Shown here one piece after another: positions 1-64,000 of a stretch of 64,000 nucleotides of DNA. The notes under the pieces were generated by a model. The model saw only the letters and a program-made list of their open reading frames with translations, was not told where the DNA came from and did no database searches. The stretch lies in the NCBI RefSeq assembly GCF_014205115.1, contig NZ_JACHMW010000001.1:1736001-1800000 (forward strand). Direction: 5' to 3'. The DNA is from Micrococcus endophyticus (GTDB lineage Bacteria; Actinomycetota; Actinomycetes; Actinomycetales; Micrococcaceae). Position 1 is the stretch's first letter; each line of letters starts with the position of its first letter. The position numbers and the translations under genes are program-made.

Positions 1-1322
1 GCGCCGCACAGCACCACCGGTCCGAGGGAGGGTCCGACGCCGTGCGTCCCCAGGGCCAGTACCAGGCCGAGCCCGGCGCCCCACGGCACGAGCACGAGCG
101 CGGGGGCCACGGTGTGGACGCTCCAGGCCGCGTCCCGGCCGATCGGCAGCAGGCGCTCGAGCTCCGGGCTCCGGCCGACCTCCTCGGCGCCCGCGCCCAC
201 CGCCCGGGTCGCCAGGACGGCCGCCACCGCGACGCCGAGGGCCAGGACCAGGGGCAGCCGCCCCGGCTCGGAGAGGACCAGCAGCGACGGCAGGGCCCAC
301 GCCGAGGCGAGCCGTCGCCCCACCCCCGGCGTCCGCGCCAGGACCGCCAGGTCGGCCCGCGCCCACGCCCCCGCCGGCGAGGCCCGCCCGACGCGCAGCA
401 GCGGGCTCACGCCGCGGCGCCGACGGCCCGGCCCCTCCTCGAGCGCGAGCGCCGCGCCGGCCTGGCGCACGCTCAGCAGGAACATGGCCGCCCCGAGATG
501 GGCCGCCGCGTCTCCCGCGGACCGCAGGTCGCGGTGCGGGATCCGGTGCAGGCGGGAGCGCGTCGCCGCCAGCAGGGCCGCGGCGCCGAGGCCCGCGACG
601 GCGGCCGCCCCCAGCAGCGTCCCGGCGCCGGCGCCGCCCGCGCCGCGCGCCAGGCCGGCCGCGACGTCCGCGCCCGCCAGGGCCGGCAGGACGGGCAGCA
701 GCGCCGCCACCGGGGACCAGCGCAGCAGGGCGAGCAGGTCCCCACGCCGCCCCGAGGCCTGGACGAGCGCGCAGCCGGCCAGGACGAGCGCCGTCGTCGC
801 CCCGGCGAGGAGCCCGGCCGCGAGCGCGTGGGACCAGGCCTCGCCCGCGGAAATCCCCGCGCCCCCGCCCGCCGTGGTGCGCGCGTAGAGCAGCCCGTGG
901 GCCGTCGCGAGCCCCGCCCCGCCGCCGAGCGCCGCGCCGGCGACGACGCGCAGCAGCAGTGCCCGCCACAGCCAGGGGGCCGTGGGCGCGGGCAGCCGCA
1001 GCCACCACTGCGCCTGGGCCCGGTCCACGGCCACCGGGCCCAAGGTCGCGCCCAGCCGGAGGAGCCCGGCCAGGGCCAGCACGGCGGCGGCCGCGGCGAG
1101 GGCCGCCCCGCTCACCGGTGCCTCTCCGGGCAGGCGCCCCCACTGGACGGCGGCGCGCTGGAGCTGGGTGGCGGCACCCACGATCCCCGTGAGGAACGCG
1201 CCCAGGGTGAGGGCCGCCAGCATCGCGACGTAGACGTCCGTGATGCGCTCCCACCGCCGGGCCCTGGCCCGCGGGCGCTCCTGGCGGGCGACCCACAGGT
1301 CTGGCCGGAAGCCTGGACTCAC
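1..1322 (-). CDS. Polytopic membrane protein, likely ABC-transporter permease partner (3' end outside window)
   Basis: The reading frame starts with a GTG that overlaps the TGA of the ABC ATPase gene (GTGA) and runs without a stop to the window edge, so only the N-terminal 440 or so residues are visible. The start is a basic, Arg-rich stretch, followed by many Ala/Leu/Gly/Val-rich hydrophobic segments (for example YVAMLAALTLGAFLTGIVGA) separated by short Arg-rich loops, typical of an inner-membrane protein. No ATPase or enzymatic motif is present. The overlap with an orphan ABC ATPase suggests both form one transporter; some actinobacterial pairs of this kind are annotated as DUF6297-like permeases, which is a recollection not tested here. 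The substrate cannot be inferred. Confidence 0.72.
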   Translation of the reverse strand, partial: MSPGFRPDLWVARQERPRARARRWERITDVYVAMLAALTLGAFLTGIVGAATQLQRAAVQWGRLPGEAPVSGAALAAAAAVLALAGLLRLGATLGPVAVDRAQAQWWLRLPAPTAPWLWRALLLRVVAGAALGGGAGLATAHGLLYARTTAGGGAGISAGEAWSHALAAGLLAGATTALVLAGCALVQASGRRGDLLALLRWSPVAALLPVLPALAGADVAAGLARGAGGAGAGTLLGAAAVAGLGAAALLAATRSRLHRIPHRDLRSAGDAAAHLGAAMFLLSVRQAGAALALEEGPGRRRRGVSPLLRVGRASPAGAWARADLAVLARTPGVGRRLASAWALPSLLVLSEPGRLPLVLALGVAVAAVLATRAVGAGAEEVGRSPELERLLPIGRDAAWSVHTVAPALVLVPWGAGLGLVLALGTHGVGPSLGPVVLCG

Positions 1323-2038
1323 GTGCGCTCGCGGATCCATGCGGCCCCCTCCGCCACGGCGGCCTCCCGCACCCGGCCGTCCACGATGAGGCAGCGCGTG
1401 GCGGCCCCGGCCAGGACGTCGGGGTCATGGGTGACCAGCACCAGGGCGGACGCCGGCTCGAGCGCCGCCAGGCGGGCGGTGAGGCGCTCGCGCATGCCGG
1501 CGTCCAGGCGCTGCTCGGGCTCGTCGAGGGCGAGCAGGCGGAAGGGGCGCAGCAGGGCCGCGGCCAGCAGCAGGCGGCGCCGCTGCCCGGAGGACAGCCG
1601 GGACGGCGGCGCGTCGGCGGCCTCCCGGAGGGCGAAGTACTCGAGCTCCCGGTCGACGACGCGGTCGGGCTCGGGGACGCCGTGGCCCAGGGCGACGAGC
1701 GTGAGGTGCTCGGCGACCGTGAGGGTGGGGAAGTAGGCGTCCTCGTCCGTCAGGACGCTCAGGGCCCGCCGATGCGCGGCGGACTCCGGCAGCACCGGCA
1801 GCCCCTCCAGGCGCACGCGCCCGGCCACCGGCTCCTGGTCGCCGACGAGGGTGCGCAGCACCGTGGACTTGCCCGCGGCGTTGGCCCCGACCACGCCCAC
1901 GCGCTCGCCGGGCCGCACCACCAGGTCCAGGCGCCCCGTCACCGGGACCCCGGCGTAGCCGCACTCGAGCGCCTCGGCGTGCAGCAGCGCCGGCTCCGTC
2001 ACCGCGTCCGCCGTCCCGTCCACGTCAGCCCCGTCCAT
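1319..2038 (-). CDS. ABC transporter ATP-binding protein
   Basis: A 239-aa nucleotide-binding subunit that should hydrolyse ATP to drive a membrane partner. Walker A is GANAAGKST (residues 51-59), the signature is LSSGQ (148-152), Walker B is LLALDEP (168-174), and a THDPD H-loop follows near residue 203. It is short and has no membrane segment, so it needs a separate permease; the next gene overlaps its stop codon and encodes a polytopic membrane protein. A purine-rich GGGAGGGGG lies just upstream of the ATG. It follows cysS by only 28 bp, so it may ride on the ispDF-cysS transcript. Export versus import, and substrate, are unknown. Confidence 0.9.
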   Translation of the reverse strand: MDGADVDGTADAVTEPALLHAEALECGYAGVPVTGRLDLVVRPGERVGVVGANAAGKSTVLRTLVGDQEPVAGRVRLEGLPVLPESAAHRRALSVLTDEDAYFPTLTVAEHLTLVALGHGVPEPDRVVDRELEYFALREAADAPPSRLSSGQRRRLLLAAALLRPFRLLALDEPEQRLDAGMRERLTARLAALEPASALVLVTHDPDVLAGAATRCLIVDGRVREAAVAEGAAWIRERT

Positions 2039-2066
2039 GTCAGGCCCCCTCCCGATCTCGCCCCGG

Positions 2067-3524
2067 TCAGTCCGCCAGGCGCCACGTGGCGCCGTCGGCG
2101 CCGTCCTCCACCACGACGCCGGCCGCGGCCAGGGCGTCCCGGATGCGGTCCGCCGCGGCCCAGTCCTTCTCGGCGCGCGCCTGGGCGCGGGCCTCGATCT
2201 GGGAGCGGACCAGCGAGTCCAGCGCGTCGGCCGCCGGGCCGGTCCCGTCGCCGTCGCCCTCCGGCACGTCGTCCAGGCCGAGGACCGCCGTCATGGCCTC
2301 GACCTCGGTCAGGCGGGCGGCCGCGGACTCCAGGTCCTGCGCGGCCAGCGCGGAGTTGCCGGCGCGCACCACCTCGTGCAGGGCCGCGAGCGCCTGGGGG
2401 ACGTTGAGGTCGTCCTCCATGGCGGCGCGGAACGCGGCGGGCACCCGGTCCGAGAGCGCGCCGTCCACGGCGGGCGGCACGGCCCCGGCGGTGCGGGCGC
2501 GGGCAGTGAAGTTCTCGATGCGCTCCACGGCGGCCTCCGCCTCCTCGAGCGCGCCCGGCCGGTAGTCCAGCTGGGAGCGGTAGTGGGCCTGGCCCAGGAA
2601 GTAGCGCACGGCCTTGGGACGGGCCATGCCGAGCATCTCCTCGGGGGAGATCGTGTTGCCGACCGACTTGGACATCTTCTCGCCGCCGTAGGCCACGAGC
2701 CCGTTGTGCAGCCAGAAGCGGGCGAAGCCGTCCCCGGCGGCCGCGGACTGGGCCAGCTCGTTCTCGTGGTGCGGGAAGCGCAGGTCCAGGCCGCCGCCGT
2801 GGATGTCGAACTGCGCGCCGAGGTACTTGGTGGCCATCGCGGAGCACTCGAGGTGCCAGCCCGGCCGGCCGGCGCCCCACGGGGAGGTCCACACGGCGGT
2901 CGCCGGCTCGCCCTCCTTGGCGCCCTTCCACAGCGCGAAGTCGCGGGGGTCGCGCTTGCCGCGCGGGTCCGCGTCCGGGGCGTCCTGCATGTCCTCCACC
3001 CGCTGGCGGGTCAGCTCGCCGTAGCGCTCCCACGAGCGGACGTCGAAGTACACGTCCCCCGAGCCGTCCTGCGCCGGGTAGGCGTGGCCGCGCTCGACCA
3101 GCCGCTGGATGAGCGCGAACATCTCGGGGACGTGCCCGGTGGCGCGGGGCTCGTAGGTGGGGCGGCGCACGCCGAGGGCGAGGTAGGCGGCGTCGAACGC
3201 CTTCTCGAAGCGGTAGGCCAGCGCCCACCACGGCTCGCGGGCCGGGTAGAGCGCGGAGGGCTCGAAGCCCTCCTCGTGGGAGGCGGCCGAGCGGTCGAGG
3301 ATCTTGTCGTCGATGTCCGTCACGTTGCGCACCGAGGTGACGCGCAACCCGGTGGCCTCGAGCCAGCGGATCAGCACGTCGAACACGATCGCGCTGCGCA
3401 CGTGGCCCACGTGCGGCATGCCCTGCACCGTGGCGCCGCAGTAGTACACCGACGCCTCGCCGGGGACGAGGGGCTCGAAGTCCCTGATCTGCGCGGTGCG
3501 GGTGTCGTAGAAGCGCTGGGCCAT
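2067..3524 (-). CDS. cysS: Cysteinyl-tRNA synthetase
   Basis: Class I aminoacyl-tRNA synthetase charging tRNA-Cys, 485 aa, normal length for the family. The zinc site is visible as C29, C227 (GWHLECS) and the PHHENE segment at 251-256. The HIGH motif is HVGH (38-41) and KMSKS is at 283-287, followed by the helical and C-terminal anticodon-binding region. It is distinguished from the mycothiol ligase MshC by its length and by the [10 protein letters not shown]-type N-terminus. It lies 72 bp after ispDF on the same strand, an order common in Actinobacteria. A leader with a Shine-Dalgarno-like AAGGACC precedes the ATG. Confidence 0.97.
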
Positions 3525-3596
3525 GGGGCGCGGTCCTTCCGGGAGGGTCAGGGTCCTGACGGGCCCTGCCAGCCTAGTGCGTGCCCCGGACCGGGT

Positions 3597-4955
3597 TCAG
3601 GCCGCCGGCGCCACGAGCGCCGTCGCGATCCCCACGAGGCCCTCCCCGCGGCCGATGAAGCCGAGCCGGTCCGTGGTGGCCGCGGACACGGACACCGGGG
3701 CGCCGCCGAGCGCCGCGGACAGCGCCGCCTCCATCTCCGCCCGCCGCGTGCCCACCTTGGGGCGCGGCGCCACCACCTGCACTGCCACGTTCCCGACGGC
3801 GAGCCCCGCCTCCGTCAGCAGGCGCAGCACCTCGGCCAGCATGGCCGTGCCGGAGGCGTCCGCCATCTCGGGGCGGTCCACGCCGAACACGGCGCCCAGG
3901 TCCCCGAGGCCGGCGGCCGAGAGCAGGGCGTTGCACGCCGCGTGGGCGGCCACGTCCCCGTCCGAGGTGGCGGCCACCCCGCGCTCGCCCGGCCAGTGCA
4001 CGCCGCCGAGCCACAGCGGACGCGGCGCGTCCTCGGGCGCCCACCGGTGCACGTCCGTGCCGACGCCGACGCGCGGCAGGGCCGCCCCGGGACGGGGGCC
4101 TGCGGGGGCGGTGGCGGCGTCGGCCTCGGGGGCGGGGCCGGGGGCGCTGCCGGACTGGTCCATGGCGGGGTCCTCCTCGGGGGTGGGCGCGTCGGCGCGG
4201 CGCGCCAGCTCGAGCCGGGCCAGCTCGAGGTCGGCGGGGGCGGTGACCTTGAACGCGGCCGCGTCGCCGGCCACCACGGCCACCGGGTGCCCCGCGGCCT
4301 CCATCACCATGGCGTCGTCGGTGAGCGCCGCGGCGTCGAGCGCGGGGTCCGCGCGCACGGCCTCGTGGGCGGCGAGCAGCGCGTCCAGGTCGAAGCCCTG
4401 GGGCGTCTGCACGGCGCGCAGGGCGGCGCGGGGCGGCGTCGCCGTGACGACCTCGGCCCCGCCGGGCCCCGGCGCCACCTGCTTCACCGTGTCCGTCAGG
4501 GCGATCCCGGGCACCACGGCGACGGCGCCGGCGTCGAGGGCGGCCTCGACGGCCGCGAACACGGCCGGCGGGGTGAGGGCGCGGGCGGCGTCGTGGACGA
4601 GGACCCGGCGCGGGCCGGTCGCGGGGCCGAGAGCGTCCAGCGCGTCGGCGGCCGCCGCGAGCCCCGCGCGCACGGAGTCGGCCCGCTCCGCCCCGCCCGG
4701 CACGCAGGCGACGGGCGCGCCGAGGCCCGGGCCGGCGTCGACCTCGGCGGCCACGCGGGCGGCGTCCTCCTCCGCCGGCGGGGCGAGGACCACGACGGCG
4801 TCCACGGCGGCCCCGGCGGCCCGCGCGGCCGCCACGGAGTCCAGGCAGTGGCGCAGCAAGGCGCGGCCGTCGGCGAGGGGGACGAGAGCCTTCGGCATGC
4901 CCGCACCGAGGCGGGTGCCGGCGCCGGCGGCGGCGATCACGAGGGCGGTGGGCAT
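3597..4955 (-). CDS. ispDF: Bifunctional IspD/IspF: MEP cytidylyltransferase and MEcPP synthase
   Basis: One 452-aa frame carries two enzymes of the non-mevalonate isoprenoid pathway. Residues 1 to about 235 are IspD (CTP plus MEP to CDP-ME), with the nucleotide loop [15 protein letters not shown] at 8-22. Residues 296-452 are IspF (CDP-MEP to MEcPP), with the metal ligands D301 and H303 in VGTDVHRW and the SDGDVAAHA segment. A Pro/Ala-rich linker of about 55 residues joins them. Separate genes are usual in Actinobacteria. An internal ATG at 4163 in the linker is preceded by AGGAGG at an 8-nt spacing, so IspF could also be made alone. The gene start has a -10 box 6 nt upstream. Confidence 0.95.
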
Positions 4956-4961
4956 GCGGCC

Positions 4962-4967
4962 ATCCTA
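4962..4967 (-). promoter_or_regulatory. -10 box (TAGGAT) for leaderless ispDF
   Basis: TAGGAT ends 6 nt before the ispDF ATG, placing the expected +1 at or next to the start codon. No Shine-Dalgarno sequence fits in between. Confidence 0.5.
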
Positions 4968-5055
4968 GGGAGGGTCCCGTTTCTCACACGAAAGTGCGCG
5001 GGAAGGCTCCCGTCTCCCGCACGAAAACGTGGGGGCGGGGAGCGCCGGGCACGGC

Positions 5056-5086
5056 AGAGGGCCCGCGTCCACGACGCGGGCCCTCT
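5056..5086 (-). terminator. Hairpin terminator after carD
   Basis: A perfect 14-bp stem (5056-5069 with 5073-5086) closes a 3-nt loop, 60 bp beyond the carD stop and before ispDF. There is no clear U-run. Confidence 0.75.
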
Positions 5087-5145
5087 CCTCTGCTGCGGTG
5101 CTCATCCGTCCGAGCGCTCGGCCCGGGCGGCGGCTCGGCGGGGTC

Positions 5146-5628
5146 TCAGCCCTCGAGCACCTGGTCCAGCATGCCCTCGGCCTCCTCCTCGGTGACCTTC
5201 TTGGCCAGCGCGAGCTCGGAGACGAGCACCTGGCGCGCCTTGGACAGCATCCGCTTCTCGCCGGCGGACAGGCCGCGGTCCTGGTCGCGGCGCCACAGGT
5301 CGCGCACGACCTCGGCGACCTTCTTCACGTCGCCGCTGGCCAGCTTCTCCAGGTTCGCCTTGTAGCGGCGGGACCAGTTGGTGGGCTCCTCCACCTGCTC
5401 GGCCTGCAGGACTTCGACGACCTCCTCGAGGCCCTCCGAGTCCACGACGTCACGCACGCCGACCAGGTCGACGTTCTCCGCGGGGACCTCGATGGTCAGG
5501 TCGCCCTGCGCCACCTTCAGCTTGAGGTACATCTTCTCCTCCCCCTTGATGGTGCGCATCTTGATCTCCTCGATCCGCGCAGCACCGTGGTGGGGGTAGA
5601 CGACGGTCTCTCCGACCTCAAAAACCAT
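5146..5628 (-). CDS. carD: CarD-family RNA-polymerase-binding transcription regulator
   Basis: The 160-aa protein begins with the CarD/TRCF RNAP-interaction (Tudor-like) domain ([17 protein letters not shown] to about residue 60). It continues into the helical DNA-minor-groove domain with the [13 protein letters not shown] segment. CarD binds the beta subunit and stabilises open complexes, especially at rRNA promoters, and is essential in mycobacteria. The gene sits immediately upstream of ispDF, the same order as in many Actinobacteria, but a strong hairpin separates the two. A -10-like TAGAAT lies about 27 bp upstream of the ATG, giving a short leader with a GAAAGGGG ribosome-binding site. 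Confidence 0.96.
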
Positions 5629-5654
5629 GTTGTTGTGCCCCTTTCAGACGTCTC

Positions 5655-5660
5655 ATTCTA
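5655..5660 (-). promoter_or_regulatory. -10 box (TAGAAT) of carD
   Basis: TAGAAT reads toward carD and leaves a leader of roughly 20 nt that holds the ribosome-binding site. No good -35 is visible. Confidence 0.45.
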
Positions 5661-5760
5661 TCATGTGCCCACGTCACGCCGCGAGTGCCGTCGTGCCACG
5701 AGCCCCGGGATGTGATAGTGCGGAGCCGTGACACGCGGCGTCTTCCGTGCACGGATGCGG

Positions 5761-5766
5761 TAGCCT
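5761..5766 (+). promoter_or_regulatory. Possible -10 box (TAGCCT) of the lipoprotein gene
   Basis: TAGCCT lies 57 bp upstream of the GTG; the resulting leader carries a GAGGAGA ribosome-binding site. No convincing -35 was found. Confidence 0.35.
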
Positions 5767-5823
5767 GACCTCGCAGGCCCCCTGCCTCGGGGTCCTGACG
5801 TCATCGCACCTGAGGAGACCTCT

Positions 5824-6375
5824 GTGAAGAACGCATCCCGGCCCGCCCGGCGCCACCTCGCCGCAGGTGCGCTGGCCGCCGTCGCCCTGCTGGGCGCCAC
5901 CGGCTGCTCCGCCGTGAGCCCCATCGCCACCGCCATCGAGTACGACGCGTCGGACGGCATCAACGGCGAGGAGAAGGACTTCCTCAGCTACCGCAATCTC
6001 GCCCTGGTCGGCGACGGCGACTCGGGTCCGGCCCGCCTGATCGGCACCCTCGAGAACCTCTCGGACCAGGCCCAGACCTACACCTTCCAGGCCGAGGGCG
6101 GCGGCTCCGCCACCGTCCAGGTCCCCGCCGGCGAGACCTTCAAGCTCGAGGACGACGCCAACCAGACCGTCCTGGAGCGCCAGGACGCCTGGGTGGGCGA
6201 GCTCCTGCCCGTCACCGTCTCCGGCAACGGCGGCCAGACCGAGCTCGAGGTCCCGCTGCTCGGCGCCACCCAGGACCACTACCGCGACCTGCTCCCGGAG
6301 GGCGTGAGCCCCTCGGACGAGGAGCTCGGCTCCCACCTCGACGAGGAGACGCACGACTACGGCGGGGAGCACTGA
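5824..6375 (+). CDS. Small secreted lipoprotein, function unknown
   Basis: A 183-aa protein with a basic N-terminus, a hydrophobic stretch and a lipobox LLGATGC that would be cleaved before Cys28, anchoring it to the outer face of the membrane. The mature part has no enzymatic motif; it is acidic, especially at the C-terminus (many Asp/Glu and several His). Homologues at this position between carD and the senX3-regX3 genes are common in Micrococcaceae and are sometimes mislabelled as DNA methylases, which the sequence does not support. The GTG start has GAGGAGA at a good distance. Its place next to SenX3-RegX3 hints at an envelope or phosphate link, but this is only context. Confidence 0.85.
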   Translation: MKNASRPARRHLAAGALAAVALLGATGCSAVSPIATAIEYDASDGINGEEKDFLSYRNLALVGDGDSGPARLIGTLENLSDQAQTYTFQAEGGGSATVQVPAGETFKLEDDANQTVLERQDAWVGELLPVTVSGNGGQTELEVPLLGATQDHYRDLLPEGVSPSDEELGSHLDEETHDYGGEH

Positions 6376-6397
6376 CCCCTCCCGCACCCCGCACGCC

Positions 6398-6435
6398 ACG
6401 GCCCCGGCCCCTCCGCCAGGAGGAGCCGGGGCCGT
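6398..6435. terminator. Bidirectional terminator, lipoprotein/regX3
   Basis: An 11-bp perfect outer stem (6398-6408 with 6425-6435) encloses a further CCTCC/GGAGG pairing. It lies between convergent genes and is followed on the + strand by GTCGTCGT rather than a U-run. Confidence 0.75.
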
Positions 6436-6460
6436 CGTCGTCCCGGAGGCGCCGCGGGGC

Positions 6461-7141
6461 TCAGGCCTCGAACTTGTAGCCCAGGCCGCGCACCGTCACC
6501 AGGTGGCGCGGGCTCGAGGGGTCCGGCTCGATCTTGGAGCGCAGCCGCTTCACGTGCACGTCGAGGGTCTTCGTGTCCCCCACGTAGTCCGACCCCCAGA
6601 CGCGGTCGATCAGCTGCCCGCGGGTCAGCACCCGGCCGGCGTTGCGCAGCAGCATCTCGAGCAGCTCGAACTCCTTGAGGGGCAGCGAGACCTGCTCCCC
6701 GTCCACGGAGACCACGTGGCGCTCCACGTCCATCCGCACCGGGCCGGCGCCCAGGGTGGCGGAGACCAGCTCCTCCGGCTCCCCCTGCCGGCGCAGCACC
6801 GCCCGCACCCGGGCCACGAGCTCCCGCGAGGAGTACGGCTTGGTCACGTAGTCGTCCGCGCCAAGCTCGAGGCCCACGACCTTGTCGATCTCGGAGTCCT
6901 TGGCGGTGAGCATGATGACCGGCACGTTGGAGCGCTGGCGCACCTGGCGGCAGACCTCGGTGCCGGACATGCCCGGCAGCATGAGGTCCAGGAGGATCAG
7001 GTCCGCGCCGTCGCGCTCGAAGACGCCGAGCGCCTCGTTGCCGTCGGCGGCCACGGCCACCTCGAAGCCCTCCTTCTCCAGGAGGTAGGACAGGGGATCG
7101 CTGAACGACTCCTCGTCCTCCACGATCAGAATGCGGCTCAT
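6461..7141 (-). CDS. regX3: OmpR/PhoB-type response regulator, RegX3-like
   Basis: A 226-aa regulator with an N-terminal receiver domain (acidic pocket E9/D10/E11, phosphoacceptor D52 in LILLDLMLP, K81 in MLTAKDS) and a C-terminal winged-helix DNA-binding domain ending in HLVTVRGLGYKFEA. The ATG overlaps the TGA of the upstream histidine kinase gene (ATGA), so kinase and regulator are translationally coupled. An earlier in-frame ATG would add 55 Arg/Pro-rich residues read from the kinase gene and is not the start. With SenX3 and the nearby phoU this is the phosphate-sensing system; the expected targets carry tandem GTTCACC-like boxes, and two candidates lie in this window (8440 and 16424). 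Confidence 0.93.
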   Translation of the reverse strand: MSRILIVEDEESFSDPLSYLLEKEGFEVAVAADGNEALGVFERDGADLILLDLMLPGMSGTEVCRQVRQRSNVPVIMLTAKDSEIDKVVGLELGADDYVTKPYSSRELVARVRAVLRRQGEPEELVSATLGAGPVRMDVERHVVSVDGEQVSLPLKEFELLEMLLRNAGRVLTRGQLIDRVWGSDYVGDTKTLDVHVKRLRSKIEPDPSSPRHLVTVRGLGYKFEA

Positions 7142-8370
7142 GCGCTGGACTCCTTCCGGGGCGGGGACGCGGCGGACGCGGTCACGCGGTGACCGCGCCG
7201 CTCGGTGACGTGGGAGGCGGCCGGGGGGCCGTCGACGGCGGCGCCGTCGTCCTCCCATTCGGGCAGGCGGATGGTGAAGGTCGAACCGCGCCCCGGCTGG
7301 GACCACAGGCTGACCTCCCCGCCGTGGTTGATCACGACGTGCTTGACGATGCTCAAGCCCAGCCCCGTGCCGCCCGTCTGGCGGGACCGGGCGGAGTCCA
7401 CCCGGTAGAAGCGCTCGAACACGCGCTCCTGCTCCTCCGGGGAGATGCCGATCCCCTGGTCCGTGACGGTGACCTGGGCCAGCCCGTCCGCGGAACTCAG
7501 GCCGATGCCCACCGTGGTGCCCTCCGGCGAGTACCGCACGGCGTTGTCCACGAGGTTGCGCACCGCGGTCATCAGCTGGTCCGCGTCCCCGTGCACGACG
7601 GCGTCCACACGCCCGCCGACGCGCAACGTGATGCCGCGGTCCTCGGCGGTGAGGCGCAGCCGGTCCACGGCGTCGGCCACCACGGCGTTGAGGTCCACGG
7701 CCCGCCCGTCCTGGACGACGTCCTTGGCCTGCAGGCGGGAGAACTCGATGATGTCCTGCACGAGGGCCGTGAGCCGGCGGGACTCGATGCCCAGCCGGGA
7801 GGCGAAGCGGCGGACGGCCTCCTCGTCCTCCGCGGCGTCCCCGATGGCCTCCGCCAGCAGGGAGATGGCCCCCACGGGGGTCTTCAGCTCGTGGGAGACG
7901 TTGACCACGAAGTCGTGGCGCATGGCCTCGGTGCGGGTCACGTCCGTGCGGTCGTCCGCGAGGATCAGGATGTACTCCTCGTCCAGGGGCGCCACGCGCA
8001 GCTCCACCACGAGGCTGGACTGGCCGAGCGGGCCGCGGGGCAGCTCCAGGCGGCGCTCCACGATCACGCCCTCGGCGCGCACGGAGCGGGTGAGGTCCTT
8101 GACCTGCTGCTGCACGAGGGAGTGGCCGCGCACGAGGCCGAGGGCGTAGGCGGAGGGGTTGGCGCGCACGACGCCGTCGACGTCGTCCACCACGGCGTAG
8201 GCCCGGCCCACCACCGCGAGCACCTCCGCCGCCCCGGGGGCGAGCGTGGGCTCGCCCACCGCCAGGTCGACCGTGCGTGAGCGCTCGGACGCCCGGAAGG
8301 CCAGCATGGAGGCCACTCCGATGAACAGTCCGACCGCGCCGCAGAGCAGGCCGATGATGACGGGATCCAC
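7138..8370 (-). CDS. senX3: Sensor histidine kinase, SenX3-like
   Basis: A 410-aa membrane kinase. One or two short hydrophobic segments cover residues 4-25, followed by a PAS-like region (about 45-145). The dimerisation/phosphoacceptor helix has H160 in VSHELKTPVG, and the HATPase_c domain has N (VRNLVDNAVRYS), G1 (DQGIGIS) and G2 (GTGLGLSIVKH) boxes. The family autophosphorylates and passes the phosphate to RegX3 under phosphate limitation. The start is a GTG with a TAGTCT -10 box 6 nt away, implying a leaderless mRNA. Divergent phoU lies 165 bp away with a PHO-box-like element between. Confidence 0.94.
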   Translation of the reverse strand: MDPVIIGLLCGAVGLFIGVASMLAFRASERSRTVDLAVGEPTLAPGAAEVLAVVGRAYAVVDDVDGVVRANPSAYALGLVRGHSLVQQQVKDLTRSVRAEGVIVERRLELPRGPLGQSSLVVELRVAPLDEEYILILADDRTDVTRTEAMRHDFVVNVSHELKTPVGAISLLAEAIGDAAEDEEAVRRFASRLGIESRRLTALVQDIIEFSRLQAKDVVQDGRAVDLNAVVADAVDRLRLTAEDRGITLRVGGRVDAVVHGDADQLMTAVRNLVDNAVRYSPEGTTVGIGLSSADGLAQVTVTDQGIGISPEEQERVFERFYRVDSARSRQTGGTGLGLSIVKHVVINHGGEVSLWSQPGRGSTFTIRLPEWEDDGAAVDGPPAASHVTERRGHRVTASAASPPRKESSA

Positions 8371-8376
8371 GGCACC

Positions 8377-8382
8377 AGACTA
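8377..8382 (-). promoter_or_regulatory. -10 box (TAGTCT) for leaderless senX3
   Basis: TAGTCT ends 6 nt before the senX3 GTG codon and supports that start over any internal ATG. Confidence 0.5.
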
Positions 8383-8439
8383 GCCTCTGGGGGCCCGGCG
8401 ACGGTCGGTCGGAACCCGGCCAGACGGCGGTCTCCCGGC

Positions 8440-8484
8440 GTTCATGGACCGTTCACCTGCCCCTGCCAGCATGGACCGTTCGCC
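8440..8484. promoter_or_regulatory. PHO-box-like tandem repeat between senX3 and phoU
   Basis: Two direct 11-nt units, GTTCATGGACC and GTTCACCTGCC (8440-8461), abut each other. A third GTTCGCC core lies at 8478-8484 inside a second copy of CATGGACCGTTC. The 11-nt spacing and GTTCACC core match the Streptomyces PhoP PHO-box model; the second unit fits 10 of 11 positions. It is the likely RegX3 operator controlling phoU and perhaps senX3-regX3 itself. Confidence 0.6.
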
Positions 8485-8535
8485 CCGTGGGGAACGGGGG
8501 CGGCGGCGCACGGACGTCGCCGCGGAGAGGAGACC

Positions 8536-9207
8536 ATGCGCGAGCTCTACCGCGCCGACCTCGAGCGCCTGGGACGGGACCTGACCGAGATCGCCCGCCT
8601 CGTGCATCGGGCCATGATCGACGCCCAGGAGGCGCTCGAGTCCGCCGACGTCCACGGCGCCGAGCGCGTCATCTCCGAGGACGCCCGGATCGACCGCCTG
8701 CAGGAGTCCCTGGACGAGCAGGCCGTGCGGATCCTGGCGCTCCAGGCGCCCGTCGCCACGGACCTGCGCACCGTCGTCGCGACCCTGCGCATGAGCTCCT
8801 CGCTGGAGCGGATGGGCGACCTCGCCCGCCACGTGGCGCAGCTGACCCGCCTGCGCTACCCCGAGCACGTGATCCCCGCCCCCGTGCGCCCCGTGTTCAC
8901 CGCCATGTGCGACGCCGCCGTGGACGTGGCCGAGGAGACCGTGCTGCTGCTCGAGACCCAGGACCTCGCCCACGCGGACCGCATCCACGCCGTGAACGAG
9001 GACGTGAACGCCCTGCACGCCTCCGTGTTCCGCTTCATCGCCGCCTCCGACTGGACGGCGACGCCGGCCACCACCACCGACGTCACCCTCGCCTCGCGCT
9101 ACCTCGAGCGGTTCACGGACCACGGCCTCTCCGTGGCCGCCAAGGTCCGCTACCTGGTCACGGGCGAGTGGGCGTACCACCGCGGCTCGGAGACCTCCGG
9201 GCCCTGA
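8536..9207 (+). CDS. phoU: Phosphate signalling protein PhoU
   Basis: A 223-aa all-helical protein made of two repeated three-helix PhoU bundles (about residues 10-105 and 110-210). The first has the EDARIDRLQESLDEQ-type metal-binding acidic motif. PhoU keeps the SenX3-type kinase quiet when phosphate is plentiful, usually together with the Pst transporter, which is not in this window. GGAGAGGAG precedes the ATG. It is transcribed divergently from senX3-regX3, the standard actinobacterial arrangement, and its upstream region carries the PHO-box-like repeat. A long hairpin ends the gene. Confidence 0.95.
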   Translation: MRELYRADLERLGRDLTEIARLVHRAMIDAQEALESADVHGAERVISEDARIDRLQESLDEQAVRILALQAPVATDLRTVVATLRMSSSLERMGDLARHVAQLTRLRYPEHVIPAPVRPVFTAMCDAAVDVAEETVLLLETQDLAHADRIHAVNEDVNALHASVFRFIAASDWTATPATTTDVTLASRYLERFTDHGLSVAAKVRYLVTGEWAYHRGSETSGP

Positions 9208-9245
9208 CCCGCCGCGGCCCGCGCCGGGCCGCCGCCCAGCAGATG

Positions 9246-9292
9246 CACGACGGGCCGGGACGCCTCCCGCAGGAGGGTCCCGGCCCGTCGTG
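9246..9292. terminator. Bidirectional terminator, phoU/gpmA
   Basis: A 16-bp perfect stem (9246-9261 with 9277-9292) has an inner CCTCC/GGAGG pairing and lies between convergent genes. No U-tract. Confidence 0.8.
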
Positions 9293-9326
9293 TCCGCCGG
9301 ATCAGCGGCGGGGCCTCAGGCGCGCG

Positions 9327-10085
9327 TCAGTGCGCGGAGCCCTGGGCGGCCACCGCGGCGGCGCCGGCGGCGGCGGCCTCCGGGTCCAGGTAGCGGCCGT
9401 TCGCCGTGATCGGCTTGAGGTCCTCGTCCAGCTCGTAGACGAGCGGGATGCCGGTGGGGATGTTCAGGCCCGCGATGTCCTCGTCCGAGATGCCGTCCAG
9501 GTGCTTGACCAGGGCGCGCAGCGAGTTGCCGTGGGCGGCCACCAGCACGGTCTTGCCGGCCTTGAGGTCCGGCACGATCTCGGCCTCCCAGTAGGGGATC
9601 AGGCGGTCGATGACGTTCTTGAGGGCCTCCGTGCGGGGTGCGTCCTCGCCCAGCTCGGCGTAGCGCTCGTCGCCGCTCTGCGAGAACTCGGAGGAGTCGT
9701 CCAGGGCGGGCGGCGGGGTGTCGAAGGAACGGCGCCAGACCATGAACTGCTCCTCGCCGAACTCCTCCTTCACCTGGGCCTTGTCCTTGCCCTGGAGGGC
9801 GCCGTAGTGGCGCTCGTTCAGGCGCCAGTCGCGCTTGACCGGGATCCACTGGCGGTCCGCCGCCTCGAGGGCCAGGTTCGCCGTGGTGATCGCGCGCTTG
9901 AGCAGCGAGGTGTGGAGCACGTCCGGGTGGACGCCCTCCGCCTTCATCAGCTCGCCGCCGCGGGCGGCCTCGGCGCGCCCCTTCTCGGTGAGCGGGACGT
10001 CCACCCAGCCGGTGAACAGGTTCTTCTCGTTCCAATCGCTCTGACCGTGCCGCAGCAGGACCAGCGTGTACGTGGTGTTCGCCAT
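9327..10085 (-). CDS. gpmA: 2,3-bisphosphoglycerate-dependent phosphoglycerate mutase
   Basis: A 252-aa glycolytic enzyme interconverting 3- and 2-phosphoglycerate. The histidine phosphatase motif [10 protein letters not shown] carries the catalytic H13. The [14 protein letters not shown] segment and the second catalytic histidine in [15 protein letters not shown] are typical of dPGM rather than of broad-specificity phosphatases. The C-terminal Ala-rich tail (after GRYLDPEAA) is longer than usual. A TAGGAT -10 box lies 6 nt before the ATG, so the mRNA is probably leaderless. It stands alone, convergent with phoU. Confidence 0.96.
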
Positions 10086-10091
10086 GTCACC

Positions 10092-10097
10092 ATCCTA
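10092..10097 (-). promoter_or_regulatory. -10 box (TAGGAT) for leaderless gpmA
   Basis: TAGGAT ends 6 nt upstream of the gpmA start codon. Confidence 0.5.
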
Positions 10098-10164
10098 GGC
10101 CGCTCGGGGCGCGCGGGCCCGTGTGGGACGATGCACGACGCCGGGCCCCTCCCGGCCCCTGTCC

Positions 10165-10170
10165 TAGGCT
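10165..10170 (+). promoter_or_regulatory. -10 box (TAGGCT) for leaderless methyltransferase
   Basis: TAGGCT ends 7 nt before the ATG at 10178, which argues for that start rather than the in-frame ATG at 10121. Confidence 0.5.
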
Positions 10171-10177
10171 GGCCCCC

Positions 10178-11014
10178 ATGGTGGAGAAGGCCCGGCGGCT
10201 GAGCGCGAGCACGACGCCCGGCCGGGTCCGGGGCCCGCAGGGCCACATCACCCGCGGCACCACCGCGGCCCAGCGGATGCGCCGTGTGGACCGCTGGCTC
10301 ACCGACGTCCACGGCGCCCTGCTGCGCCGCACGGACCGGCCCCTGGCCGTGGACCTGGGGTTCGGGGCGGAGCCGGTGACCGCCGTCGAGATGTTCACCC
10401 GGCTGCGGGCGGTGAACCCCGCCCTGGAGCTGACGGGCCTGGAGATCGACCCGGCGCGCGTGGCCCGCGCGCGCGAGCGGGCCGGCGGCGTGCCGGGCCT
10501 GAGCTGGGCGGTGGGCGGCTTCGAGCTGCCGGTGCCCCGGCCGCCCACGGTGGTGCGCGCATTCAACGTGCTGCGCCAGTACCGGGAGGAGGACGTGCCC
10601 GCGGTGTGGGCGCTGCTGTGCGCCGGGCTGGCCGAGGACGGAGTGCTCGTGGAGGGCACCTGCTCCGAGGACGGGCGGCGGGCGGCGTGGGTGGACCTGC
10701 GCCGGGACGGGCCCGCCAGCCTGACGCTCGCCCTGCGGCTGGGCTCCTTCGAGCGCCCCTCGGACGTGGCCGCCCGCCTGCCCAAGGCGCTCATCCACCG
10801 GCACGTGCCGGGCGAGCCCGTGCACCGCCTCCTCGCCGAGGCCGACGCCGCGTGGGCCGCGCACGCCCCGCTGGCGGCCTACGGCACGCGGCAGCGGTGG
10901 CTGGCGAGCGTCGCCGCGCTGCGGGAGGCCGGCTGGCCCGTGCTGGGCGGGCCGCGCCAGTGGCGGCGCGGGGAGATGAGCGTGCGCTGGGAGGCGGTGG
11001 CGCCGTCGTCGTGA
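10178..11014 (+). CDS. Class I SAM-dependent methyltransferase, substrate unknown
   Basis: A 278-aa protein with a Rossmann-type methyltransferase core: motif I is AVDLGFGAEPVTAVEMF (about residues 60-76), and an acidic residue ends the second strand in TGLEIDPARVARARERA. The usual motif I glycines are partly replaced (DLGFGAEP), as in several actinobacterial class I families. The C-terminal half (Trp/Arg-rich) has no motif I recognise. It is monocistronic and divergent from gpmA. The start was chosen from the -10 box spacing and because the protein reads as coding only from MVEKARR. Confidence 0.75.
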   Translation: MVEKARRLSASTTPGRVRGPQGHITRGTTAAQRMRRVDRWLTDVHGALLRRTDRPLAVDLGFGAEPVTAVEMFTRLRAVNPALELTGLEIDPARVARARERAGGVPGLSWAVGGFELPVPRPPTVVRAFNVLRQYREEDVPAVWALLCAGLAEDGVLVEGTCSEDGRRAAWVDLRRDGPASLTLALRLGSFERPSDVAARLPKALIHRHVPGEPVHRLLAEADAAWAAHAPLAAYGTRQRWLASVAALREAGWPVLGGPRQWRRGEMSVRWEAVAPSS

Positions 11015-11043
11015 CGGCGGGGCGGCCCGGCCGACGACGGCGC
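11000..11043. terminator. Possible terminator overlapping the methyltransferase stop
   Basis: An 11-bp inverted repeat (11000-11010 with 11033-11043) flanks the stop codon with a 22-nt loop. It lies between convergent genes; a weak candidate because of the long loop. Confidence 0.35.
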
Positions 11044-11074
11044 GGCCCGGCCAGGGGCGCAGGCGCGGGCCGGA

Positions 11075-11383
11075 TCAGCGGCGCGTGGCCGGGCCCATCT
11101 CCTGACGGGGGCCGGCGAGGTACACGCACGCCACGCAGGCGGCCAGGAGGCCGAACATGCCCATGCCGCCGCCCGAGAGCACGCCGAGCACGCCCACCGC
11201 GGCGGCGACGCCGGTGAGGATCATCCAGAAGCTCTTGTCCCGGCCGCCGATGCGGGCGAAGTCGCCGGGGCTGCGGCGCAGCGCGTCCAGGAAGGCCCAG
11301 ACCTCGAGCACGAGGCCGACGATCGCCAGGATGCGGAACAGCCAGTCGTCGAACGTCAGGGCGAGGTGCATGGGGGCGCTCAT
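11075..11383 (-). CDS. Small DUF2516-type membrane protein
   Basis: A 102-aa protein with about three hydrophobic segments (residues 16-34, 52-70 and 74-91) and a conserved-looking RSPGDFARIGGRDKSFWMILTG stretch between the first and second. This matches the small actinobacterial DUF2516 family of unknown function as I remember it. A TAGACT -10 box 7 nt upstream supports MSAPMHLALT as the N-terminus; the Met four residues later is possible. It is convergent with the methyltransferase gene and divergent from tmk. Confidence 0.8.
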   Translation of the reverse strand: MSAPMHLALTFDDWLFRILAIVGLVLEVWAFLDALRRSPGDFARIGGRDKSFWMILTGVAAAVGVLGVLSGGGMGMFGLLAACVACVYLAGPRQEMGPATRR

Positions 11384-11390
11384 GCCCGCC

Positions 11391-11396
11391 AGTCTA
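11391..11396 (-). promoter_or_regulatory. -10 box (TAGACT) for the leaderless DUF2516-type gene
   Basis: TAGACT ends 7 nt before the start codon. Confidence 0.5.
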
Positions 11397-11449
11397 GGGC
11401 GCGGGGGCGGGGCCGTGGGCGCGGTTCCTCCCGCGTCCGCGGCGGCGTC

Positions 11450-11455
11450 TAGGCT
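11450..11455 (+). promoter_or_regulatory. -10 box (TAGGCT) for the leaderless tmk-holB operon
   Basis: TAGGCT ends 6 nt before the tmk GTG. Confidence 0.5.
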
Positions 11456-11461
11456 CGAGGG

Positions 11462-12112
11462 GTGAGCACCGAGACCGAGCATCGCGGGCTGTTCGTCGCC
11501 GTCGAGGGGCCGGACGGGTCCGGCAAGTCCACCCAGGCGCGCGCCCTCGTGGCGGCCCTGCGCGCCGCCGGGCGCGAGGCCGTCCTGACCCGCGAGCCCG
11601 GGGGCTCCGACCTCGGCGAGACCCTGCGCGGGCTGCTGCTGGACCCCGCGCACGCCCCCGTGGACCCGCGCACCGAGGCGCTGCTGTTCGCCGCGGCCCG
11701 CGCCGCCCACGCCGTCCGCACGCTGCGCCCCGCGCTGGCCCGCGGGGCCGTGGTGGTCACGGACCGGTACGTGGACTCCTCCGTGGCCTACCAGGGCGCG
11801 GTCCGCGGCCTCGGCGAGGAGTGGATCGCCCGGCTCAACGACTGGGCCACGGACTCGCTGGTGCCGGACCTGACCATGCTGATCGACGTGGACGCCGCCA
11901 CCGCCGCCGCCCGCCGCACCGGGCGCGACGGGGACGGGGCGGACCGCATGGAGCAGGAGACGGCGGACCAGCACGAGGCGCTGCGCGCCGCCTTCCTCGC
12001 CCGCGCGGCCGCCGCGCCGGAGCGCTACCTCGTCCTGGACGGCGCGCTGGACCCCGAGGAGCTCACCGCCCGAGCCCTAGCCCGCGTCACCGCCGAGGCG
12101 GACGCCCGATGA
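11462..12112 (+). CDS. tmk: Thymidylate kinase
   Basis: A 216-aa kinase converting dTMP to dTDP. The P-loop is GPDGSGKST (16-24), the DR(Y) motif is TDRYVDSSVAYQG, and a lid-like Arg-rich stretch is RRTGRDGDGADRME. The GTG start is fixed by the TAGGCT box 6 nt upstream. The last codons overlap holB by 4 bp (ATGA), so a nucleotide-supply enzyme is coupled to a replisome subunit, a frequent arrangement in bacteria. Confidence 0.96.
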   Translation: MSTETEHRGLFVAVEGPDGSGKSTQARALVAALRAAGREAVLTREPGGSDLGETLRGLLLDPAHAPVDPRTEALLFAAARAAHAVRTLRPALARGAVVVTDRYVDSSVAYQGAVRGLGEEWIARLNDWATDSLVPDLTMLIDVDAATAAARRTGRDGDGADRMEQETADQHEALRAAFLARAAAAPERYLVLDGALDPEELTARALARVTAEADAR

Positions 12113-13308
12113 CCGCCCTCCCCGACGCCGTCCCGGCCGTCTTCGCCGACCTCGCCGGCCAGGGCTCCGCGGTGGAGCAGCTGCGCCGGGCCGCCGCCGA
12201 GGACCGGCCCACCCACGCCTGGATGTTCACCGGCCCGCCCGGCTCCGGGCGCTCGACGGCGGCCCGCGCCTTCGCGGCCGCCCTGCAGTGCGAGGCCCCC
12301 GACCCGGCCGCGCGCGGCTGCGGGCGGTGCCACGCGTGCCGCACCGTGCTCGCCGGCACCCACCCGGACGTCACGGTGCTGGCCACCGAGGCCGTGAGCT
12401 ACCGGATCGAGGACGTGCGCTCCCTCGTGGAGGCCGCCCAGTCCACGCCCGCCACGGGCCGGTGGCGGATCTTCCTCATGGAGGACGCGGACCGCATGAC
12501 GGAGCGGGCCACGAATGTGCTCCTCAAGGCCGTGGAGGAGCCGCCCGCCCGGACCGTGTGGATGCTCTGCACGCCCTCCCCCGCGGACGTGCTGCCCACC
12601 GTGCGCTCGCGCTGCCGCCTGGTCACCCTGAGCATCCCCGCCGTGGAGGACGTCGCGGACCTGCTGCACCGCCGGGACGGGCTGGACCGCGAGACCGCAC
12701 TGACCACCGCCCGCATCTCGCAGTCCCACGTGGGCATGGCCCGCCGCCTCGCCCGGGATCCGGAGGCCCTGGAGCGCCGCGAGCGCATCCTCTCCCTGCC
12801 GCTGGAGGCCACCGCGGTCTCCGACGCGATGGCCCTGGCCGCCACCCTGGCGGACGTGTCCAAGGCGGAAGCCGAGTCCTCGGCCGAGGCCCGGGACGCG
12901 GAGGAGCTGGAGACCCTGCGCCGCTCCCTCGGCCTGGAGCCCGGCGAGCCCGTGCCGCCCAAACTGCGCCAGCACGTGAAGCGGCTCGAGGAGGACCAGA
13001 CCCGGCGGCGCCGGCGCTCGGTCCGCGACTCCCTGGACCGGGCCATGATCGACGTGATGGGCCTGTTCCGGGACGTGCTGCGGGTGCAGCTCGGCGCCGA
13101 GGGCGAGCTCATCAACGAGCACCGCCGCGCCGAGGTGGAGGCCTACGCGCGCGGCGCCGCCGGGGACTCCGCGGAGGTCCTGGCCCGGATCGACGCCGTC
13201 GCCACGGCCCGCGAGCGCATCGCCGCGAACGTGCCCGAGCAGCTGGCGCTCGAGGCCATGATGCTGGCGCTGCTGCCGCGGCGCGTGCGCACCCCGCGCC
13301 GGCGCTGA
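12109..13308 (+). CDS. holB: DNA polymerase III delta' subunit (clamp loader)
   Basis: A 399-aa AAA+ clamp-loader protein. The P-loop reads GPPGSGRST (42-50), with Arg for the usual Lys, as expected for the non-hydrolysing delta' subunit. A zinc-binding module (CEAPDPAARGCGRCHAC) follows. The sensor region is VEEPPARTVWMLCTPSPADVLPTVRSRCR. Delta' opens and loads the beta clamp with delta and tau/gamma. The true ATG overlaps the tmk stop; the frame is open much further upstream, but that part is out-of-frame tmk. About 60 charged residues near 270-330 look like a helical insertion. Confidence 0.93.
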   Translation: MTALPDAVPAVFADLAGQGSAVEQLRRAAAEDRPTHAWMFTGPPGSGRSTAARAFAAALQCEAPDPAARGCGRCHACRTVLAGTHPDVTVLATEAVSYRIEDVRSLVEAAQSTPATGRWRIFLMEDADRMTERATNVLLKAVEEPPARTVWMLCTPSPADVLPTVRSRCRLVTLSIPAVEDVADLLHRRDGLDRETALTTARISQSHVGMARRLARDPEALERRERILSLPLEATAVSDAMALAATLADVSKAEAESSAEARDAEELETLRRSLGLEPGEPVPPKLRQHVKRLEEDQTRRRRRSVRDSLDRAMIDVMGLFRDVLRVQLGAEGELINEHRRAEVEAYARGAAGDSAEVLARIDAVATARERIAANVPEQLALEAMMLALLPRRVRTPRRR

Positions 13309-13385
13309 GCGTCACGGCCCGAGCGTCGCGGCCCGAACGATGCCGGCCGGTTCTGCGGGCCGGCCGGTTCTGCGGTCCGGGCGGT

Positions 13386-14126
13386 TCAGCCGCCCGCGCC
13401 CACGAGCGCGGGCACGTCCGCCAGGCCGTCCACCACGTGGTGCGCGCCCGCGGCCAGGAGCGCGGCGTCCGCGTCCCGTCCGGTGCGCACCCCGGCCACC
13501 AGGCCGGCCCCCGCCCGGCGCCCCGCCGTCATGTCCTCGGCGGTGTCCCCCACCACGAGCACGCCGCGGACGTCGTCGAGGTCCAGGCCCAGCAGGGCGG
13601 TGAGGATCATGTCCGGGAAGGGCACGCCGCGCCCGGCGTCGTCCGGGGACAGGCTCAGGTCCGCCAGACCCATCCAGCCCAGGGACTCCAGGATCATGTT
13701 CTGGGTGTGGCGGGCGTACCCCGTGCACAGGCACACGCGCAGGCCGAGCGCCCGCAGGCGCAGCAGCGCCTCCTCCGCGCCGGGGACCGGCTGGGCGCCG
13801 TGCTCGGCCAGCAGGGAGTCGAAGGCCTCCTCGAAGGTGCGGGCAGCCGCGGCGGCCGCCGGCCGGTCCGGGAAGACCTGCGCGAACACGGCGGTGCGGG
13901 ACGTGGCGCGGCGCGCGCGGAAGACGCGCACCGCGTCGGCGTGGGCGGGCGCGTCCGCCGCGAGGCCGTGGATCTCGAGGGCGTGGGCGAACGCGGCGTC
14001 CTGCAGCCCCCGCTCCACGATCGAGGTGCCGGACATGTCCACCACCGCCAGGCGCAGCGGCGGGGCCGGCGGCCCGTCGGCGCGCGGGGGCGCGGCCACG
14101 GGGCGGGGGGCGTGGTGCAGGCTCAT
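13386..14126 (-). CDS. HAD-family phosphatase, phosphonatase-like
   Basis: A 246-aa haloacid-dehalogenase hydrolase. The nucleophile motif is AVVDMSGTSIVERGL (Asp at about residue 30), with Ser where most phosphatases have the second Asp, resembling the DxAGT pattern of phosphonoacetaldehyde hydrolase relatives. Motif II is CLCTGY and the acidic motif IV is VLVVGDTAEDMTAG. A helical cap lies between. The Lys that phosphonatase uses for Schiff-base chemistry is not evident, so I call it only PhnX-like. The N-terminal 20 residues are Pro/Ala-rich and the start is uncertain. It is convergent with holB. Confidence 0.8.
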   Translation of the reverse strand: MSLHHAPRPVAAPPRADGPPAPPLRLAVVDMSGTSIVERGLQDAAFAHALEIHGLAADAPAHADAVRVFRARRATSRTAVFAQVFPDRPAAAAAARTFEEAFDSLLAEHGAQPVPGAEEALLRLRALGLRVCLCTGYARHTQNMILESLGWMGLADLSLSPDDAGRGVPFPDMILTALLGLDLDDVRGVLVVGDTAEDMTAGRRAGAGLVAGVRTGRDADAALLAAGAHHVVDGLADVPALVGAGG

Positions 14127-14313
14127 GCGTCTCCCGTCGACGAGGTGTGCGCCCCACGCAACCGCCCCCGTCTGGCCTCGGCGTGGCGGCCGGGTGAACG
14201 CGGGACGACGGGGCGGGCCACACTGGGTGCCGCCGTCGCGCCGGCCCGGGGCCCGGTGGAATCGGGCCGGGGAAACCGGTATGCTCGTCAGCCGTGGCCG
14301 TTCGCGGCCGCGT

Positions 14314-14387
14314 GCCTCCTTAGCTCAGCTGGCCAGAGCAGCTCCCTCGTAAAGAGCAGGTCGCCGGTTCGAATCCGGCAGGGGGCT
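14314..14387 (+). tRNA. tRNA-Thr(CGT)
   Basis: A cloverleaf of 74 nt, with acceptor GCCTCCT pairing with AGGGGGC, D-arm GCTC/GAGC and T-arm GCCGG-TTCGAAT-CCGGC. The anticodon CGT is at 14348-14350 with T33 and A37. The last anticodon-stem pair is a C-A mismatch. CCA is not encoded. A hairpin follows 5 nt later. Confidence 0.93.
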
Positions 14388-14392
14388 CCCCC

Positions 14393-14427
14393 GGACCCCG
14401 TCGCGTGAGAACGCGGCGGGGTCCTTC
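14393..14427 (+). terminator. Terminator of tRNA-Thr
   Basis: A 14-bp stem (14393-14406 with 14411-14424, one G-U) with a GAGA tetraloop is followed by TTCT. Confidence 0.75.
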
Positions 14428-14439
14428 TCGTCCCGGGCC

Positions 14440-14889
14440 TCACAGCCGCGCCGCGAGCTCCTCGGCGCGGTCGAGGTGGGCGAGCGTGCGCTCGGCGTGC
14501 CGGCCCACGGAGTCCGAGGAGCCCTGCCCCAGCCGGTGCATGGCCAGGGCCTGCGCGGTGGCGGCGAGCTCGTGGGCGGCGCGGGAGAGCTCCCGGTGCA
14601 CGTCCGCCGCCTCGGGCGGGATGTGCTCGCCGTCGCCCGCGTGGTCCCGGTGCAGGCGCACGCACAGCGCGCGGACGGCCGGCAGCCGCTCGGCGAGGAC
14701 GTTGCCGGCGTGCACGACGCCGTTGCGCTGCTCCGCGCTGAGCAGGTCCGGGCCGCGGTCCCCCTCCAGCACCTGCCAGTACCGATCCATGGCCCGGACG
14801 AATCGGTCGTGGGCGCGGCGCCACAGCCCCGTGCCGAGCTCGCGGTCGTCGGAGCGGGACTGACGGAAGCGCGCGAACGGGCCCCTCAC
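14440..14889 (-). CDS. Hypothetical helical protein coupled to a quinone oxidoreductase
   Basis: A 149-aa protein that I do not recognise. It starts with a GTG that overlaps the TGA of the oxidoreductase gene. The sequence is charged and predicted helical (many Arg, Glu, Leu and His), with no signal peptide, membrane segment or Cys motif. It begins with GPFARFRQSR, and its 55-85 region (SAEQRNGVVHAGNVLAERLP) and C-terminus (RTLAHLDRAEELAARL) look amphipathic. The overlap implies co-expression with the upstream enzyme. The same stretch is open far upstream in the same frame, but only this portion reads as protein. Confidence 0.7.
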   Translation of the reverse strand: MRGPFARFRQSRSDDRELGTGLWRRAHDRFVRAMDRYWQVLEGDRGPDLLSAEQRNGVVHAGNVLAERLPAVRALCVRLHRDHAGDGEHIPPEAADVHRELSRAAHELAATAQALAMHRLGQGSSDSVGRHAERTLAHLDRAEELAARL

Positions 14890-15971
14890 GTCCGGTCCTC
14901 CTGCGGCCACAGCGCGTCGGCGGGGTCGGTGACGAGCAGCACCCGGCCGACCCGGTCCTCCGCCTCGAACCGCCGGTGGGCGGCCGCGGCGTCGTCGAGG
15001 GGGAAGCGGGCGCCGACCGCCAGGTCGATGCGCCCGGCGGCCACCAGCGGGGCCACCGCCCGCTCCGTCCCGGCCACGATCCGCGCCTTGTCCACCACGG
15101 AGCGGGCGCGCAGCGTGGCCCCCGTGAGCCAGCCGCGCTTGGACACCAGGCGCATCAGGTTGAAGCCGTCCGCCTTGGGTCCGCCCTGCACGGCGATGAC
15201 CACAATCCGCCCCTCCTCCGCGAGGCAGCGCACGTTCGCGTCCAGGTACGGGCCCCCGACGACGTCGAGCACCACGTCCGCGCCGCGGCCGCCGGTGCGC
15301 TCGAGCACCCAGTCCGCGAACCCGCCGGGCTCGCCCGAGCGGTGGTCGAAGACGTCCTCCGCCCCGAGGCCGCGCACGCGCTCGCACTTGGCGGGGCCGC
15401 CGGCGGTGGCCAGCACGCGGGCGCCGATCGCCGCCAGGTACTGGACCGCGAACGTGCCGATGCCGCCGGAGCCGCCGTGCACCAGCACGACGTCGCCGGC
15501 GCGCACGCCGCCGCGCTCGGACATCGTGGACCACACGGTGCAGGCCACCTCGGGCAGGGCCGCGGCGGTGACGAGGTCCACGCCCGGCGGCACGGCCATC
15601 AGCTGCCCGGCCGGGACGACCACGTGCTCGGCGTAGCCGCCGCCGGCCAGCAGGGCGCACACCTCGTCCCCGTGGGCGAACCGGCCCTCGCCGGGCAGGC
15701 CCGCCTCCTCGCCGAGGGCCACGACGACGCCGGAGACCTCCAGCCCCGGCACGTCCGAGGCGCCCGGCGGCGGCGGGTACTTCCCCTCCCGCTGCATGAC
15801 GTCCGCCCGGTTCAGGCCCGCCGCGGCGACCTTCACGAGGACCTCGCCGGGCCCCGGGGTCGGGATCGGCTCCTGCCCGACGGCCAGGGACCCGGCCCCG
15901 CCCTCGCCCGTGAACCGGACCGCGCGCATGGCGCCCCGGCCCGTCCCGGGCGTCATCGTCGTCTCGGACAT
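14886..15971 (-). CDS. NADPH:quinone oxidoreductase, zinc-independent MDR family
   Basis: A 361-aa medium-chain dehydrogenase/reductase. The N-terminal GroES-like domain has VKVAAAGLNRADVMQREGKYPPPPG, typical of the QOR/PIG3 branch. The Rossmann domain has VLVHGGSGGIGTFAVQYL, where the glycine motif binds NADPH. Catalytic zinc cysteines are absent, as expected for the branch. The ATG at 15971 has GGGAGGAG about 10 nt upstream; another in-frame ATG 13 codons earlier lies in front of that ribosome-binding site and is less likely. The stop overlaps the next gene. The physiological acceptor is unknown. Confidence 0.9.
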   Translation of the reverse strand: MSETTMTPGTGRGAMRAVRFTGEGGAGSLAVGQEPIPTPGPGEVLVKVAAAGLNRADVMQREGKYPPPPGASDVPGLEVSGVVVALGEEAGLPGEGRFAHGDEVCALLAGGGYAEHVVVPAGQLMAVPPGVDLVTAAALPEVACTVWSTMSERGGVRAGDVVLVHGGSGGIGTFAVQYLAAIGARVLATAGGPAKCERVRGLGAEDVFDHRSGEPGGFADWVLERTGGRGADVVLDVVGGPYLDANVRCLAEEGRIVVIAVQGGPKADGFNLMRLVSKRGWLTGATLRARSVVDKARIVAGTERAVAPLVAAGRIDLAVGARFPLDDAAAAHRRFEAEDRVGRVLLVTDPADALWPQEDRT

Positions 15972-16193
15972 GCTCGGCCCCTCCTCCCGCTCCTGCGGCG
16001 CTCGTCTCATGGTGCTCGTCTCGTCGTGCTGGTCTCGTGGTGCTGGTCTCGTGGTGCTCGGGGTCCATCATGGTCCCCGGCCCCGGCCCCCCGCCAACGG
16101 CTCGGCCCCCCGCGGGCCGCGCGGCGTCGTCGTGGGCCGAGGGCGCCCGGGGCGCACTCGGTAGAGTGGTGCGGCGGGCCCGAGGGCCCGCCG

Positions 16194-16281
16194 GGATGGT
16201 TGTCCGAGCGGCCGAAGGAGCCGGTCTTGAAAACCGGTGCGCGGTGACCCCGTGCCGAGGGTTCGAATCCCTCACCATCCG
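16194..16281 (+). tRNA. tRNA-Ser(TGA)
   Basis: An 88-nt class II tRNA with a long variable arm. Acceptor GGATGGT pairs with ACCATCC and the T-arm is GAGGG-TTCGAAT-CCCTC. The anticodon TGA is at 16228-16230 in the loop CTTGAAA, closed by CCGGT/ACCGG. CCA is not encoded. Confidence 0.95.
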
Positions 16282-16286
16282 CCCCG

Positions 16287-16336
16287 CCATGAGCCGGGTC
16301 GTCGTGCATGCAGCGACGGCCCGGCTCATGGCCTTC
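16287..16336 (+). terminator. Terminator of tRNA-Ser(TGA)
   Basis: An 18-bp stem (16287-16304 with 16314-16331, one G-U) with a 9-nt loop is followed by CCTTC. Confidence 0.75.
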
Positions 16337-16423
16337 TCCGGCGCTCTGTGTCGATGTGCCGGGCGGGGACGCCCAGGCCGGGCGGGGCGGCATCGCCTCC
16401 GCGCCTCCCCTCGGCGTGGCGCT

Positions 16424-16445
16424 GTTCACCCGCACGTCACTCGGG
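16424..16445 (+). promoter_or_regulatory. PHO-box-like tandem repeat upstream of the 5'-nucleotidase
   Basis: Two abutting 11-nt units, GTTCACCCGCA (16424-16434) and CGTCACTCGGG (16435-16445), each fit 10 of 11 positions of the Streptomyces PHO-box consensus G(G/T)TCAYYYR(G/C)G. They lie 82 bp before the ATG. This suggests induction of the nucleotidase/nuclease pair by the SenX3-RegX3 system at low phosphate. Confidence 0.5.
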
Positions 16446-16526
16446 CATGCTCTCCTCAGGTGTGACACGCCGCACCGTCATCGGCGCCGTCCGATCATCA
16501 CGACCCCACGCACCCCCGGGAGAGCC

Positions 16527-18914
16527 ATGTCCAGCCTGTTCCGCCGCCACGCCGTCGCCACGGCGGCCTGCACCGTCCTCGTCCTCGCCCCCGCCAGCGC
16601 CGCCCCGGCCCTGGCGGTGGAGACCGTCGCCGCGGACGAGACCACCATCTCGCTGCTGTCCTTCAACGACTTCCACGGCGCCCTCTCCTCGGACTTCTCC
16701 GGCACCCAGTTCGCCGACACCGTGGAGGACTACCGCACGGCCTTCGAGGCCCAGCACGGCGAGGGCTCGGTGCTGCTGACCAGCGCGGGCGACCTGATCG
16801 GCGGCTCCGCCTCGGTCTCCAACGTCCAGCAGGACGCCCCCACGATCGACGTGATGAACGCCCTCGGCCTGTCCGCCCTGGCCGCCGGCAACCACGAGTT
16901 CGACCGCGGCCTGGACGACCTGCAGGACCGCGTGATCCCCCGCGCCGAGTTCCCGGTGCTCGCCGCCAACTTCGTGGACCCGGACACCCTCGAGCCCATC
17001 CTGGCCTCGCACGCGATCTTCGACGTCAACGGCGTGAGCGTCGCCGTCATCGGCGCCGTCCCCAACGAGCTGTACGCCACCACCACCGGCGCCGGCCTGC
17101 AGGGCAACACCGTCCTGGACATGGTCGAGGCCGTCAACGGCGTGGCCGCCGAGCTCGAGGCCTCCGGCGCCGCGGACGTGATCGTCGCCTCCTACCACGA
17201 GGGCGCCGCGGGCGCGGGCGACCTCGCCGCCGAGCTCGGCAAGCGCGAGGTGTTCCGCTCCATGGTGGAGGACACCCACCCCGCCGTGGACGTGATCTTC
17301 AACGGCCACACCCACCAGCTGTACCAGTACGAGACCGCCGGGGACGGCGTCGCCCGCCCCGTGCTCCAGGCCGGCGCCTCCGGCAGCAACCTGGCCGCCG
17401 TCGAGCTGACCGTGGACGCCGCCGGCGAGGTCACCGCCGTCGCCTCCCGCCTGCTGGACCGCTCCACCCAGGATCCGGCCGAGGCCGCCGCCGAGTCCGC
17501 GGTGACCGCCGAGGTCTACGCGATCGAGCAGGAGGCCGTGGCCGTCTTCGAGGACATGCAGTCCCAGGTCGTCGCCGACCTGGACGGCTCCCTGACCACC
17601 GACTACCAGAAGCGCCTCGACGAGGGCGGCACCTGGCGCGCAGGCGGCACCCGCAGCGCCGAGACCACCCTGGGCAACTGGGTGGCCGACGCCACCAAGC
17701 AGACCGCCCTCAACGCCGATCCCGAGGTGGACCTCGGCGTGGTGAACCCGGGCGGCCTGCGCTCGGAGATCCTCGTGGACGCCTTCACCGGCGGCGGCAC
17801 CTTCTCCCCGAAGCCCGCGGACCTGATCGGCAAGCTCACCCTCGGCGAGCTGCTCGACGTCGCCCCGTTCGGCAACTCGATCTCCTACTTCGACATCCCC
17901 GGCTCCTCCATCGAGCTGGCCCTCGAGCAGAACTGGCGCGACGACGTGCGCACCTTCACCCTGGGCTGGTCCGAGAACCTGACCTGGACCTACGACGAGT
18001 CCCGCCCGCAGGGCGAGAAGGTCACGGGCGTGTGGATCGACGGCGAGCCGCTCGAGCAGGACGCCATGTACACCGTGGCGACCCAGTCCTTCCTCGCCGA
18101 CGACACCTGGGTGGCCTTGGGCGACCCGACGGCGGCCCCCGACGGCTACACCGCCTTCGCCACCGGCCGCGAGGACTTCGTGGACCTCGGCGTGCTGGAC
18201 ACCCAGGCCATCTCGGACTACGCCCGCCTCCAGGCGTCCGCCGAGGGCGCCGTGGGCCCCGACTTCGCCAAGAAGGGCGTGCCGGTCAGCGGCGCCCCGG
18301 AGACCGTGGCGGCCGGCGAGGAGATCGTCCTGACCCTGGGCGACCTCGTGATCGACTCCGACGACGCCCCGGCGGCCGCCGAGGTGGCCGTGGCCTTCGA
18401 GGCCGCGGACGGCACCGTCACCGAGCTGGGCGCCGTCACGGTCCCGGCCGGCTCCGAGGAGGTCACCCTCTCCGGCATCGCGGCCCCGGCCGAGGCCGGT
18501 GCGGGCGAGCTGCGCATGACCGTGCGCTACGCGGACGGCACCGAGACGATCGTGCGGCACGCCCTCGAGGTGACCGCCTCCGAGGCGCCGGTCGAGCCCA
18601 CCGAGCCGACCGACCCGTCCGTCCCGACCGACCCGTCGGAGCCTGCCGATCCGACCGACCCCACGGTCCCGGCCGACCCCTCTGAGCCCGCCGATCCGGC
18701 CGACCCCTCTGACCCGACCGACCCCGCCGCGCCCGTCGAGGGCGACGACGACGGCGACGACCGGGACGAGGAGCACACGGTGCCCTCCACGGTCGAGACC
18801 GGCGACGCCTCCGCCTGGTGGCTGGCCGGCTTCGGCGCCCTCCTGGGCGCCGCGCTGCTGCGCGGCCGCAAGGCCCTGGGCCTGACCGCCTCGTCCGCCC
18901 CGGCCGGCCGCTGA
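16527..18914 (+). CDS. Secreted bifunctional 5'-nucleotidase / metallophosphoesterase
   Basis: A 795-aa extracellular enzyme expected to release phosphate from nucleotides or 2',3'-cyclic nucleotides. Residues 1-30 are a Sec signal peptide. The calcineurin-like domain has FNDFHG (46-51), AGDLIGG, GNHEFD (121-126) and NGHTHQ, all metal ligands. The 5'-nucleotidase C-terminal domain (about 345-555) has GNWVADA and NPGGLRSEI. A beta-sandwich-like region follows, then an acidic Pro/Asp/Thr repeat linker, and a C-terminal hydrophobic segment with a basic tail (WWLAGFGALLGAALL...RGRK). That is a wall/membrane anchor layout, but no canonical LPXTG is present. The secreted nuclease follows 23 bp later. 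Confidence 0.93.
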   Translation: MSSLFRRHAVATAACTVLVLAPASAAPALAVETVAADETTISLLSFNDFHGALSSDFSGTQFADTVEDYRTAFEAQHGEGSVLLTSAGDLIGGSASVSNVQQDAPTIDVMNALGLSALAAGNHEFDRGLDDLQDRVIPRAEFPVLAANFVDPDTLEPILASHAIFDVNGVSVAVIGAVPNELYATTTGAGLQGNTVLDMVEAVNGVAAELEASGAADVIVASYHEGAAGAGDLAAELGKREVFRSMVEDTHPAVDVIFNGHTHQLYQYETAGDGVARPVLQAGASGSNLAAVELTVDAAGEVTAVASRLLDRSTQDPAEAAAESAVTAEVYAIEQEAVAVFEDMQSQVVADLDGSLTTDYQKRLDEGGTWRAGGTRSAETTLGNWVADATKQTALNADPEVDLGVVNPGGLRSEILVDAFTGGGTFSPKPADLIGKLTLGELLDVAPFGNSISYFDIPGSSIELALEQNWRDDVRTFTLGWSENLTWTYDESRPQGEKVTGVWIDGEPLEQDAMYTVATQSFLADDTWVALGDPTAAPDGYTAFATGREDFVDLGVLDTQAISDYARLQASAEGAVGPDFAKKGVPVSGAPETVAAGEEIVLTLGDLVIDSDDAPAAAEVAVAFEAADGTVTELGAVTVPAGSEEVTLSGIAAPAEAGAGELRMTVRYADGTETIVRHALEVTASEAPVEPTEPTDPSVPTDPSEPADPTDPTVPADPSEPADPADPSDPTDPAAPVEGDDDGDDRDEEHTVPSTVETGDASAWWLAGFGALLGAALLRGRKALGLTASSAPAGR
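18598..18735 (+). repeat. Pro/Asp/Thr repeat linker in the 5'-nucleotidase
   Basis: Imperfect 9- to 12-bp repeats encode runs of (P)(T/S/A)(D/E)P units, a flexible cell-wall-spanning spacer before the C-terminal hydrophobic anchor. Confidence 0.7.
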
Positions 18915-18937
18915 GCCGGAGCACTCGGAGAGAGACC

Positions 18938-21676
18938 ATGACCCAGCGCACCTTCCGCCTGTCACGCCCGGCCGTCGCCCTGGCCGCGCTCACCCTGCTG
19001 GCCCCGGCCGTCGTCGCCGGCCCCGCCCACGCCGCCCCCACGGGCGACGGCCTCGTGATCAACGAGGTCTACACCAACGGCGGCTCCGCGAACGCCGTCT
19101 TCACCCACAAGTTCGTGGAGCTGTACAATCCCACGGACACGCCGATCTCCCTGGACGGCTGGTCCCTGCAGTACCGCTCCGCCACGGGCACCGCCGCCCC
19201 CAACGGCGTCGTGGCGCTCAGCGGCACCGTCCCGGCGAAGGGCCACTTCCTGATCCAGGGCGGCTCCAACGGCACCACCGGCGCGGCCCTGCCGACGCCG
19301 GACCTGATTGCCGGCGGCGCCTTCAACCCCGCGGGCGCCCGCGGCACCGTGGTCCTCTCGGACCAGGCCGGCGCCCTCACCGCGCTGCCGGTCGGCTCGG
19401 TGACCACGGGCCAGGCCGAGGGCGTGGCCGACCTGCTCGGCTACGGCACCTCCAACACCTTCGAGAACGCCGCCGCGGGCGCCCCGTCCTCGAACTCGGA
19501 CCCGAAGTCCCTCACCCGCACGGACGGGGTGGACACGGACGACAACGCGGCCGACTTCACGGTCACCGCGCAGGTCACCCCCACCTCCTCCACCGGCGAG
19601 GCCCCCGTGGACCCGATCCCGGATCCCGAGCCGGATCCGGAGCCCGCGCCGGCCCTGACGATCGCCCAGATCCAGGGCGACGGCGCGGCCACCCCCTACG
19701 CCGGCCGGCAGGTCACCACCACCGGCGTGGTCACCGCCGTGTACTCCACGGGCGGCTACGACGGCTACTACATCCAGACCGCGGGCACCGGCGGCTCCGC
19801 CGAGGACGCCACCCCCGGCGCCTCGGACGGCCTGTTCGTCTACTCCCCGGACACCGTGGGCTCCGTGGCCCTGGGCGACCACGTCCAGGTGACCGGCGAG
19901 GCCGCCGAGCACTACGGCCTCACCCAGGTGCGCGTGGGCGCGGCCGGCGTGACGCCGGTGGCCGAGCCGGCCGCCGTCGCCCCGACCGCCGTCGACTTCC
20001 CGCTCTCCGAGGCCGACCGCGAGGCCCTGGAGGGCATGCTCCTGGCGCCGGCCGGCGAGTGGACCGTGACGGACAACTACGACCTGAACCAGTACGGCTC
20101 GCTGGGCATCGTGCCCGGCACCGAGCCCCTGCCCAACCCGACCTCGGTGGCCGCCCCCGGCGCCGAGGCCCAGGCCGTGGCCGCGGACAACGCGAGCCGC
20201 CTGATCGTCCTCGACGACGGCGCCTCGACCAACTTCATGCGCTCTCCGGGCAACCAGAACCCGCTGCCGTACCTGGACGCGGACCGGCCCGTGCGCGTGG
20301 GCGCGGGGCTGGACTTCACCACCGGCGTGATCCTGGACTACCGCTTCGACGCCTGGTCCTTCCAGCCGCTGGGCCACCTCACGGACGCCACCGCGGCGGC
20401 CGTGCAGCCGGTGGCCGTCGAAGACACCCGCCCCGAGGAGGCCTCGCCCGAGGCCGTGGGCGGCAACGTGAGCGTGGGCAGCTTCAACGTGCTCAACTAC
20501 TTCACCGCCCTGGGCCAGGACTTCCCCGGCTGCCGCGCCTACACGGACCGCTTCGGCGAGCCCGTGACCACGAACGGCTGCCTGCCGCGCGGCGCGTACA
20601 CGCCCGAGGCGTTCGCCCGTCAGCAGGAGAAGATCGCCGCGGCGATCGACGGCCTGGACGCCTCCGTGGTGGCGCTCGAGGAGATCGAGAACTCCGCGAA
20701 GTTCGACCTGGACCGCGACCACGCGCTGGCCCACCTCGTGGACGCCCTCAACGCGCAGGCCGGCGAGCAGAAGTGGGCCTACGTGGCCTCCCCCGCCGAC
20801 CGCCCCGCGCTGGCGGAGGAGGACGTGATCCGCAACGCGTTCGTCTACCAGCCGGCGGAGGTCACCCCGGTGGGCGAATCCGTGATCCTGCGGGACGAGG
20901 TCAACTTCGACAACGCCCGCGAGCCGCTGGCGCAGCACTTCCGCGCGGCGGACGGCACTGAGGCCGGCGTGGCGGGCACCGACTTCGTGGCCGTCACCAA
21001 CCACTTCAAGTCCAAGGGCGGCTCCGGCGCCGCGGGCGACAACGCGGACTCCGGCGACGGCCAGGGCGCCTACAACGGCGACCGCACCCGCCAGGCGCAG
21101 GCCCTCGTGGCCTTCGCCGAGCAGGTGGCCGACGACGCCGGCACGGACCGCGTCCTGCTGCTGGGCGACTTCAACGCCTACGAGAAGGAGGACCCGATCC
21201 GCGTGCTCGAGGAGGCCGGCTACGTCTCCCAGGGCGCCCTGACGGGCGAGTACTCGTACACCTTCGACGGCGCGGTGGGCAGCCTGGACGGCGTCTACGC
21301 CTCCCCGGCCGCGAGCGCCGTGGTGACCGGCCAGGACATCTGGATGATCAACGCCAACGAGTCCGTGGCCCTGGAGTACTCCCGTCACGACTACGTGGCC
21401 GAGGACCTCTACGCGCCGGACCAGTGGCGCTCCTCGGACCACAACCCCCTCCTGGTGGGCCTGCGGCTCGACGGCGCGGTCGTCGAGCCCGAGCCCCAGC
21501 CCGGCGCCGGCCACCCCGGCAAGGGCAAGGGCCTCGACAAGGGCGCCGGCCACCCCGGCAAGGGCAAGGGCAAGGGCCACGACAAGGGCGAGGGCCACCC
21601 CGGCAAGGGCAAGGGCCTCGACAAGGGCGAGGGCCACCCCGGCCACGGCCGCGTCCCGGAGGCCGCGCGTCCCTGA
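18938..21676 (+). CDS. Secreted nuclease, ExeM/NucH-like, with LTD domain
   Basis: A 912-aa extracellular DNase/phosphatase. A signal peptide (residues 1-32) precedes a lamin-tail domain (LVINEVYTNGG to about 155). A Pro/Glu/Asp linker and an OB-like domain (TIAQIQGDG, about 245-360) follow. The endonuclease/exonuclease/phosphatase domain (about 505-845) has SFNVLNYF, VALEEIENS, VTNHFKSKG, LLGDFNAYEKEDP and SSDHNPLLVGL, the Mg-dependent catalytic set. The tail is a Gly/His/Lys repeat. With the upstream nucleotidase it forms a chain from extracellular DNA to nucleotides to phosphate plus nucleosides. The ATG has CGGAGAGAG upstream; the 23-bp gap implies one operon. Confidence 0.93.
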   Translation: MTQRTFRLSRPAVALAALTLLAPAVVAGPAHAAPTGDGLVINEVYTNGGSANAVFTHKFVELYNPTDTPISLDGWSLQYRSATGTAAPNGVVALSGTVPAKGHFLIQGGSNGTTGAALPTPDLIAGGAFNPAGARGTVVLSDQAGALTALPVGSVTTGQAEGVADLLGYGTSNTFENAAAGAPSSNSDPKSLTRTDGVDTDDNAADFTVTAQVTPTSSTGEAPVDPIPDPEPDPEPAPALTIAQIQGDGAATPYAGRQVTTTGVVTAVYSTGGYDGYYIQTAGTGGSAEDATPGASDGLFVYSPDTVGSVALGDHVQVTGEAAEHYGLTQVRVGAAGVTPVAEPAAVAPTAVDFPLSEADREALEGMLLAPAGEWTVTDNYDLNQYGSLGIVPGTEPLPNPTSVAAPGAEAQAVAADNASRLIVLDDGASTNFMRSPGNQNPLPYLDADRPVRVGAGLDFTTGVILDYRFDAWSFQPLGHLTDATAAAVQPVAVEDTRPEEASPEAVGGNVSVGSFNVLNYFTALGQDFPGCRAYTDRFGEPVTTNGCLPRGAYTPEAFARQQEKIAAAIDGLDASVVALEEIENSAKFDLDRDHALAHLVDALNAQAGEQKWAYVASPADRPALAEEDVIRNAFVYQPAEVTPVGESVILRDEVNFDNAREPLAQHFRAADGTEAGVAGTDFVAVTNHFKSKGGSGAAGDNADSGDGQGAYNGDRTRQAQALVAFAEQVADDAGTDRVLLLGDFNAYEKEDPIRVLEEAGYVSQGALTGEYSYTFDGAVGSLDGVYASPAASAVVTGQDIWMINANESVALEYSRHDYVAEDLYAPDQWRSSDHNPLLVGLRLDGAVVEPEPQPGAGHPGKGKGLDKGAGHPGKGKGKGHDKGEGHPGKGKGLDKGEGHPGHGRVPEAARP
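21507..21655 (+). repeat. GHPGKGKG-type tandem repeat at the nuclease C-terminus
   Basis: About four copies of a 24-36 bp unit encode HPGKGKG(L/H)DKG(A/E)G. The tail is strongly basic with glycine and histidine and might bind DNA, metal or teichoic acid; none of this is shown by sequence alone. Confidence 0.75.
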
Positions 21677-21702
21677 CCGCGGGTGAGGGCCCGCGGCCCC
21701 AC

Positions 21703-21753
21703 GACGACGGCGGGGCCGTCCGGGATCCGATCCCGGGCGGCCCCGCCGTCGTC
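21703..21753. terminator. Bidirectional terminator after the nuclease gene
   Basis: A 15-bp perfect outer stem (21703-21717 with 21739-21753) encloses an inner CCGGGA/TCCCGG stem. It sits between convergent genes. Confidence 0.8.
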
Positions 21754-21758
21754 CGTGC

Positions 21759-23714
21759 TCAGCCGGCGAGCACGGCCTGCGCGACGGCGTCGGCGTCGGC
21801 GAGGAACAGCGCGCGGCCGGCCGGGTCCGCCCCGGCCTCGGCGGCGATCGCGGTGCCCCACTGCACGCCGGAGAGCTGCAGGCCCAGGACGTACACGTCC
21901 TCGTGGACCGCGCCGTCCGCGGCGCGCAGCCGGTGGGGCCGGCCCGTGACGTCGAACCCGGTGGCGGGCACCCGCACGCCCTCCTCGTCCTCCCACGTGC
22001 CGGCGGCGGCGACGCCGTCGTCGAGCATCCCCCGGATGAGCGGCGAGGAGGCGGCCTGCACCCGGTTGGGCGGCATCATCGCCTCCACCAGCCACTCCCC
22101 CTCTACGACCGCGGGGCCCAGCGAGTCCGCCGCGCCCACCTGCGGGCTGCGCACGGAGAAGGCGCGCTCCTCGGCGTCCACGACGGGCGCGGGGCCCGCC
22201 CACGTGAGCAGGCCGGCGCGGTGCACCGCCAGCATCTGCTCCACGCGCCACAGCGGCGGCCCGGAGGCCAGCCCCTCGACGAGCGGCTCGAACCAGCCCT
22301 GCACGTCCCGGATCCGGGAGTCCTCGGCGATGCGGCCCTCGGCCACCCACGCCTTGATCCGCAGGCGGCCGGCGTGGAGGGCGCCGACGGCCATCATGAA
22401 CGGCGACTCCTCCCCGAGCGCGGCCTCCACGCACGCCTGCTCCATGAGGTCGGCGACAGCGCGCTGGTAGTCCTCGTGGGAGGCGAACACGGCGTCCTCG
22501 AACGGCGCCGTGTAGGCCAGGATGTCGAGGAAGCGGCGGCCGGGGGCGTAGCGCTGCAGCAGCTCCTCGGCGTGCGCCGAGGTCACCGGGGCGCCGCGGC
22601 CGGCCTCCTCGAGCTGGCCCACGAGCTCGTCGAGGAACCGGCGGGCCTCCACGGGGCCGCCGAGGATCTCCGGCTGGGCCCGGACCAGGGTGGCGTAGTA
22701 GTGGCGGACCACGTCCCGGTGCAGCAGCGGCCAGAGGTGCTCGGCGAGGTCGAGGGCGCCGTGCCGGGCGGACAGGGCGTCCACGGCCGCGTCGGAGAGG
22801 TAGCTCAGCGTGACCCCGCGCGGCACGAACGCGTCCACCTCGGCCTTGGGCAGGTAGGGCACGCCGCGCCGGGACATCAGGTGCACGCGAGGCTCGCGAC
22901 CCGAGGGTTCGTAGGCGAGGGCCCGGCCGGGGCCGTCCCCGGTGCGCCGGTAGACGCCGCCGCGGCCCTGGGTGAGCTGGGCGAGCAGGTCGAAGGCGTT
23001 CAGGCCCATCCCGCGCACGAGCACGCGGGCCCCGGGCTCCACGGTGTCCCAGTCGACGTCCGAGGGGATCTGCGGCCCCTGGTAGTGGAGGTCGTCCCGG
23101 CCGCGCGCCGCGGCGGCCATCCGTGCCTGGCCCGGGCTGAGCTCGGCCGGCTGGTGCCCCAGGCACAGCACGACGGCGTCCGCGGCGAGCTCGGAGGCCG
23201 CACCGTCGGCGTCGCGCAGCTCCAGGCGCGCTCCGCCGGCCGTCGTCGGGTGCAGGGCCGTGACCTCCGCGCGGTGCTCGACGACGTCGGCGACCTCGGG
23301 CCGGGCGCGCAGGCCGGCGACCACGTCCTGGTAGAGGTGGCGCAGGTAGCGACCGTAGACCGCGCGGGCCGGGTACTGGTGGCGCTGCACGCCCAGGCTG
23401 GCCTCGGGGTGCACCCGGCGCCACTGGTCGAAGGTCTGCGCCGCCGTGGAGGGGCGCAGCCCGGGGTTGTCCGCGGCGCAGGCCGTGGGGAAGAACGCCG
23501 GGGTGTTCATGAGGTAGAGCTCGGACTGGTCCGTCCGCCACACCCGCCCGGGTCCGGGCGGGTAGGGGTCCACGACGTCGATGCGCAGCCGGGCGGGGTG
23601 CGCGCCGGGGGCCGATCCCTCCAGCCGGGCGAGGAGCCGCTCGAGCAGCATCACGCCGCGTGGGCCGGCGCCGACCACCGCGAGTCGACGGACTGCCTCC
23701 TGGGCGTCGGGCAT
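21759..23714 (-). CDS. Large FAD/NAD(P)-binding protein, function unknown
   Basis: A 651-aa flavoprotein-like enzyme. The N-terminal dinucleotide-binding motif is LAVVGAGPRGVMLLERLL (about 11-28), followed by the RIDVVDPYPPGPGRVWRTDQSELYLMNTP region typical of the FAD/NAD(P)-binding family that includes HpyO and related adenylation-associated proteins. A second nucleotide site is VLVRGMGLNAFDLL. There is no signal peptide. The first ATG (25 codons earlier) precedes the ribosome-binding site AAGGGGAGG, so the start is placed at MPDAQEAV. It is monocistronic. The substrate is not predictable. Confidence 0.8.
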   Translation of the reverse strand: MPDAQEAVRRLAVVGAGPRGVMLLERLLARLEGSAPGAHPARLRIDVVDPYPPGPGRVWRTDQSELYLMNTPAFFPTACAADNPGLRPSTAAQTFDQWRRVHPEASLGVQRHQYPARAVYGRYLRHLYQDVVAGLRARPEVADVVEHRAEVTALHPTTAGGARLELRDADGAASELAADAVVLCLGHQPAELSPGQARMAAAARGRDDLHYQGPQIPSDVDWDTVEPGARVLVRGMGLNAFDLLAQLTQGRGGVYRRTGDGPGRALAYEPSGREPRVHLMSRRGVPYLPKAEVDAFVPRGVTLSYLSDAAVDALSARHGALDLAEHLWPLLHRDVVRHYYATLVRAQPEILGGPVEARRFLDELVGQLEEAGRGAPVTSAHAEELLQRYAPGRRFLDILAYTAPFEDAVFASHEDYQRAVADLMEQACVEAALGEESPFMMAVGALHAGRLRIKAWVAEGRIAEDSRIRDVQGWFEPLVEGLASGPPLWRVEQMLAVHRAGLLTWAGPAPVVDAEERAFSVRSPQVGAADSLGPAVVEGEWLVEAMMPPNRVQAASSPLIRGMLDDGVAAAGTWEDEEGVRVPATGFDVTGRPHRLRAADGAVHEDVYVLGLQLSGVQWGTAIAAEAGADPAGRALFLADADAVAQAVLAG

Positions 23715-23930
23715 GGGGCCTCCCCTTCTCGGAATCCATGTTTCCGCGCCCGGTCCGGACGCATTCCACAGAATATCGGGGGACGTCAAGGGATGCTGAC
23801 CGTTCGGCCCACACTCCCACGTGGCACCCAGGCTGAGCGGGGGGGTACGGGTCGAAAACCGCGGATTTCTGCAGGTCAGAGGCGAAACCTGGGAGCCGCC
23901 TGGCAGTTGAAGAAGTCGAGCGTCCGGCGG

Positions 23931-23960
23931 TTGACGGGGGTCCTCTCGATGCGGAATGGT
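23931..23960 (+). promoter_or_regulatory. Possible promoter of the PRC-barrel gene
   Basis: TTGACG is followed after 18 bp by AATGGT. The -35 is good and the -10 weak. The leader to the ATG at 24008 holds AGAAGGAG. Confidence 0.3.
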
Positions 23961-24007
23961 GAATCAACGTAAGGGAACAAAACACCGATTCAGAAGGAGA
24001 ATTCCTC

Positions 24008-24949
24008 ATGGACCGCAACATGCTCGACCAGCTTCAGAACGCCAACGTCTTCGACACCGACGGCGACAAGATCGGCTCCGTCGGCCAGGTGTACCTGGAC
24101 GACGTCACCAACGAGCCCACGTTCGTGACCGTGAAGACCGGCCTCTTCGGCGCCCGCGAGACCTTCGTGCCGCTGCAGCAGGCTCAGACGACGGCCGACG
24201 GCATCACCGTGCCGTTCGACAAGGCCTTCGTGAAGGACGCCCCGAACGTGGACGCCGACGGCTCGCTGACGCCCGAGGAGGAGCAGCGCATCTACGAGTA
24301 CTACTCCATGGAGTACTCGAACGTGGACCACGACCGGGACGTGCGCCACGATGACGGCCTCCGCGCCGACGCCGGCACCGCGGGTGTGGCCGGCACTGCG
24401 GGTGTGGCCGGTGTGGCCGACCGCCGTGAGGACACCGTGGTGGACGGCGACCGCCGCGACGTCGTGGACGGCGACCGCCGTGACGACACCGTGGTGGACG
24501 GCGACCGCCGCGACCTGGTCGACGCCGACCGCCGCGACGTCGTCGACGGCGACCGCGACTCCATGGTCGTCAAGGACGAGCACCTGCAGGTGGGCACCGA
24601 GCGCCAGGCCACCGGCCGCGTCCGTCTGCGCAAGCAGGCCTACACCACCACCGAGACCGTCGAGGTGCCCGTCACCCGCGAGGAGGTCGTGGTGGAGCGC
24701 GAGGCCGTCGACCCGAACTCCGCCGAGGCCCGCACCGCCGGTCACGACGGCGACATCGAGGTGACCACCTACGAGGAGACCCCGGTCGTCAACAAGACCG
24801 TGGAGGCCGAGAAGGTGTCGCTGGGCAAGCGCCAGGTGCAGGACACCGAGACCGTGTCCGAGGAGCTGCGCCACGAGGACGTCAAGATCGACGGCGACGC
24901 CACCGATCCCGACCTGGACGGCCGCACCGACCGCAAGGATCGCATCTGA
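24008..24949 (+). CDS. PRC-barrel / DUF2382 stress-type protein
   Basis: A 313-aa acidic cytoplasmic protein. Residues 1-80 are a PRC-barrel-like domain (ANVFDTDGDKIGSVGQVYLDD...). A linker contains Gly/Ala-Val repeats and a tandem DGDRRD(D/V)-type array (about 120-190). The C-terminal DUF2382 domain (about 195-295) has LRKQAYTTTETVEVPVTREEVVVER and KTVEAEKVSLGKR. The family is common in desiccation- and radiation-tolerant bacteria and Actinobacteria; no biochemical role is established to my knowledge. A strong AGAAGGAG site precedes the ATG, and the gene is monocistronic with its own terminator, as for a highly expressed gene. Confidence 0.88.
   Translation: MDRNMLDQLQNANVFDTDGDKIGSVGQVYLDDVTNEPTFVTVKTGLFGARETFVPLQQAQTTADGITVPFDKAFVKDAPNVDADGSLTPEEEQRIYEYYSMEYSNVDHDRDVRHDDGLRADAGTAGVAGTAGVAGVADRREDTVVDGDRRDVVDGDRRDDTVVDGDRRDLVDADRRDVVDGDRDSMVVKDEHLQVGTERQATGRVRLRKQAYTTTETVEVPVTREEVVVEREAVDPNSAEARTAGHDGDIEVTTYEETPVVNKTVEAEKVSLGKRQVQDTETVSEELRHEDVKIDGDATDPDLDGRTDRKDRI
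24372..24560 (+). repeat. In-frame tandem repeats in the DUF2382 gene
   Basis: A GTAGVA-type repeat is followed by five copies of a unit of about 24-33 bp encoding (V)VDGDRRD. Arg and Asp alternate, so the linker is a highly charged polyampholyte. Copy number probably varies between strains. Confidence 0.75.
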
Positions 24950-24997
24950 TCTGACCGGCTCGACCGGCTGACGCCGGTCCGCTGACAGACACGACGG

Positions 24998-25030
24998 GGG
25001 GCCCCGGATCCACGGATCCGGGGCCCCTCT
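24998..25030 (+). terminator. Terminator of the DUF2382 gene
   Basis: A 14-bp perfect inverted repeat (24998-25011 with 25014-25027) is followed by TCTCGCG. Confidence 0.75.
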
Positions 25031-25221
25031 CGCGCGTCCCGGCGGTCGCGTGGACCGTGGCGAGGGGACGTGCAGTGCGCGACGCACGGGCAGCCGGCCC
25101 GCGCGTCGCGCCCGCGCATCCCCCCGCGCGTCGCGCCCTCCTTTGCCCTGGTCCGAGGGGTCACGCTAAGCTGGACCGGTCTGAGAACGCGCCGCCCTCG
25201 TGCGGAGCGGGACCGGATGGA

Positions 25222-25310
25222 GGAGACGTGCCAGAGCGGCCGAATGGACTTCACTGCTAATGAAGGGCTCGGCGAAAGTCGGGCCGGGGGTTCAAATCCC
25301 CCCGTCTCCG
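25222..25310 (+). tRNA. tRNA-Ser(GCT), integration target of the 9.46-kb element
   Basis: An 89-nt class II tRNA. Acceptor GGAGACG pairs with CGTCTCC and the T-arm is GGGGG-TTCAAAT-CCCCC. The anticodon GCT is at 25256-25258 in the loop CTGCTAA, closed by CTTCA/TGAAG. Its last 14 nt are the left copy of the element's att repeat. Confidence 0.95.
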
Positions 25311-25315
25311 CGAGA
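25297..25315 (+). other. attL core (19 bp)
   Basis: The sequence TCCCCCCGTCTCCGCGAGA at the tRNA 3' end is repeated exactly at 34737-34755. The flanking bases differ on both sides. Confidence 0.85.
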
Positions 25316-25348
25316 AGGCCCCGTGACCCCAGTGGTTACGGGGCCTTT
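25315..25348 (+). terminator. Element-supplied terminator of tRNA-Ser(GCT)
   Basis: AAGGCCCCGT (25315-25324) pairs with ACGGGGCCTT (25338-25347), followed by TTC. The original chromosomal terminator of the tRNA appears to be the different hairpin beyond attR at 34755. Confidence 0.75.
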
Positions 25349-25425
25349 CGCATGTCTGCGCGGATTTTGGCGGATCGCGCATGTTCCACGACTACTCAGG
25401 AACGGTCACAACGTACCATATAGTT

Positions 25426-25443
25426 AGTCACCTGGTAGTCAGA
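25426..25443 (+). promoter_or_regulatory. Candidate integrase arm-type site, left
   Basis: This 18-bp sequence matches 34669-34686 at 15 of 18 positions (GTCACC, 2 nt, then GTAGTCAGA). An inverted GACTAC lies at 25390. It is placed just inside attL and in front of the integrase gene. Confidence 0.5.
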
Positions 25444-25461
25444 TCATCACCCGGAGAGAAG

Positions 25462-26691
25462 ATGCCCAAGCCCCAGCGTCTGCCAAGAGGCGTGGACCGC
25501 CTACCCGGAGGCGGCTACCGCGCCCGCCTCACCGTGGACGGCTACCAACACACAATCGGCTCGTTTGCGACGCTCGGTGACGCGCGCGCGGCCCTTGACA
25601 TCGCCCGGGGCGAGAAGGCGCGAGGGACATTCGTTCCGCCCGCCGTCACTCGCGCCCGTCTGAAGGCCGAGAAGGAGGCTCGGCGCGCCCAGGCCGCCGC
25701 CGACTCCCGCACCGTCCGCGACATGGCCGAGGCGTGGCTGTCCTGGCAGACCGAACGCGGCCTGAAGCTCGGCAGCGTCTACACCTACCGGCGGCACCTA
25801 GAAGCGCACTTCCTGCCCACGTTCGGGGACCGCCCCGTGGGCGAGGTCACCGCCCTCGACCTGAACGCATGGCTGGACGCGCTCGAAGAGTCCAAGGGCC
25901 ACGCTGGGGCCGCTCAGATTCATCGCGTGGTCGCGGCCCTGTTCAAGTGGGCCACCGGGGACGCCGCCGAGCTGCCCCGCACGTTCACGCCGTGGTTGCT
26001 GACCTCGCCCGTCCCTCCCCTGGCCGCCCGTCGTCTGCGCCGCCCGAACCTGCCCCAGCGCAACCGGGAGACGCTGACGGACGCCGAGCTGTCCGCCCTG
26101 GCGGACCTGATGCCCGAAGCCGACCGCCTGGCCGTGCTGCTGTCCGGGTGGTGCGCCCTGCGGATCGGTGAAGTCCTCGCCCTGCGCCGCCGCCACATCA
26201 CCACGGACCCGGATGGGACCACATGGGTCCGCGTCGAATCCCAGGTTCAGGCGCGCGGGTCCGGCGTCCGCGAAGAGTCCCCCAAGTCGGACGCCGGACG
26301 GCGCGAGGTACCCGTACCCCCGGTGATCGCGGGCGACCTGGCCGCTCATCTGGACGCGCACGCCGCCCCGGGGCCGGACGGGCTGCTGTTCCCTCGCGTG
26401 GGCGGCGGGAACGGCCTGAACAACCCCAACACCATCCGCAAGCGGTTCAACGCCGCATTGAAGGCGCTCAACGCCCATCGGGCCGAGGCTGGGGACGACC
26501 CTGTGGAGAACTTCACGTGGCACGGCCTCCGACACACCGCCCTAACCCGTCTAGGCCAGGCTGGAGCCACCACAGCGGAGCTGAAGGCGTACGCCGGCCA
26601 CTCCGATGGGAAGTCCGTAGAGGTGTACCAGCACGCCGAACGCCGCCGCCTGGCGAGCCTGGCCGCCACCATGTCCAAGGAGGACGCATGA
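25462..26691 (+). CDS. int: Tyrosine-recombinase integrase
   Basis: A 409-aa site-specific recombinase that should catalyse insertion into and excision from tRNA-Ser(GCT). An AP2-like/arm-binding N-terminus (VDRLPGGGYRARLTVDGYQHTIGSFATLGDARAALDIARGEK) precedes a SAM-like core-binding domain (about 90-190). The catalytic domain has R in CALRIGEVLAL, H354xxR357 in WHGLRHT, H380 in AGHSDG and nucleophile Y389 in VYQHA, so all key residues are present. GGAGAGAAG precedes the ATG. The element sits immediately 3' of the tRNA, as usual for such integrases. The stop overlaps the next gene by 4 bp. Confidence 0.95.
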   Translation: MPKPQRLPRGVDRLPGGGYRARLTVDGYQHTIGSFATLGDARAALDIARGEKARGTFVPPAVTRARLKAEKEARRAQAAADSRTVRDMAEAWLSWQTERGLKLGSVYTYRRHLEAHFLPTFGDRPVGEVTALDLNAWLDALEESKGHAGAAQIHRVVAALFKWATGDAAELPRTFTPWLLTSPVPPLAARRLRRPNLPQRNRETLTDAELSALADLMPEADRLAVLLSGWCALRIGEVLALRRRHITTDPDGTTWVRVESQVQARGSGVREESPKSDAGRREVPVPPVIAGDLAAHLDAHAAPGPDGLLFPRVGGGNGLNNPNTIRKRFNAALKALNAHRAEAGDDPVENFTWHGLRHTALTRLGQAGATTAELKAYAGHSDGKSVEVYQHAERRRLASLAATMSKEDA

Positions 26692-27077
26692 CCATCACGA
26701 CCGCCGCTGACGTGTTCGCCCTGCTGCCGTCCGACCCGAAGGAGCGCCGCGCCCGGGCAGCCGTTGTCTACCGTTGCCAGTCCAAGGGGTGCGTACTCGC
26801 CGAGGTGTACCAGGCCCCAGGATTCACGCTGATCCACCAGCCCGAGTACTACGTCTCCCCCAACCTCGACGCCAACACCTCGACCCCTGCCGCGCGCGAA
26901 AAGCGGACGGACGGGAAGGGGACGTGGGAGGCCCAGACGTACTACGCATCCGAGGCCGCGAACCCGGTGTTCTACTGCCGTCACGTGTTTCACCTGACCA
27001 TCCCCCAGGAACGGCTCGAGCGGGATGCTCGACGTGGGGCCGGAGTCGTCCGGCTGTCCAAAGACGATGCCCGCTAA
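26688..27077 (+). CDS. Small protein of the integrated element, unknown
   Basis: A 129-aa protein whose ATG overlaps the integrase TGA, so it is co-translated. It has a CQSKGC pair near residue 30 and a third Cys in FYCRHVFHL near 103, which might bind a metal, although no standard zinc ribbon is complete. Aromatic residues are frequent (YYVSPNLDAN, TYYASEAANP). I do not recognise the family. Tight coupling to int suggests a role in recombination or its control. Confidence 0.75.
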   Translation: MTITTAADVFALLPSDPKERRARAAVVYRCQSKGCVLAEVYQAPGFTLIHQPEYYVSPNLDANTSTPAAREKRTDGKGTWEAQTYYASEAANPVFYCRHVFHLTIPQERLERDARRGAGVVRLSKDDAR

Positions 27078-27110
27078 GTGACCCGCTGTAATCCCATGCC
27101 CCGCTATGAG

Positions 27111-27139
27111 TTGTACCGACACCGAATGGCGTATATCCT
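27111..27139 (+). promoter_or_regulatory. Candidate promoter of the Xis-replication operon
   Basis: TTGTAC, 17-bp spacer, TATCCT. It lies in the only sizeable gap of the left half of the element and precedes the Xis-like gene by 82 bp. Confidence 0.5.
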
Positions 27140-27163
27140 TTGATCTGAAAGCGCCCGCCGTGC

Positions 27164-27196
27164 GAATGGCGAACCGGAGTGAATGGCAACCGGAGT
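27164..27196 (+). repeat. Tandem repeat GAATGGC(G)AACCGGAGT upstream of the Xis-like gene
   Basis: Two abutting 16-17 bp copies (27164-27180 and 27181-27196), with a third GAATGGC at 27124-27130 inside the promoter spacer. They could be operators or Xis-binding sites. Confidence 0.55.
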
Positions 27197-27220
27197 CACC
27201 CTGAGAAGGGACTCTCTGCC

Positions 27221-27457
27221 ATGCCATCAGGCACCGACACATCCGCCCGCGCTGCCCACCTCGACCGCCAGCTCACGTTGCAGGACGCGGCCGATCTGCT
27301 GGGCACCTCTCCCTCAAGCGTCCGCCGCATGATCGCTCGTGGGGACCTCCGCGCCTACCGCTACGGTCCCCGCATCATCCGCATCGACCCCGCCGACCTG
27401 CGCGCCATGCGGCAGCCCGTCACCAGCCTGGCCGAGCTGCGAGGCGGTGCCGCATGA
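27221..27457 (+). CDS. xis: Excisionase-like HTH protein
   Basis: A 78-aa MerR-type/HTH_17 DNA-binding protein. LTLQDAADLLGTSPSSVRRMIARGDLRAYRYGPRIIRIDPADL shows the recognition helix and the wing typical of excisionases and small plasmid/phage regulators. GAGAAGGG precedes the chosen ATG; an earlier in-frame GTG would add 14 residues. By position it likely directs excision with the integrase and may also repress the promoter in front of it. It heads a run of genes linked by 4-bp overlaps. Confidence 0.85.
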   Translation: MPSGTDTSARAAHLDRQLTLQDAADLLGTSPSSVRRMIARGDLRAYRYGPRIIRIDPADLRAMRQPVTSLAELRGGAA

Positions 27458-27768
27458 GCGCCGCCGCCACTCTCGCCCAGCCTAAGGCTGGAGCCGCCCA
27501 AGGGATGACCCTTGCTGAGTTGCAACGCGCCATGCGGGCCGGGGACAAGCGCCACGCCGTCGCCCTGCTCGTGGACAACACGGGCGTGACCCGCGCATGG
27601 GCGATGCGCCACGCCACACGTCTCGTGTCCGGCGGTCTGATCGACATGCACAAGGCGCTGGAGGATGCCGCACCGAACTTCCGCCGCCGTCTGCGCACCC
27701 TCGATCCCACCGGCGACACCGCCGCCCGCAACGTGGATCGTGAGCGTCTGGGGGCGAACGCCCGATGA
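27454..27768 (+). CDS. Small element protein, unknown
   Basis: A 104-aa basic protein, ATG overlapping the Xis-like gene's stop. A central helical stretch (LAELQRAMRAGDKRHAVALLV...VTRAWAMRHATRLV) could be a helix-turn-helix, but no family was recognised. No membrane segment. Confidence 0.7.
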   Translation: MSAAATLAQPKAGAAQGMTLAELQRAMRAGDKRHAVALLVDNTGVTRAWAMRHATRLVSGGLIDMHKALEDAAPNFRRRLRTLDPTGDTAARNVDRERLGANAR

Positions 27769-28076
27769 CGACCCCACACATGGAAGAACGCCGCCCCCAC
27801 ACCCTAGGAACGGCGTCCAATCCAACCGACCCGGCCACCACCAGCGAGCCTGAGTCTGCCCCCATTTTACCGGACGCCGCCGACCTTTTGGAAGGCGTGC
27901 ACGTGCTCATCGTCGCCATTCAAGAGCCCGAGCGCGTCCGTTACCGGCGTCGATTCATGTACTCCCTGGACGCCGCCGAGAAGGCCATGAATCGCGCCGT
28001 GATGCGTGGTCACCGGGCGTCCATTGTCCTCGCCCGCATCAACGAGGCGGAGACGGTCCGGGGGTGGGAGGCATGA
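27765..28076 (+). CDS. Small element protein, unknown
   Basis: A 103-aa protein, again with a 4-bp overlap. The first 40 residues are Pro/Thr-rich and probably disordered; the rest (LLEGVHVLIVAIQEPERVRYRRRFMYSL...) is helical. No recognised domain. Confidence 0.65.
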   Translation: MTTPHMEERRPHTLGTASNPTDPATTSEPESAPILPDAADLLEGVHVLIVAIQEPERVRYRRRFMYSLDAAEKAMNRAVMRGHRASIVLARINEAETVRGWEA

Positions 28077-28324
28077 GCGCCGCCGAGAGCGTGGCCGAGC
28101 GGATCGAAGCGGACCGCGCCCTGTGGGCTGCCGCGTACGCCCAAGGGCACGCGGACGGGCTGGCCGAGGGACTGGCCCAGGGTGCGGCCCATCCTGCCGT
28201 GGTGGAGTCCGTCGCCCGCGTGTTCGCTGGGTGGGACGGTGCAGAGGCTGCCCACGCCCGATCCGTGACCCACTTCCACGCCTGGCATGCCCAGGCCCGC
28301 GCCGGACGGAAGGAGGCAGCGTGA
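28073..28324 (+). CDS. Small Ala-rich element protein, unknown
   Basis: An 83-aa protein overlapping both neighbours by 4 bp. It is Ala/His-rich and probably a single long helix pair (ERIEADRALWAAAYAQGHADGLAEGLAQG). It directly precedes the RepA-like gene, so a replication accessory role is possible but unproven. Confidence 0.65.
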   Translation: MSAAESVAERIEADRALWAAAYAQGHADGLAEGLAQGAAHPAVVESVARVFAGWDGAEAAHARSVTHFHAWHAQARAGRKEAA

Positions 28325-29448
28325 ATCCGCATGATCTCGAAGAACTCGACCCCGCCGCGTACGCCTGGCCCCCGTCAGAGAGCGCCCCACCGGAAGATGA
28401 ACTCGCAGTCACCGCGAACGAGTACCGCGAACGTCAGATCCACGAACAGGCCGAGCGGCTGCGAATCGCGGACGCCGCCCGGGCATTGGTCGCCGCTGAG
28501 CGGGTCGAGCGGATCGACTTCCCCACTCCCGTGGGGCTGGGCGACTTCATCGCCGCGCACGCGCACGAACAGACGGAATGGCTCATCCGTGACCTGTGGC
28601 CCCTGGGCGGGCGAGTGATGTTCACGGCCCCGGCAAAGGGTGGCAAGACGACGATGACGGGCAACCTGATTCGAGCCCTGGCAGACGGTGACCCGTTCCT
28701 GTCCGCGTTCCCCGTGACCAACGCGCCAACCTCCCCCGGGAGCATCGTCGTGCTCGACACGGAGATGACGGAGGGCACCCTGAGCCGGTGGCTGCAGGCC
28801 CTCGACGTGCAACACCACGAGCGTGTGCGCGTGGTCCCACTGCGAGGACGCACGCACACGCTCAACCCGACCGAACCAGCGAACCGGGCCCGATGGGTGC
28901 CGATCCTCGCAGGTGCGGACGTGGTGATCCTGGACCCGGTGGGAGCTGTCCTGTCTGCCCTCAACCTGGAGGAGAACAGCTCCACCGATGTGGGCCGGTT
29001 CCTGACCGGCTGGGACGCGCTCATGCTGGAAGCCGGTGTGAGCAACAGCCTCATCTCTCATCACCACGGGCATGGCGGGGAGCGGGCGCGCGGATCATCC
29101 AAGTTCGCGGACTCGTGCGACGCCCTGTGGACGCTGACCCGGAAGGGCGACGCCGAGGACGCGCCCCGGTTCTTCCGGGCGATGGGACGCGACGTGTCCG
29201 TCTCCGAAGGTGCCCTCGAATTCACGCCCTCGACCCGGCTGCTCTCCTACATGGCCGGCAGCCGTGGGCCGTCTGAGTCTGAGGCGCATGACCAGAAGGT
29301 GAGCGAGATTGTGGCCGTGATGGACCAGGCCCGCATGTCGGCGGACGTGAGCCGGGTCCAGCTGAGGGAGTTCCTGAAGGAGCGAGGCATGAAGGCCCGC
29401 AATGAGGTGCTGGCCGAAGCGATCCGTAAGCGCAAAGAACGGCAGTGA
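28321..29448 (+). CDS. RepA-like AAA/RecA-fold ATPase, putative replication helicase
   Basis: A 375-aa protein. Walker A is TAPAKGGKTT (102-111) and the Walker B strand is ADVVILDPVGAVLS (near 198-211). SNSLISHHHGHGGERARGSSKFADSCDALWTLTRKG is typical of the AAA_25/RSF1010-RepA-type hexameric helicases of plasmids and phages. The C-terminal 60 residues look like a small winged-helix. The GTG start overlaps the preceding stop. The iteron-like repeat cluster lies directly downstream, so I infer this is the replication initiator or helicase of the element. No primase domain is visible. Confidence 0.85.
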   Translation: MNPHDLEELDPAAYAWPPSESAPPEDELAVTANEYRERQIHEQAERLRIADAARALVAAERVERIDFPTPVGLGDFIAAHAHEQTEWLIRDLWPLGGRVMFTAPAKGGKTTMTGNLIRALADGDPFLSAFPVTNAPTSPGSIVVLDTEMTEGTLSRWLQALDVQHHERVRVVPLRGRTHTLNPTEPANRARWVPILAGADVVILDPVGAVLSALNLEENSSTDVGRFLTGWDALMLEAGVSNSLISHHHGHGGERARGSSKFADSCDALWTLTRKGDAEDAPRFFRAMGRDVSVSEGALEFTPSTRLLSYMAGSRGPSESEAHDQKVSEIVAVMDQARMSADVSRVQLREFLKERGMKARNEVLAEAIRKRKERQ

Positions 29449-29460
29449 AACCGTCCGTTT

Positions 29461-29637
29461 GCTGTCCCCGATCCGTGGGGACAGCACGTCCGGGACAGCC
29501 GGGGACAGGACACAACGGGGACAGCACAAATCCGCATGTTCATGCGGTAGAACGCACCCCCGATTGTCCCCGGGACAGTCCGGGACAGCCGTGTCCCCGT
29601 CCCCACCCCTATAGGTGGGGACACGGGGACAGGGACA
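29461..29637. repeat. Cluster of GGGGACA/TGTCCCC repeats, candidate replication origin
   Basis: About a dozen copies of (G)GGGACA occur on both strands in 177 bp, at 29463, 29477, 29492, 29501, 29517, 29565, 29572, 29582, 29592, 29617, 29625 and 29632. Several form inverted pairs, including 29461-29469/29477-29485 and a 9-bp stem at 29599-29607/29614-29622. The cluster is intergenic, immediately after the RepA-like gene, as iterons often are. Confidence 0.7.
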
Positions 29638-29712
29638 AGTCACCCCCCCAACCAATCCGCGGCCCTCGACCACCTCACGGTCGGGGGCCGTCGTCGCCCC
29701 CACGGAGGACAA

Positions 29713-29844
29713 ATGAGCACCACCACCACCGCAACCCCCCTGACCGTGCCCGAACTCATCGCGGCCATCCGGTCAATCTCCGACGAGATTCGCGCCATCC
29801 AAGCCGACCTCGCCGCCAGCAACGCACAGGAGCGCAACCGATGA
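29713..29844 (+). CDS. 43-aa element protein, unknown
   Basis: The ATG has GGAGGAC 5 nt upstream, and the TGA overlaps the next ATG. After a Thr-rich start it forms one amphipathic helix (VPELIAAIRSISDEIRAIQAD). Coupling on both sides supports expression. Confidence 0.6.
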   Translation: MSTTTTATPLTVPELIAAIRSISDEIRAIQADLAASNAQERNR

Positions 29845-29987
29845 CCACAACCGAACGCCCCACCGAGGCCGACATGCTGCGCCAGCAACTCCGCTTTCAC
29901 ATGGAGCGCGCCGAGCGCCACCGGCTACGCGCCGAGAAGGCCGAAGCCGAACTCGCCGAACTGAAGAAGGAGCTGACCGCCCGATGA
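29841..29987 (+). CDS. 48-aa coiled-coil element protein
   Basis: Almost entirely a charged heptad-like helix (MLRQQLRFHMERAERHRLRA, then EKAEAELAELKKEL). It overlaps its neighbours by 4 bp on both sides. Unknown role. Confidence 0.6.
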   Translation: MTTTERPTEADMLRQQLRFHMERAERHRLRAEKAEAELAELKKELTAR

Positions 29988-30226
29988 ACACCCGCACGAA
30001 CTACACCGATGCCGAGCTGCGCCGATTCATGGCGCTGGCCCGAGGTGGCCGTGACTCGCACCCTGACCGCCTGGCCGCCATGTCCCGCCACCCTACCGGG
30101 TCCGCCCTCAATACGGGGACGCGGATTCTCTCCGGCCCCCGGGCCATCCCGCGTGACCTGCCGCCGCTGATGGACGCGGACGGCGCACCCGCTGACCACC
30201 TGCCCACCCTCACCTCGGAGGACTGA
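29984..30226 (+). CDS. 80-aa element protein, unknown
   Basis: Arg/Pro-rich, beginning NTRTNYTDAELRRFMALARGG. No domain recognised. The ATG overlaps the upstream stop. Confidence 0.6.
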   Translation: MNTRTNYTDAELRRFMALARGGRDSHPDRLAAMSRHPTGSALNTGTRILSGPRAIPRDLPPLMDADGAPADHLPTLTSED

Positions 30227-30230
30227 CCCC

Positions 30231-30512
30231 GTGACCACCCGCCCCCCGTTCGTGGCCCGCAAACACCACTGGCAGCACAACCGGACCACGGCCAGCACTG
30301 CCCATGCGGCCCCGGCCCAGATGACCGACCCCCAGGGCGCACGTCACCCCGGCGTCGCCCTGATCGTCGCCGGGAAGCCCGCGCTCGTCCTCACGGTGGA
30401 CGAACTCACCCGCGTGTGCGCCGACATGATCGACGCCGCCGAGGTCGCCCGCCAGCGACCACCTGACAACCGAACGTGCGCCCCCGAGCGCACCACCAAC
30501 CAGCACAACTGA
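30231..30512 (+). CDS. 93-aa element protein, unknown
   Basis: GTG start 4 bp after the preceding stop. Basic, His-rich N-terminus; the middle (HPGVALIVAGKPALVLTVDE) looks like a small beta-alpha fold. Not recognised. Confidence 0.6.
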   Translation: MTTRPPFVARKHHWQHNRTTASTAHAAPAQMTDPQGARHPGVALIVAGKPALVLTVDELTRVCADMIDAAEVARQRPPDNRTCAPERTTNQHN

Positions 30513-30535
30513 CACCCCCACTGAAAGGCACCAAA

Positions 30536-31390
30536 GTGAATACCACGATCCTTGACACGAACGCGACGATTAACGGCTACCTCACCGCCGCCGAAGCCCT
30601 GGAGCTGCCCGCCCTGGAGCTGCCCACCCTGGCACCCCTCACCCCGTCCATGACCGCAACCGAGGCCCACGCCCGAGCCGTAGACCTGCTCGCCGCCGGA
30701 GACGACCCCACCAAGGACGCCGCACTGAAGAAGTACGCCACCGAGGCCGCACTGCGCCAGGCCGTCCACCTTGATGCCGCCTGGACCGAAGCCGACACCC
30801 GCCGCCGCCTGGACGCAATCGCCGCCCACGGTGAGGCCTACCTGCCCGACCTGCTGGAACGATTCAACGCCGCCGCCCAGGCCCTGGAGGACGCCGCCCG
30901 CAACCCCGGCGAACTCGCCACCAAGGACCCCGGAACGTTCACCGTCCTGGATCGGGGCAACGCGGCCACACTCGCCCGCCAGATCGCCCCCGCCCTGGCA
31001 CTCATGCAGCTCGCCCACGCCCACGCGCCCGCCCTGCTGGACGGGCTGTCCCAGACCGTGCGATCGATCATGGACCCCATGGCCCACACCCAGTGGGCCA
31101 CCGTCCGCCCCGTCGCCGAACACATCGACACCCTGGGCCACCGGGGCGAGGTGCCCACCGTCACCGGCAACCCCGCATGGGACGCCGCACTCTGCCCCGG
31201 CGTCGTGTTCGACCTGGCAACCAGCCCCGACGACCTCGCCGCACGCGAGGCCGAGTTCCAGGCAGCCCGGACCCGAAAGCACATGCGCGACACCATCGCC
31301 GAGGAGGAGCGCCGCTATGGCACGCGAGCCTCCCGCCAGGAAGAGGGCCAGGCCATGCTCCGAGCAATGGCAGCGCGCGCCGGAGCCTGA
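30536..31390 (+). CDS. 284-aa element protein, unknown
   Basis: A mainly helical, Ala/Asp/His-rich cytoplasmic protein that starts at a GTG after GAAAGG. I see no catalytic motif; long helices cover about 55-150, and a charged C-terminal helix (ARTRKHMRDTIAEEERRYGT) ends it. It is the largest unassigned gene of the element and separates the small-protein run from the HNH-TerS module. A structural, capsid-redirecting or regulatory role is open. Confidence 0.75.
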   Translation: MNTTILDTNATINGYLTAAEALELPALELPTLAPLTPSMTATEAHARAVDLLAAGDDPTKDAALKKYATEAALRQAVHLDAAWTEADTRRRLDAIAAHGEAYLPDLLERFNAAAQALEDAARNPGELATKDPGTFTVLDRGNAATLARQIAPALALMQLAHAHAPALLDGLSQTVRSIMDPMAHTQWATVRPVAEHIDTLGHRGEVPTVTGNPAWDAALCPGVVFDLATSPDDLAAREAEFQAARTRKHMRDTIAEEERRYGTRASRQEEGQAMLRAMAARAGA

Positions 31391-31630
31391 CCCGATGTGA
31401 GCCCGGCGTCAACGTCACGGCGGGCTGACCATCCGGGTCAGTGCCGAACGAAGGACGCGAGCCTTGCGTTTCGGGCTGAGACCGTCCTGCGCCACGGGGA
31501 AAACAACGGCGGGCGAACCGAAAGGTAGCCGCCCTCCTTCCATCACCGTTGCCCGTTCACCGTCGCCGCGTCCGTCACCATCGGCGGGCGCGGCGACTAC
31601 CTCACCCCACCTACTTATCGAGAGACCCCC

Positions 31631-31954
31631 ATGAGCAAGCCCAGCCGTACCGCCACCACCGTGTGGCGTAGTCTCCGCCGCCAGGCCCTCCAAAGGGCGC
31701 ACCGCGAACAACTGACTGATTGCCCGCTGTGTGGTGTGCGCCTTGACTACGACCAATCGAGACAGCCCAACAGCGCCGAGGCCGACCACATCATGCCGCA
31801 CGCACTCGGAGGCGAGGACGTGCTAGGGAACGTCCGCATCATCTGCCGGGCGTGCAACCGCCGACGCGGCCAGGACGTGGCCGCCGAGCTGCGCCGTCGC
31901 CAACGGACGCGCACCGTTCCGAGGCTCACGCCACCGACCGCTATGGATTGGTGA
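31631..31954 (+). CDS. HNH endonuclease
   Basis: A 107-aa nuclease with a structural zinc module (C31-C34 and C72-C75) and the catalytic D52-H53, N67 and N76 of the HNH fold (AEADHIMPHALGGEDVLGNVRIICRACN). In cos-type phages such a nuclease next to the terminase assists cohesive-end cleavage. Here a TerS-like gene follows after 289 bp, so a packaging role is more likely than homing. A 240-bp non-coding stretch precedes it. Confidence 0.9.
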   Translation: MSKPSRTATTVWRSLRRQALQRAHREQLTDCPLCGVRLDYDQSRQPNSAEADHIMPHALGGEDVLGNVRIICRACNRRRGQDVAAELRRRQRTRTVPRLTPPTAMDW

Positions 31955-32243
31955 GCGCCCCCCTGGGGCCACCCCCTCCCACCCCCCGGTCCGGTCGCCC
32001 CCGCCGGTACAGGCTGCACATCCCGGAGGGCTGGATGGTTCGCCCTATCTCAGACGGCCCTCAGCGGCCTCTGGGACGCCCGTTTGTGGCCTGTCTGACC
32101 CTCTGTTCGCCGCCGTGCTGTGCGTTGCTCTACGGGCCGCACAGCGGCGCGTCCTGCCGTGTGATTGCGCCGTTCCGGCGCGCTTTGACGGCCCCCGATT
32201 TTTGCCGGCCATGCCCGGCCCTGACTTGTTTCAGAAGGAGCAC
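31955..32243 (+). other. Non-coding gap between HNH and TerS-like genes, candidate cos/pac region
   Basis: No plausible gene in 289 bp. It contains C-rich and T-rich tracts (CCCCCGATTTTTGCCGG) and several short inverted repeats. In HK97-like phages cos lies in this position. Confidence 0.35.
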
Positions 32244-32609
32244 ATGACCATGACGACGCACGCTGACGACCACTCCACCCCGCGTGCCCCTCGTGGGCTG
32301 AAAGCGGGCGGTAAGCGCCTGTGGAAGGCCGTAACGGAGGAGTTCGAGTTGGGAGAGCACGAGTTATCGGTGTTGTTGCAGGCATCCCGGACCGTGGACG
32401 CACTGGACGAGCTGGAGCGCATCGTGATTGCCGAGGGTGTCACCCATGATTCGCCGCAGGGTGTCCGGGCGCATCCGGCGCTCGTGGAGGCCCGCCAGCA
32501 GCGCGTGACCCTGGCCAAGCTCGTGGCGTCCCTGCGAATCCCGCTGGACGATGACCAGCAGGCCGGGAGACTGCCACAGCAGCGCGTCGGCATCCGGGCG
32601 GTGAAGTGA
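32244..32609 (+). CDS. Phage terminase small-subunit-like protein
   Basis: A 121-aa protein resembling the P27/actinophage TerS family: GLKAGGKRLWKAVTEEFELGEHE, then LLQASRTVDALDELERI, HPALVEARQQRVTLAKLVASLRIP and a PQQRVG tail. TerS recognises the packaging site for TerL. No TerL gene is present; satellites of the PICI type carry TerS alone to divert a helper's TerL and procapsid. AGAAGGAG precedes the ATG; upstream in-frame codons read as non-coding. Confidence 0.85.
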   Translation: MTMTTHADDHSTPRAPRGLKAGGKRLWKAVTEEFELGEHELSVLLQASRTVDALDELERIVIAEGVTHDSPQGVRAHPALVEARQQRVTLAKLVASLRIPLDDDQQAGRLPQQRVGIRAVK

Positions 32610-32610
32610 G

Positions 32611-32901
32611 ATGCGACGACGCCGACAATCTGAGACGCCCGCTCTGGCGACGTACTACCGCACGGGCGAATGGCCGGCCTTTGACCCGTCCGCCTGGCCC
32701 GGGGACACGCTCTATGCCCGCTGGGAGGCGTGGTGGGACGCCCAGGAGTTCGTCAACGACCTGGCCCCGGATGACCTGCACGCCTGGACGCAGTACGCCG
32801 AGTCCGTGGCCCCGGTGATGGTCGGGGAGGACTGGATACGCGCTATCGGCGTGGACGCCCGCCGAGGTGGGCACCTGGTGAACAACCGCGAGGCGGCCTA
32901 A
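32611..32901 (+). CDS. 96-aa element protein next to TerS, unknown
   Basis: Starts 1 nt after the TerS-like stop. Trp- and acid-rich (WEAWWDAQEFVNDLAPDDLHAW); a small phage-type protein with no recognised domain. Co-transcription suggests a packaging or capsid-related role. Confidence 0.7.
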   Translation: MRRRRQSETPALATYYRTGEWPAFDPSAWPGDTLYARWEAWWDAQEFVNDLAPDDLHAWTQYAESVAPVMVGEDWIRAIGVDARRGGHLVNNREAA

Positions 32902-32933
32902 CGGCGTCCGCACCGGCTGGCACCCTCTCCGCC

Positions 32934-33200
32934 GTGTTCGAGACGTTTGACGGCCACCCGTTCACGGCCCCCTCCCAGGTCCAGTCCGCCCCGTATCGGC
33001 GCGAGCCGTATGTCCGGGCGACGTTCCCTGATGGGCGGACGGTGGACGGCAAGGTCCGCCGCTGGAGCCCGTCCCATGTCCTCATTCACTGGGAGCCGTC
33101 CCCCGGGTCTGCGCCCTCCGAGGCGTGGATACCCGCGTCGTGGGCCGTGCGGATCGACCGCGAGGACTCGGCCTGGCGCGACCCCTACGACCTCCACTGA
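32934..33200 (+). CDS. 88-aa element protein, unknown
   Basis: GTG start. Rich in aromatic residues and Arg/Asp, with likely beta-strands (RATFPDGRTVDGKVRRWSPSH, HVLIHWEPS). It ends just before a hairpin that probably terminates the rightward transcript. Confidence 0.65.
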   Translation: MFETFDGHPFTAPSQVQSAPYRREPYVRATFPDGRTVDGKVRRWSPSHVLIHWEPSPGSAPSEAWIPASWAVRIDREDSAWRDPYDLH

Positions 33201-33207
33201 ACAAGGC

Positions 33208-33247
33208 GGTGCCCCCGGCCTTGAAACGGGATGCGGCTGGGGGCACC
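33208..33247 (+). terminator. Terminator of the element's TerS operon
   Basis: A 13-bp stem with one G-U (33208-33220 with 33235-33247) and a 14-nt loop, just after the last rightward gene of the run. Confidence 0.65.
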
Positions 33248-33388
33248 TGACGCCGCCGGGCCAGCGGAGGGGGGTGCGGCGGGCGGCGCTGAGGACAACC
33301 TAGCGCATGTCGAACGCGCCACCGCCGTTGCGCGGCCTGATTCAACCTGCGCCATAGCGCACACAGCACTGACCCTGAGGAGGTCACC

Positions 33389-33550
33389 ATGAACACGTCC
33401 ACCAGGCATGCAGCATTTGCAGTGCTGTGCGCCGCTGTTGCTGCCCGTGAGTCGTCACCGCCGTGGCTTGTGGCTCTCGCCCTCGTCGCCCTCGTCGGCA
33501 ATATGGCCGTTGTCGCCGCCACCAGTCGGCGTGTCATCGTTGGCCCGTGA
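33389..33550 (+). CDS. Possible 53-aa single-span membrane peptide
   Basis: GAGGAGGT lies 4 nt before the ATG. The peptide has one hydrophobic helix (PPWLVALALVALVGNMAVVAA) with a short basic end, holin-like in shape. It overlaps the 3' end of the convergent zinc-ribbon gene by 96 bp, which lowers confidence. Confidence 0.4.
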   Translation: MNTSTRHAAFAVLCAAVAARESSPPWLVALALVALVGNMAVVAATSRRVIVGP

Positions 33551-34036
33551 TTCGCGTTCTTGTGTGATCGCGTGGTCGATCATGCGATTCACTTCAGGCT
33601 CCGTGAGACCCTGATTCATAAGTGCCGCCAGGATGGTCACAAGTATGGTGAGTAGGGTCAGCGTGTTCGCAGTGCCCGGGGAACTCCACATCTGCGATAG
33701 CTTCGTGCCAAACCCAGGTCGAACTCTGTTGAGCGCCTTAGCGGTATCACGAATGACTTGCGTTTCAGACGCCCCATCTTGTAACTGCTCACGTGCACTT
33801 AGTAGCAGCCTGTGGGCCTCAGCATATGCCTCCCGCGTCCAGTCCGGGGCAGTCACGATTCGGGCGAATCCGTGGGAGTCAAAGTTGAATGTACCGTCTA
33901 GCACCCGGGCCATACGTCCGCACCTAGGGCAGCTCTCACGGTTGCCAATAAGCGTCACGGCGTTCGAATTGGTGATTCTGAACGCCCGTGATGGGAACAC
34001 GCCGCATAACGGGCACTGGGAGTAGACGGGCACCAT
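33455..34036 (-). CDS. Zinc-ribbon, single-TM protein at the right end of the element
   Basis: A 193-aa protein read against the other element genes. The N-terminus has two CxxC pairs (C8/C11 and C36/C39), a likely zinc ribbon. The middle is helical, and a transmembrane helix lies at about 122-139 (ANTLTLLTILVTILAAL). The C-terminus is acidic and Gly-rich. G+C is clearly lower than in the neighbours. Opposite orientation, a membrane anchor and position beside att are typical of accessory 'moron' or superinfection-exclusion genes; this is inference only. Confidence 0.8.
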   Translation of the reverse strand: MVPVYSQCPLCGVFPSRAFRITNSNAVTLIGNRESCPRCGRMARVLDGTFNFDSHGFARIVTAPDWTREAYAEAHRLLLSAREQLQDGASETQVIRDTAKALNRVRPGFGTKLSQMWSSPGTANTLTLLTILVTILAALMNQGLTEPEVNRMIDHAITQERESRANDDTPTGGGDNGHIADEGDEGESHKPRR

Positions 34037-34050
34037 GCGTGCAACTTATC

Positions 34051-34094
34051 AACACGAGACGGCCCCAGCCCTCCCGTCGGGGCCGTCTCGTGTT
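34051..34094. terminator. Strong hairpin upstream of the zinc-ribbon gene
   Basis: A 16-bp perfect stem (34051-34066 with 34079-34094), 12-nt loop, followed on the + strand by TTTCC. It insulates the gene from both sides or acts as an attenuator in its leader. Confidence 0.7.
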
Positions 34095-34447
34095 TCCGGG
34101 GCTGGTGTTCGACTGCGAGGAAGTAGGTAGGTGGTTGCCAGGCCCCTACGGGGCTAGCGGAGCCCTACGGGCCCAGGTCTCCCGGTCCCTCACTCCAGAC
34201 GACCCGCCGCCCTCCGCCCCAGCTCTGCGACATTCGCCCACGGCAACTAGACCCCCCGTGTTTCGGGGCGTCTGGTGCTATAGCCCTGGGATACGCCGTG
34301 CACTGGCGTTCCCTCGCCCGGCGGTTCGGGCGATTCGGGAGGGGTGTCACCGCGCCCTCATGATTGGCAGCACAGAGGGCTGTAGACGCTGGAGGCTCAC
34401 GCTGTGACCTCGTGCCGCCCACCGGTGTTGTGACGGTGGACAGGACG
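34095..34447. other. Region without a recognisable gene
   Basis: Frames in this 353-bp stretch do not read as convincing protein on either strand. Moderate G+C; no further structure seen. Confidence 0.4.
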
Positions 34448-34469
34448 CGGCCCCCGCGTGTGGGGGCCG
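34448..34469. terminator. Hairpin after the small membrane-peptide ORF
   Basis: An 8-bp perfect stem (34448-34455 with 34462-34469) lies 5 bp beyond the leftward ORF at 34475-34603. Confidence 0.5.
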
Positions 34470-34474
34470 GTGGA

Positions 34475-34603
34475 TCACATGGGGCCAGTCCAGAGGGAAG
34501 GCAGAGACAGCACGACAAAGCCCGCCACCGTGAGCGCTACCGATGTGGCGGCGCGGGTGACGGGCTGGAGGATGCTGGGGAGGGTACGGGTAGGCTGGTT
34601 CAC
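34475..34603 (-). CDS. Possible 42-aa membrane peptide
   Basis: A GTG-started leftward ORF encoding a polar N-terminus and one hydrophobic helix (ATSVALTVAGFVVLSLPSLW). AGGACG lies about 11 nt upstream and a hairpin follows the stop. Too short to be sure; no homology recognised. Confidence 0.4.
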   Translation of the reverse strand: MNQPTRTLPSILQPVTRAATSVALTVAGFVVLSLPSLWTGPM

Positions 34604-34634
34604 GGCGTCACGTCCTAACTCACGTGGTGTCCAT

Positions 34635-34668
34635 GCCCCGGGCGGCTGCAACCGCGCCGGGGCCTTTC
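34635..34668 (+). terminator. Hairpin near the right end of the element
   Basis: GCCCCGG (34635-34641) pairs with CCGGGGC (34657-34663), followed by CTTTC. Confidence 0.5.
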
Positions 34669-34686
34669 TGTCACCAAGTAGTCAGA
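34669..34686 (+). promoter_or_regulatory. Candidate integrase arm-type site, right
   Basis: Matches the left site at 25426-25443 in 15 of 18 positions, about 50 bp inside attR. Confidence 0.5.
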
Positions 34687-34736
34687 GGGTGCGCCGACCG
34701 TCCAGAATTCGCTAGATCATGCGGGCCGGAGGATAT

Positions 34737-34755
34737 TCCCCCCGTCTCCGCGAGA
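34737..34755 (+). other. attR core (19 bp)
   Basis: Exact copy of the tRNA-Ser(GCT) 3' end found at 25297-25315. Confidence 0.85.
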
Positions 34756-34790
34756 GAGGGCCGGAATCGTTCAGATTCCGGCCCTCTTCG
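34755..34790 (+). terminator. Displaced chromosomal terminator of tRNA-Ser(GCT)
   Basis: A 14-bp perfect stem (34755-34768 with 34774-34787), 5-nt loop, then TTC. It begins at the last base of attR, where the tRNA would end in an empty chromosome. Confidence 0.75.
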
Positions 34791-34971
34791 CATGTCCGGG
34801 ACGCAGCCCGGCCCCGCGGCGACGCGCCCTGCCCCCGCCTCCCGTTCGGCGTTTGGGGTGAGTTGTCGGGGGTCTGGACGCCCCAGACCTCCGACAGGTC
34901 ACCCGAAACGGTGGGGCGCGGGGTGAGGCGGGGTGAGGCGAGGCGGGGCGGGTTGCAGCGACAGGCGCGGG

Positions 34972-35844
34972 TCAGTCCTTGCCGCGGCGCTCGCGCATGC
35001 GGCGCAGCAGCTCGTAGGCCTCCGGCACCGAGAGCTGGGAGTGGCTGGAGAGCTGCACGGCGGCAGACTCGAGGTTGCCATCGCGCACCATGGCGGAGAG
35101 CTGGTCGCGCAGCCACGGCGGCAGGTCCTGGGAGGACAGCCGGACGGAGTCCATGCCGCGCATGACCTCCACCTCGAACGGGGGCTCCTCCTCGGCCGGC
35201 GCGGCCGACCAGTCGGCGGGCACCGTCAGGGCTGTCAGCTCGTCCGCGCGCGCCGGCTCCGACGTGCCCGGCCGGGGCTCGGTGCCGGACGCGGCGCCGT
35301 CGTCCACGCGGCCCTCCTCGGCGGAGAGGCCAGACTCGGCCTCGGGGCGCGGCTCGTCGTCCGCGGCGGGGTCGTCCGCCCCCTCCTCGACGACGTCAGC
35401 ACGCTCGGGGCCCTGTCGCTCGCCGTCCGTGGCCTCGTCGCGCGCGGGCACGGGCGGGGTCGCCCGGGTCCGCGGGTCGCGGACCTCGGCCTCCTCGGGG
35501 GCCTCCTGCTCGGTCGCAGGCACCGAGTACACCTGCGGGTGCACGGCGAGGGACTGCACGTCCATGACCGCGTCCTTCAGGCTGCGCCCGGTGTGGGCGC
35601 GGTAGTCCCGGACGGCCTCCATCACCCGGCTCTGGGCGATGTGCCCGTAGACCCGGCGGTGCGCGTCCTCGTCCAGCAGCGCGGCCGCCTGGCGGGCGCG
35701 CTCGGGTCCGATCTCCAGCGGGCGGCCGGAGGGCGTGCGCGGCTCGGCCGTCTGGCGATCGCGTGCCGCCGACATCCACCGGGAGACGGCGAACGCGAGG
35801 GCGCCGATGAGGACCACCGCCAGGACGGGGACGAGGTATTCCAT
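34972..35844 (-). CDS. Membrane-anchored hypothetical protein
   Basis: A 290-aa protein with an N-terminal transmembrane helix (MEYLVPVLAVVLIGALAFAVSRW). Then come an RARQAAALLDEDAHRRVYGHIAQ helical region, a long acidic low-complexity stretch (about 120-215), and a C-terminal helical domain (DLPPWLRDQLSAMVRDGNLESAAVQLSSHSQLS). No enzymatic motif. A TAGACT box 7 nt upstream sets the start; an earlier in-frame Met would add 31 Arg-rich residues. Monocistronic, next to the integrated element but with host-like G+C. Confidence 0.8.
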   Translation of the reverse strand: MEYLVPVLAVVLIGALAFAVSRWMSAARDRQTAEPRTPSGRPLEIGPERARQAAALLDEDAHRRVYGHIAQSRVMEAVRDYRAHTGRSLKDAVMDVQSLAVHPQVYSVPATEQEAPEEAEVRDPRTRATPPVPARDEATDGERQGPERADVVEEGADDPAADDEPRPEAESGLSAEEGRVDDGAASGTEPRPGTSEPARADELTALTVPADWSAAPAEEEPPFEVEVMRGMDSVRLSSQDLPPWLRDQLSAMVRDGNLESAAVQLSSHSQLSVPEAYELLRRMRERRGKD

Positions 35845-35851
35845 GCCCTCC

Positions 35852-35857
35852 AGTCTA
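35852..35857 (-). promoter_or_regulatory. -10 box (TAGACT) for the leaderless membrane-protein gene
   Basis: TAGACT ends 7 nt before the start codon. Confidence 0.5.
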
Positions 35858-35930
35858 GGTGCGCCCGCCGACGCCGGGGCGGCCGTCCGGAGCAGCCGGG
35901 GACGCCCCCGCCTACGGTTCCGCCGGAGCC

Positions 35931-35952
35931 GGGTCACAACTGGGTCACAGTC
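35931..35952 (+). promoter_or_regulatory. Tandem GGGTCACA repeat upstream of the deacetylase gene
   Basis: GGGTCACAACT and GGGTCACAGTC abut in an 11-nt register, about 130 bp before the lipoprotein gene. The spacing is PHO-box-like but the units fit that consensus only in part. Confidence 0.35.
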
Positions 35953-36078
35953 CTTCTCCGGGCGAGGGCCCCCGGCGTTCCTCCCCTAGGGTGGAATCAG
36001 ACCACCCTGCGCACCCCCGCCGCGGACGCCGTGGACGGGACGGGTCGCGCCTGCCACCTCCCCGAGCCAGGAGTCTGC

Positions 36079-37431
36079 ATGTCACTCCACCGTCAGCCCG
36101 CCCCGTTCCGCGCCCGTCGCGTGTGGGGGACCTCCGTCGCCCTGGCCCTCGTGCTGGCCGGCTGCGCCGCCCCGCAGGAGGGCGACGCCCAGGGCGCCGC
36201 CTCGGAGACCTCCTCCTCGTCCGCGCCTGCTCCCTCCGCCTCCGCCCCCTCCGACGCCGGCTCGGCGTCGCCGTCCGGTTCCACGGGCACGGACGCCTCC
36301 GAGACCGCCGCGGCGCCGTCGTCGAGCGCGTCCGAGGACTCCGCCGGTCCGACCGCGAGCGCCGACCCTGCCACTCCGCTGGCCGCGCGCTCCCACGAGG
36401 GCGTGCCCATGCGCGCCTACGCCGCGGACGAGCGGCCCCCGCAGTTCGTCCTCTTCTCCTTCGACGGCGGCCGCCAGGACGCCCGCTGGAAGACCTTCAT
36501 GGACGCCGCCGAGGACTCCGGCGCCAAGTTCACCGTGTTCCAGACCGGCATCAACCTCATCGAGAGCGCGAACCGGGAGAACTACGCGGCGCCGGGCAAC
36601 GAGCCGGGCTACGTCGGCACCGAGCTCGGTGGAGACGCCGCGGAGGTGGCCCAGCGCATCGGCAACATCAACGCCGCGCACGCCGCTGGCCACGAGATCG
36701 GCACCCACTACAACGGGCACCTCTGCTCCCCCACCCCGCACGGCGGCGACCAGTGGACCACCGCCGAGTGGGAGCAGGAGTACAGCACCTTCGAGGAGAT
36801 CATCACGGACCCCGGGGCGTTCAACCCCGGCAGCGCCCTCCCGGCCCTGGACATCACGCCCGAGGACATCAAGGGCGGCCGCCTGCCCTGCCTCGACGGC
36901 CAGTGGGACCAGCTCGTGCCGATGTGGAAGGACCACGGGCTCGTCTACGACACGTCCCGGTCCGCAAGCGCGACCGGCGTCGCCTGGCCCTACCAGGAGG
37001 ACGGCATCTGGCAGTTCGAGATGCCGATCGTCTGGTCCCCCGTGCTCGCCGAGCAGGGCAAGCCCAGCCCCCTGGTGATGGCCATGGACTACAACTTCTG
37101 GATCTCCGGCAACGGGGGCAAGGATGACCCGGCGGACACCGCCCGCCTCACCGCCTTCCAGCAGCGCACCTACAGCTACATGTTCTCCTCGGCCCACGCG
37201 GGCAACCGCGCGCCGCTGGTGTTCGGCAACCACTTCAACGACTGGGGCCTGAACGCGTTCAACCCGGCCGTGGAGCAGACCATGCGGGAGGTGTGCGACG
37301 AGCCGGACACCTACTGCGTGACCTACCAGCAGATGGTCGACTGGCTCGAGCTGCAGGACCCCGCGGTCCTCGAGGCCTGGCGCGCCCAGCCCCGCTCGGC
37401 CACCGGCGACGACGCGGCCGCCCTCGGCTGA
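36079..37431 (+). CDS. Polysaccharide-deacetylase-fold lipoprotein
   Basis: A 450-aa exported protein. The lipobox LVLAGC predicts lipidation near residue 30. A Ser/Ala/Pro-rich linker (about 35-100) leads to a NodB-like barrel: FVLFSFDGGRQDARWKTFMDAAEDSGAKFTVF has the strand-1 motif, with FDGG in place of the usual DDG of active deacetylases, and HEIGTHYNGHLC matches the HxxxH-type metal motif. The altered first motif makes activity uncertain. AGGAG precedes the ATG. Likely substrates are wall polysaccharides; monocistronic and ending in a bidirectional terminator. Confidence 0.85.
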   Translation: MSLHRQPAPFRARRVWGTSVALALVLAGCAAPQEGDAQGAASETSSSSAPAPSASAPSDAGSASPSGSTGTDASETAAAPSSSASEDSAGPTASADPATPLAARSHEGVPMRAYAADERPPQFVLFSFDGGRQDARWKTFMDAAEDSGAKFTVFQTGINLIESANRENYAAPGNEPGYVGTELGGDAAEVAQRIGNINAAHAAGHEIGTHYNGHLCSPTPHGGDQWTTAEWEQEYSTFEEIITDPGAFNPGSALPALDITPEDIKGGRLPCLDGQWDQLVPMWKDHGLVYDTSRSASATGVAWPYQEDGIWQFEMPIVWSPVLAEQGKPSPLVMAMDYNFWISGNGGKDDPADTARLTAFQQRTYSYMFSSAHAGNRAPLVFGNHFNDWGLNAFNPAVEQTMREVCDEPDTYCVTYQQMVDWLELQDPAVLEAWRAQPRSATGDDAAALG

Positions 37432-37462
37432 TCCGCCGGATCCCCCGGCGCCCCGCGCCCCT

Positions 37463-37493
37463 GACGGCCCCGGCTCACCGAGCCGGGGCCGTC
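37463..37493. terminator. Bidirectional terminator, deacetylase/MFS genes
   Basis: A 13-bp perfect stem (37463-37475 with 37481-37493), 5-nt loop. Its right arm encodes the last codons and part of the stop of the MFS gene. Confidence 0.75.
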
Positions 37494-38728
37494 CCGCGTC
37501 CGCGGAGCACGACGACGGCGATCGCCAGGGCGGTCAGGGCCAGCGCCACCACCATGAGCACGGTGCCCGTCCAGCCGTGGGACTCGTGGAACACCCCGCC
37601 CAGCCAGCCGAACAGGCTCGACCCGGCGTAGTAGGCCAGGTTGTACAGGGAGGTGGACTGCGCGCGACCGTGCGGCGCCGCCGTCCCGGACCACGCGGAG
37701 GCCACGGAGTGGGCGGCGAAGAACGCGCCCGTGGTCAGCACGAGGGCGCCCACCAGCACCGCCGGGTGCGGGACCAGGGTGAGGGCGGCGCCCGCCGCCA
37801 TGGCCGCCGTCGCCCCGGTCAGCACCGGGAGCCGCCCGAATCGCGCGGCCAGGCGCCCGGCGCGCGGGGACGACCACGTGCCGGCGAGGTAGGCGAGGAA
37901 GACGAGCCCGGCCGCCGTCGGCGCCCAGGAGAACGGCGGGCCCAGCAGCCGGTAGCCCACGAAGTTGTAGAGGGCCACGAACCCGCCCATCAGCAGCGCG
38001 GCCTGCAGGTACACCGCCACCAGCTCTGCGGACCCGAGGTGCCCGCGCACGATCCGCACGAGCCGGCCCACGGACGTGGGCGAGGGCGTGAACCGGCGGG
38101 CCTGCGGCGTGACCGCCAGGAACGCCGCCGTGCACGCCACCCCCACCACGGTGACGGCCAGCATGCCGGCCCGCCACGTGAACGCCTCGGCCACGGGCAG
38201 CGCGATGAGCCGGCCCGAGAGCCCGCCGATGGTGGTGCCGGCGATGTAGGTGCCGGCCGCCGTCGCCACGGCGCGCGGGGCCACCTCCTCCGCCAGCAGC
38301 GCCACCGCGAGCCCGGCCACCCCGCCGTGGGCCATGCCCTCGAGCAGGCGCAGGCCGAGCATCGCTTCGAAGGTGGGCGCCAGCACGCCGGCGAGCGCGA
38401 ACAGGCTCGCGGAGACCATGGAGACCACCATCGCCCGACGCCGACCCCAGCGGTCCCCGGCCATCGACCACGGGACCACGGACAGCGCGAGCCCCAGCGT
38501 GCCGGCGGACACCAGCAGCGCGGCGCGGTGCGCGCCCACGCCCAGGTCCGCGCTCACCAGCGGCAGCAGGCCCTGCGGGGAGTACAGCTGTGCGAACGTG
38601 GCCACCCCCGCCAGGAACAGGCCGATCAGCAGGCGCCGGTAGGCCGGGTCGCCGGGCGCCAGGGGCGCAGGGCCCGACGGCGGCACGCGCGGCGGGCCCG
38701 CGGGAGGGGGCTGAGGGGGCACAGGCAC
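37475..38728 (-). CDS. Major facilitator superfamily transporter
   Basis: A 417-aa integral membrane protein with twelve predicted helices. It has the MFS motif A between helices 2 and 3 (GDRWGRRRAMVVSM) and a related RLAARFGRLPV after helix 8. The YnfM/arabinose-efflux-like pattern (FAQLYSPQGLLPLVSADLGVG) fits a proton-driven exporter. The first 30 residues are Pro-rich and cytoplasmic. The GTG start is inferred from TACAGT 6 nt upstream; it is divergent from the phosphomutase gene by 39 bp. The substrate is unknown. Confidence 0.9.
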   Translation of the reverse strand: MPVPPQPPPAGPPRVPPSGPAPLAPGDPAYRRLLIGLFLAGVATFAQLYSPQGLLPLVSADLGVGAHRAALLVSAGTLGLALSVVPWSMAGDRWGRRRAMVVSMVSASLFALAGVLAPTFEAMLGLRLLEGMAHGGVAGLAVALLAEEVAPRAVATAAGTYIAGTTIGGLSGRLIALPVAEAFTWRAGMLAVTVVGVACTAAFLAVTPQARRFTPSPTSVGRLVRIVRGHLGSAELVAVYLQAALLMGGFVALYNFVGYRLLGPPFSWAPTAAGLVFLAYLAGTWSSPRAGRLAARFGRLPVLTGATAAMAAGAALTLVPHPAVLVGALVLTTGAFFAAHSVASAWSGTAAPHGRAQSTSLYNLAYYAGSSLFGWLGGVFHESHGWTGTVLMVVALALTALAIAVVVLRGRGTAPAR

Positions 38729-38734
38729 GCCGCC

Positions 38735-38740
38735 ACTGTA
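38735..38740 (-). promoter_or_regulatory. -10 box (TACAGT) for the leaderless MFS gene
   Basis: TACAGT ends 6 nt before the GTG at 38728. Confidence 0.45.
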
Positions 38741-38754
38741 TCCAGGCGGTCCAC

Positions 38755-38760
38755 TAAGAT
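38755..38760 (+). promoter_or_regulatory. -10 box (TAAGAT) for the leaderless phosphomutase gene
   Basis: TAAGAT ends 7 nt before the GTG at 38768; it is only 14 bp from the divergent -10 of the MFS gene, so the two promoters overlap. Confidence 0.55.
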
Positions 38761-38767
38761 CGGGCGG

Positions 38768-40243
38768 GTGACTACCTCGACCTCCTCCCTCGACCTGCAC
38801 GAGTCCTTCAAGGCGTACGACGTCCGCGGCATCGTGGGCGAGACCATCACGGCGGACAGCGTCCGCGCGGTGGGCGCCGCCTTCGTGGACGTGCTGGGCC
38901 TCGCCGGCGAGACCGTCCTGGTGGGCGGGGACATGCGCCCCTCCTCCCCCGCGTTCATGGCCGCCTTCGCCGAGGGCGCCACGCGTCGCGGGGCGGACGT
39001 GGTGGACCTGGGCCTGATCTCCACCGACATGCTCTACTACGCGGCCGGCGTGAAGCAGGCGGCGGGCGTGGTGTTCACGGCCTCGCACAACCCCGCCGAG
39101 TACAACGGCATGAAGATGGCCAAGGCCGGGGCCGTGCCCGTCTCCTCGGACACGGGCCTCTACGAGATCCGCGACGCCGCGCAGGCCCTCCTCGACGACG
39201 GGGAGATCCCCGCCGCGGAGGCCGTCGGCACCGTCACGCAGCAGGACATCCTGCCCGCCTACGCCGAGTACCTGCGCTCCCTCGTGGACCTGAGCGGCGT
39301 GCGCCCGCTGACCGTGGTGGTGGACGCTGGCAACGGCATGGCCGGCAAGACCACCCCCGCCGTCCTCGGCGACGCCGCGCTGGACGCCCTGCCCCTGCGG
39401 ATCGAGCCGCTCTACTTCGAGCTGGACGGCACCTTCCCGAACCACCCGGCCAACCCGCTGGAGCCGGAGAACCTGCGCGACCTGCAGGCCGCCGTCGTGG
39501 AGCACGGCGCGGACATCGGCCTGGCCTTCGACGGCGACGCGGACCGCTGCTTCGTGGTGGACGAGAAGGGCGCCCCGGTGTCCCCCTCGGCGATCACCGC
39601 GCTGGTGGCCCGCCGCGAGATCGCCCGCGCGAAGGCGGAGGGCGAGGAGACCCCCGTGATCATCCACAACCTGATCACCTCCCGCGCCGTCCCCGAGCTC
39701 GTGGCGGCCGACGGCGGCCGCGCCGTGGTGACCCGCGTGGGCCACTCCTTCATCAAGTCCGTGATGGCCGAGGAGTCCGCCGTGTTCGGCGGCGAGCACT
39801 CCGCCCACTACTACTTCCGCGACTTCTTCAACGCGGACACCGGCATGCTCGCCGCGATGCACGTGCTGGCCGCCCTGGGCGAGCAGGACCAGCCGCTGTC
39901 CGAGCTGGCCGAGGAGTACGAGCCGTACGTGGCCTCCGGCGAGATCAACTCGCAGGTGGCGGACAAGGACGCCGCCGTGGCCGCCGTGGTGGCGCAGTTC
40001 GCCCCGACCGTGGGCGCGGGGGCCGGCGAGGGCCAGGCTGTGCACGAGGACTTCGCCGGCGTGGACACCACGGTCACCCGCATGGACGGCACCACCGTGG
40101 CCGCCCAGGACGGCACCTGGTGGTTCAACCTGCGCCCGTCCAACACCGAGCCGTTCCTGCGCTACAACGGCGAGGCCCGCACCGCGGCCACCATGGAGGC
40201 CATCCGCGACGCCGTGCTGGCGATCGTCCGCGCCGAGCGCTGA
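38768..40243 (+). CDS. manB: Phosphomannomutase/phosphoglucomutase
   Basis: A 491-aa alpha-D-phosphohexomutase moving phosphate between C1 and C6 of mannose or glucose, supplying GDP-mannose or glucose-1-phosphate pathways. FKAYDVRG opens domain 1. The catalytic phosphoserine is in VFTASHNPAEYNGMK, the metal loop is AFDGDADRCFVVD, the sugar loop is GGEHSAHYYFRD, and the phosphate loop RPSNTEPFLRYNGEA is C-terminal. All active-site motifs are intact. Whether it acts mainly on mannose or glucose cannot be read from sequence; glgC elsewhere in the window would use glucose-1-phosphate. Confidence 0.94.
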   Translation: MTTSTSSLDLHESFKAYDVRGIVGETITADSVRAVGAAFVDVLGLAGETVLVGGDMRPSSPAFMAAFAEGATRRGADVVDLGLISTDMLYYAAGVKQAAGVVFTASHNPAEYNGMKMAKAGAVPVSSDTGLYEIRDAAQALLDDGEIPAAEAVGTVTQQDILPAYAEYLRSLVDLSGVRPLTVVVDAGNGMAGKTTPAVLGDAALDALPLRIEPLYFELDGTFPNHPANPLEPENLRDLQAAVVEHGADIGLAFDGDADRCFVVDEKGAPVSPSAITALVARREIARAKAEGEETPVIIHNLITSRAVPELVAADGGRAVVTRVGHSFIKSVMAEESAVFGGEHSAHYYFRDFFNADTGMLAAMHVLAALGEQDQPLSELAEEYEPYVASGEINSQVADKDAAVAAVVAQFAPTVGAGAGEGQAVHEDFAGVDTTVTRMDGTTVAAQDGTWWFNLRPSNTEPFLRYNGEARTAATMEAIRDAVLAIVRAER

Positions 40244-40253
40244 CCCGGCCGGC

Positions 40254-42494
40254 TCAGCCGGCCTGCGCGAGGACCAGCGGCAGGACCCCCTGCGCGCCGG
40301 CCTCGCGCAGCACGCGCGAGGCCTCGGCGAGGGACCACCGGGAGTCCACGAGGTCGTCCACGAGCAGCACGGGGCCGTGGCGGCCCGCGTCCGGGGCGGT
40401 GCGCAGCAGGTGCGCCATGGCCTCGGGCACCGCGAAGCGCCCGTGCACGGAGCCGAGCCGGTAGGCGCTGTTGCCGCCGGGCCCGGCCGTGGGCCCGCCG
40501 CGGGCGTGCTCGAGGGAGCCCAGGAACGGCAGCCGCCCGATCCGCGCGATCCCCTCGGCGAAGGAGCCGACGAGCTGCGGCCGGGTGCGCGAGGGCATCG
40601 CGACGACGGCGATCGGCCGCGTCTGCCAGCCCCAGCCGGCCAGCACCCCGACCGCCCCTTGGAGGACGTCCTCCGGGACGGGCGCGTCCTCCTTGTCCAG
40701 CAGCTCGCGCAGGACGGTGCCCCAACCTAGGTCCGTCAGGCGGGCGAGGGCCCGGCCCTCCTCGGCCTGGATCTCCGGGGCCATCCGCCCCTTCACGGGC
40801 ACGCCGAGGCGGTCCATGCCGGAGGGCCACATGCGCCGCGGCTCGATGGGCACCCCGGTGCGCCGCAGGGCGGCCTCGGCCCGCTCGCGCGCGGACGTGT
40901 CCGAGCCGGTGGGGTACCAGGGGCCGGCGCAGACGTCGCACCGCCCGCAGGGCGCCGCCGTGGGGTCGTCCAGCGTGCGGGCCAGGAACTCCATGCGGCA
41001 CGTGTCCGTGGTCTGGTAGTCGAGCATGAGCCGCTCCTCGGCGCGGCGGGCCTCGGCCACGCGGGCGTACCGCTGCGCGTCGTAGACCCACTCCCGGCCG
41101 GTGGCGCGCCAGCCGCCGCCCACGCGCTCCACCGCCCCGTCCACGGCGAGGACCTTGAGCAGCAGCTCCAGGGCGGTGCGCTTGATCCGCACCGCCGGCT
41201 CCAGTGCGGCCACGGACAGCGCGCCCCCGTGCTGCGTGAGCGCCTGGAGGACGGCCCGCGCCTGCTCCTCGTCCGGCATGGAGGCGGTGGCGAAGTACTC
41301 CCAGATCCGCCGGTCCTCGGGGCCGGGCAGCAGCAGCACGTCCGCGTGGTCCGTACCGCGGCCGGCGCGGCCCACCTGCTGGTAGTACGCCACCGGGGAG
41401 CTGGGCGCCCCGAAGTGCACCACGAACGTCAGGTCCGGCTTGTCGAAGCCCATGCCCAGGGCGGAGGTGGCCACCACGGCCTTCACCCGGTTGGCCTTGA
41501 GATCCTCCTCGATCTCGGCGCGGCGCTCCGGGTCCGTGCGGCCCGTGTAGGCGACTGCCTCGTGCCCCGCCTCGCGCAGCGCCCGCGCGGTGTCCTCCGC
41601 GGCGGAGACAGTGAGGGCGTAGACGATGCCGGAGCCCGGCAGGTCCTCGAGGTGGTCCAGCAGCCAGGCGAGGCGGGCGGCCGGGCTCGGCATGCGCAGC
41701 ACGCCCAGGCGCAGCGACGCCCGGGCCAGGGACCCGCGCAGGACGAACACGTCCTGGGCGGAGTCCACGCCGAGCTGCTCCACCACGTCCCCCACCACGC
41801 GGGCGTTGGCCGTGGCGGTGGTGGCGAGCACGGGCACGGCCCGGGGCCCCGTGGACGGCAGCAGCCCGATCAGGTCCCGGATGCGGCGGTAGTCCGGCCG
41901 GAAGTCGTGGCCCCAGTCCGAGATGCAGTGCGCCTCGTCCACCACCAGCAGGCCCATGCGGGCCACCAGGTCCGGCAGCTGCTCCTCCCGGAAGCGGGGG
42001 TTGGTGAGGCGCTCGGGCGAGATCAGCAGCACGTCCACCTCGTCCGCGGCGAGCCGGGCGCGCACCTCGTCCCACTGCGTGGCGTTGGCGGAGCTGACGG
42101 ACACCGCGCGCACGCCGGCCCGGGCGGCGGCCGCCACCTGGTCCCGCATCAGGGCCAGCAGCGGGGAGACGATCAGCGTGGGCCCTGCGCCCCGGGCGCG
42201 CAGCAGCAGCGAGGCCACGAAGTACACGGCGGACTTGCCCCAGCCGGTCCGCTGCACCACGAGGGCGCGCCGGCGGTGGGCCACGAGCGCCTCGATCGCC
42301 TCGAACTGCCCGTCCTTGAACTGCGCGTCCGGCCGGTCCACGAGCCGGCGCAGCACGGCCAGGGCCTCCGCGTGCAGCTCCGGCTCCCGGGCCGCGGCCG
42401 CCCCCGGCGCGGCGGCGCCGGACCCGGACGGCCCGATCGGCGCCGTGCTCTCGGAGGGGAGGGGGCCGGCGTCGGGGTGCTGGGTGGCGTCCAT
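40254..42494 (-). CDS. RecQ-family DNA helicase fused to a phosphoribosyltransferase-like domain
   Basis: A 746-aa protein. Helicase motifs: Q-like FKDGQFEAIEAL, I QRTGWGKS, Ia SPLLALMRDQV, II DEAHCISDWGHDFRPDY, III TTATAN, V TSALGMGFDKPD, VI QQVGRAGRG. The RecQ zinc site is CRMEFLARTLDDPTAAPCGRCDVC. There is no HRDC domain; instead about 170 C-terminal residues end in PVLLVDDLVDSRWSLAEASRVL, the PRPP-binding signature of phosphoribosyltransferases. It should unwind forked or recombining DNA 3'-5'. A CATACT box 6 nt before the ATG implies a leaderless mRNA. Confidence 0.92.
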   Translation of the reverse strand: MDATQHPDAGPLPSESTAPIGPSGSGAAAPGAAAAREPELHAEALAVLRRLVDRPDAQFKDGQFEAIEALVAHRRRALVVQRTGWGKSAVYFVASLLLRARGAGPTLIVSPLLALMRDQVAAAARAGVRAVSVSSANATQWDEVRARLAADEVDVLLISPERLTNPRFREEQLPDLVARMGLLVVDEAHCISDWGHDFRPDYRRIRDLIGLLPSTGPRAVPVLATTATANARVVGDVVEQLGVDSAQDVFVLRGSLARASLRLGVLRMPSPAARLAWLLDHLEDLPGSGIVYALTVSAAEDTARALREAGHEAVAYTGRTDPERRAEIEEDLKANRVKAVVATSALGMGFDKPDLTFVVHFGAPSSPVAYYQQVGRAGRGTDHADVLLLPGPEDRRIWEYFATASMPDEEQARAVLQALTQHGGALSVAALEPAVRIKRTALELLLKVLAVDGAVERVGGGWRATGREWVYDAQRYARVAEARRAEERLMLDYQTTDTCRMEFLARTLDDPTAAPCGRCDVCAGPWYPTGSDTSARERAEAALRRTGVPIEPRRMWPSGMDRLGVPVKGRMAPEIQAEEGRALARLTDLGWGTVLRELLDKEDAPVPEDVLQGAVGVLAGWGWQTRPIAVVAMPSRTRPQLVGSFAEGIARIGRLPFLGSLEHARGGPTAGPGGNSAYRLGSVHGRFAVPEAMAHLLRTAPDAGRHGPVLLVDDLVDSRWSLAEASRVLREAGAQGVLPLVLAQAG

Positions 42495-42500
42495 GGCGCC

Positions 42501-42506
42501 AGTATG
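42501..42506 (-). promoter_or_regulatory. -10-like box (CATACT) for leaderless recQ-type gene
   Basis: CATACT ends 6 nt before the ATG; it differs from TANNNT at the first base. Confidence 0.4.
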
Positions 42507-42659
42507 CCAACCGGCCCGGACGCCGTGGCCGCCGCGCGGCCGGCCGTGGACCCCGGGGACGACGACGGCGCCTGTGCAGGAGCGGCGGCGCGGCGGGGGC
42601 GCCGCTCGCCTCCGGCGGAACCCCGCCCTCGCTGCGGAGGCCGGTGGGATGATGAGGGC

Positions 42660-43118
42660 ATGAAGCTGAACGCCTACACCGACGTCTGCCTCCGCGTCCT
42701 CATGACGCTGGCCGGCGACGAGGGCGAGCGGCTGACCAGCCAGCAGATCGCCGACCGAGTCCAGGTCCCCTACAACCACGTGATCAAGGCGGTCGCGGAG
42801 CTGCGCCGCCGCGGCGCCATCGACGTGGCGCGCGGCCGCCTGGGCGGGGCGACCATCGCCGAGGCGGGGCTCGAGCTGCGCGTGGGCGCGCTCGTGCGCG
42901 ACCTCGCCGGGCGGGACGAGGTGATCGACTGCACCGGGCGCGAGTCCGGCGTCGCCTGCCCCCTCGCCGGCGACTGCCGCCTGCGCGGAGCCCTCCACCG
43001 CGCCCGCGAGGCCTTCCTCGCCGAGCTGGACGCCGTGCGCGTGCGCGACCTCGTGGCCGCCGGGCCGGCCGCCGGCCCCGTGCTCCTCGGCCTGCCCGAG
43101 ATCCCCCTCCCCCGCTGA
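42660..43118 (+). CDS. nsrR: NsrR-type Rrf2 repressor
   Basis: A 152-aa winged-helix regulator with MKLNAYTDVCLRVLMTLA at the start, a recognition helix around VPYNHVIKAVAELRRRG, and the three Fe-S ligands C91, C100 and C106 with NsrR spacing (C-x8-C-x5-C). NsrR binds a 4Fe-4S cluster and leaves DNA when it reacts with nitric oxide. The downstream hmp gene and the 25-bp palindrome between them make the target clear. GATGAT lies 6 nt before the ATG, a weak -10 match. Confidence 0.93.
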   Translation: MKLNAYTDVCLRVLMTLAGDEGERLTSQQIADRVQVPYNHVIKAVAELRRRGAIDVARGRLGGATIAEAGLELRVGALVRDLAGRDEVIDCTGRESGVACPLAGDCRLRGALHRAREAFLAELDAVRVRDLVAAGPAAGPVLLGLPEIPLPR

Positions 43119-43162
43119 CCCCCGTCCGCGACGACGGACTTGCCCCGCAGGCGCATGCGTGT

Positions 43163-43187
43163 AATCTTGCACATGCACCGCAAGATT
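43163..43187. promoter_or_regulatory. Palindromic operator, probable NsrR site
   Basis: AATCTTGC (43163-43170) and GCAAGATT (43180-43187) form a perfect 8-bp inverted repeat around a 9-nt spacer, 25 bp before the hmp start, where a bound repressor would block transcription. Confidence 0.65.
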
Positions 43188-43211
43188 CAACGCCGACCCG
43201 AGGGAGCCCCC

Positions 43212-44399
43212 GTGCTGTCCGAGAAGTCCCGCCCCGTCATCGAGGCCACCGCCGCCGTCGTGGCCGAGCACATGCCCGAGATCACGCCCAAGTTCTACGC
43301 CCACATGTTCGAGGCCCACCCCGAGCTGCTGGACGGCGTCTTCTCCCGGGCGAACCAGCGCAGCGGCGAGCAGGCCCAGGCCCTGGCCGGGTCCATCGTG
43401 AAGTTCGCCGTGCACCTGCTCGAGCACCCGGACACCCTCCCCGAGGCCGTGCTGGCCCGCATCGCCCACAAGCACACGGCGCTGGGCATCGTGCCCGAGC
43501 AGTACCAGATCGTCTACGAGAACCTCTTCTGGGCCATCGCCGACGTCCTCGGCGAGGCCGTGACCCCCGAGGTCGCCGAGGCCTGGACCGAGGTCTACTG
43601 GCTCATGGCGGACGCCCTCATCAAGATCGAGGAGGGCCTCTACGCGCAGCAGGCCAACACGAAGATGTGGACGGACTGGAAGGTCGTGGCCAAGGAGCCC
43701 ACCGGCAACGCCGCCGTCACCTTCCGCTTCGCCCCCGCGGACGACACCCCGCAGACCCCCGGCAGGCCCGGCGGCTACCTCTCCGTGCGCCTCAAGGTGG
43801 AGGACGGCCTGCGCCAGTGCCGCCAGTACTCCCTCTCGGACCACGCCGAGTCCGCCGACGAGCGCGTCATCACCGTGAAGCTGGACGAGGGCGGCGAGGT
43901 CTCCCCCGTGCTCATCCAGAACGTGGAGGTGGGCGACGTCATCGAGCTGTCCAACCCCTACGGCGACATCACCCTGCGGGACGACGCCGAGACCCCCCTC
44001 GTGCTCGCCACCGCCGGCATCGGCATCACCCCCGCCGCCGCCATCCTCGACACCCTCGCCTCCCGCGGCTCGCAGCGCGAGGTGCACCTCTTCCACGGCG
44101 ACGCCTCGTGGGACTCCGTGGCCCTGCGCGAGCAGGTGGCCGAGTCCCTGCAGGCCCTCGAGAACGGCACCGGCCGCCTGTGGCTCGGCGTGCCCCCGCA
44201 GGAGTCGCCCGCCGCCTTCACCACGACCGAGGGCCTCATGGAGTTCGACGACGTCGAGCTGCCCGCCGACGCCTCCTACCTGCTGTGCGGCCCGCTGGCC
44301 TTCATGCAGGCCACCCGCTCGAAGCTCATCGACGCCGGCGTCCCCGCCACGTCCATCCGCTACGAGATCTTCGGCCCGGACCTCTGGCTCGCCGCCTGA
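43212..44399 (+). CDS. hmp: Flavohemoprotein, nitric oxide dioxygenase
   Basis: A 395-aa cytoplasmic enzyme converting NO plus O2 to nitrate with NAD(P)H. The globin domain (1-138) has the heme-binding region with the proximal His in ARIAHKHTALGIVPEQYQIVYENLF. The FAD domain has RQCRQYSLSDH and NPYGDI. The NAD domain has TAGIGITPAAAIL and the C-terminal LLCGPLAFM plus EIFGPD. GAGGGAG supports the GTG start; an earlier in-frame ATG would include the operator palindrome in the coding region. It is controlled by the adjacent nsrR product. Confidence 0.95.
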   Translation: MLSEKSRPVIEATAAVVAEHMPEITPKFYAHMFEAHPELLDGVFSRANQRSGEQAQALAGSIVKFAVHLLEHPDTLPEAVLARIAHKHTALGIVPEQYQIVYENLFWAIADVLGEAVTPEVAEAWTEVYWLMADALIKIEEGLYAQQANTKMWTDWKVVAKEPTGNAAVTFRFAPADDTPQTPGRPGGYLSVRLKVEDGLRQCRQYSLSDHAESADERVITVKLDEGGEVSPVLIQNVEVGDVIELSNPYGDITLRDDAETPLVLATAGIGITPAAAILDTLASRGSQREVHLFHGDASWDSVALREQVAESLQALENGTGRLWLGVPPQESPAAFTTTEGLMEFDDVELPADASYLLCGPLAFMQATRSKLIDAGVPATSIRYEIFGPDLWLAA

Positions 44400-44411
44400 G
44401 CCACGGACGCG

Positions 44412-44447
44412 GAACGGCCCGCACCCCCGACGGGGTGCGGGCCGTTC
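44412..44447. terminator. Bidirectional terminator, hmp/pckG
   Basis: A 16-bp perfect stem (44412-44427 with 44432-44447), 4-nt loop, between convergent genes. Confidence 0.8.
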
Positions 44448-44461
44448 GCGATCACGCGGGA

Positions 44462-46306
44462 TCAGGCGCGGGCGAAGCGCTCCTTCTGGGCCTCGAAGCG
44501 CTCGCGCACCATGGCCGGCAGGGACTCGCCGAAGCGGCCGAGCCACTCCTCGATGAGCTCGTTCTCCTTGGCCCACTCCTCGGCGTCCACCTTGAGGGCG
44601 TCCTCGAGGTCCTCCGCCGGCACGTCGATGCCGGTGAGGTCCAGGGCCTCCGGGGAGGGCACGTGGCCGATGGGGGTCTCCACGGCGTCGGCGCGGCCCT
44701 CGAGGCGCTCCACGACCCACTTCAGGACGCGGGAGTTCTCGCCGAAGCCCGGCCAGGCGAAGCCGCCGTCGCGGTTGCGGCGGAACCAGTTCACCAGGTA
44801 GATGCGGGGCAGCTTCTCCGGGTCGGCCTTGCCGGACTCCTCGACCCAGTGGGCCAGGTAGTCGCCGGCGTCGTAGCCGAGGAACGGCAGCATGGCCATC
44901 GGGTCGCGGCGCACCACGCCCACGGCGCCGGCGGCGGCCGCGGTGGTCTCCGAGGAGAGGGTGGCGGCCTTGAGGATGCCGTCCTCCCAGTCGAAGGACT
45001 CGGTCACCAGCGGGATGGTGGTCTTGCGGCGGCCGCCGAAGAGGATGGCGTCCAGCTTCACGCCCTTCGGGTCGTGGTACTCGTCCGCCAGCATGTCCGT
45101 CTGCTCGATCGGGGTGCAGAAGCGGGAGTTCGGGTGCGCCGCCGGGGTCTCGGAGGCCGGCGTCCAGTCGTTGCCGCGCCAGTCGGTGAGGTGCTCGGGG
45201 ACCTCGTCCGTCATGCCCTCCCACCACACGCCGCCGTCGTCCGTGAGGGCGACGTTGGTGAAGATGGAGTTGCCCTTGGTGATCGCGCGCATGGCGTTCG
45301 GGTTGGTGGACCAGCCGGTGCCCGGGGCCACGCCGAAGTAGCCGGTCTCCGGGTTGATCACCCGGAACTCGCCGTCCTTGCCGGCACGGATCCAGGTGAT
45401 GTCGTCACCCAGGGTCTCGGCCTTCCAGCCCTCGATCGTGGGGTCGATCAGGGCGAGGTTGGTCTTGCCGCAGGCCGACGGGAAGGCGCCGGTGATGTGG
45501 TACGACCGGCCCTCGGGGCTGGTGAGCTTGAGGATCAGCATGTGCTCGGCCAGCCAGGCCTCGTCCCGGGCCATCACGGAGGCGATGCGCAGGGCGTAGC
45601 ACTTCTTGCCGAGCAGGGCGTTGCCGCCGTAGCCGGAGCCGAAGGACCAGATGGAGCGCTCCTCGGGGAAGTGCACGATCCACTTGGTGGAGTTGCACGG
45701 CCACGGCACGTCCTCCTGGCCCGGCTCGAGCGGGGCGCCCACGGAGTGCACGGCCGGCACGTAGAAGGCCTGCTCGCGGGACATCTTGTCCAGCACGTCC
45801 TGGCCGATGCGGGCCATGATGCGCATGGACAGGACCACGTAGGCGGAGTCGGTGAGCTCCACGCCGTACTTGGGGTCCTCGGCGTCCAGGTGGCCCATGA
45901 CGAACGGGATCACGTACATGGTGCGGCCGCGCATGGAGCCGGCGAAGGCGTCGTCGAGGATGCCGTGCATCTTCTCCGGGTCCATCCAGTTGTTGGTGAA
46001 GCCGGCGTCCTCCTCCTTCTCGGAGCAGATGAACGTGCGGTCCTCCACGCGGGCGACGTCCGCCGGGTCGGAGAACGCGGCGAAGGAGTTGGGGAACTTG
46101 TCCTCGGCCAGGCGGGTCAGGGTGCCGGCCGCCACGAGCTCGTCCGCCAGGCGCGCATACTCCTCCTCAGAGCCATCCACCCACTGGACCGCGTCCGGCT
46201 GCGTCAGCTCGGCGACCTGGGCGACCCACTCGCGGAGCTGGGCGTAGTCCGTGGGGGCGTCCTGGAGGGCGCGATCCGCGAACGAAGTGGTGGCGTTGTC
46301 AGCCAT
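44462..46306 (-). CDS. pckG: Phosphoenolpyruvate carboxykinase (GTP)
   Basis: A 614-aa gluconeogenic enzyme forming PEP from oxaloacetate and GTP. The P-loop with the reactive cysteine is [13 protein letters not shown]. The metal/substrate segments [40 protein letters not shown] and [23 protein letters not shown] are those of the GTP-dependent, not ATP-dependent, family. Length is normal. The start follows a GGACTCC-poor leader; the preceding 90 codons in frame are non-coding. Monocistronic, upstream of and divergent from tRNA-Arg. Confidence 0.97.
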
Positions 46307-46568
46307 GGTGGGGAGTCCTCCCATTGGGGTCCGGGGCCGTTCCGTCCCGTCCACTTCGATGCGCGCACAGATATAACAGGGCGCACCACATCGTTGTGGC
46401 CGCACGGTCCTGTCATGATACCCGAGCCGACCTGCGCGGACCGTGCCCGGCGTCACCCTCGGGGCGTCACAGAGGGCGTGCGAGACCGGGGAGGAGCCCG
46501 ATTTGCACACCGCCGAGGACCTGCTGTAGTGTTCTACGAGTTCGAGCCGCTCCGGTGGCACGGATGAT

Positions 46569-46642
<74 letters not shown>

Positions 46643-46648
46643 CAGAAA

Positions 46649-46683
46649 GAAGGCCCCGCTCCTGCAGGAGCGGGGCCTTCGTC
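46649..46683 (+). terminator. Terminator of tRNA-Arg
   Basis: A 32-bp perfect palindrome (46649-46680) able to form a 14-bp stem with a 4-nt loop, followed by GTCGTCGT. Confidence 0.75.
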
Positions 46684-46802
46684 GTCGTGGGGCGCGGTCG
46701 GGCTGCGGCTGGGGCCGGGCGGCCGGTGAGGACGCCCGGTCGGCGGACCCGGCCGGCAGACCCAGCCGGCGTCGCAGCCGACGACCGGGCCCCGGCCCGG
46801 GC

Positions 46803-47327
46803 TCAGCGGCCGGGCACCACGAAGTGGGTGAGGGCGGCATCGCGACCGTCGAGCTCCGCCCACGGCTTCTCCACGCGGAACACCTGCATCCCCAGGGTCG
46901 GGTAGTGCTCGCTCATGCGCAGCGCCGCGTCCTGGTCCGAGTCCAGGCTCATCAGCCGCATGCCCAGATTCTGCACCCACGGCATGTGGCCCACCACGAG
47001 CAGCGAGCGCGTGGTCTCCTCGGTCTCGTTGACGATCGCCAGGGCCTTCGCGGCGTCCGCGTGGTACAGCCGGGGGTCGAGGTACGGGGTGGGGGCGAGC
47101 TCGCCGAGCCGCTCGCACACCCACACGCACGTCTGACGGGTGCGCAGCGCGTCCGAGCAGACGATCGCGTCCGGCACGAGCCCGTTCTCGCGCAGCCAGT
47201 CGCCGGCGGCGGGGGCCTGCGCGTGGCCGCGCTCGGCGAGGGGCCGGGCATGGTCGTCGGCCGAGTCGGGCCAGCCGGCCTTGGCGTGGCGCAGGACGAT
47301 CAGGGTCTTGGCGTCGGCGGTGCTCAT
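46803..47327 (-). CDS. SixA-type histidine phosphatase
   Basis: A 174-aa member of the histidine phosphatase superfamily. The catalytic motif is LIVLRHAKAGWPDS (H14), with a second histidine in LLVVGHMPWVQNLG, and Arg/acid residues in CSDALRTRQTC. SixA removes phosphate from phosphohistidine in signalling proteins in E. coli; the actinobacterial substrates are unknown. A TAGCCT box 6 nt before the ATG fixes the start and suggests no leader. It follows the winged-helix regulator gene, separated by a hairpin. Confidence 0.88.
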   Translation of the reverse strand: MSTADAKTLIVLRHAKAGWPDSADDHARPLAERGHAQAPAAGDWLRENGLVPDAIVCSDALRTRQTCVWVCERLGELAPTPYLDPRLYHADAAKALAIVNETEETTRSLLVVGHMPWVQNLGMRLMSLDSDQDAALRMSEHYPTLGMQVFRVEKPWAELDGRDAALTHFVVPGR

Positions 47328-47333
47328 GCGGCC

Positions 47334-47339
47334 AGGCTA
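47334..47339 (-). promoter_or_regulatory. -10 box (TAGCCT) for the leaderless sixA-type gene
   Basis: TAGCCT ends 6 nt before the start codon and abuts the hairpin at 47339-47381. Confidence 0.5.
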
Positions 47340-47381
47340 CGACGACGCGCCCCGGCCGGGCAGGCCGAGGCGCGTCGTCGT
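47339..47381 (-). terminator. Terminator of the winged-helix regulator gene
   Basis: A 13-bp perfect stem (47339-47351 with 47369-47381), 17-nt loop that is itself G+C-rich. Confidence 0.65.
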
Positions 47382-47401
47382 GGTCCGAGGCGGGCGGGGT
47401 C

Positions 47402-48190
47402 TCAGATGCTGTACTCCGGGGCCGCCCACACGACGACCTCGGGGTGGCGGTAGAAGCGGTAGCCCTGACCGCGCACGGTGCGCACGGTGTTGGCCAGGCG
47501 GCCGAGCTTCGCGCGCAGACGGCGGATGTGGACGTCGATGGTGCGCTCGTTCGGCACCTCGTCCGCGCTGTGCCACAGCGCCTCGAGCAGCTCCTCGCGG
47601 CCCACGGTGCGCTCCCCGTTCTCCACGAGGTAGTTGAGGAGCTCGAACTCCTTGTAGGTGAGGTTCAGGGACTCGCCGTCCAGCTGCACCTCGCGACGGG
47701 AGAGGTCGATCAGGACGCCGGGCTCGCGGGTGGACACCGGGGCCGGGGCCTGGGCGAGGTCCGAGCGGGCGCCGCCCTGGACGGTCGGGTCGCCGAGCAC
47801 CTGGCGGACGACCTCGAGGTCGCGGCCCTCCGCGCCGGAGGGGGCCAGGGCGACGGCGGCGTGGGACTCCGAGCCGGGCACGAGGGACTCCACGTAGTGG
47901 CGCAGCTCGTTGGCGAGGCGGGTGAGGGAGGTGCCGGCGGCCGAGGCGGCCAGCTCGTCCATGCCCACGTAGATCACGAACCCGCGGGCCTCGTTCTCGC
48001 GGGCGACGGCCTGGGGGCCGGGGATGCCGTTGGGGGCGAGCACCGGAGTGGGGGCCGTCTGGGCGGCCGGGGCGTCCGTGCCGCCGGCGAGTCGGAGGTC
48101 GGCGCGGGCCTGACCTCGGCGGGACATGCCGTCGGCTCGACGCTGCGCGTTGCGGACCGAGATGTGCACGTATCCGGCGGACTGACCCAT
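47402..48190 (-). CDS. Winged-helix (OmpR/PhoB-type) regulator lacking a normal receiver domain
   Basis: A 262-aa protein. The C-terminal 90 residues are a clear Trans_reg_C DNA-binding domain (LDGESLNLTYKEFELLNYLVENGERTVGREELLEALW ... RTIDVHIRRLRAKLG ... RTVRGQGYRFYRHPEVVVW). The N-terminal part lacks the Asp and Lys of a phosphorylated receiver; it has an Arg/Gly-rich start and a region VIYVGMDELAASAAGTSL of unknown fold. So control by phosphorylation is unlikely. The ATG at 48190 has AAGGAG at an 8-nt spacing; the ATG 2 codons earlier is too close. Unusually long upstream region. Confidence 0.85.
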   Translation of the reverse strand: MGQSAGYVHISVRNAQRRADGMSRRGQARADLRLAGGTDAPAAQTAPTPVLAPNGIPGPQAVARENEARGFVIYVGMDELAASAAGTSLTRLANELRHYVESLVPGSESHAAVALAPSGAEGRDLEVVRQVLGDPTVQGGARSDLAQAPAPVSTREPGVLIDLSRREVQLDGESLNLTYKEFELLNYLVENGERTVGREELLEALWHSADEVPNERTIDVHIRRLRAKLGRLANTVRTVRGQGYRFYRHPEVVVWAAPEYSI

Positions 48191-48587
48191 GACCATCACT
48201 CCTTGTGGTTCGGGTCCCGGTGTGCGGCCTTGGGGTGCCGCGTCCGGGACGTCATGTGACAAGAATGTGACGCCCGGGACCGAACTGGCAAGTAACGTTC
48301 ACGCTTCTGTCTCACTATACGAACGGAATCGGGTCAAATGTGACTAAGATCATTATTCGGCGGCTCGAATGGCTCCGAGTGGAGCTTCCCGGCCCTGACC
48401 CCGTGATTCCGTGGAACGGCACCGCGCTGCCGCCGCCCGCATTCCCCAGTATTCGGAATAACTATGCAGTGAAGCTGGGAACTCCCGGGATGACGCGCGT
48501 ATGACGGGTCGGCCGTGCCCGAGGTGTCCACTTCTTGGACGACACATTCACGGCTCCGCTTGACGTCCCCGTCGGAGACGCTCCCGT
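48191..48587. other. Intergenic region upstream of the winged-helix regulator
   Basis: A 397-bp stretch without a convincing gene. The central part (about 48290-48360 and 48440-48480) is markedly A+T-richer than the surroundings and probably holds the regulator's promoter and operator; a near-palindrome TATTCGGAATA lies around 48451. Confidence 0.5.
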
Positions 48588-48635
48588 GAGACGACCACGG
48601 CCCCCGCCTGGTGGGGCGGGGGCCGTGGTCGTCTC
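48588..48635 (-). terminator. Terminator of upp
   Basis: A 21-bp perfect stem (48588-48608 with 48615-48635), 6-nt loop. It is the longest hairpin of the window. Confidence 0.85.
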
Positions 48636-48661
48636 GTGGCGGACGCGCAGGTCCGATCAGG

Positions 48662-49297
48662 TCACTCCGCCAGACCGTAGAGCCGGTCGCCGGCGTCGCC
48701 GAGGCCGGGGACGATGTAGGACCGCTCGTCCAGGCGCTCGTCGACGGCGGCCAGGTACAGGTCCACCTCGACGTCGCCCAGCGAGGCCTCCAACCGCTTG
48801 ATGCCCTCCGGGGCGCCGAGCAGGCAGATGCAGGTGACGCGGGCGGCGCCGCGCTCGTAGAGGAAGCGGATCGACTCGATCAGGGTGCCGCCGGTGGCGA
48901 GCATCGGGTCGAGCACGAACACGTGGCGGCCCGTGAGGTCGGCCGGCAGGCGCTCGGCGTAGGTGACGATGTCCAGCGTCTCCTCGTTGCGGGCCATGCC
49001 CAGGAAGCCGACCTCGGCGGAGGGTGCCATCTTGGTCATGCCCTCGAGCATGCCCAGGCCCGCCCGGAGGATCGGCACCACGAGCGGGCGGGGCCGGGCC
49101 AGGCGCAGGCCGGTGGTGGTGGCCACCGGGGTCTGGATCTCGACCTCCTCCATGGCGACGTCCCGCGTGGCCTCGTAGGCCAGCAGCATCACGAGCTCCT
49201 CCGTGAGCTGGCGGAAGATCATGGACGGGGTCTTCTTGTCCCGCAGGACGCTGAGCTTGTGGGCCACGAGCGGGTGGTCGACGAGGTGGACGCGCAT
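48662..49297 (-). CDS. upp: Uracil phosphoribosyltransferase
   Basis: A 211-aa pyrimidine salvage enzyme making UMP from uracil and PRPP. It has [20 protein letters not shown] at the start, [15 protein letters not shown], the PRPP loop [17 protein letters not shown], and the uracil-binding C-terminus [19 protein letters not shown]. The start is set by TAGCGT 7 nt upstream; an in-frame ATG three codons earlier is within that spacer. Divergent from tadA. Confidence 0.97.
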
Positions 49298-49304
49298 GGG
49301 CTCC

Positions 49305-49310
49305 ACGCTA
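49305..49310 (-). promoter_or_regulatory. -10 box (TAGCGT) for leaderless upp
   Basis: TAGCGT ends 7 nt before the upp ATG. Confidence 0.5.
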
Positions 49311-49355
49311 CCGCCCGCGGACCGTCCGCGCGCAGGGACGCCCCGGCGGCGCGGC

Positions 49356-49361
49356 TACGCT
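49356..49361 (+). promoter_or_regulatory. -10 box (TACGCT) for leaderless tadA
   Basis: TACGCT ends 6 nt before the GTG at 49368. Confidence 0.5.
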
Positions 49362-49367
49362 GGGCCC

Positions 49368-49874
49368 GTGTCCGCCCGCCTGCCCTCCCCCGCGCCCTCG
49401 GCCGATCAGGAGCACGCGTGGATGGGGCTGGCCCTGGACGCCGCCCGCGCGGCCGGCGAGGCCGGGGACGTGCCGATCGGCGCCGTGCTGGTGGCCGGGG
49501 ACGGGACCGTGCTGGCCGCCGTCGGGAACGAGCGCGAGCAGCACCACGACCCCACCGCCCACGCCGAGGTCCTCGCCCTGCGCCGCGGTGCCCGCGCGCT
49601 GGCCGAGGCGGGTGAGGCGGACGGCTGGCGCCTGTCCGACTGCACCCTCGTGGTGACCCTCGAGCCCTGCCCCATGTGCGCCGGCGCGCTGCTGCTGGCG
49701 CGGATCCCGCGCGTCGTGTTCGGGGCCTGGGACCCGAAGGCCGGGGCGTGCGGCTCCGTGCTGGACGTGGTGCGAGACCCGCGGTTCAACCACGCCGTGC
49801 AGGTGCGCGCGGGCGTGCGCGCGGAGGAGTCGGCGGCGCTGCTGCGCCGATTCTTCGCCGCCCAGCGCGGCTGA
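49368..49874 (+). CDS. tadA: tRNA-specific adenosine deaminase
   Basis: A 168-aa zinc deaminase converting A34 to inosine in tRNA-Arg(ACG). The zinc/catalytic motif is H65-A-E67 in TAHAEVLAL, with C101 and C104 in EPCPMCAGALL. Length is normal and the N-terminal 15 residues are a Pro/Ser-rich extension. Its only known bacterial substrate tRNA is encoded 2.7 kb upstream in this window. tRNA-Ser(CGA) follows. Confidence 0.95.
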   Translation: MSARLPSPAPSADQEHAWMGLALDAARAAGEAGDVPIGAVLVAGDGTVLAAVGNEREQHHDPTAHAEVLALRRGARALAEAGEADGWRLSDCTLVVTLEPCPMCAGALLLARIPRVVFGAWDPKAGACGSVLDVVRDPRFNHAVQVRAGVRAEESAALLRRFFAAQRG

Positions 49875-49949
49875 GCCGTCCCCCGGCACGACGGCGGCGC
49901 CCGCCCGGTTTGGGCGCGTCGGCGCGGCTCGGGTAGGGTGTCCTGGTCT

Positions 49950-50037
49950 GGTGACGTGTCCGAGCGGCCGAAGGTGCAGCACTCGAAATGCTGTGTACGG
50001 TAACCCCGTACCGTGGGTTCAAATCCCACCGTCACCG
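49950..50037 (+). tRNA. tRNA-Ser(CGA), site of the small DUF262/HEPN island
   Basis: An 88-nt class II tRNA. Acceptor GGTGACG pairs with CGTCACC and the T-arm is GTGGG-TTCAAAT-CCCAC. The anticodon CGA is at 49984-49986, closed by CAGCA/TGCTG. CCA is encoded at 50038-50040, unlike the other tRNA genes here. The 3' end from 50015 on is repeated at 52917. Confidence 0.95.
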
Positions 50038-50075
50038 CCAGATGTGAAGCCCGGGAGCCTCGTGCTCCCGGGCTT
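50015..50075 (+). repeat. 61-bp direct repeat, left copy (att-like)
   Basis: Contains the T-loop half, acceptor 3' strand and CCA of tRNA-Ser(CGA) plus its terminator hairpin. Identical to 52917-52977. Confidence 0.9.
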
Positions 50076-50076
50076 T
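50047..50076 (+). terminator. Terminator of tRNA-Ser(CGA)
   Basis: A 12-bp perfect stem (50047-50058 with 50064-50075), 5-nt loop CTCGT, then TCGCC. Confidence 0.75.
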
Positions 50077-50210
50077 CGCCATGCCGGGCCGGGTCCGACT
50101 ACATTCTTCCCGTATTAGTGAGTTTCGACGGAAGTCGGTTGCCTTCAGACCCGCCCCTGTTCCCTCGTGACCCACAGCGGCTAGGCTTGACGACAGCCAT
50201 CTACGACGGG

Positions 50211-51266
50211 ATGAAGATGAAAAGCTTTGATTCGCGGGTCTACAGCGTGGGAGATTACAGAGAGTGGAGTGAGTCTGGTCAGCTCGTCCTGTCTCCGCGC
50301 TTCCAGCGTCGCGAGGTATGGACCGAGACTGCACGATCATACCTAATGGACACGATTATCAGGGGCCTCCCGATTCCCAAAGTGTTTATTCGGCAGATCA
50401 TTGATCCTTCGAGTGGCAAGAGCGTCAGAGAAGTCGTGGATGGGCAGCAACGACTTAGGACGATACTCTCGTACGTGAATGACGGGTTCGTTATACGCCG
50501 CGGTCACAACCGAGAGCATGGTGGCCTGTTCTTCAGTCAGCTCCCTGAGGATAAGAAGCTGGAGTTGCTGGGATATGAGATCTCAACCGATCTCCTCGTG
50601 AACCTCGCGGATAGCCAAATCTTAGATATTTTTAGCCGCCTGAATTCGCATGCCGTCGTATTGAACGAGCAGGAGAAGATCAACGCCTCACACTTCAGTG
50701 AATTCAAGAAGCTCGCTGATGCGATGGCCCACGAGTTTTACGAGTACTGGATCAAAAACAGAATACTTCGGGAACCTCAGGTGATGAGAATGGCGGACGT
50801 CTCTCTTTCTGCTGATCTACTCATCGCTATGTGCGATGGTGTTCAGTCAAAAAAGCAGATTCGATCGTATTACACGCAGTTCGAGAAGGACTTCCCTTAC
50901 GACTCAGATAAATTGGCTGAGCAGTTTCGACAGACGATCTATATGATCTCTAGGATTTTCCCCGACGGCGTCCAGAACAGCGAGTTCAGGCGTATTCACA
51001 TCTACTACAGTCTCTTCACCGCAGTGTTCCATGAACTATACGGACTGAGAGGATCTGACCTACCCCGCGGCGACCTGCTTTCAGCGAATCTCGACCAGGT
51101 TCGCAGTCGTCTCGATCATGTTGACGAAGTCTTCGGCGATCCTGACTCGCCGGGCCTGAAGGACTCGGACCGCCAGTTCCTGAACGACAGTCGTCGCGCC
51201 ACGACTGATGCTTCCGTTCGCCAGCGCCGAACCGAATACTTGCTTAAGCTTATTCAAGGCTCGTGA
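50211..51266 (+). CDS. DUF262-domain (GmrS-N/ParB-like) protein, putative defence or antitoxin component
   Basis: A 351-aa protein. The N-terminal DUF262 domain has FQRREVW (31-37), IIRGLPIPKVFIRQI, and the hallmark D77-G-Q-Q-R-L-R-T motif. It continues with FSRLNSHAVVLNEQEKINA. DUF262 is the ParB/sulfiredoxin-fold nucleotide-binding module of GmrSD restriction enzymes, but the DUF1524 nuclease half is absent. The rest is helical. The stop overlaps the HEPN gene by 4 bp. The start is uncertain: the ATG at 50211 or 50217, or a GTG further upstream at 50118. G+C is far below the window average. Confidence 0.88.
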   Translation: MKMKSFDSRVYSVGDYREWSESGQLVLSPRFQRREVWTETARSYLMDTIIRGLPIPKVFIRQIIDPSSGKSVREVVDGQQRLRTILSYVNDGFVIRRGHNREHGGLFFSQLPEDKKLELLGYEISTDLLVNLADSQILDIFSRLNSHAVVLNEQEKINASHFSEFKKLADAMAHEFYEYWIKNRILREPQVMRMADVSLSADLLIAMCDGVQSKKQIRSYYTQFEKDFPYDSDKLAEQFRQTIYMISRIFPDGVQNSEFRRIHIYYSLFTAVFHELYGLRGSDLPRGDLLSANLDQVRSRLDHVDEVFGDPDSPGLKDSDRQFLNDSRRATTDASVRQRRTEYLLKLIQGS

Positions 51267-51877
51267 AGAAGATATTAGATTCGAGCACACGTCGTATCTC
51301 GGAGACTGGGGCCCATCTCCAAGCGGTGCACAGGCTAGCACCCGACGGACAATATGAGCGCTCGGTCTCGGAGCGTGCTCTGGTCACTGAAGCTTGCTTC
51401 CTCAAGCTCTTCATAACCCTAGAGGAGTTCCTTGAAGAGAGTTTCGCCCACTACCTAGTAGGCAAGATGAGCACGGCGCGATGGAGGCCATCGAAGTACG
51501 CGAAGCCTCAAACCAAGGACCATGCACTGAAGATGCTCAAAGGATCTCAGCGGTTCGTTGACTGGTCGACGTCCGACACTGTCGTGACTTTTGCCAATCT
51601 GTATTTCGTTGACGGCGAGCCATTCAGGGCGCCTCTTACGAGTGCGAAGCAGAACCTTCAGGACATGAAGACAGTTCGGAACTCTACGGCTCATCTCTCT
51701 GCAACGACACAGGCATCCCTCGAAAGCCTGTACGTAAGGTGGACTGGAAACCCGAAGCCCGGTGTCACCGCGTACGAAATGCTCATGGCATCGAAAGCAG
51801 GACATGTGAACACCTTCTACGGTGAAAGCGAACAGATCGTGTCGGCGATCATCGCTCAGGTGGCAAACAAGAGCTGA
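51263..51877 (+). CDS. HEPN-like putative RNase, partner of the DUF262 protein
   Basis: A 204-aa helical protein starting at a GTG that overlaps the DUF262 stop. KTVRNSTAH contains R139-x4-H144, the catalytic Rx4-6H motif of HEPN RNases, preceded by long helices (ALVTEACFLKLFITLEEFLEESFAHYLV). It resembles the MAE_28990/MAE_18760 class of HEPN proteins, which I recall as frequent neighbours of DUF262 genes. The coupling suggests a toxin or effector held in check, or activated, by the DUF262 protein, for example an abortive infection system. This function is inferred, not shown. Confidence 0.82.
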   Translation: MKKILDSSTRRISETGAHLQAVHRLAPDGQYERSVSERALVTEACFLKLFITLEEFLEESFAHYLVGKMSTARWRPSKYAKPQTKDHALKMLKGSQRFVDWSTSDTVVTFANLYFVDGEPFRAPLTSAKQNLQDMKTVRNSTAHLSATTQASLESLYVRWTGNPKPGVTAYEMLMASKAGHVNTFYGESEQIVSAIIAQVANKS

Positions 51878-51896
51878 ACAGTGCTCGGCGCTGTTC
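51876..51896 (+). terminator. Hairpin after the HEPN gene
   Basis: A 9-bp stem with one G-U (51876-51884 with 51888-51896), 3-nt loop, overlapping the stop codon. Confidence 0.5.
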
Positions 51897-51971
51897 GACG
51901 GCTCATCGAAGACGTGTATCTGGCGCGGGCGTGTCCTAATGGGGGCGTGACGGGCCCAGAGGTTCTCCGAC

Positions 51972-52406
51972 GTGGGGTTGCGCGCCCGTAGGCAGTGGGC
52001 CGAGAGCCCGATAGGCCGGGCTGAGTGGAGGGTCGAGAGGCGGTACTTCGAGTCCATCTGCGATCTGAGAAGAATACTGGCAGCATCCTCGAACTCGGCG
52101 ACTGACCCAGCACCGAAAGATCAAAGAACCGGCACGCAGGAACTTGACCCGGCGTCATTGACATCGTCGCCTTCAGAGGCCCTGATGCACCCGGCTGCTC
52201 AGGTACTTCGAGTTTGCACCGACTGCGCACCACTCCCAGCGATGATCGCTCATGTGCGGGTCTTCATGCCTCGTCGAGGCACATGGTTAGTGCACACGTC
52301 CCCGGCGCATGACCCCGTCTCCGTCGTTGAGATCGTCGCGCGGCTACGCACCACCGAGGAGGAGGACTACCTATATCTGTGGAAAGCAGCGCACGAGACC
52401 ACGTAA
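51972..52406 (+). CDS. Hypothetical protein of the small island
   Basis: A 144-aa ORF I do not recognise. The N-terminus is basic; a CTDC pair lies near residue 82, and the C-terminal half (AHVRVFMPRRGTWLVHTSPAHDPVSVVEIVARLRTTEEEDYLYLW) reads like folded protein. The TAA overlaps the next ATG (TAATG), which supports both as genes. No clear ribosome-binding site. Confidence 0.45.
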   Translation: MGLRARRQWAESPIGRAEWRVERRYFESICDLRRILAASSNSATDPAPKDQRTGTQELDPASLTSSPSEALMHPAAQVLRVCTDCAPLPAMIAHVRVFMPRRGTWLVHTSPAHDPVSVVEIVARLRTTEEEDYLYLWKAAHETT

Positions 52407-52612
52407 TGGCGTTCTGCTGGTGGCTAGGTATCCCTGAGATGTCGCTGGCCGAGGCCGAATTGCGCGACCTCTCCGCCCAACACGATGCCATGCAGGCGGA
52501 GATCGCGATGCACGCCAATGCAGTAACGACCTACGAAGAAGTCTCGTGGACGCTGTTCGCTGACGCGTCAAGCCTAACCCCCACTGCAGCGCGACGCCGT
52601 TACGGCCAATGA
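52406..52612 (+). CDS. 68-aa small protein of the island, possible degenerate HTH
   Basis: Starts in the stop codon of the previous ORF. A helix pair ends in VSWTLFADASSLTPTAARRRYGQ, which resembles the small actinobacterial HTH tails of the form WxxIAxxLGxSxxAAxxRYG. Could be a regulator of the island. Confidence 0.5.
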   Translation: MAFCWWLGIPEMSLAEAELRDLSAQHDAMQAEIAMHANAVTTYEEVSWTLFADASSLTPTAARRRYGQ

Positions 52613-52916
52613 GGGGTGGCGGACTCCTTGATCGCGACCCGCCAGTAACGCAACCCCAACCACGCGGAGCGCATCGGTCAAGGCGTCGATAGAGTCAAGG
52701 GTCAGGTTCCGCCGCCGAGCTATTCGACGACGGCCTCGACGATGTGGCGACCGCGCTCGCTAAGCATGACGCGAGGCGGTCAGCGGGGGCAGAAACCGAC
52801 TACCTTCCGATTACAGACTTATCAGGAGCACTTGCGAACTGCCGTAGCAACCGGGGGCAACGGCGGCGGGATCATGCGGATTCCGGGGGCGGCTCCATGT
52901 CTTTTGGGGGCCGATA
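52613..52916. other. Right end of the island, no gene recognised
   Basis: 304 bp. One rightward frame is open for about 75 codons but has no start or ribosome-binding site and ends just before the repeat; it might be a gene remnant. No recombinase motif is visible. Confidence 0.4.
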
Positions 52917-52977
52917 GGGTTCAAATCCCACCGTCACCGCCAGATGTGAAGCCCGGGAGCCTCGTGCTCCCGGGCTT
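52917..52977 (+). repeat. 61-bp direct repeat, right copy (att-like)
   Basis: Identical to 50015-50075. It lacks the 5' part of the tRNA, so it is not a second tRNA gene. Confidence 0.9.
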
Positions 52978-52978
52978 C
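52948..52978. terminator. Terminator hairpin in the right repeat
   Basis: A 13-bp stem (52948-52960 with 52966-52978). It now also lies 40 bp beyond the stop of the leftward hydrolase gene and may terminate it. Confidence 0.65.
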
Positions 52979-53019
52979 TGTCTTCCCCGGAGGCGGCCGG
53001 CGGCCCGAGACCGGCCCCG

Positions 53020-54108
53020 TCAGCCCGGCAGCACGGTGTCCAGGAACGCGGCGACCGCAGCCCAGGAGATGGTGGCGTGGACGGCGCTGAGGGGGACGCC
53101 GCTGCGCAGCACCTCGGCCGAGCCCCAGCCGCCGCCCATCATGCCGAGGTCGTGGCCGGCGTCGGCCACGGAGTAGAAGGCGGCGCGCACGCCCGCGGCC
53201 TCCGCGGCCTCGTACAGCTCGAGGCTCTGCCGCCAGGGCACGGTGGGGTCCTTGAGCCCGTGCACGATCATCATCGGCGGGGAGTCCGGGCGCACGTGGG
53301 CGATCGGCGAGGCCAGGCGGGTGAGCCCGTACGAGGCGAGCACGGGCACGCCGAGCATCGCGGACTTGGTGCTGTGGTCGTCCAGGTGGCAGTGCTCGAG
53401 CCGCCGCTGGCGGTTGTAGTCCGCGCAGGCGCCCGGCGACATCTGGGCGTTCATCGCGAGGAAGTCCGTGGGCGCGAAGAAGTCCAGGATGGCCTGGACC
53501 CGGTCCTCCTCGGGGATCGCGTGGCCCCCGGGCGGCACCTCGCGTCCGGGCGGGGGCACGTGCGCGCGGTCCAGGTCGCGGCCGCCGGTGAGCCCGGCCA
53601 TGAGAGCGTTCCAGCCGCCGGAGGACGTGCCGGCCACGGTCAGGCGGGAGGCGTCCAGGTCCAGCTCCACGGCATGGGCGCGCACCCAGCGGACGGCCGC
53701 CGTCGCGTCCTCCACCTGCGCGGGGAAGCGGCCCTGCTTCGAGCTGCGCACCGAGAAGGCCGCCACGGCGTAGCCGTGCGGGACGAGGCCGCGGGCCACG
53801 GCCTGGCCGTCGTGGTAGCCGCGGTCGTCCCGCCAGCCGGAGCCGGCGTTCCACACCACCACGGGGAACGGGCCGGGGCCCTGCGGCCGGTACACGTCCA
53901 CCCGGCCGGCGCGGCCGGGCAGGTCCGCGTACCGGTGGCCGGTACTGCTGCGCATGCCGAAGAGGGCGTTGACGTCCGGGCCGACCGGGGCCGGCGGCAC
54001 GCCGGCCAGGTTCGCGACGGCGGCCCCTCCCCCCAGCGCCAGGGCGCCGGCGCCCAGCCCCAGGACGGCACGACGGGTCAGCCGTCCGCGCCGTCCCGAC
54101 GTCGCCAT
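53020..54108 (-). CDS. Tat-exported alpha/beta hydrolase
   Basis: A 362-aa secreted hydrolase. LTRRAVLGLGAGALALGGGA (10-29) is a twin-arginine-type signal. The catalytic serine is S162 in VAGTSSGGWNALM, the oxyanion region is VVVWNAGSGWRDDRGYHDGQ, and the general-base His is in VADAGHDLGMMGGG. This resembles the BD-FAE/acetyl-esterase group. The Cys-bearing loop CADYNRQRRLEHC may form a disulfide outside the cell. The frame is open 190 codons further upstream, but that part is opposite rlmH. Substrate (ester or peptide) unknown. Confidence 0.88.
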   Translation of the reverse strand: MATSGRRGRLTRRAVLGLGAGALALGGGAAVANLAGVPPAPVGPDVNALFGMRSSTGHRYADLPGRAGRVDVYRPQGPGPFPVVVWNAGSGWRDDRGYHDGQAVARGLVPHGYAVAAFSVRSSKQGRFPAQVEDATAAVRWVRAHAVELDLDASRLTVAGTSSGGWNALMAGLTGGRDLDRAHVPPPGREVPPGGHAIPEEDRVQAILDFFAPTDFLAMNAQMSPGACADYNRQRRLEHCHLDDHSTKSAMLGVPVLASYGLTRLASPIAHVRPDSPPMMIVHGLKDPTVPWRQSLELYEAAEAAGVRAAFYSVADAGHDLGMMGGGWGSAEVLRSGVPLSAVHATISWAAVAAFLDTVLPG

Positions 54109-54210
54109 GACCGCCCCCTCCTGTGCGTGGGCCCAGCGCCCGCCAGGCGAGCGTAGCGGAGGCTCCGGGGCCGCCGTCGTGGTGACCCGTATCGTGTCCG
54201 GGCCCGGTGC

Positions 54211-54216
54211 GATCAT
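54211..54216 (+). promoter_or_regulatory. -10-like box (GATCAT) for leaderless rlmH-lhr
   Basis: GATCAT ends 6 nt before the rlmH ATG; the first base deviates from TANNNT. Confidence 0.35.
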
Positions 54217-54222
54217 GGACCC

Positions 54223-54681
54223 ATGTCTGTACGGGTGCTGGCCATCGGCAAGAAGCATGAGGCGTGGGTCTCCGAGGGGATCGACCGCTACGAGCGGCGC
54301 CTGAAGAAGCCCTACGACCTCACCTGGCGCCTGCTGCCGCACTCCGCCCGCCAGGAGGAGGCCGCGCGCACGGAGGAGTCGGACCGGATCCTGGGCGCCG
54401 TGGGCGCGGACGAGCACCTCATCCTCCTGGACGAGCGGGGGACGGCGTTCGACTCGCCGGGTCTGGCGCGGCACCTGCAGAGCCGGTTCGACGTCGGCGC
54501 CCCGGTCACGGTGGTGATCGGCGGGGCCTACGGGGTGGACGCGCGGGTCCACGCCCGCGCGGACCGCGTCTGGTCCCTGTCCCCGCTCGTCTTCCCGCAC
54601 CAGCTCGTGCGGCTGATCCTGGCGGAGCAGGTCTACCGAGCCCAGGAGATCTCCGCCGGCCGACCGTACCACCACGCATGA
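54223..54681 (+). CDS. rlmH: 23S rRNA (pseudouridine-1915 N3)-methyltransferase
   Basis: A 152-aa SPOUT methyltransferase. The C-terminal knot motifs FVIGGAYGVD-like (VTVVIGGAYGVDARV) and LSPLVFPHQLVRLILAEQVYRAQEI...PYHHA are diagnostic for RlmH. It methylates helix 69 of the ribosome. The stop overlaps the lhr ATG by 4 bp. Confidence 0.97.
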   Translation: MSVRVLAIGKKHEAWVSEGIDRYERRLKKPYDLTWRLLPHSARQEEAARTEESDRILGAVGADEHLILLDERGTAFDSPGLARHLQSRFDVGAPVTVVIGGAYGVDARVHARADRVWSLSPLVFPHQLVRLILAEQVYRAQEISAGRPYHHA

Positions 54682-57600
54682 GCGGGCCCGCGGAGACCGC
54701 AGCGGGCGCGCCCACGCCCGCGGCCGACGTCGTCCTGGGCCGGTTCACCGAACCCACGCGCGCCTGGTTCACGGGCGCGTTCGAGGCGCCCACGCCCGCG
54801 CAGCTGGGCGCGTGGGACGCCATCTCCTCCGGCCGGCACGCCCTGGTGATCGCCCCCACCGGCTCCGGCAAGACCCTCTCCTCCTTCCTCTGGGCCCTCG
54901 ACTCGTTCGTGCGCGAGCCCGCGGCCGAGGGGACTGCGGCCACGCGCGTGCTCTACGTCTCCCCGCTCAAGGCCCTCGGCGTGGACGTGGAGCGGAACCT
55001 GCGGGCTCCCCTCGTGGGCATCACGCAGACCGCCGCCGGCCTGGGCCGCCCCGTGCCGCGTGTGCGGGTGGGCGTGCGCTCCGGGGACACCCCGGCCGCC
55101 GAGCGCCGGCGCCTGCAGCAGGACCCCCCGGACATCCTCATCACCACCCCCGAGTCCCTCTACCTCATGCTCACCTCCCAGGCCCGCTCGGCGCTGGCCG
55201 GGGTCCGCACGGTGATCGTGGACGAGGTGCACGCCGTGGCCGGGACCAAGCGCGGCGCCCACCTGGCCGTCTCCCTCGAGCGGCTCGACTCCCTGCTCGA
55301 GACGCCCGTGCAGCGGATCGGCCTGTCCGCCACGGTCGAGCCGGCCTCGGAGGTGGCCCGGTTCCTCGGCGGCACCCAGCCGGTCACCGTGGTGCGCCCC
55401 GCCTCGGCCAAACGGTGGGACCTCACGGTCACGGTGCCGGTGCCGGACCTCACCGACCTGTCCTCCCCCTCGGCCGCGCACGACCTGGGGCCCGGCTCCT
55501 CTCCCGGCGGCCCCGGCGCGGAGGGCGGCCCCGGGGGCGCCGTGACGGGCGGGTCGATCTGGCCGCACGTGGAGGAGCGGATCGTGGACCTCGTCGCCGA
55601 GCGCCGCTCCACGCTCGTGTTCGCCAACTCCCGCCGCCTGGCCGAGCGGCTCACCGGCCGCCTCAACGAGATCTGGGAGGCCCGGCTCGAGGCCGCCGCC
55701 GCGGTCGAAGACCCCGACGCCGTCCCCGGCTTCCGCACGCCCGGTGCGGGGGCGGGGGCCTCGTCCTCGACGCCCGCCACGCCGTCGTCGTCGTCGTATC
55801 CGGCGCAGGTGGCGGGGCAGACCGGCACCGGCTCGGGGACCGTCTCCGACTTCGCCCGCGCCCACCACGGCTCCGTGTCCAAGGAGCAGCGGGCGATCGT
55901 GGAGGAGGCCCTGAAGACCGGGCGGATCCGCTGCGTGGTGGCCACGAGCTCGCTGGAGCTGGGCATCGACATGGGCGCGGTGGACCAGGTGATCCAGGTG
56001 GAGTCGCCGCCGTCCGTGGCCTCGGGGCTGCAGCGCGTGGGCCGCGCCGGCCACCAGGTGGGCGAGGTCTCCCGCGGCGTGTTCTTCCCCAAGCACCGCG
56101 GGGACCTCGTGGACACCGCCGTGGTGGCCGAGCGCATGACCGCCGGGCGGATCGAGGCGCTGCGCATCCCCGCCAACCCGCTCGACATCCTCGCCCAGCA
56201 GACCGTGGCCGCCGTCGCCGTCGCGGACCTGGACGCGCAGGAGTGGTTCGACCTCGTGCGCCGCTCCGCGCCGTTCGCCACCCTGCCGCTCTCCGCCTAC
56301 GAGTCCGTGCTGGACCTGCTGGCCGGGCGCTACCCCTCGGACGAGTTCGCCGAGCTGCGCCCGCGCATCCTGTGGGACCGGGAGAACGGCACGCTGGCCG
56401 CCCGGCCGGGTGCCCAGCGGCTGGCCGTCACCTCGGGCGGCACCATCCCGGACCGCGGCCTGTTCGGCGTGTTCCTGGCCTCCGACGGCGGCCCGGACGG
56501 GGCGCCGGGCGGTGCGGCGGCCGGGGACACGGCCGAGTCCGCGGGCACCGCGTCCGCGGGCTCGGCCCGCTCCGGCGGGCGCCGCGTGGGCGAGCTGGAC
56601 GAGGAGATGGTCTACGAGTCCCGCGTGGGGGACGTGATCCTGCTCGGCGCCACGAGCTGGCGGATCGTGGACATCACGGCGGACCGCGTCCTCGTGCTGC
56701 CCGCCTACGGGCAGCCGGGCAAGCTCCCGTTCTGGCGGGGCGACGCCGCGGGCCGGCCGGCGGAGCTGGGCGACGCCGTCGGGCGCTTCCGCCGCGAGCT
56801 GGACGCGGACCCGGCCGCGGGCCGCGAGCGCCTGGCCGCCGCGGGCCTGGACGTGTGGGCGCAGGACAACCTGCTGGCCTACCTGAAGGACCAGCGCGAG
56901 GCCACCGGCGTGCTGCCCACCGAGCAGACGCTCGTGGTGGAGCGGTTCACGGACGAGCTCGGCGACTGGCGCGTGGTGCTGCACTCCCCCTACGGCATGG
57001 CCGTGCACGCCCCGTGGGCGCTCGCGGTGGGCGCCCGGCTGGCGCAGCGGTACGGGCTGGAGACCGGCTCGGGCGCGGCGATGGCGGCCGACGACGGGAT
57101 CGTGCTGCGCATCCCCCTCATGGACGCCGAGCCCCCGGGCGCCGAGCTGTTCGAGTTCACCGCCGAGGAGCTGGAGGAGATCGTCACCGCGGAGGTGGGC
57201 GGGTCGGCCCTGTTCGCCGCCCGGTTCCGCGAGAACGCGGCCCGCTCCCTGCTGCTGCCGCGGCGCGACCCCGGCCGGCGCACCCCGCTGTGGCAGCAGC
57301 GCCAGCGCTCGGCGCAGCTGCTGGACGTCGCCCGCAAGCACCCCCGGTTCCCCGTGATCCTGGAGACCGTCCGCGAGGTGCTGCAGGACGTCTACGACCT
57401 GCCCGCGCTCAAGGACCTCGCCGGGAGGGTGGCGTCCCGGGCCGTGCGGCTCGTGGAGGTCACCACCCCCGCGCCCTCCCCGTTCAGCCAGTCCATCCTG
57501 TTCGGCTACGTGGCCCAGTTCATCTACGAGGGCGACTCCCCGCTCGCCGAGCGCCGGGCCGCCGCCCTGTCCCTGGACCCGACCCTGCTGGCCGAGCTGC

Positions 57601-59855
57601 TCGGCACCGAGGAGCTGCGCGAGCTGCTCGACGCCGGGATCATCGCCGAGGTGGAGGCCCAGCTGCAGCGCCTCGCCCCGGACCGGCGGGCGCGCGGGGT
57701 CGAGGGCGTGGCGGACCTGCTGCGCCTGCTCGGCCCGCTCTCCGCGGCCGAGGCCGCCCGGCGGGTGCGGCCCGAGGCCGGTGATCCGGCCGGGGCGGAC
57801 GACGACGGCGGGGCGGGGCCGGCGCACGTGGCGGCCGTCGGGGAGATGCTGGCCGGGCTGGAGCGCGCCGGTCGCGCGTTCCGGCTGCGCCAGGACGGCG
57901 TCGAGCGGTTCGCGGCCGTGGAGGACGCGGCCCGCCTGCGGGACACCCTCGGCACCCCGATCCCCCACGGCGTACCCGCCGCGTTCCTCGAGCCCGCTGA
58001 CGACCCCCTCGGCGACCTCGTCTCCCGCTACGCCCGCACCCACGGCCCCTTCACCGCCGCCGAGGCGGGCGCCGCGCTGGGACTGGGCGGCGCCGTCGTC
58101 CTGCCGGTGCTGCAGCGCCTGGCCACCGAGCGGCGCGTGAGCACCGGCGCCTTCCGCCCGGACGGCCCCCCCGGGGCCACGGGCCTGGACGCCGAATGGT
58201 GCGACGCCGAGGTGCTGCGGCGCATCCGCCTGCGCTCGCTCGCCGCGCTGCGCGCCGAGGTGGAGCCGGTGGACCAGTCCGCGTACGCGCGGTTCCTCGC
58301 CGACTGGCAGCACCTGCGCCCGCGCGTCGGCCGGGACGGGGCGTGGCGCCCGCCGGCCACCCTCGAGGGCGTGGACGGGGTGGCCACCGTGCTGGACCAG
58401 CTGGCCGGCACGCCCCTGCCCGCGAGCGCGTGGGAGTCGCTCGTCCTGCCCACGCGGGTGCGGGACTACGCCCCCGCCCTGCTGGACGAACTGCTGGCCA
58501 CGGGCGAGTACGTGTGGTCCGGCGTGGCCGAGGCCGCCGGCAACGACGGCTGGGTGGCCCTGCACCCCGCCGACGCCGTGGACCTCACCCTGCGCCTGCC
58601 CGAGCGGGCCGACGGCACGGGCCCGGACGCGGCCGCGCCGCGGGACGCCGCCCTGCGCGCTGACGTGCGCGAGGTGCTCGCCGGAGGCGGCGCGTGGTTC
58701 TTCCCGCAGCTCGTGGAGCGGGTGCGGGCCGCCCAGTCCGCCCGGCTGGGCACGGGCGGGCCGGACGGGCACGGGGCCGGGGCCGACCTGGCGCGCGGGC
58801 CCGCCGTGCTCGAGGCGCTGTGGGGGCTGGTGTGGGCCGGGGAGGTCGGCAACGACACCTTCGCCCCCGTGCGCGGCCTGCTCTCCCTCGGCAAGACCGC
58901 CCACCGCACGGGCAGGCAGACCCCGCGGGCCCGCACCGCGCGCACGGGCGGGGCCGGGGCGGGCACGGCCGGTCGCGGCCTCGGCGGGCGGCTGGCCGGG
59001 GTGCGCGGCCGCGGCCGGTACGCCGGGCTCGCCTCCCCCGACGGCGGCGCCCGCGGGACGGCCGGACCGGCCGCCGGGATGGCCGGGCTGTCCGCGGCGG
59101 AGCAGGCCCGCGCGGCCGGCCGCTGGTCGCTGCTGCCGGCGGCCGAGCGGGACCCCACCATCCGGGCCCACGCCACCGCCGAGTTGCTGCTGGACCGGTA
59201 CGGCGTGATCACGCGCGGGTCCGTGGTGGCCGAGGAGGTGCCCGGCGGCTTCGCCGGCCAGTACCGGCTGCTCACCCGCATGGAGGACGCCGGGCAGGTC
59301 CGCCGCGGCCACTTCGTGGCGGGCCTGGGCGGCGCCCAGTTCTCCACGGGCGCCGTGGTGGACCGGCTGCGCGGCTTCCAGGACGAGGACGGCGCCGACG
59401 CGCCCGCCGCGCCGCGCCTGGACGCGTTCGGCCTGCCCCTGCCCGCCGCCCCCGCCGAGCAGCGGACCCCGGCCGCCCTCGCCCTCGCCGCCACGGACCC
59501 CGCGAACCCCTACGGGGCGGCCCTGGACTGGCCCGCCGTGCCGGCCGGACCGGACGGCGTCGTGCCCACGGGCCACCGGCCGGGCCGGAAGGCGGGCGCC
59601 GTCGTCGTGCTGATCCGCGGCGAGCTCGCCCTCTACATGGAGCGCGGCGGCAAGACGCTGCTGTGCTTCACGCAGGGTGCCGTCGAGCTGAAGGCCGCGG
59701 CCGAGGCGCTCGTGTGGGCGCTGCGGACCGGGAGGACCGAGCGTCTGAGCCTCGAGAAGGTCAACGGCGGGCCCGTGCTCGGCACGCCGTTGGCCGAGGC
59801 GATGCTCGCGGCGGGGTTCTACTCGAGCCCGAGCGGGCTGCGGTATCGGAGCTGA
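54678..59855 (+). CDS. lhr: Large ATP-dependent DNA helicase Lhr
   Basis: A 1725-aa superfamily-2 helicase, longer than most Lhr (about 1500 aa) owing to low-complexity Gly/Ala/Ser inserts in the core (for example about 270-300 and 345-385) and before the C-terminal region. Motif I is APTGSGKTLSS (57-67), II is DEVHAV, III is LSATVEP, IV is TLVFANSRRLAERL, V is ATSSLELGIDMG and VI is QRVGRAGHQVG. The Lhr winged-helix/beta-barrel core follows, then the Lhr-CTD. Lhr unwinds RNA:DNA hybrids 3'-5' and acts in mutagenic or crosslink repair in mycobacteria. nei2 lies nearby, as there. Confidence 0.95.
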   Translation: MSGPAETAAGAPTPAADVVLGRFTEPTRAWFTGAFEAPTPAQLGAWDAISSGRHALVIAPTGSGKTLSSFLWALDSFVREPAAEGTAATRVLYVSPLKALGVDVERNLRAPLVGITQTAAGLGRPVPRVRVGVRSGDTPAAERRRLQQDPPDILITTPESLYLMLTSQARSALAGVRTVIVDEVHAVAGTKRGAHLAVSLERLDSLLETPVQRIGLSATVEPASEVARFLGGTQPVTVVRPASAKRWDLTVTVPVPDLTDLSSPSAAHDLGPGSSPGGPGAEGGPGGAVTGGSIWPHVEERIVDLVAERRSTLVFANSRRLAERLTGRLNEIWEARLEAAAAVEDPDAVPGFRTPGAGAGASSSTPATPSSSSYPAQVAGQTGTGSGTVSDFARAHHGSVSKEQRAIVEEALKTGRIRCVVATSSLELGIDMGAVDQVIQVESPPSVASGLQRVGRAGHQVGEVSRGVFFPKHRGDLVDTAVVAERMTAGRIEALRIPANPLDILAQQTVAAVAVADLDAQEWFDLVRRSAPFATLPLSAYESVLDLLAGRYPSDEFAELRPRILWDRENGTLAARPGAQRLAVTSGGTIPDRGLFGVFLASDGGPDGAPGGAAAGDTAESAGTASAGSARSGGRRVGELDEEMVYESRVGDVILLGATSWRIVDITADRVLVLPAYGQPGKLPFWRGDAAGRPAELGDAVGRFRRELDADPAAGRERLAAAGLDVWAQDNLLAYLKDQREATGVLPTEQTLVVERFTDELGDWRVVLHSPYGMAVHAPWALAVGARLAQRYGLETGSGAAMAADDGIVLRIPLMDAEPPGAELFEFTAEELEEIVTAEVGGSALFAARFRENAARSLLLPRRDPGRRTPLWQQRQRSAQLLDVARKHPRFPVILETVREVLQDVYDLPALKDLAGRVASRAVRLVEVTTPAPSPFSQSILFGYVAQFIYEGDSPLAERRAAALSLDPTLLAELLGTEELRELLDAGIIAEVEAQLQRLAPDRRARGVEGVADLLRLLGPLSAAEAARRVRPEAGDPAGADDDGGAGPAHVAAVGEMLAGLERAGRAFRLRQDGVERFAAVEDAARLRDTLGTPIPHGVPAAFLEPADDPLGDLVSRYARTHGPFTAAEAGAALGLGGAVVLPVLQRLATERRVSTGAFRPDGPPGATGLDAEWCDAEVLRRIRLRSLAALRAEVEPVDQSAYARFLADWQHLRPRVGRDGAWRPPATLEGVDGVATVLDQLAGTPLPASAWESLVLPTRVRDYAPALLDELLATGEYVWSGVAEAAGNDGWVALHPADAVDLTLRLPERADGTGPDAAAPRDAALRADVREVLAGGGAWFFPQLVERVRAAQSARLGTGGPDGHGAGADLARGPAVLEALWGLVWAGEVGNDTFAPVRGLLSLGKTAHRTGRQTPRARTARTGGAGAGTAGRGLGGRLAGVRGRGRYAGLASPDGGARGTAGPAAGMAGLSAAEQARAAGRWSLLPAAERDPTIRAHATAELLLDRYGVITRGSVVAEEVPGGFAGQYRLLTRMEDAGQVRRGHFVAGLGGAQFSTGAVVDRLRGFQDEDGADAPAAPRLDAFGLPLPAAPAEQRTPAALALAATDPANPYGAALDWPAVPAGPDGVVPTGHRPGRKAGAVVVLIRGELALYMERGGKTLLCFTQGAVELKAAAEALVWALRTGRTERLSLEKVNGGPVLGTPLAEAMLAAGFYSSPSGLRYRS

Positions 59856-59939
59856 GGGGGAGGGCACGACGGCGGCGTGGACCGCGGCACCGGGGCGGAG
59901 CGCGGGTCGGGAGGGGCGGACACGCGGGGGGCCGGCGAG

Positions 59940-59945
59940 TAGGTT
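59940..59945 (+). promoter_or_regulatory. -10 box (TAGGTT) for the leaderless VOC gene
   Basis: TAGGTT ends 7 nt before the ATG at 59953. Confidence 0.45.
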
Positions 59946-59952
59946 CGCGGGC

Positions 59953-60486
59953 ATGAGCGAGACCACCACCGATCCCGGCCTGCCGGACGACGTCGGCGTC
60001 GACGCGGGCGCCGACCCCACGGGCACCGCCCCGGCCCCCGAGGCCCTCGAGGAGTCCATGCCGCACCCCTCGGACCCCTCGGTCACCCCGTTCCTCATGT
60101 TCGAGGGCGATGCCGGCGCGGCCATGGACGCCTATCTCAGCGTGTTCGTCGAGCACCTGCCCGTCACGGAGGTCCGCCGCGACCTCTTCGACGACTCCTC
60201 GCCCCGCGGCGCCGAGTGGGCCGGCAAGGTGCTGCACGGCGAGCTCGAGGTCGCCGGCCAGCGGCTGCGCTTCTTCGACTCCTTCACCTCGCACGGGTTC
60301 ACGTTCACCCCGGCGATCAGCTTGTTCGTCGAGCTCCCGGACCCCACGGCCGTGGACGCGGTCCACGACGCCCTGATCGCCGGTGGCGGCCAGGACTACA
60401 TGCCGCCCGGCGACTACGGCTTCTCCCGGCGCTTCGCCTGGGTCGGGGACCGGTTCGGCGTGACCTGGCAGCTCAACGCGGCATGA
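59953..60486 (+). CDS. VOC/PhnB-like protein
   Basis: A 177-aa protein. After a disordered acidic N-terminus (1-42), VTPFLMFEGDAGAAMDAYLSVF begins a glyoxalase-like betaalphabetabetabeta fold of the PhnB/3-demethylubiquinone-methyltransferase-like family. GKVLHGELEVAGQRLRFFDS and the FVELPDPTAVDAVHDALI repeat follow, ending RRFAWVGDRFGVTWQLN. Family function is poorly defined. It stands 6 bp before nei2 and is probably co-transcribed with it. Confidence 0.85.
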   Translation: MSETTTDPGLPDDVGVDAGADPTGTAPAPEALEESMPHPSDPSVTPFLMFEGDAGAAMDAYLSVFVEHLPVTEVRRDLFDDSSPRGAEWAGKVLHGELEVAGQRLRFFDSFTSHGFTFTPAISLFVELPDPTAVDAVHDALIAGGGQDYMPPGDYGFSRRFAWVGDRFGVTWQLNAA

Positions 60487-60492
60487 CCGCCC

Positions 60493-61530
60493 GTGCCTGA
60501 GGGCGACTCCCTCGTCCGCCTCGCCCATCGGCTGCGCCCGGTGCTCGCGGGCCGCATGCTGACCGGCGCGGACCTGCGCGTGCCGCAGCACGCCACGGCG
60601 GACCTGACCGGCTGGACCGTGGTCGAGGTGGAGCCGCGCGGCAAGCACCTGCTGATGCGGCTGACGCCCCCGGCCGGGCGCCCCGCCGCCCGACCGCTCA
60701 CCCTCGTCTCGCACCTGAAGATGGAGGGCCGCTGGCTCGTCTCCGCCCTCGACGCGCGGTGGGGCCCCCCCGCCTGGCAGGTGCGGGCGGTCCTGGAGAC
60801 GGTCGATCACCGCGTCCTCGGCGCCCAGCTGGGGATGCTCACGCTCGTCCCCACGGACCGGGAGGACACCGTCCTCGGCCACCTCGGCCCGGACCTGCTG
60901 GACCCCGCGTGGGACGGCTCCGAGGAGGCCGCGGCGGCGCTGCTCGCCGAGGGGACGCGGCGGCTGACCGCCCGACCCGAGCGCCCCGTGGGCCTGGCGC
61001 TGCTGGACCAGCGCACCACGTGCGGGATCGGCAACATCTACCGCTGCGAGTCCCTGCTGCTGGCCGGGATCGACCCGCACCGGCCCGTCGGGCAGGTGCC
61101 GGACGTGCCCGGGCTGCTCCAGATCGCCCGCGACCTGCTGCGCGCCAACGTCCCCCCGGCCGCCCCGTTCCTCGGCTGGCCGCGCACCACCACGGGGGTG
61201 CGAGCGAACCCGGACCGGCCCTACGGGATCGAGGTGGTCGTGGCGGACCGCGGCTTCCCGCCGGGGCTGCCCGCCGCCGTCGGGAGCGGGACCGCAGCGG
61301 ACCCCGCGGCGGACCCCGGAGCCGACCGGACGGCGTCCGGCCCCGCCCTCGGCCGCCCGCGCGCCCGGCCGCCCGCCGGCCCCCGGGGCCGCGGGACGCC
61401 GTCGTACTGGGTGTACGGGCACGACCGCGCCCCCTGCCTGCGCTGCGGCGGGCGCGTGCGCCAGGAGGACTTCGGCTCCGCCGAGGACGACGCGCGGCAG
61501 CTGTGGTGGTGCCCGACCTGCCAGCGGTGA
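60493..61530 (+). CDS. nei2: Fpg/Nei-family DNA glycosylase (endonuclease VIII-like)
   Basis: A 345-aa base-excision enzyme. The N-terminal P2-E3 of MPEGDSLVRLAHRL is the catalytic end after Met removal. LVSHLKMEGRW carries the catalytic-lysine region, GIGNIYRCESLLLAGIDP is the H2TH motif, and the C-terminal zinc finger is CLRCGG...CPTC. A Pro/Gly/Ala-rich insert (about 265-305) precedes the finger. GTG start. Proximity to lhr matches the mycobacterial lhr-nei2 neighbourhood. Confidence 0.93.
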   Translation: MPEGDSLVRLAHRLRPVLAGRMLTGADLRVPQHATADLTGWTVVEVEPRGKHLLMRLTPPAGRPAARPLTLVSHLKMEGRWLVSALDARWGPPAWQVRAVLETVDHRVLGAQLGMLTLVPTDREDTVLGHLGPDLLDPAWDGSEEAAAALLAEGTRRLTARPERPVGLALLDQRTTCGIGNIYRCESLLLAGIDPHRPVGQVPDVPGLLQIARDLLRANVPPAAPFLGWPRTTTGVRANPDRPYGIEVVVADRGFPPGLPAAVGSGTAADPAADPGADRTASGPALGRPRARPPAGPRGRGTPSYWVYGHDRAPCLRCGGRVRQEDFGSAEDDARQLWWCPTCQR

Positions 61531-61636
61531 GCCGCGCCCGAACCGTGGCGCCGGCGGCGGCGCCGGCCCTACGCTGAACGGCGCCCGTCGCCGCAGGAGC
61601 GCTCGGCGCGGCCCCCGACCCCACAGGAGGACCCGC

Positions 61637-62851
61637 ATGGCCGACCCGTTCCCCGACGACCCCCGCAGCGCCGTCGTCGCGCTGATCCTGGCCGGCGGCC
61701 GCGGCAGCCGCCTCGCCCCGCTCACGGACGCCCGCTCGAAGCCGGCCGTGCCGTTCGCGGGCCAGTACCGGCTCATCGACGTCGCGCTGACCACGGTCGC
61801 CCACTCGGGCCTGCAGGACGCGTGGATCGTGGAGCAGTACCGGCCGTTCACCCTCAACCAGCACGTGGCCGGCGGCCGCCCGTGGGACCTCGACGGCACC
61901 CGCCACGGCCTGCGCGTGCTGCCCCCGGCCCAGGGCCGCGACGAGGAGGGCTTCGCCCAGGGCAACGGGCACGCCATCCACCAGCAGCTCGCCCCGCTGC
62001 GCCGCTTCGGCGCCAAGACGGTGGTCATCATGAGCGCCGACCACCTGTACCGCATGGACCTGCGCCCCGTGCTCGAGCGGCACCGCGAGCGCGACGCCGA
62101 GCTCACCGTGGTCACCACGCAGGTGGCCGAGGACGCCTCGCGCTTCGGCGTGGTGAGCTCGGACGCGGACGGCCGCGTCACCGCCTACGACTACAAGCCG
62201 GACGAGCCCGCCACGGACGTGGTGGCCACCGAGGTGTTCGTGGCGGACGTGGACGCGCTCACCGAGGTGATCGAGTCGCTGCTGGACTCCGCCTCGGAGG
62301 AGCAGGTCGACGACGACGACCCCGCCGGCGCCCAGCTCGGCGACTACGGGGAGACGATCATCCCCGCCCTCGTGGAGCGCGGCCGCGTGCACGAGTTCCG
62401 GCACGAGGGCTACTGGAAGGACGTCGGCACGATCGACGCATACTTCCAGGCCCACATGGCCCTGCTGCGCGGGGACGGCCTGGACCTGGACGACCCGCGC
62501 TGGCCGCTGATCTCCAACTTCCACCCGCGCCCGCCGGCGTTCGTCCACCCGGAGGCCGAGGTCAACGGCTCGATGCTCTGCCCCGGCAGCCGCGTCCGCG
62601 GCACCGTGACGGAGTCCGTGATCGGCCCCGGCGTGGTCGTGGAGGCCGGCGCCACGGTCCACCGCTCCGTGCTGCTCGGCTCCGCCACGGTGCCCGCGGG
62701 CGCCCGCCTGGACGCGGTGATCGCCGACGTCGGCGCGCGGATCCCCGAGGGCGCCACGGGGCAGACCAAGCCCGGCCCCGGCAACATCACGGTGCTCACC
62801 CCCGACGACCGCTCCACCGCCGAGGGCGACGAGACCACCGGGCAGGCCTGA
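61637..62851 (+). CDS. glgC: Glucose-1-phosphate adenylyltransferase
   Basis: A 404-aa enzyme making ADP-glucose for glycogen/alpha-glucan synthesis. LILAGGRGSRLAPLTDARSKPAVPFAG is the nucleotide loop; IIMSADHLYRMD and YWKDVGTIDAYFQAHM carry the metal and sugar sites; the C-terminal left-handed helix follows. An AGGAGG site precedes the ATG. TACGCT at about 61571 may be the -10 of a leadered mRNA. A strong hairpin ends the gene. Confidence 0.96.
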   Translation: MADPFPDDPRSAVVALILAGGRGSRLAPLTDARSKPAVPFAGQYRLIDVALTTVAHSGLQDAWIVEQYRPFTLNQHVAGGRPWDLDGTRHGLRVLPPAQGRDEEGFAQGNGHAIHQQLAPLRRFGAKTVVIMSADHLYRMDLRPVLERHRERDAELTVVTTQVAEDASRFGVVSSDADGRVTAYDYKPDEPATDVVATEVFVADVDALTEVIESLLDSASEEQVDDDDPAGAQLGDYGETIIPALVERGRVHEFRHEGYWKDVGTIDAYFQAHMALLRGDGLDLDDPRWPLISNFHPRPPAFVHPEAEVNGSMLCPGSRVRGTVTESVIGPGVVVEAGATVHRSVLLGSATVPAGARLDAVIADVGARIPEGATGQTKPGPGNITVLTPDDRSTAEGDETTGQA

Positions 62852-62856
62852 CCCCA

Positions 62857-62897
62857 GGCGGCGGGCGGGGCGGCGGGGTGCCGCCCCGCCCGCCGCC
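62857..62897 (+). terminator. Terminator of glgC
   Basis: An 18-bp perfect, purely G-C stem (62857-62874 with 62880-62897), 5-nt loop, followed by GTCGG. Confidence 0.8.
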
Positions 62898-62916
62898 GTC
62901 GGCCGCGCGGGCCTGG

Positions 62917-62922
62917 GATGAT
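62917..62922 (+). promoter_or_regulatory. -10-like box (GATGAT) for the leaderless rlu gene
   Basis: GATGAT ends 6 nt before the GTG at 62929; first base deviates. Confidence 0.35.
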
Positions 62923-62928
62923 GGGTCC

Positions 62929-63951
62929 GTGGCCGTCCCCTCCCCCCTCCCTGCCCGCAACGGCGTGAACGCCACGCGCCTGCGCCTGCCCGCCTCCGGC
63001 TGGGACACTGCGCAGGACTACGTGCTGCACCGGTTCGGCCACGTGGACCCGGACGGCATCCGGGCGCGCTTCGCGGCGGGCGAGGTGGTGGCCGCCGACG
63101 GCACCGCCCTCACCCCGACGACGCCCCTGGGCGTCCACGACGACCTCTGGTACTACCGGGACGTCCCCCACGAGGACCCTCTGCCCGTCGCGCACACGCT
63201 GCTGCACCGGGACGAGCACCTCGTGGTGATCCACAAGCCGCACTTCCTGCCCACCACCCCGGGCGGCCGCTTCGTGCAGGAGACCGCGCTGGTGCGGCTG
63301 CGCAACGAGCTCGGTGTGGACGACCTCGTGCCCCTGCACCGGCTGGACCGGGCGACCGCCGGCGTCGTGATGTTCTCCGTGGACCCCGCCACCCGCGGCG
63401 CCTACCACCTGCTCTTCGAGCGCCGGGCCGTGGCCAAGACCTACGAGGCCGTGAGCCCCCTGCCGCCGGACGCCGACGACGACGGCCCGGTCCTGGGGCG
63501 CTTCCCGCTGACGGTGCGCAGCCGGATCCGCAAGGACAAGGGCGTCCTGCGCTCGGTGGTGGAGGAGGTCCCGGCGGCCGCCTCGGGACGGCGCGCGGGC
63601 GCGCCGGTGCGCACCCGCCGGTCCAACGCGGCCCACGCCGGGGCGAACGCGGAGTCCCGGGTGGAGGTGCTCGGGGTCGGGGAGTCGGCGGGGACGCTGG
63701 CCGGGCGGCGCGTGGCGCACCTGCGGCTCACCCCGCGCACCGGCCGCACCCACCAGCTGCGCATCCACCTGGCCGCCCTCGGCCTGGGGATCGCCTTCGA
63801 CCCGTTCTACCCGGACCTGCTCGACGCCGCCCCGGACGACTTCTCCCGCCCGCTGCAGCTGCTCTCCCGGTCCCTGCGGTTCACGGATCCGCTCACGGGC
63901 CGCGAGCGGGAGTTCGTCTCCCCGGCGCAGCTGCAGGAGCGTCCCCGGTGA
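62929..63951 (+). CDS. RluA-family RNA pseudouridine synthase
   Basis: A 340-aa enzyme. HRLDRATAGVVMFSV contains the catalytic Asp of the RluA class; the closing motifs LTPRTGRTHQLRIHLAALGLGIAFDPFY are typical. A short N-terminal region resembles a degenerate S4 domain. The particular uridine (23S rRNA or tRNA) cannot be assigned. Its stop overlaps a further GTG start. Confidence 0.92.
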   Translation: MAVPSPLPARNGVNATRLRLPASGWDTAQDYVLHRFGHVDPDGIRARFAAGEVVAADGTALTPTTPLGVHDDLWYYRDVPHEDPLPVAHTLLHRDEHLVVIHKPHFLPTTPGGRFVQETALVRLRNELGVDDLVPLHRLDRATAGVVMFSVDPATRGAYHLLFERRAVAKTYEAVSPLPPDADDDGPVLGRFPLTVRSRIRKDKGVLRSVVEEVPAAASGRRAGAPVRTRRSNAAHAGANAESRVEVLGVGESAGTLAGRRVAHLRLTPRTGRTHQLRIHLAALGLGIAFDPFYPDLLDAAPDDFSRPLQLLSRSLRFTDPLTGREREFVSPAQLQERPR

Positions 63952-64000
63952 CGGTGCTGACACCGGCCTGGTTCGCCGCGGCCGGCGGCGTCTCGACGAT
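63948..64000 (+). CDS. Start of a gene cut by the window edge
   Basis: A GTG overlaps the TGA of the pseudouridine synthase gene, opening VTVLTPAWFAAAGGVST to the window end. Too short to assign. Confidence 0.45.
   Translation, partial: MTVLTPAWFAAAGGVST

Follow-up and report, generated by a model that had tools for sequence, protein, structure and literature searches.

A described system of the same kind as the locus analysed here is PD-T4-2, which is placed under both the DUF262 and the HEPN (PF18735) systems in the available text of a 2023 review (PMC10952713). When PD-T4-2 was removed from its native strain, E. coli became far more open to T4 and plaquing was greatly raised (PMC9519451; Vassallo et al., 2022); the accessible parts of the published accounts give no mechanism for this system (PMC9519451, PMC10952713). 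Among other DUF262 proteins, SspE and BrxU have been described in the same review excerpt as responding to or hydrolysing NTPs, and the effector of the type IV restriction enzymes GmrSD, BrxU and SspE is given there as a DUF1524 HNH DNA nuclease (PMC10952713). For SspE it has been reported, in the portion of the paper that is available, that GTP is hydrolysed in response to the recognition of modified DNA and that this hydrolysis licenses a nuclease (PMC13251355). In Menshen, the DUF262 gene is accompanied by a predicted OLD nuclease, again according to the review excerpt (PMC10952713), and ptuXYZ, as far as its accessible text describes it, consists of three genes, in which a short DUF262 protein without DUF1524 shares an operon with an RNase of the BECR fold and a P-loop ATPase (PMC11980606). 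On the HEPN side, the available part of a 2013 survey tabulates a Ribo L-PSP-HEPN family 'in operon with ParB', the MAE_28990 HEPN with a ParB nuclease in operons that also carry a DNA methylase, and a VNG7073 fusion of HEPN, ParB (DUF262) and HNH (PMC3710099).

In the literature searched, from which subscription papers were mostly absent, we found no mechanism for a DUF262–HEPN pair, and the defence library used has no named system for it. Here we describe such a pair in a 64,000-nucleotide stretch of Micrococcus endophyticus DNA, referred to below as the window (NZ_JACHMW010000001.1, positions 1,736,001 to 1,800,000). In view of PD-T4-2, this kind of pair is already known; since the PD-T4-2 model for the HEPN component barely traces the HEPN family found here, this family is a separate variant.

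The gene pair compared with described systems

The pair consists of two overlapping genes:

50211..51266, + strand: DUF262 (GmrSD_N) protein of 351 aa, with the VDGQQR nucleotide-pocket motif and a helical C-terminal half, without a DUF1524 match
51263..51877, + strand: HEPN protein of 204 aa with a GTG start; E54, R139 and H144 conserved through the family

The initial annotation had described a DUF262 protein with an intact DGQQR motif and without DUF1524, coupled by a 4-bp overlap to a HEPN protein with an Rx4H motif, and each of these features was confirmed. The first motif lies in the context VVDGQQRLR, and PF03235 (GmrSD_N), which matches the protein with an E-value of 1.1e-19 and 71.8 bits (cut-off 33.2), is the sole Pfam family found on it at E 0.1; no Pfam match to DUF1524 was obtained in either protein of the pair. 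The HEPN start lies over the DUF262 stop in the overlap GTGA, and the second motif, RNSTAH, occupies residues 139–144 of the HEPN protein. In the family alignment the conserved N-terminal methionine, the first of most homologues, falls on M3 of the window DUF262, so that the true start of this gene may be 50217 rather than 50211.

A confident predicted structure of the DUF262 protein resembles BrxU, SspE and ParB; the modelled fold combines a nucleotide-binding domain of the ParB/Srx type with a helical arm. The window HEPN sequence alone matches no family in Pfam, PADLOC, NCBIfam or PHROGs, and its assignment therefore derives from the alignment of the family together with the modelled fold: the Rx4-6H motif of the superfamily is found at a conserved position, and the confident predicted structure is a HEPN helical bundle resembling HEPN toxins, with HepT toxins as the closest of the solved HEPN structures. 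Sequence searches of the PDB with DUF262 and HEPN profiles gave no match.

The initial annotation had also named a match to an already described system as a result that would refute it. Such a match holds for PD-T4-2 as to the kind of system and as to its A component, the model of which matches the window DUF262 (E 4.6e-16) and 58 of 58 relatives scanned, a match at the superfamily level only, because NsnA outscores the A model on the window protein. It does not hold for the HEPN component: the B model (PDLC04028) matches none of the 64 proteins of the HEPN alignment A3 at E 0.01, the window protein included, and none of 296 genomes of the phylum, the window's own included, and across 26 genomes of relatives it leaves a single trace, at locus L081, where the HEPN gene is matched at E 0.09. 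Membership of PD-T4-2 was rejected on these grounds.

With GmrSD, BrxU and SspE the window protein shares the N-terminal DUF262 domain, the DGQQR pocket and the predicted fold, but a separate HEPN protein replaces their DUF1524 effector, and membership of GmrSD was rejected in the absence of a DUF1524 match. The best PADLOC match of the window DUF262 is NsnA (E 6.1e-28), which also matches all 58 relatives scanned and which we take to belong to Menshen (NsnABC); no published source for this PADLOC name could be traced. Unlike in Menshen, neither an OLD/TOPRIM nuclease nor a third component was found beside the window DUF262. A Menshen-like arrangement was seen on a viral contig (L145, 5929-8543), where a DUF262 gene overlaps an AAA_21 ATPase gene. 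The HEPN–MNT system (HepT–MntA) includes the HEPN structures closest to the window model, but the partner here is DUF262 and not an MNT nucleotidyltransferase, and without an MNT protein this assignment too was rejected. The pair is similar to ptuXYZ in its short DUF262 protein and in the presence of an RNase, here a putative one, in the operon, yet that system has three genes, one of them for a P-loop ATPase, and its RNase is of the BECR fold and not HEPN. Finally, the window HEPN matches none of the Pfam models of the HEPN families in the 2013 survey; HEPN_RiboL-PSP (PF18735), which gave no window match, was matched weakly at E 0.01 by 13 of 64 relatives (best E 6.6e-6), and the single bit score seen, that of L098, is 20.4, below the cut-off of 28.4.

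An island at a tRNA-Ser gene

The pair is located between two copies of a direct repeat, with these features around it:

49950..50040, + strand: tRNA-Ser, anticodon CGA, insertion site of the island (ARAGORN)
50015..50075, + strand: 61-bp direct repeat, left-hand copy, spanning the 3' end of the tRNA and the terminator, probable attL (repeat search, 100% match)
51972..52406, + strand: small ORF without a family match, possibly not a gene
52379..52612, + strand: small ORF of 77 aa without a family match
52917..52977, + strand: 61-bp direct repeat, right-hand copy, probable attR, island end (repeat search)

The G+C content is 0.49-0.57 across the pair and 0.65-0.79 in flanking sequence up to about 2 kb away, in agreement with the low G+C noted initially. 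The tRNA-bounded island proposed at the same time proved to be more sharply defined than claimed: the 3' end of the tRNA-Ser(CGA) gene and the terminator behind it recur without a mismatch over 61 bp, and there are empty sites. In four sister genomes (G006, G003, G007 and G002) a hydrolase gene directly follows tRNA-Ser, and the same gene lies downstream of 52977 in the window; at the other six sister loci of the genus the sequence after the tRNA differs more or matches partly. Island DNA was matched at none of the ten sister loci of the genus and is present in one of 149 genomes of the family, the window's own, which is also the only one of 59 relatives to have the HEPN gene. Among plasmids, one from Rhizobium matched 16% of the island DNA with an identity of 64%.

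Apart from the pair, the island contains the two small ORFs, which are without matches in Pfam, PADLOC, NCBIfam and PHROGs; the product of the one at 52379-52612 shows 32% identity to a hypothetical protein of a Corynebacterium plasmid (E 2e-5). The five integrase-family matches of the genome all lie outside the island, in which no integrase was found. From the repeat, the empty sites and the missing integrase we conclude that this is an inserted island of 2.9 kb, which either has lost its integrase or moves with help. Promoter and terminator scans gave signals no more frequent than chance. In the right third of the island (51880-52916), which holds the two small ORFs, the G+C content climbs to about 0.64, and this part may be the remains of lost genes.

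A tRNA-Arg at 46569 was considered as an island boundary and rejected. An integrase at 25381-26691 is likewise no part of the island and belongs to a second, separate element (25222-29448), in which a tRNA-Ser(GCT) is followed by the integrase and by an AAA_25 protein (28006-29448); no direct repeat of at least 30 bp was found around it within 25100-46800.

Pairing, conservation and spread of the two genes

Family loci were obtained with a DUF262 alignment (A1) from genome contigs, using the best 80 of 243 relatives, and from viral contigs, which gave 12. A HEPN gene, as detected with a HEPN profile, lies directly downstream of DUF262 at 85 of the 89 family loci (L054–L142), a count that is valid for this subfamily and not for DUF262 proteins at large, because the best 80 of 243 relatives were used and A1 was itself drawn from members with a HEPN-like partner. 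At the remaining four loci the contigs end 6 to 485 bases from the DUF262 match. The test profiles were not trained on the locus tested, although near relatives were in the training throughout, with the exception of L135, which was tested with a profile containing its 100%-identical copy L082; the 89 loci include two duplicates (L082/L135 and L088/L136). The two genes pair genuinely, and the co-occurrence elsewhere that had been put forward as a check was thus found. The loci fall into 12 phylum-level groups of bacteria and archaea, the phylum labels being approximate since MAG contigs may be misbinned.

At 32 other DUF262 loci (L023–L051 and, from the viral contigs, L143–L145) no HEPN protein reached E 1e-3 with the profile; only 23 of these have at least 550 bases past the DUF262 stop, and the other nine could not have shown a downstream HEPN gene. 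Sub-threshold matches were seen at L023 (E 0.0089, partner with RNFIAH) and L038 (E 0.046). In the reverse search, five of 396 genomes of the phylum had a match to the HEPN profile, with DUF262 directly upstream in four (the window's genome, L147, L148 and L150) and absent within the flanks in L149. The same pair is carried by a Rhizobium plasmid (DUF262 55% and HEPN 34% identity, RNACAH) and by a conjugative Glutamicibacter plasmid (43% and 27%, RNQAAH). A more distant pair lies between the integrase and icd in an E. coli prophage at icd (L151, 4950-6661), with 25.5% identity in DUF262 and a HEPN-like partner that has RNACAH and a profile E-value of 0.00045, and is held by nine of 5426 E. coli genomes. 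With HEPN alone as the query, nothing was found in viral contigs and phages, whereas the search via DUF262 succeeded.

Both motifs are strongly retained. E54 is present in all 88 HEPN proteins gathered, and R139 and H144 in 86; the other two have no residue there, as L116 ends with its contig and the L091 segment stops short, its next ORF having RNHIAH. In alignment A3, which comprises 64 of the HEPN proteins available, R139 and H144 are found in every row. An Rx4H motif in one protein of 204 aa could be due to chance; family-wide conservation stands against that. DGQQR is kept in the window DUF262 and at 88 of the 89 family loci, the full count, as the 58-row display alignment (A4) leaves out the remaining one, L111. 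At L111 (5965-7739) DGQQL replaces DGQQR, so that the nucleotide pocket is perhaps changed or lost, yet the HEPN partner retains RNRFAH.

Two genes suffice and no third partner gene is conserved: among 697 ORFs of 80 loci no neighbour is common to more than four loci (blastp, E 1e-8). Families were assigned to 148 neighbouring ORFs at 37 of the 80 loci (38 qualified, one of which was left out because of a size cap), and the listings cover 25 of 105 and 25 of 118 families; the matches listed, which were counted without a control set, include type II methylases and restriction enzymes, Gabija GajA and DrmMII, four integrases and two CI repressors, and metabolic and transport genes as well. In the DUF262 tree (58 rows) the phyla are mixed, Pseudomonadota and Bacteroidota each needing eight changes. 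The window DUF262 belongs to a supported set of 21 whose other members include Pseudomonadota, Bacteroidota and an archaeal MAG, and the Arthrobacter and Glutamicibacter members fall in another supported clade. Based on the phylum-mixed tree and the drop in G+C content, the window pair was likely gained horizontally, the change counts alone being no proof of transfer.

A possible mechanism and alternative readings

We consider it probable, with some reserve, that the pair is a compact two-gene anti-phage defence module on a small mobile island, in which DUF262 acts as a sensor-switch and HEPN as an RNase effector in an abortive response. What the analysis shows is the pair itself, how tightly the two genes are linked, the conservation of the motifs, the folds as predicted and the mobile setting; the roles are assigned as they are because the DUF262 protein is without a nuclease domain and it is the HEPN protein that has a full catalytic motif instead. 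Sensing, NTPase activity, RNA cleavage and the abortive outcome are the steps that we infer. The DUF262 protein would recognise some signal of infection by a phage, for which DNA that is modified or foreign suggests itself by analogy, and binding or hydrolysis of an NTP would then switch on or release its HEPN partner. The latter would most likely act as a metal-independent RNase, as is general for HEPN proteins, with R139 and H144 as the catalytic set and E54 in a supporting role, and cutting of cellular or phage RNA would stop growth and abort the infection. The initial annotation had interpreted the pair as a two-component system in which DUF262 senses or is the antitoxin and HEPN cleaves RNA; the co-occurrence, the lack of a third partner, the mobile DNA, the motifs and the folds speak for this interpretation, but a DUF262+HEPN anti-phage pair had already been described in PD-T4-2.

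The foremost alternative, which we regard as unlikely, is a classical toxin–antitoxin system, in which HEPN is a free RNase toxin bound by DUF262 as the antitoxin and the main role is to keep the mobile element. The overlap of the two genes, the closeness of the HEPN model to HepT toxins and the occurrence of the pair on plasmids, viral contigs and a prophage would all be consistent with this. However, the DUF262 gene comes first, and its product is large and conserved and has a nucleotide motif at 88 of 89 loci, which exceeds what plain neutralisation would need; in addition, no replication, transfer or integration gene that could be stabilised was found on the 2.9-kb island. At one locus present in two records (L088/L136; L088, 5896-7697), an open HEPN frame with RNACAH lies downstream of an interrupted DUF262 frame, and because of this the strict toxin–antitoxin reading is somewhat less favoured, weak as this point is.

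Another proposal would be phage exclusion with the DUF262 protein as a ParB/Srx-like nuclease and HEPN as a structural or RNA-binding partner. A nuclease function has been proposed for PtuX, itself a short DUF262 protein, in the accessible text on ptuXYZ (PMC11980606). However, E54, R139 and H144 are kept in 88, 86 and 86 of 88 HEPN proteins at about 30% mean column identity, which points to catalysis by HEPN and makes this proposal improbable. A function outside defence, such as the regulation of host RNA during stress, with the spread by transfer owed to other causes, is the least probable of the alternatives considered, since, despite the many ordinary metabolic genes among the neighbours listed, the distribution is patchy (island DNA in one of 149 family genomes), the phyla are mixed in the tree, the context is mobile, and PD-T4-2 and other DUF262 systems provide precedents in defence.

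The defence module with a DUF262 sensor-switch and a HEPN effector can be placed in a wider and more speculative scheme, which we put forward only tentatively. DUF262 might serve generally as an NTP-driven switch for infection to which different effectors can be coupled, namely an HNH DNase, an OLD nuclease, a BECR RNase, a RelA/SpoT alarmone synthetase (at L025) or a HEPN RNase. The pair would then be the RNA-cutting counterpart of type IV restriction, with a signal from modified or foreign DNA licensing HEPN, and few defence modules would be simpler or have been transferred more widely, across bacteria and archaea alike.

If the defence reading is true, the pair represents a widespread two-gene immune module. 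With it, one question can be tested directly: whether RNA cutting by a separate protein can be licensed by the DUF262 switch, as DNA cutting is in SspE and BrxU. The pair would also be a further case of a small defence island, here of 2.9 kb, that lies at a tRNA gene and in which no integrase was found.

At L025 (1417-3547), a DUF262 gene with VIDGQQR overlaps by 8 bp the gene of a RelA/SpoT-domain protein (PF04607, E 1.6e-19), and it is possible that DUF262 is paired there with an alarmone synthetase effector.
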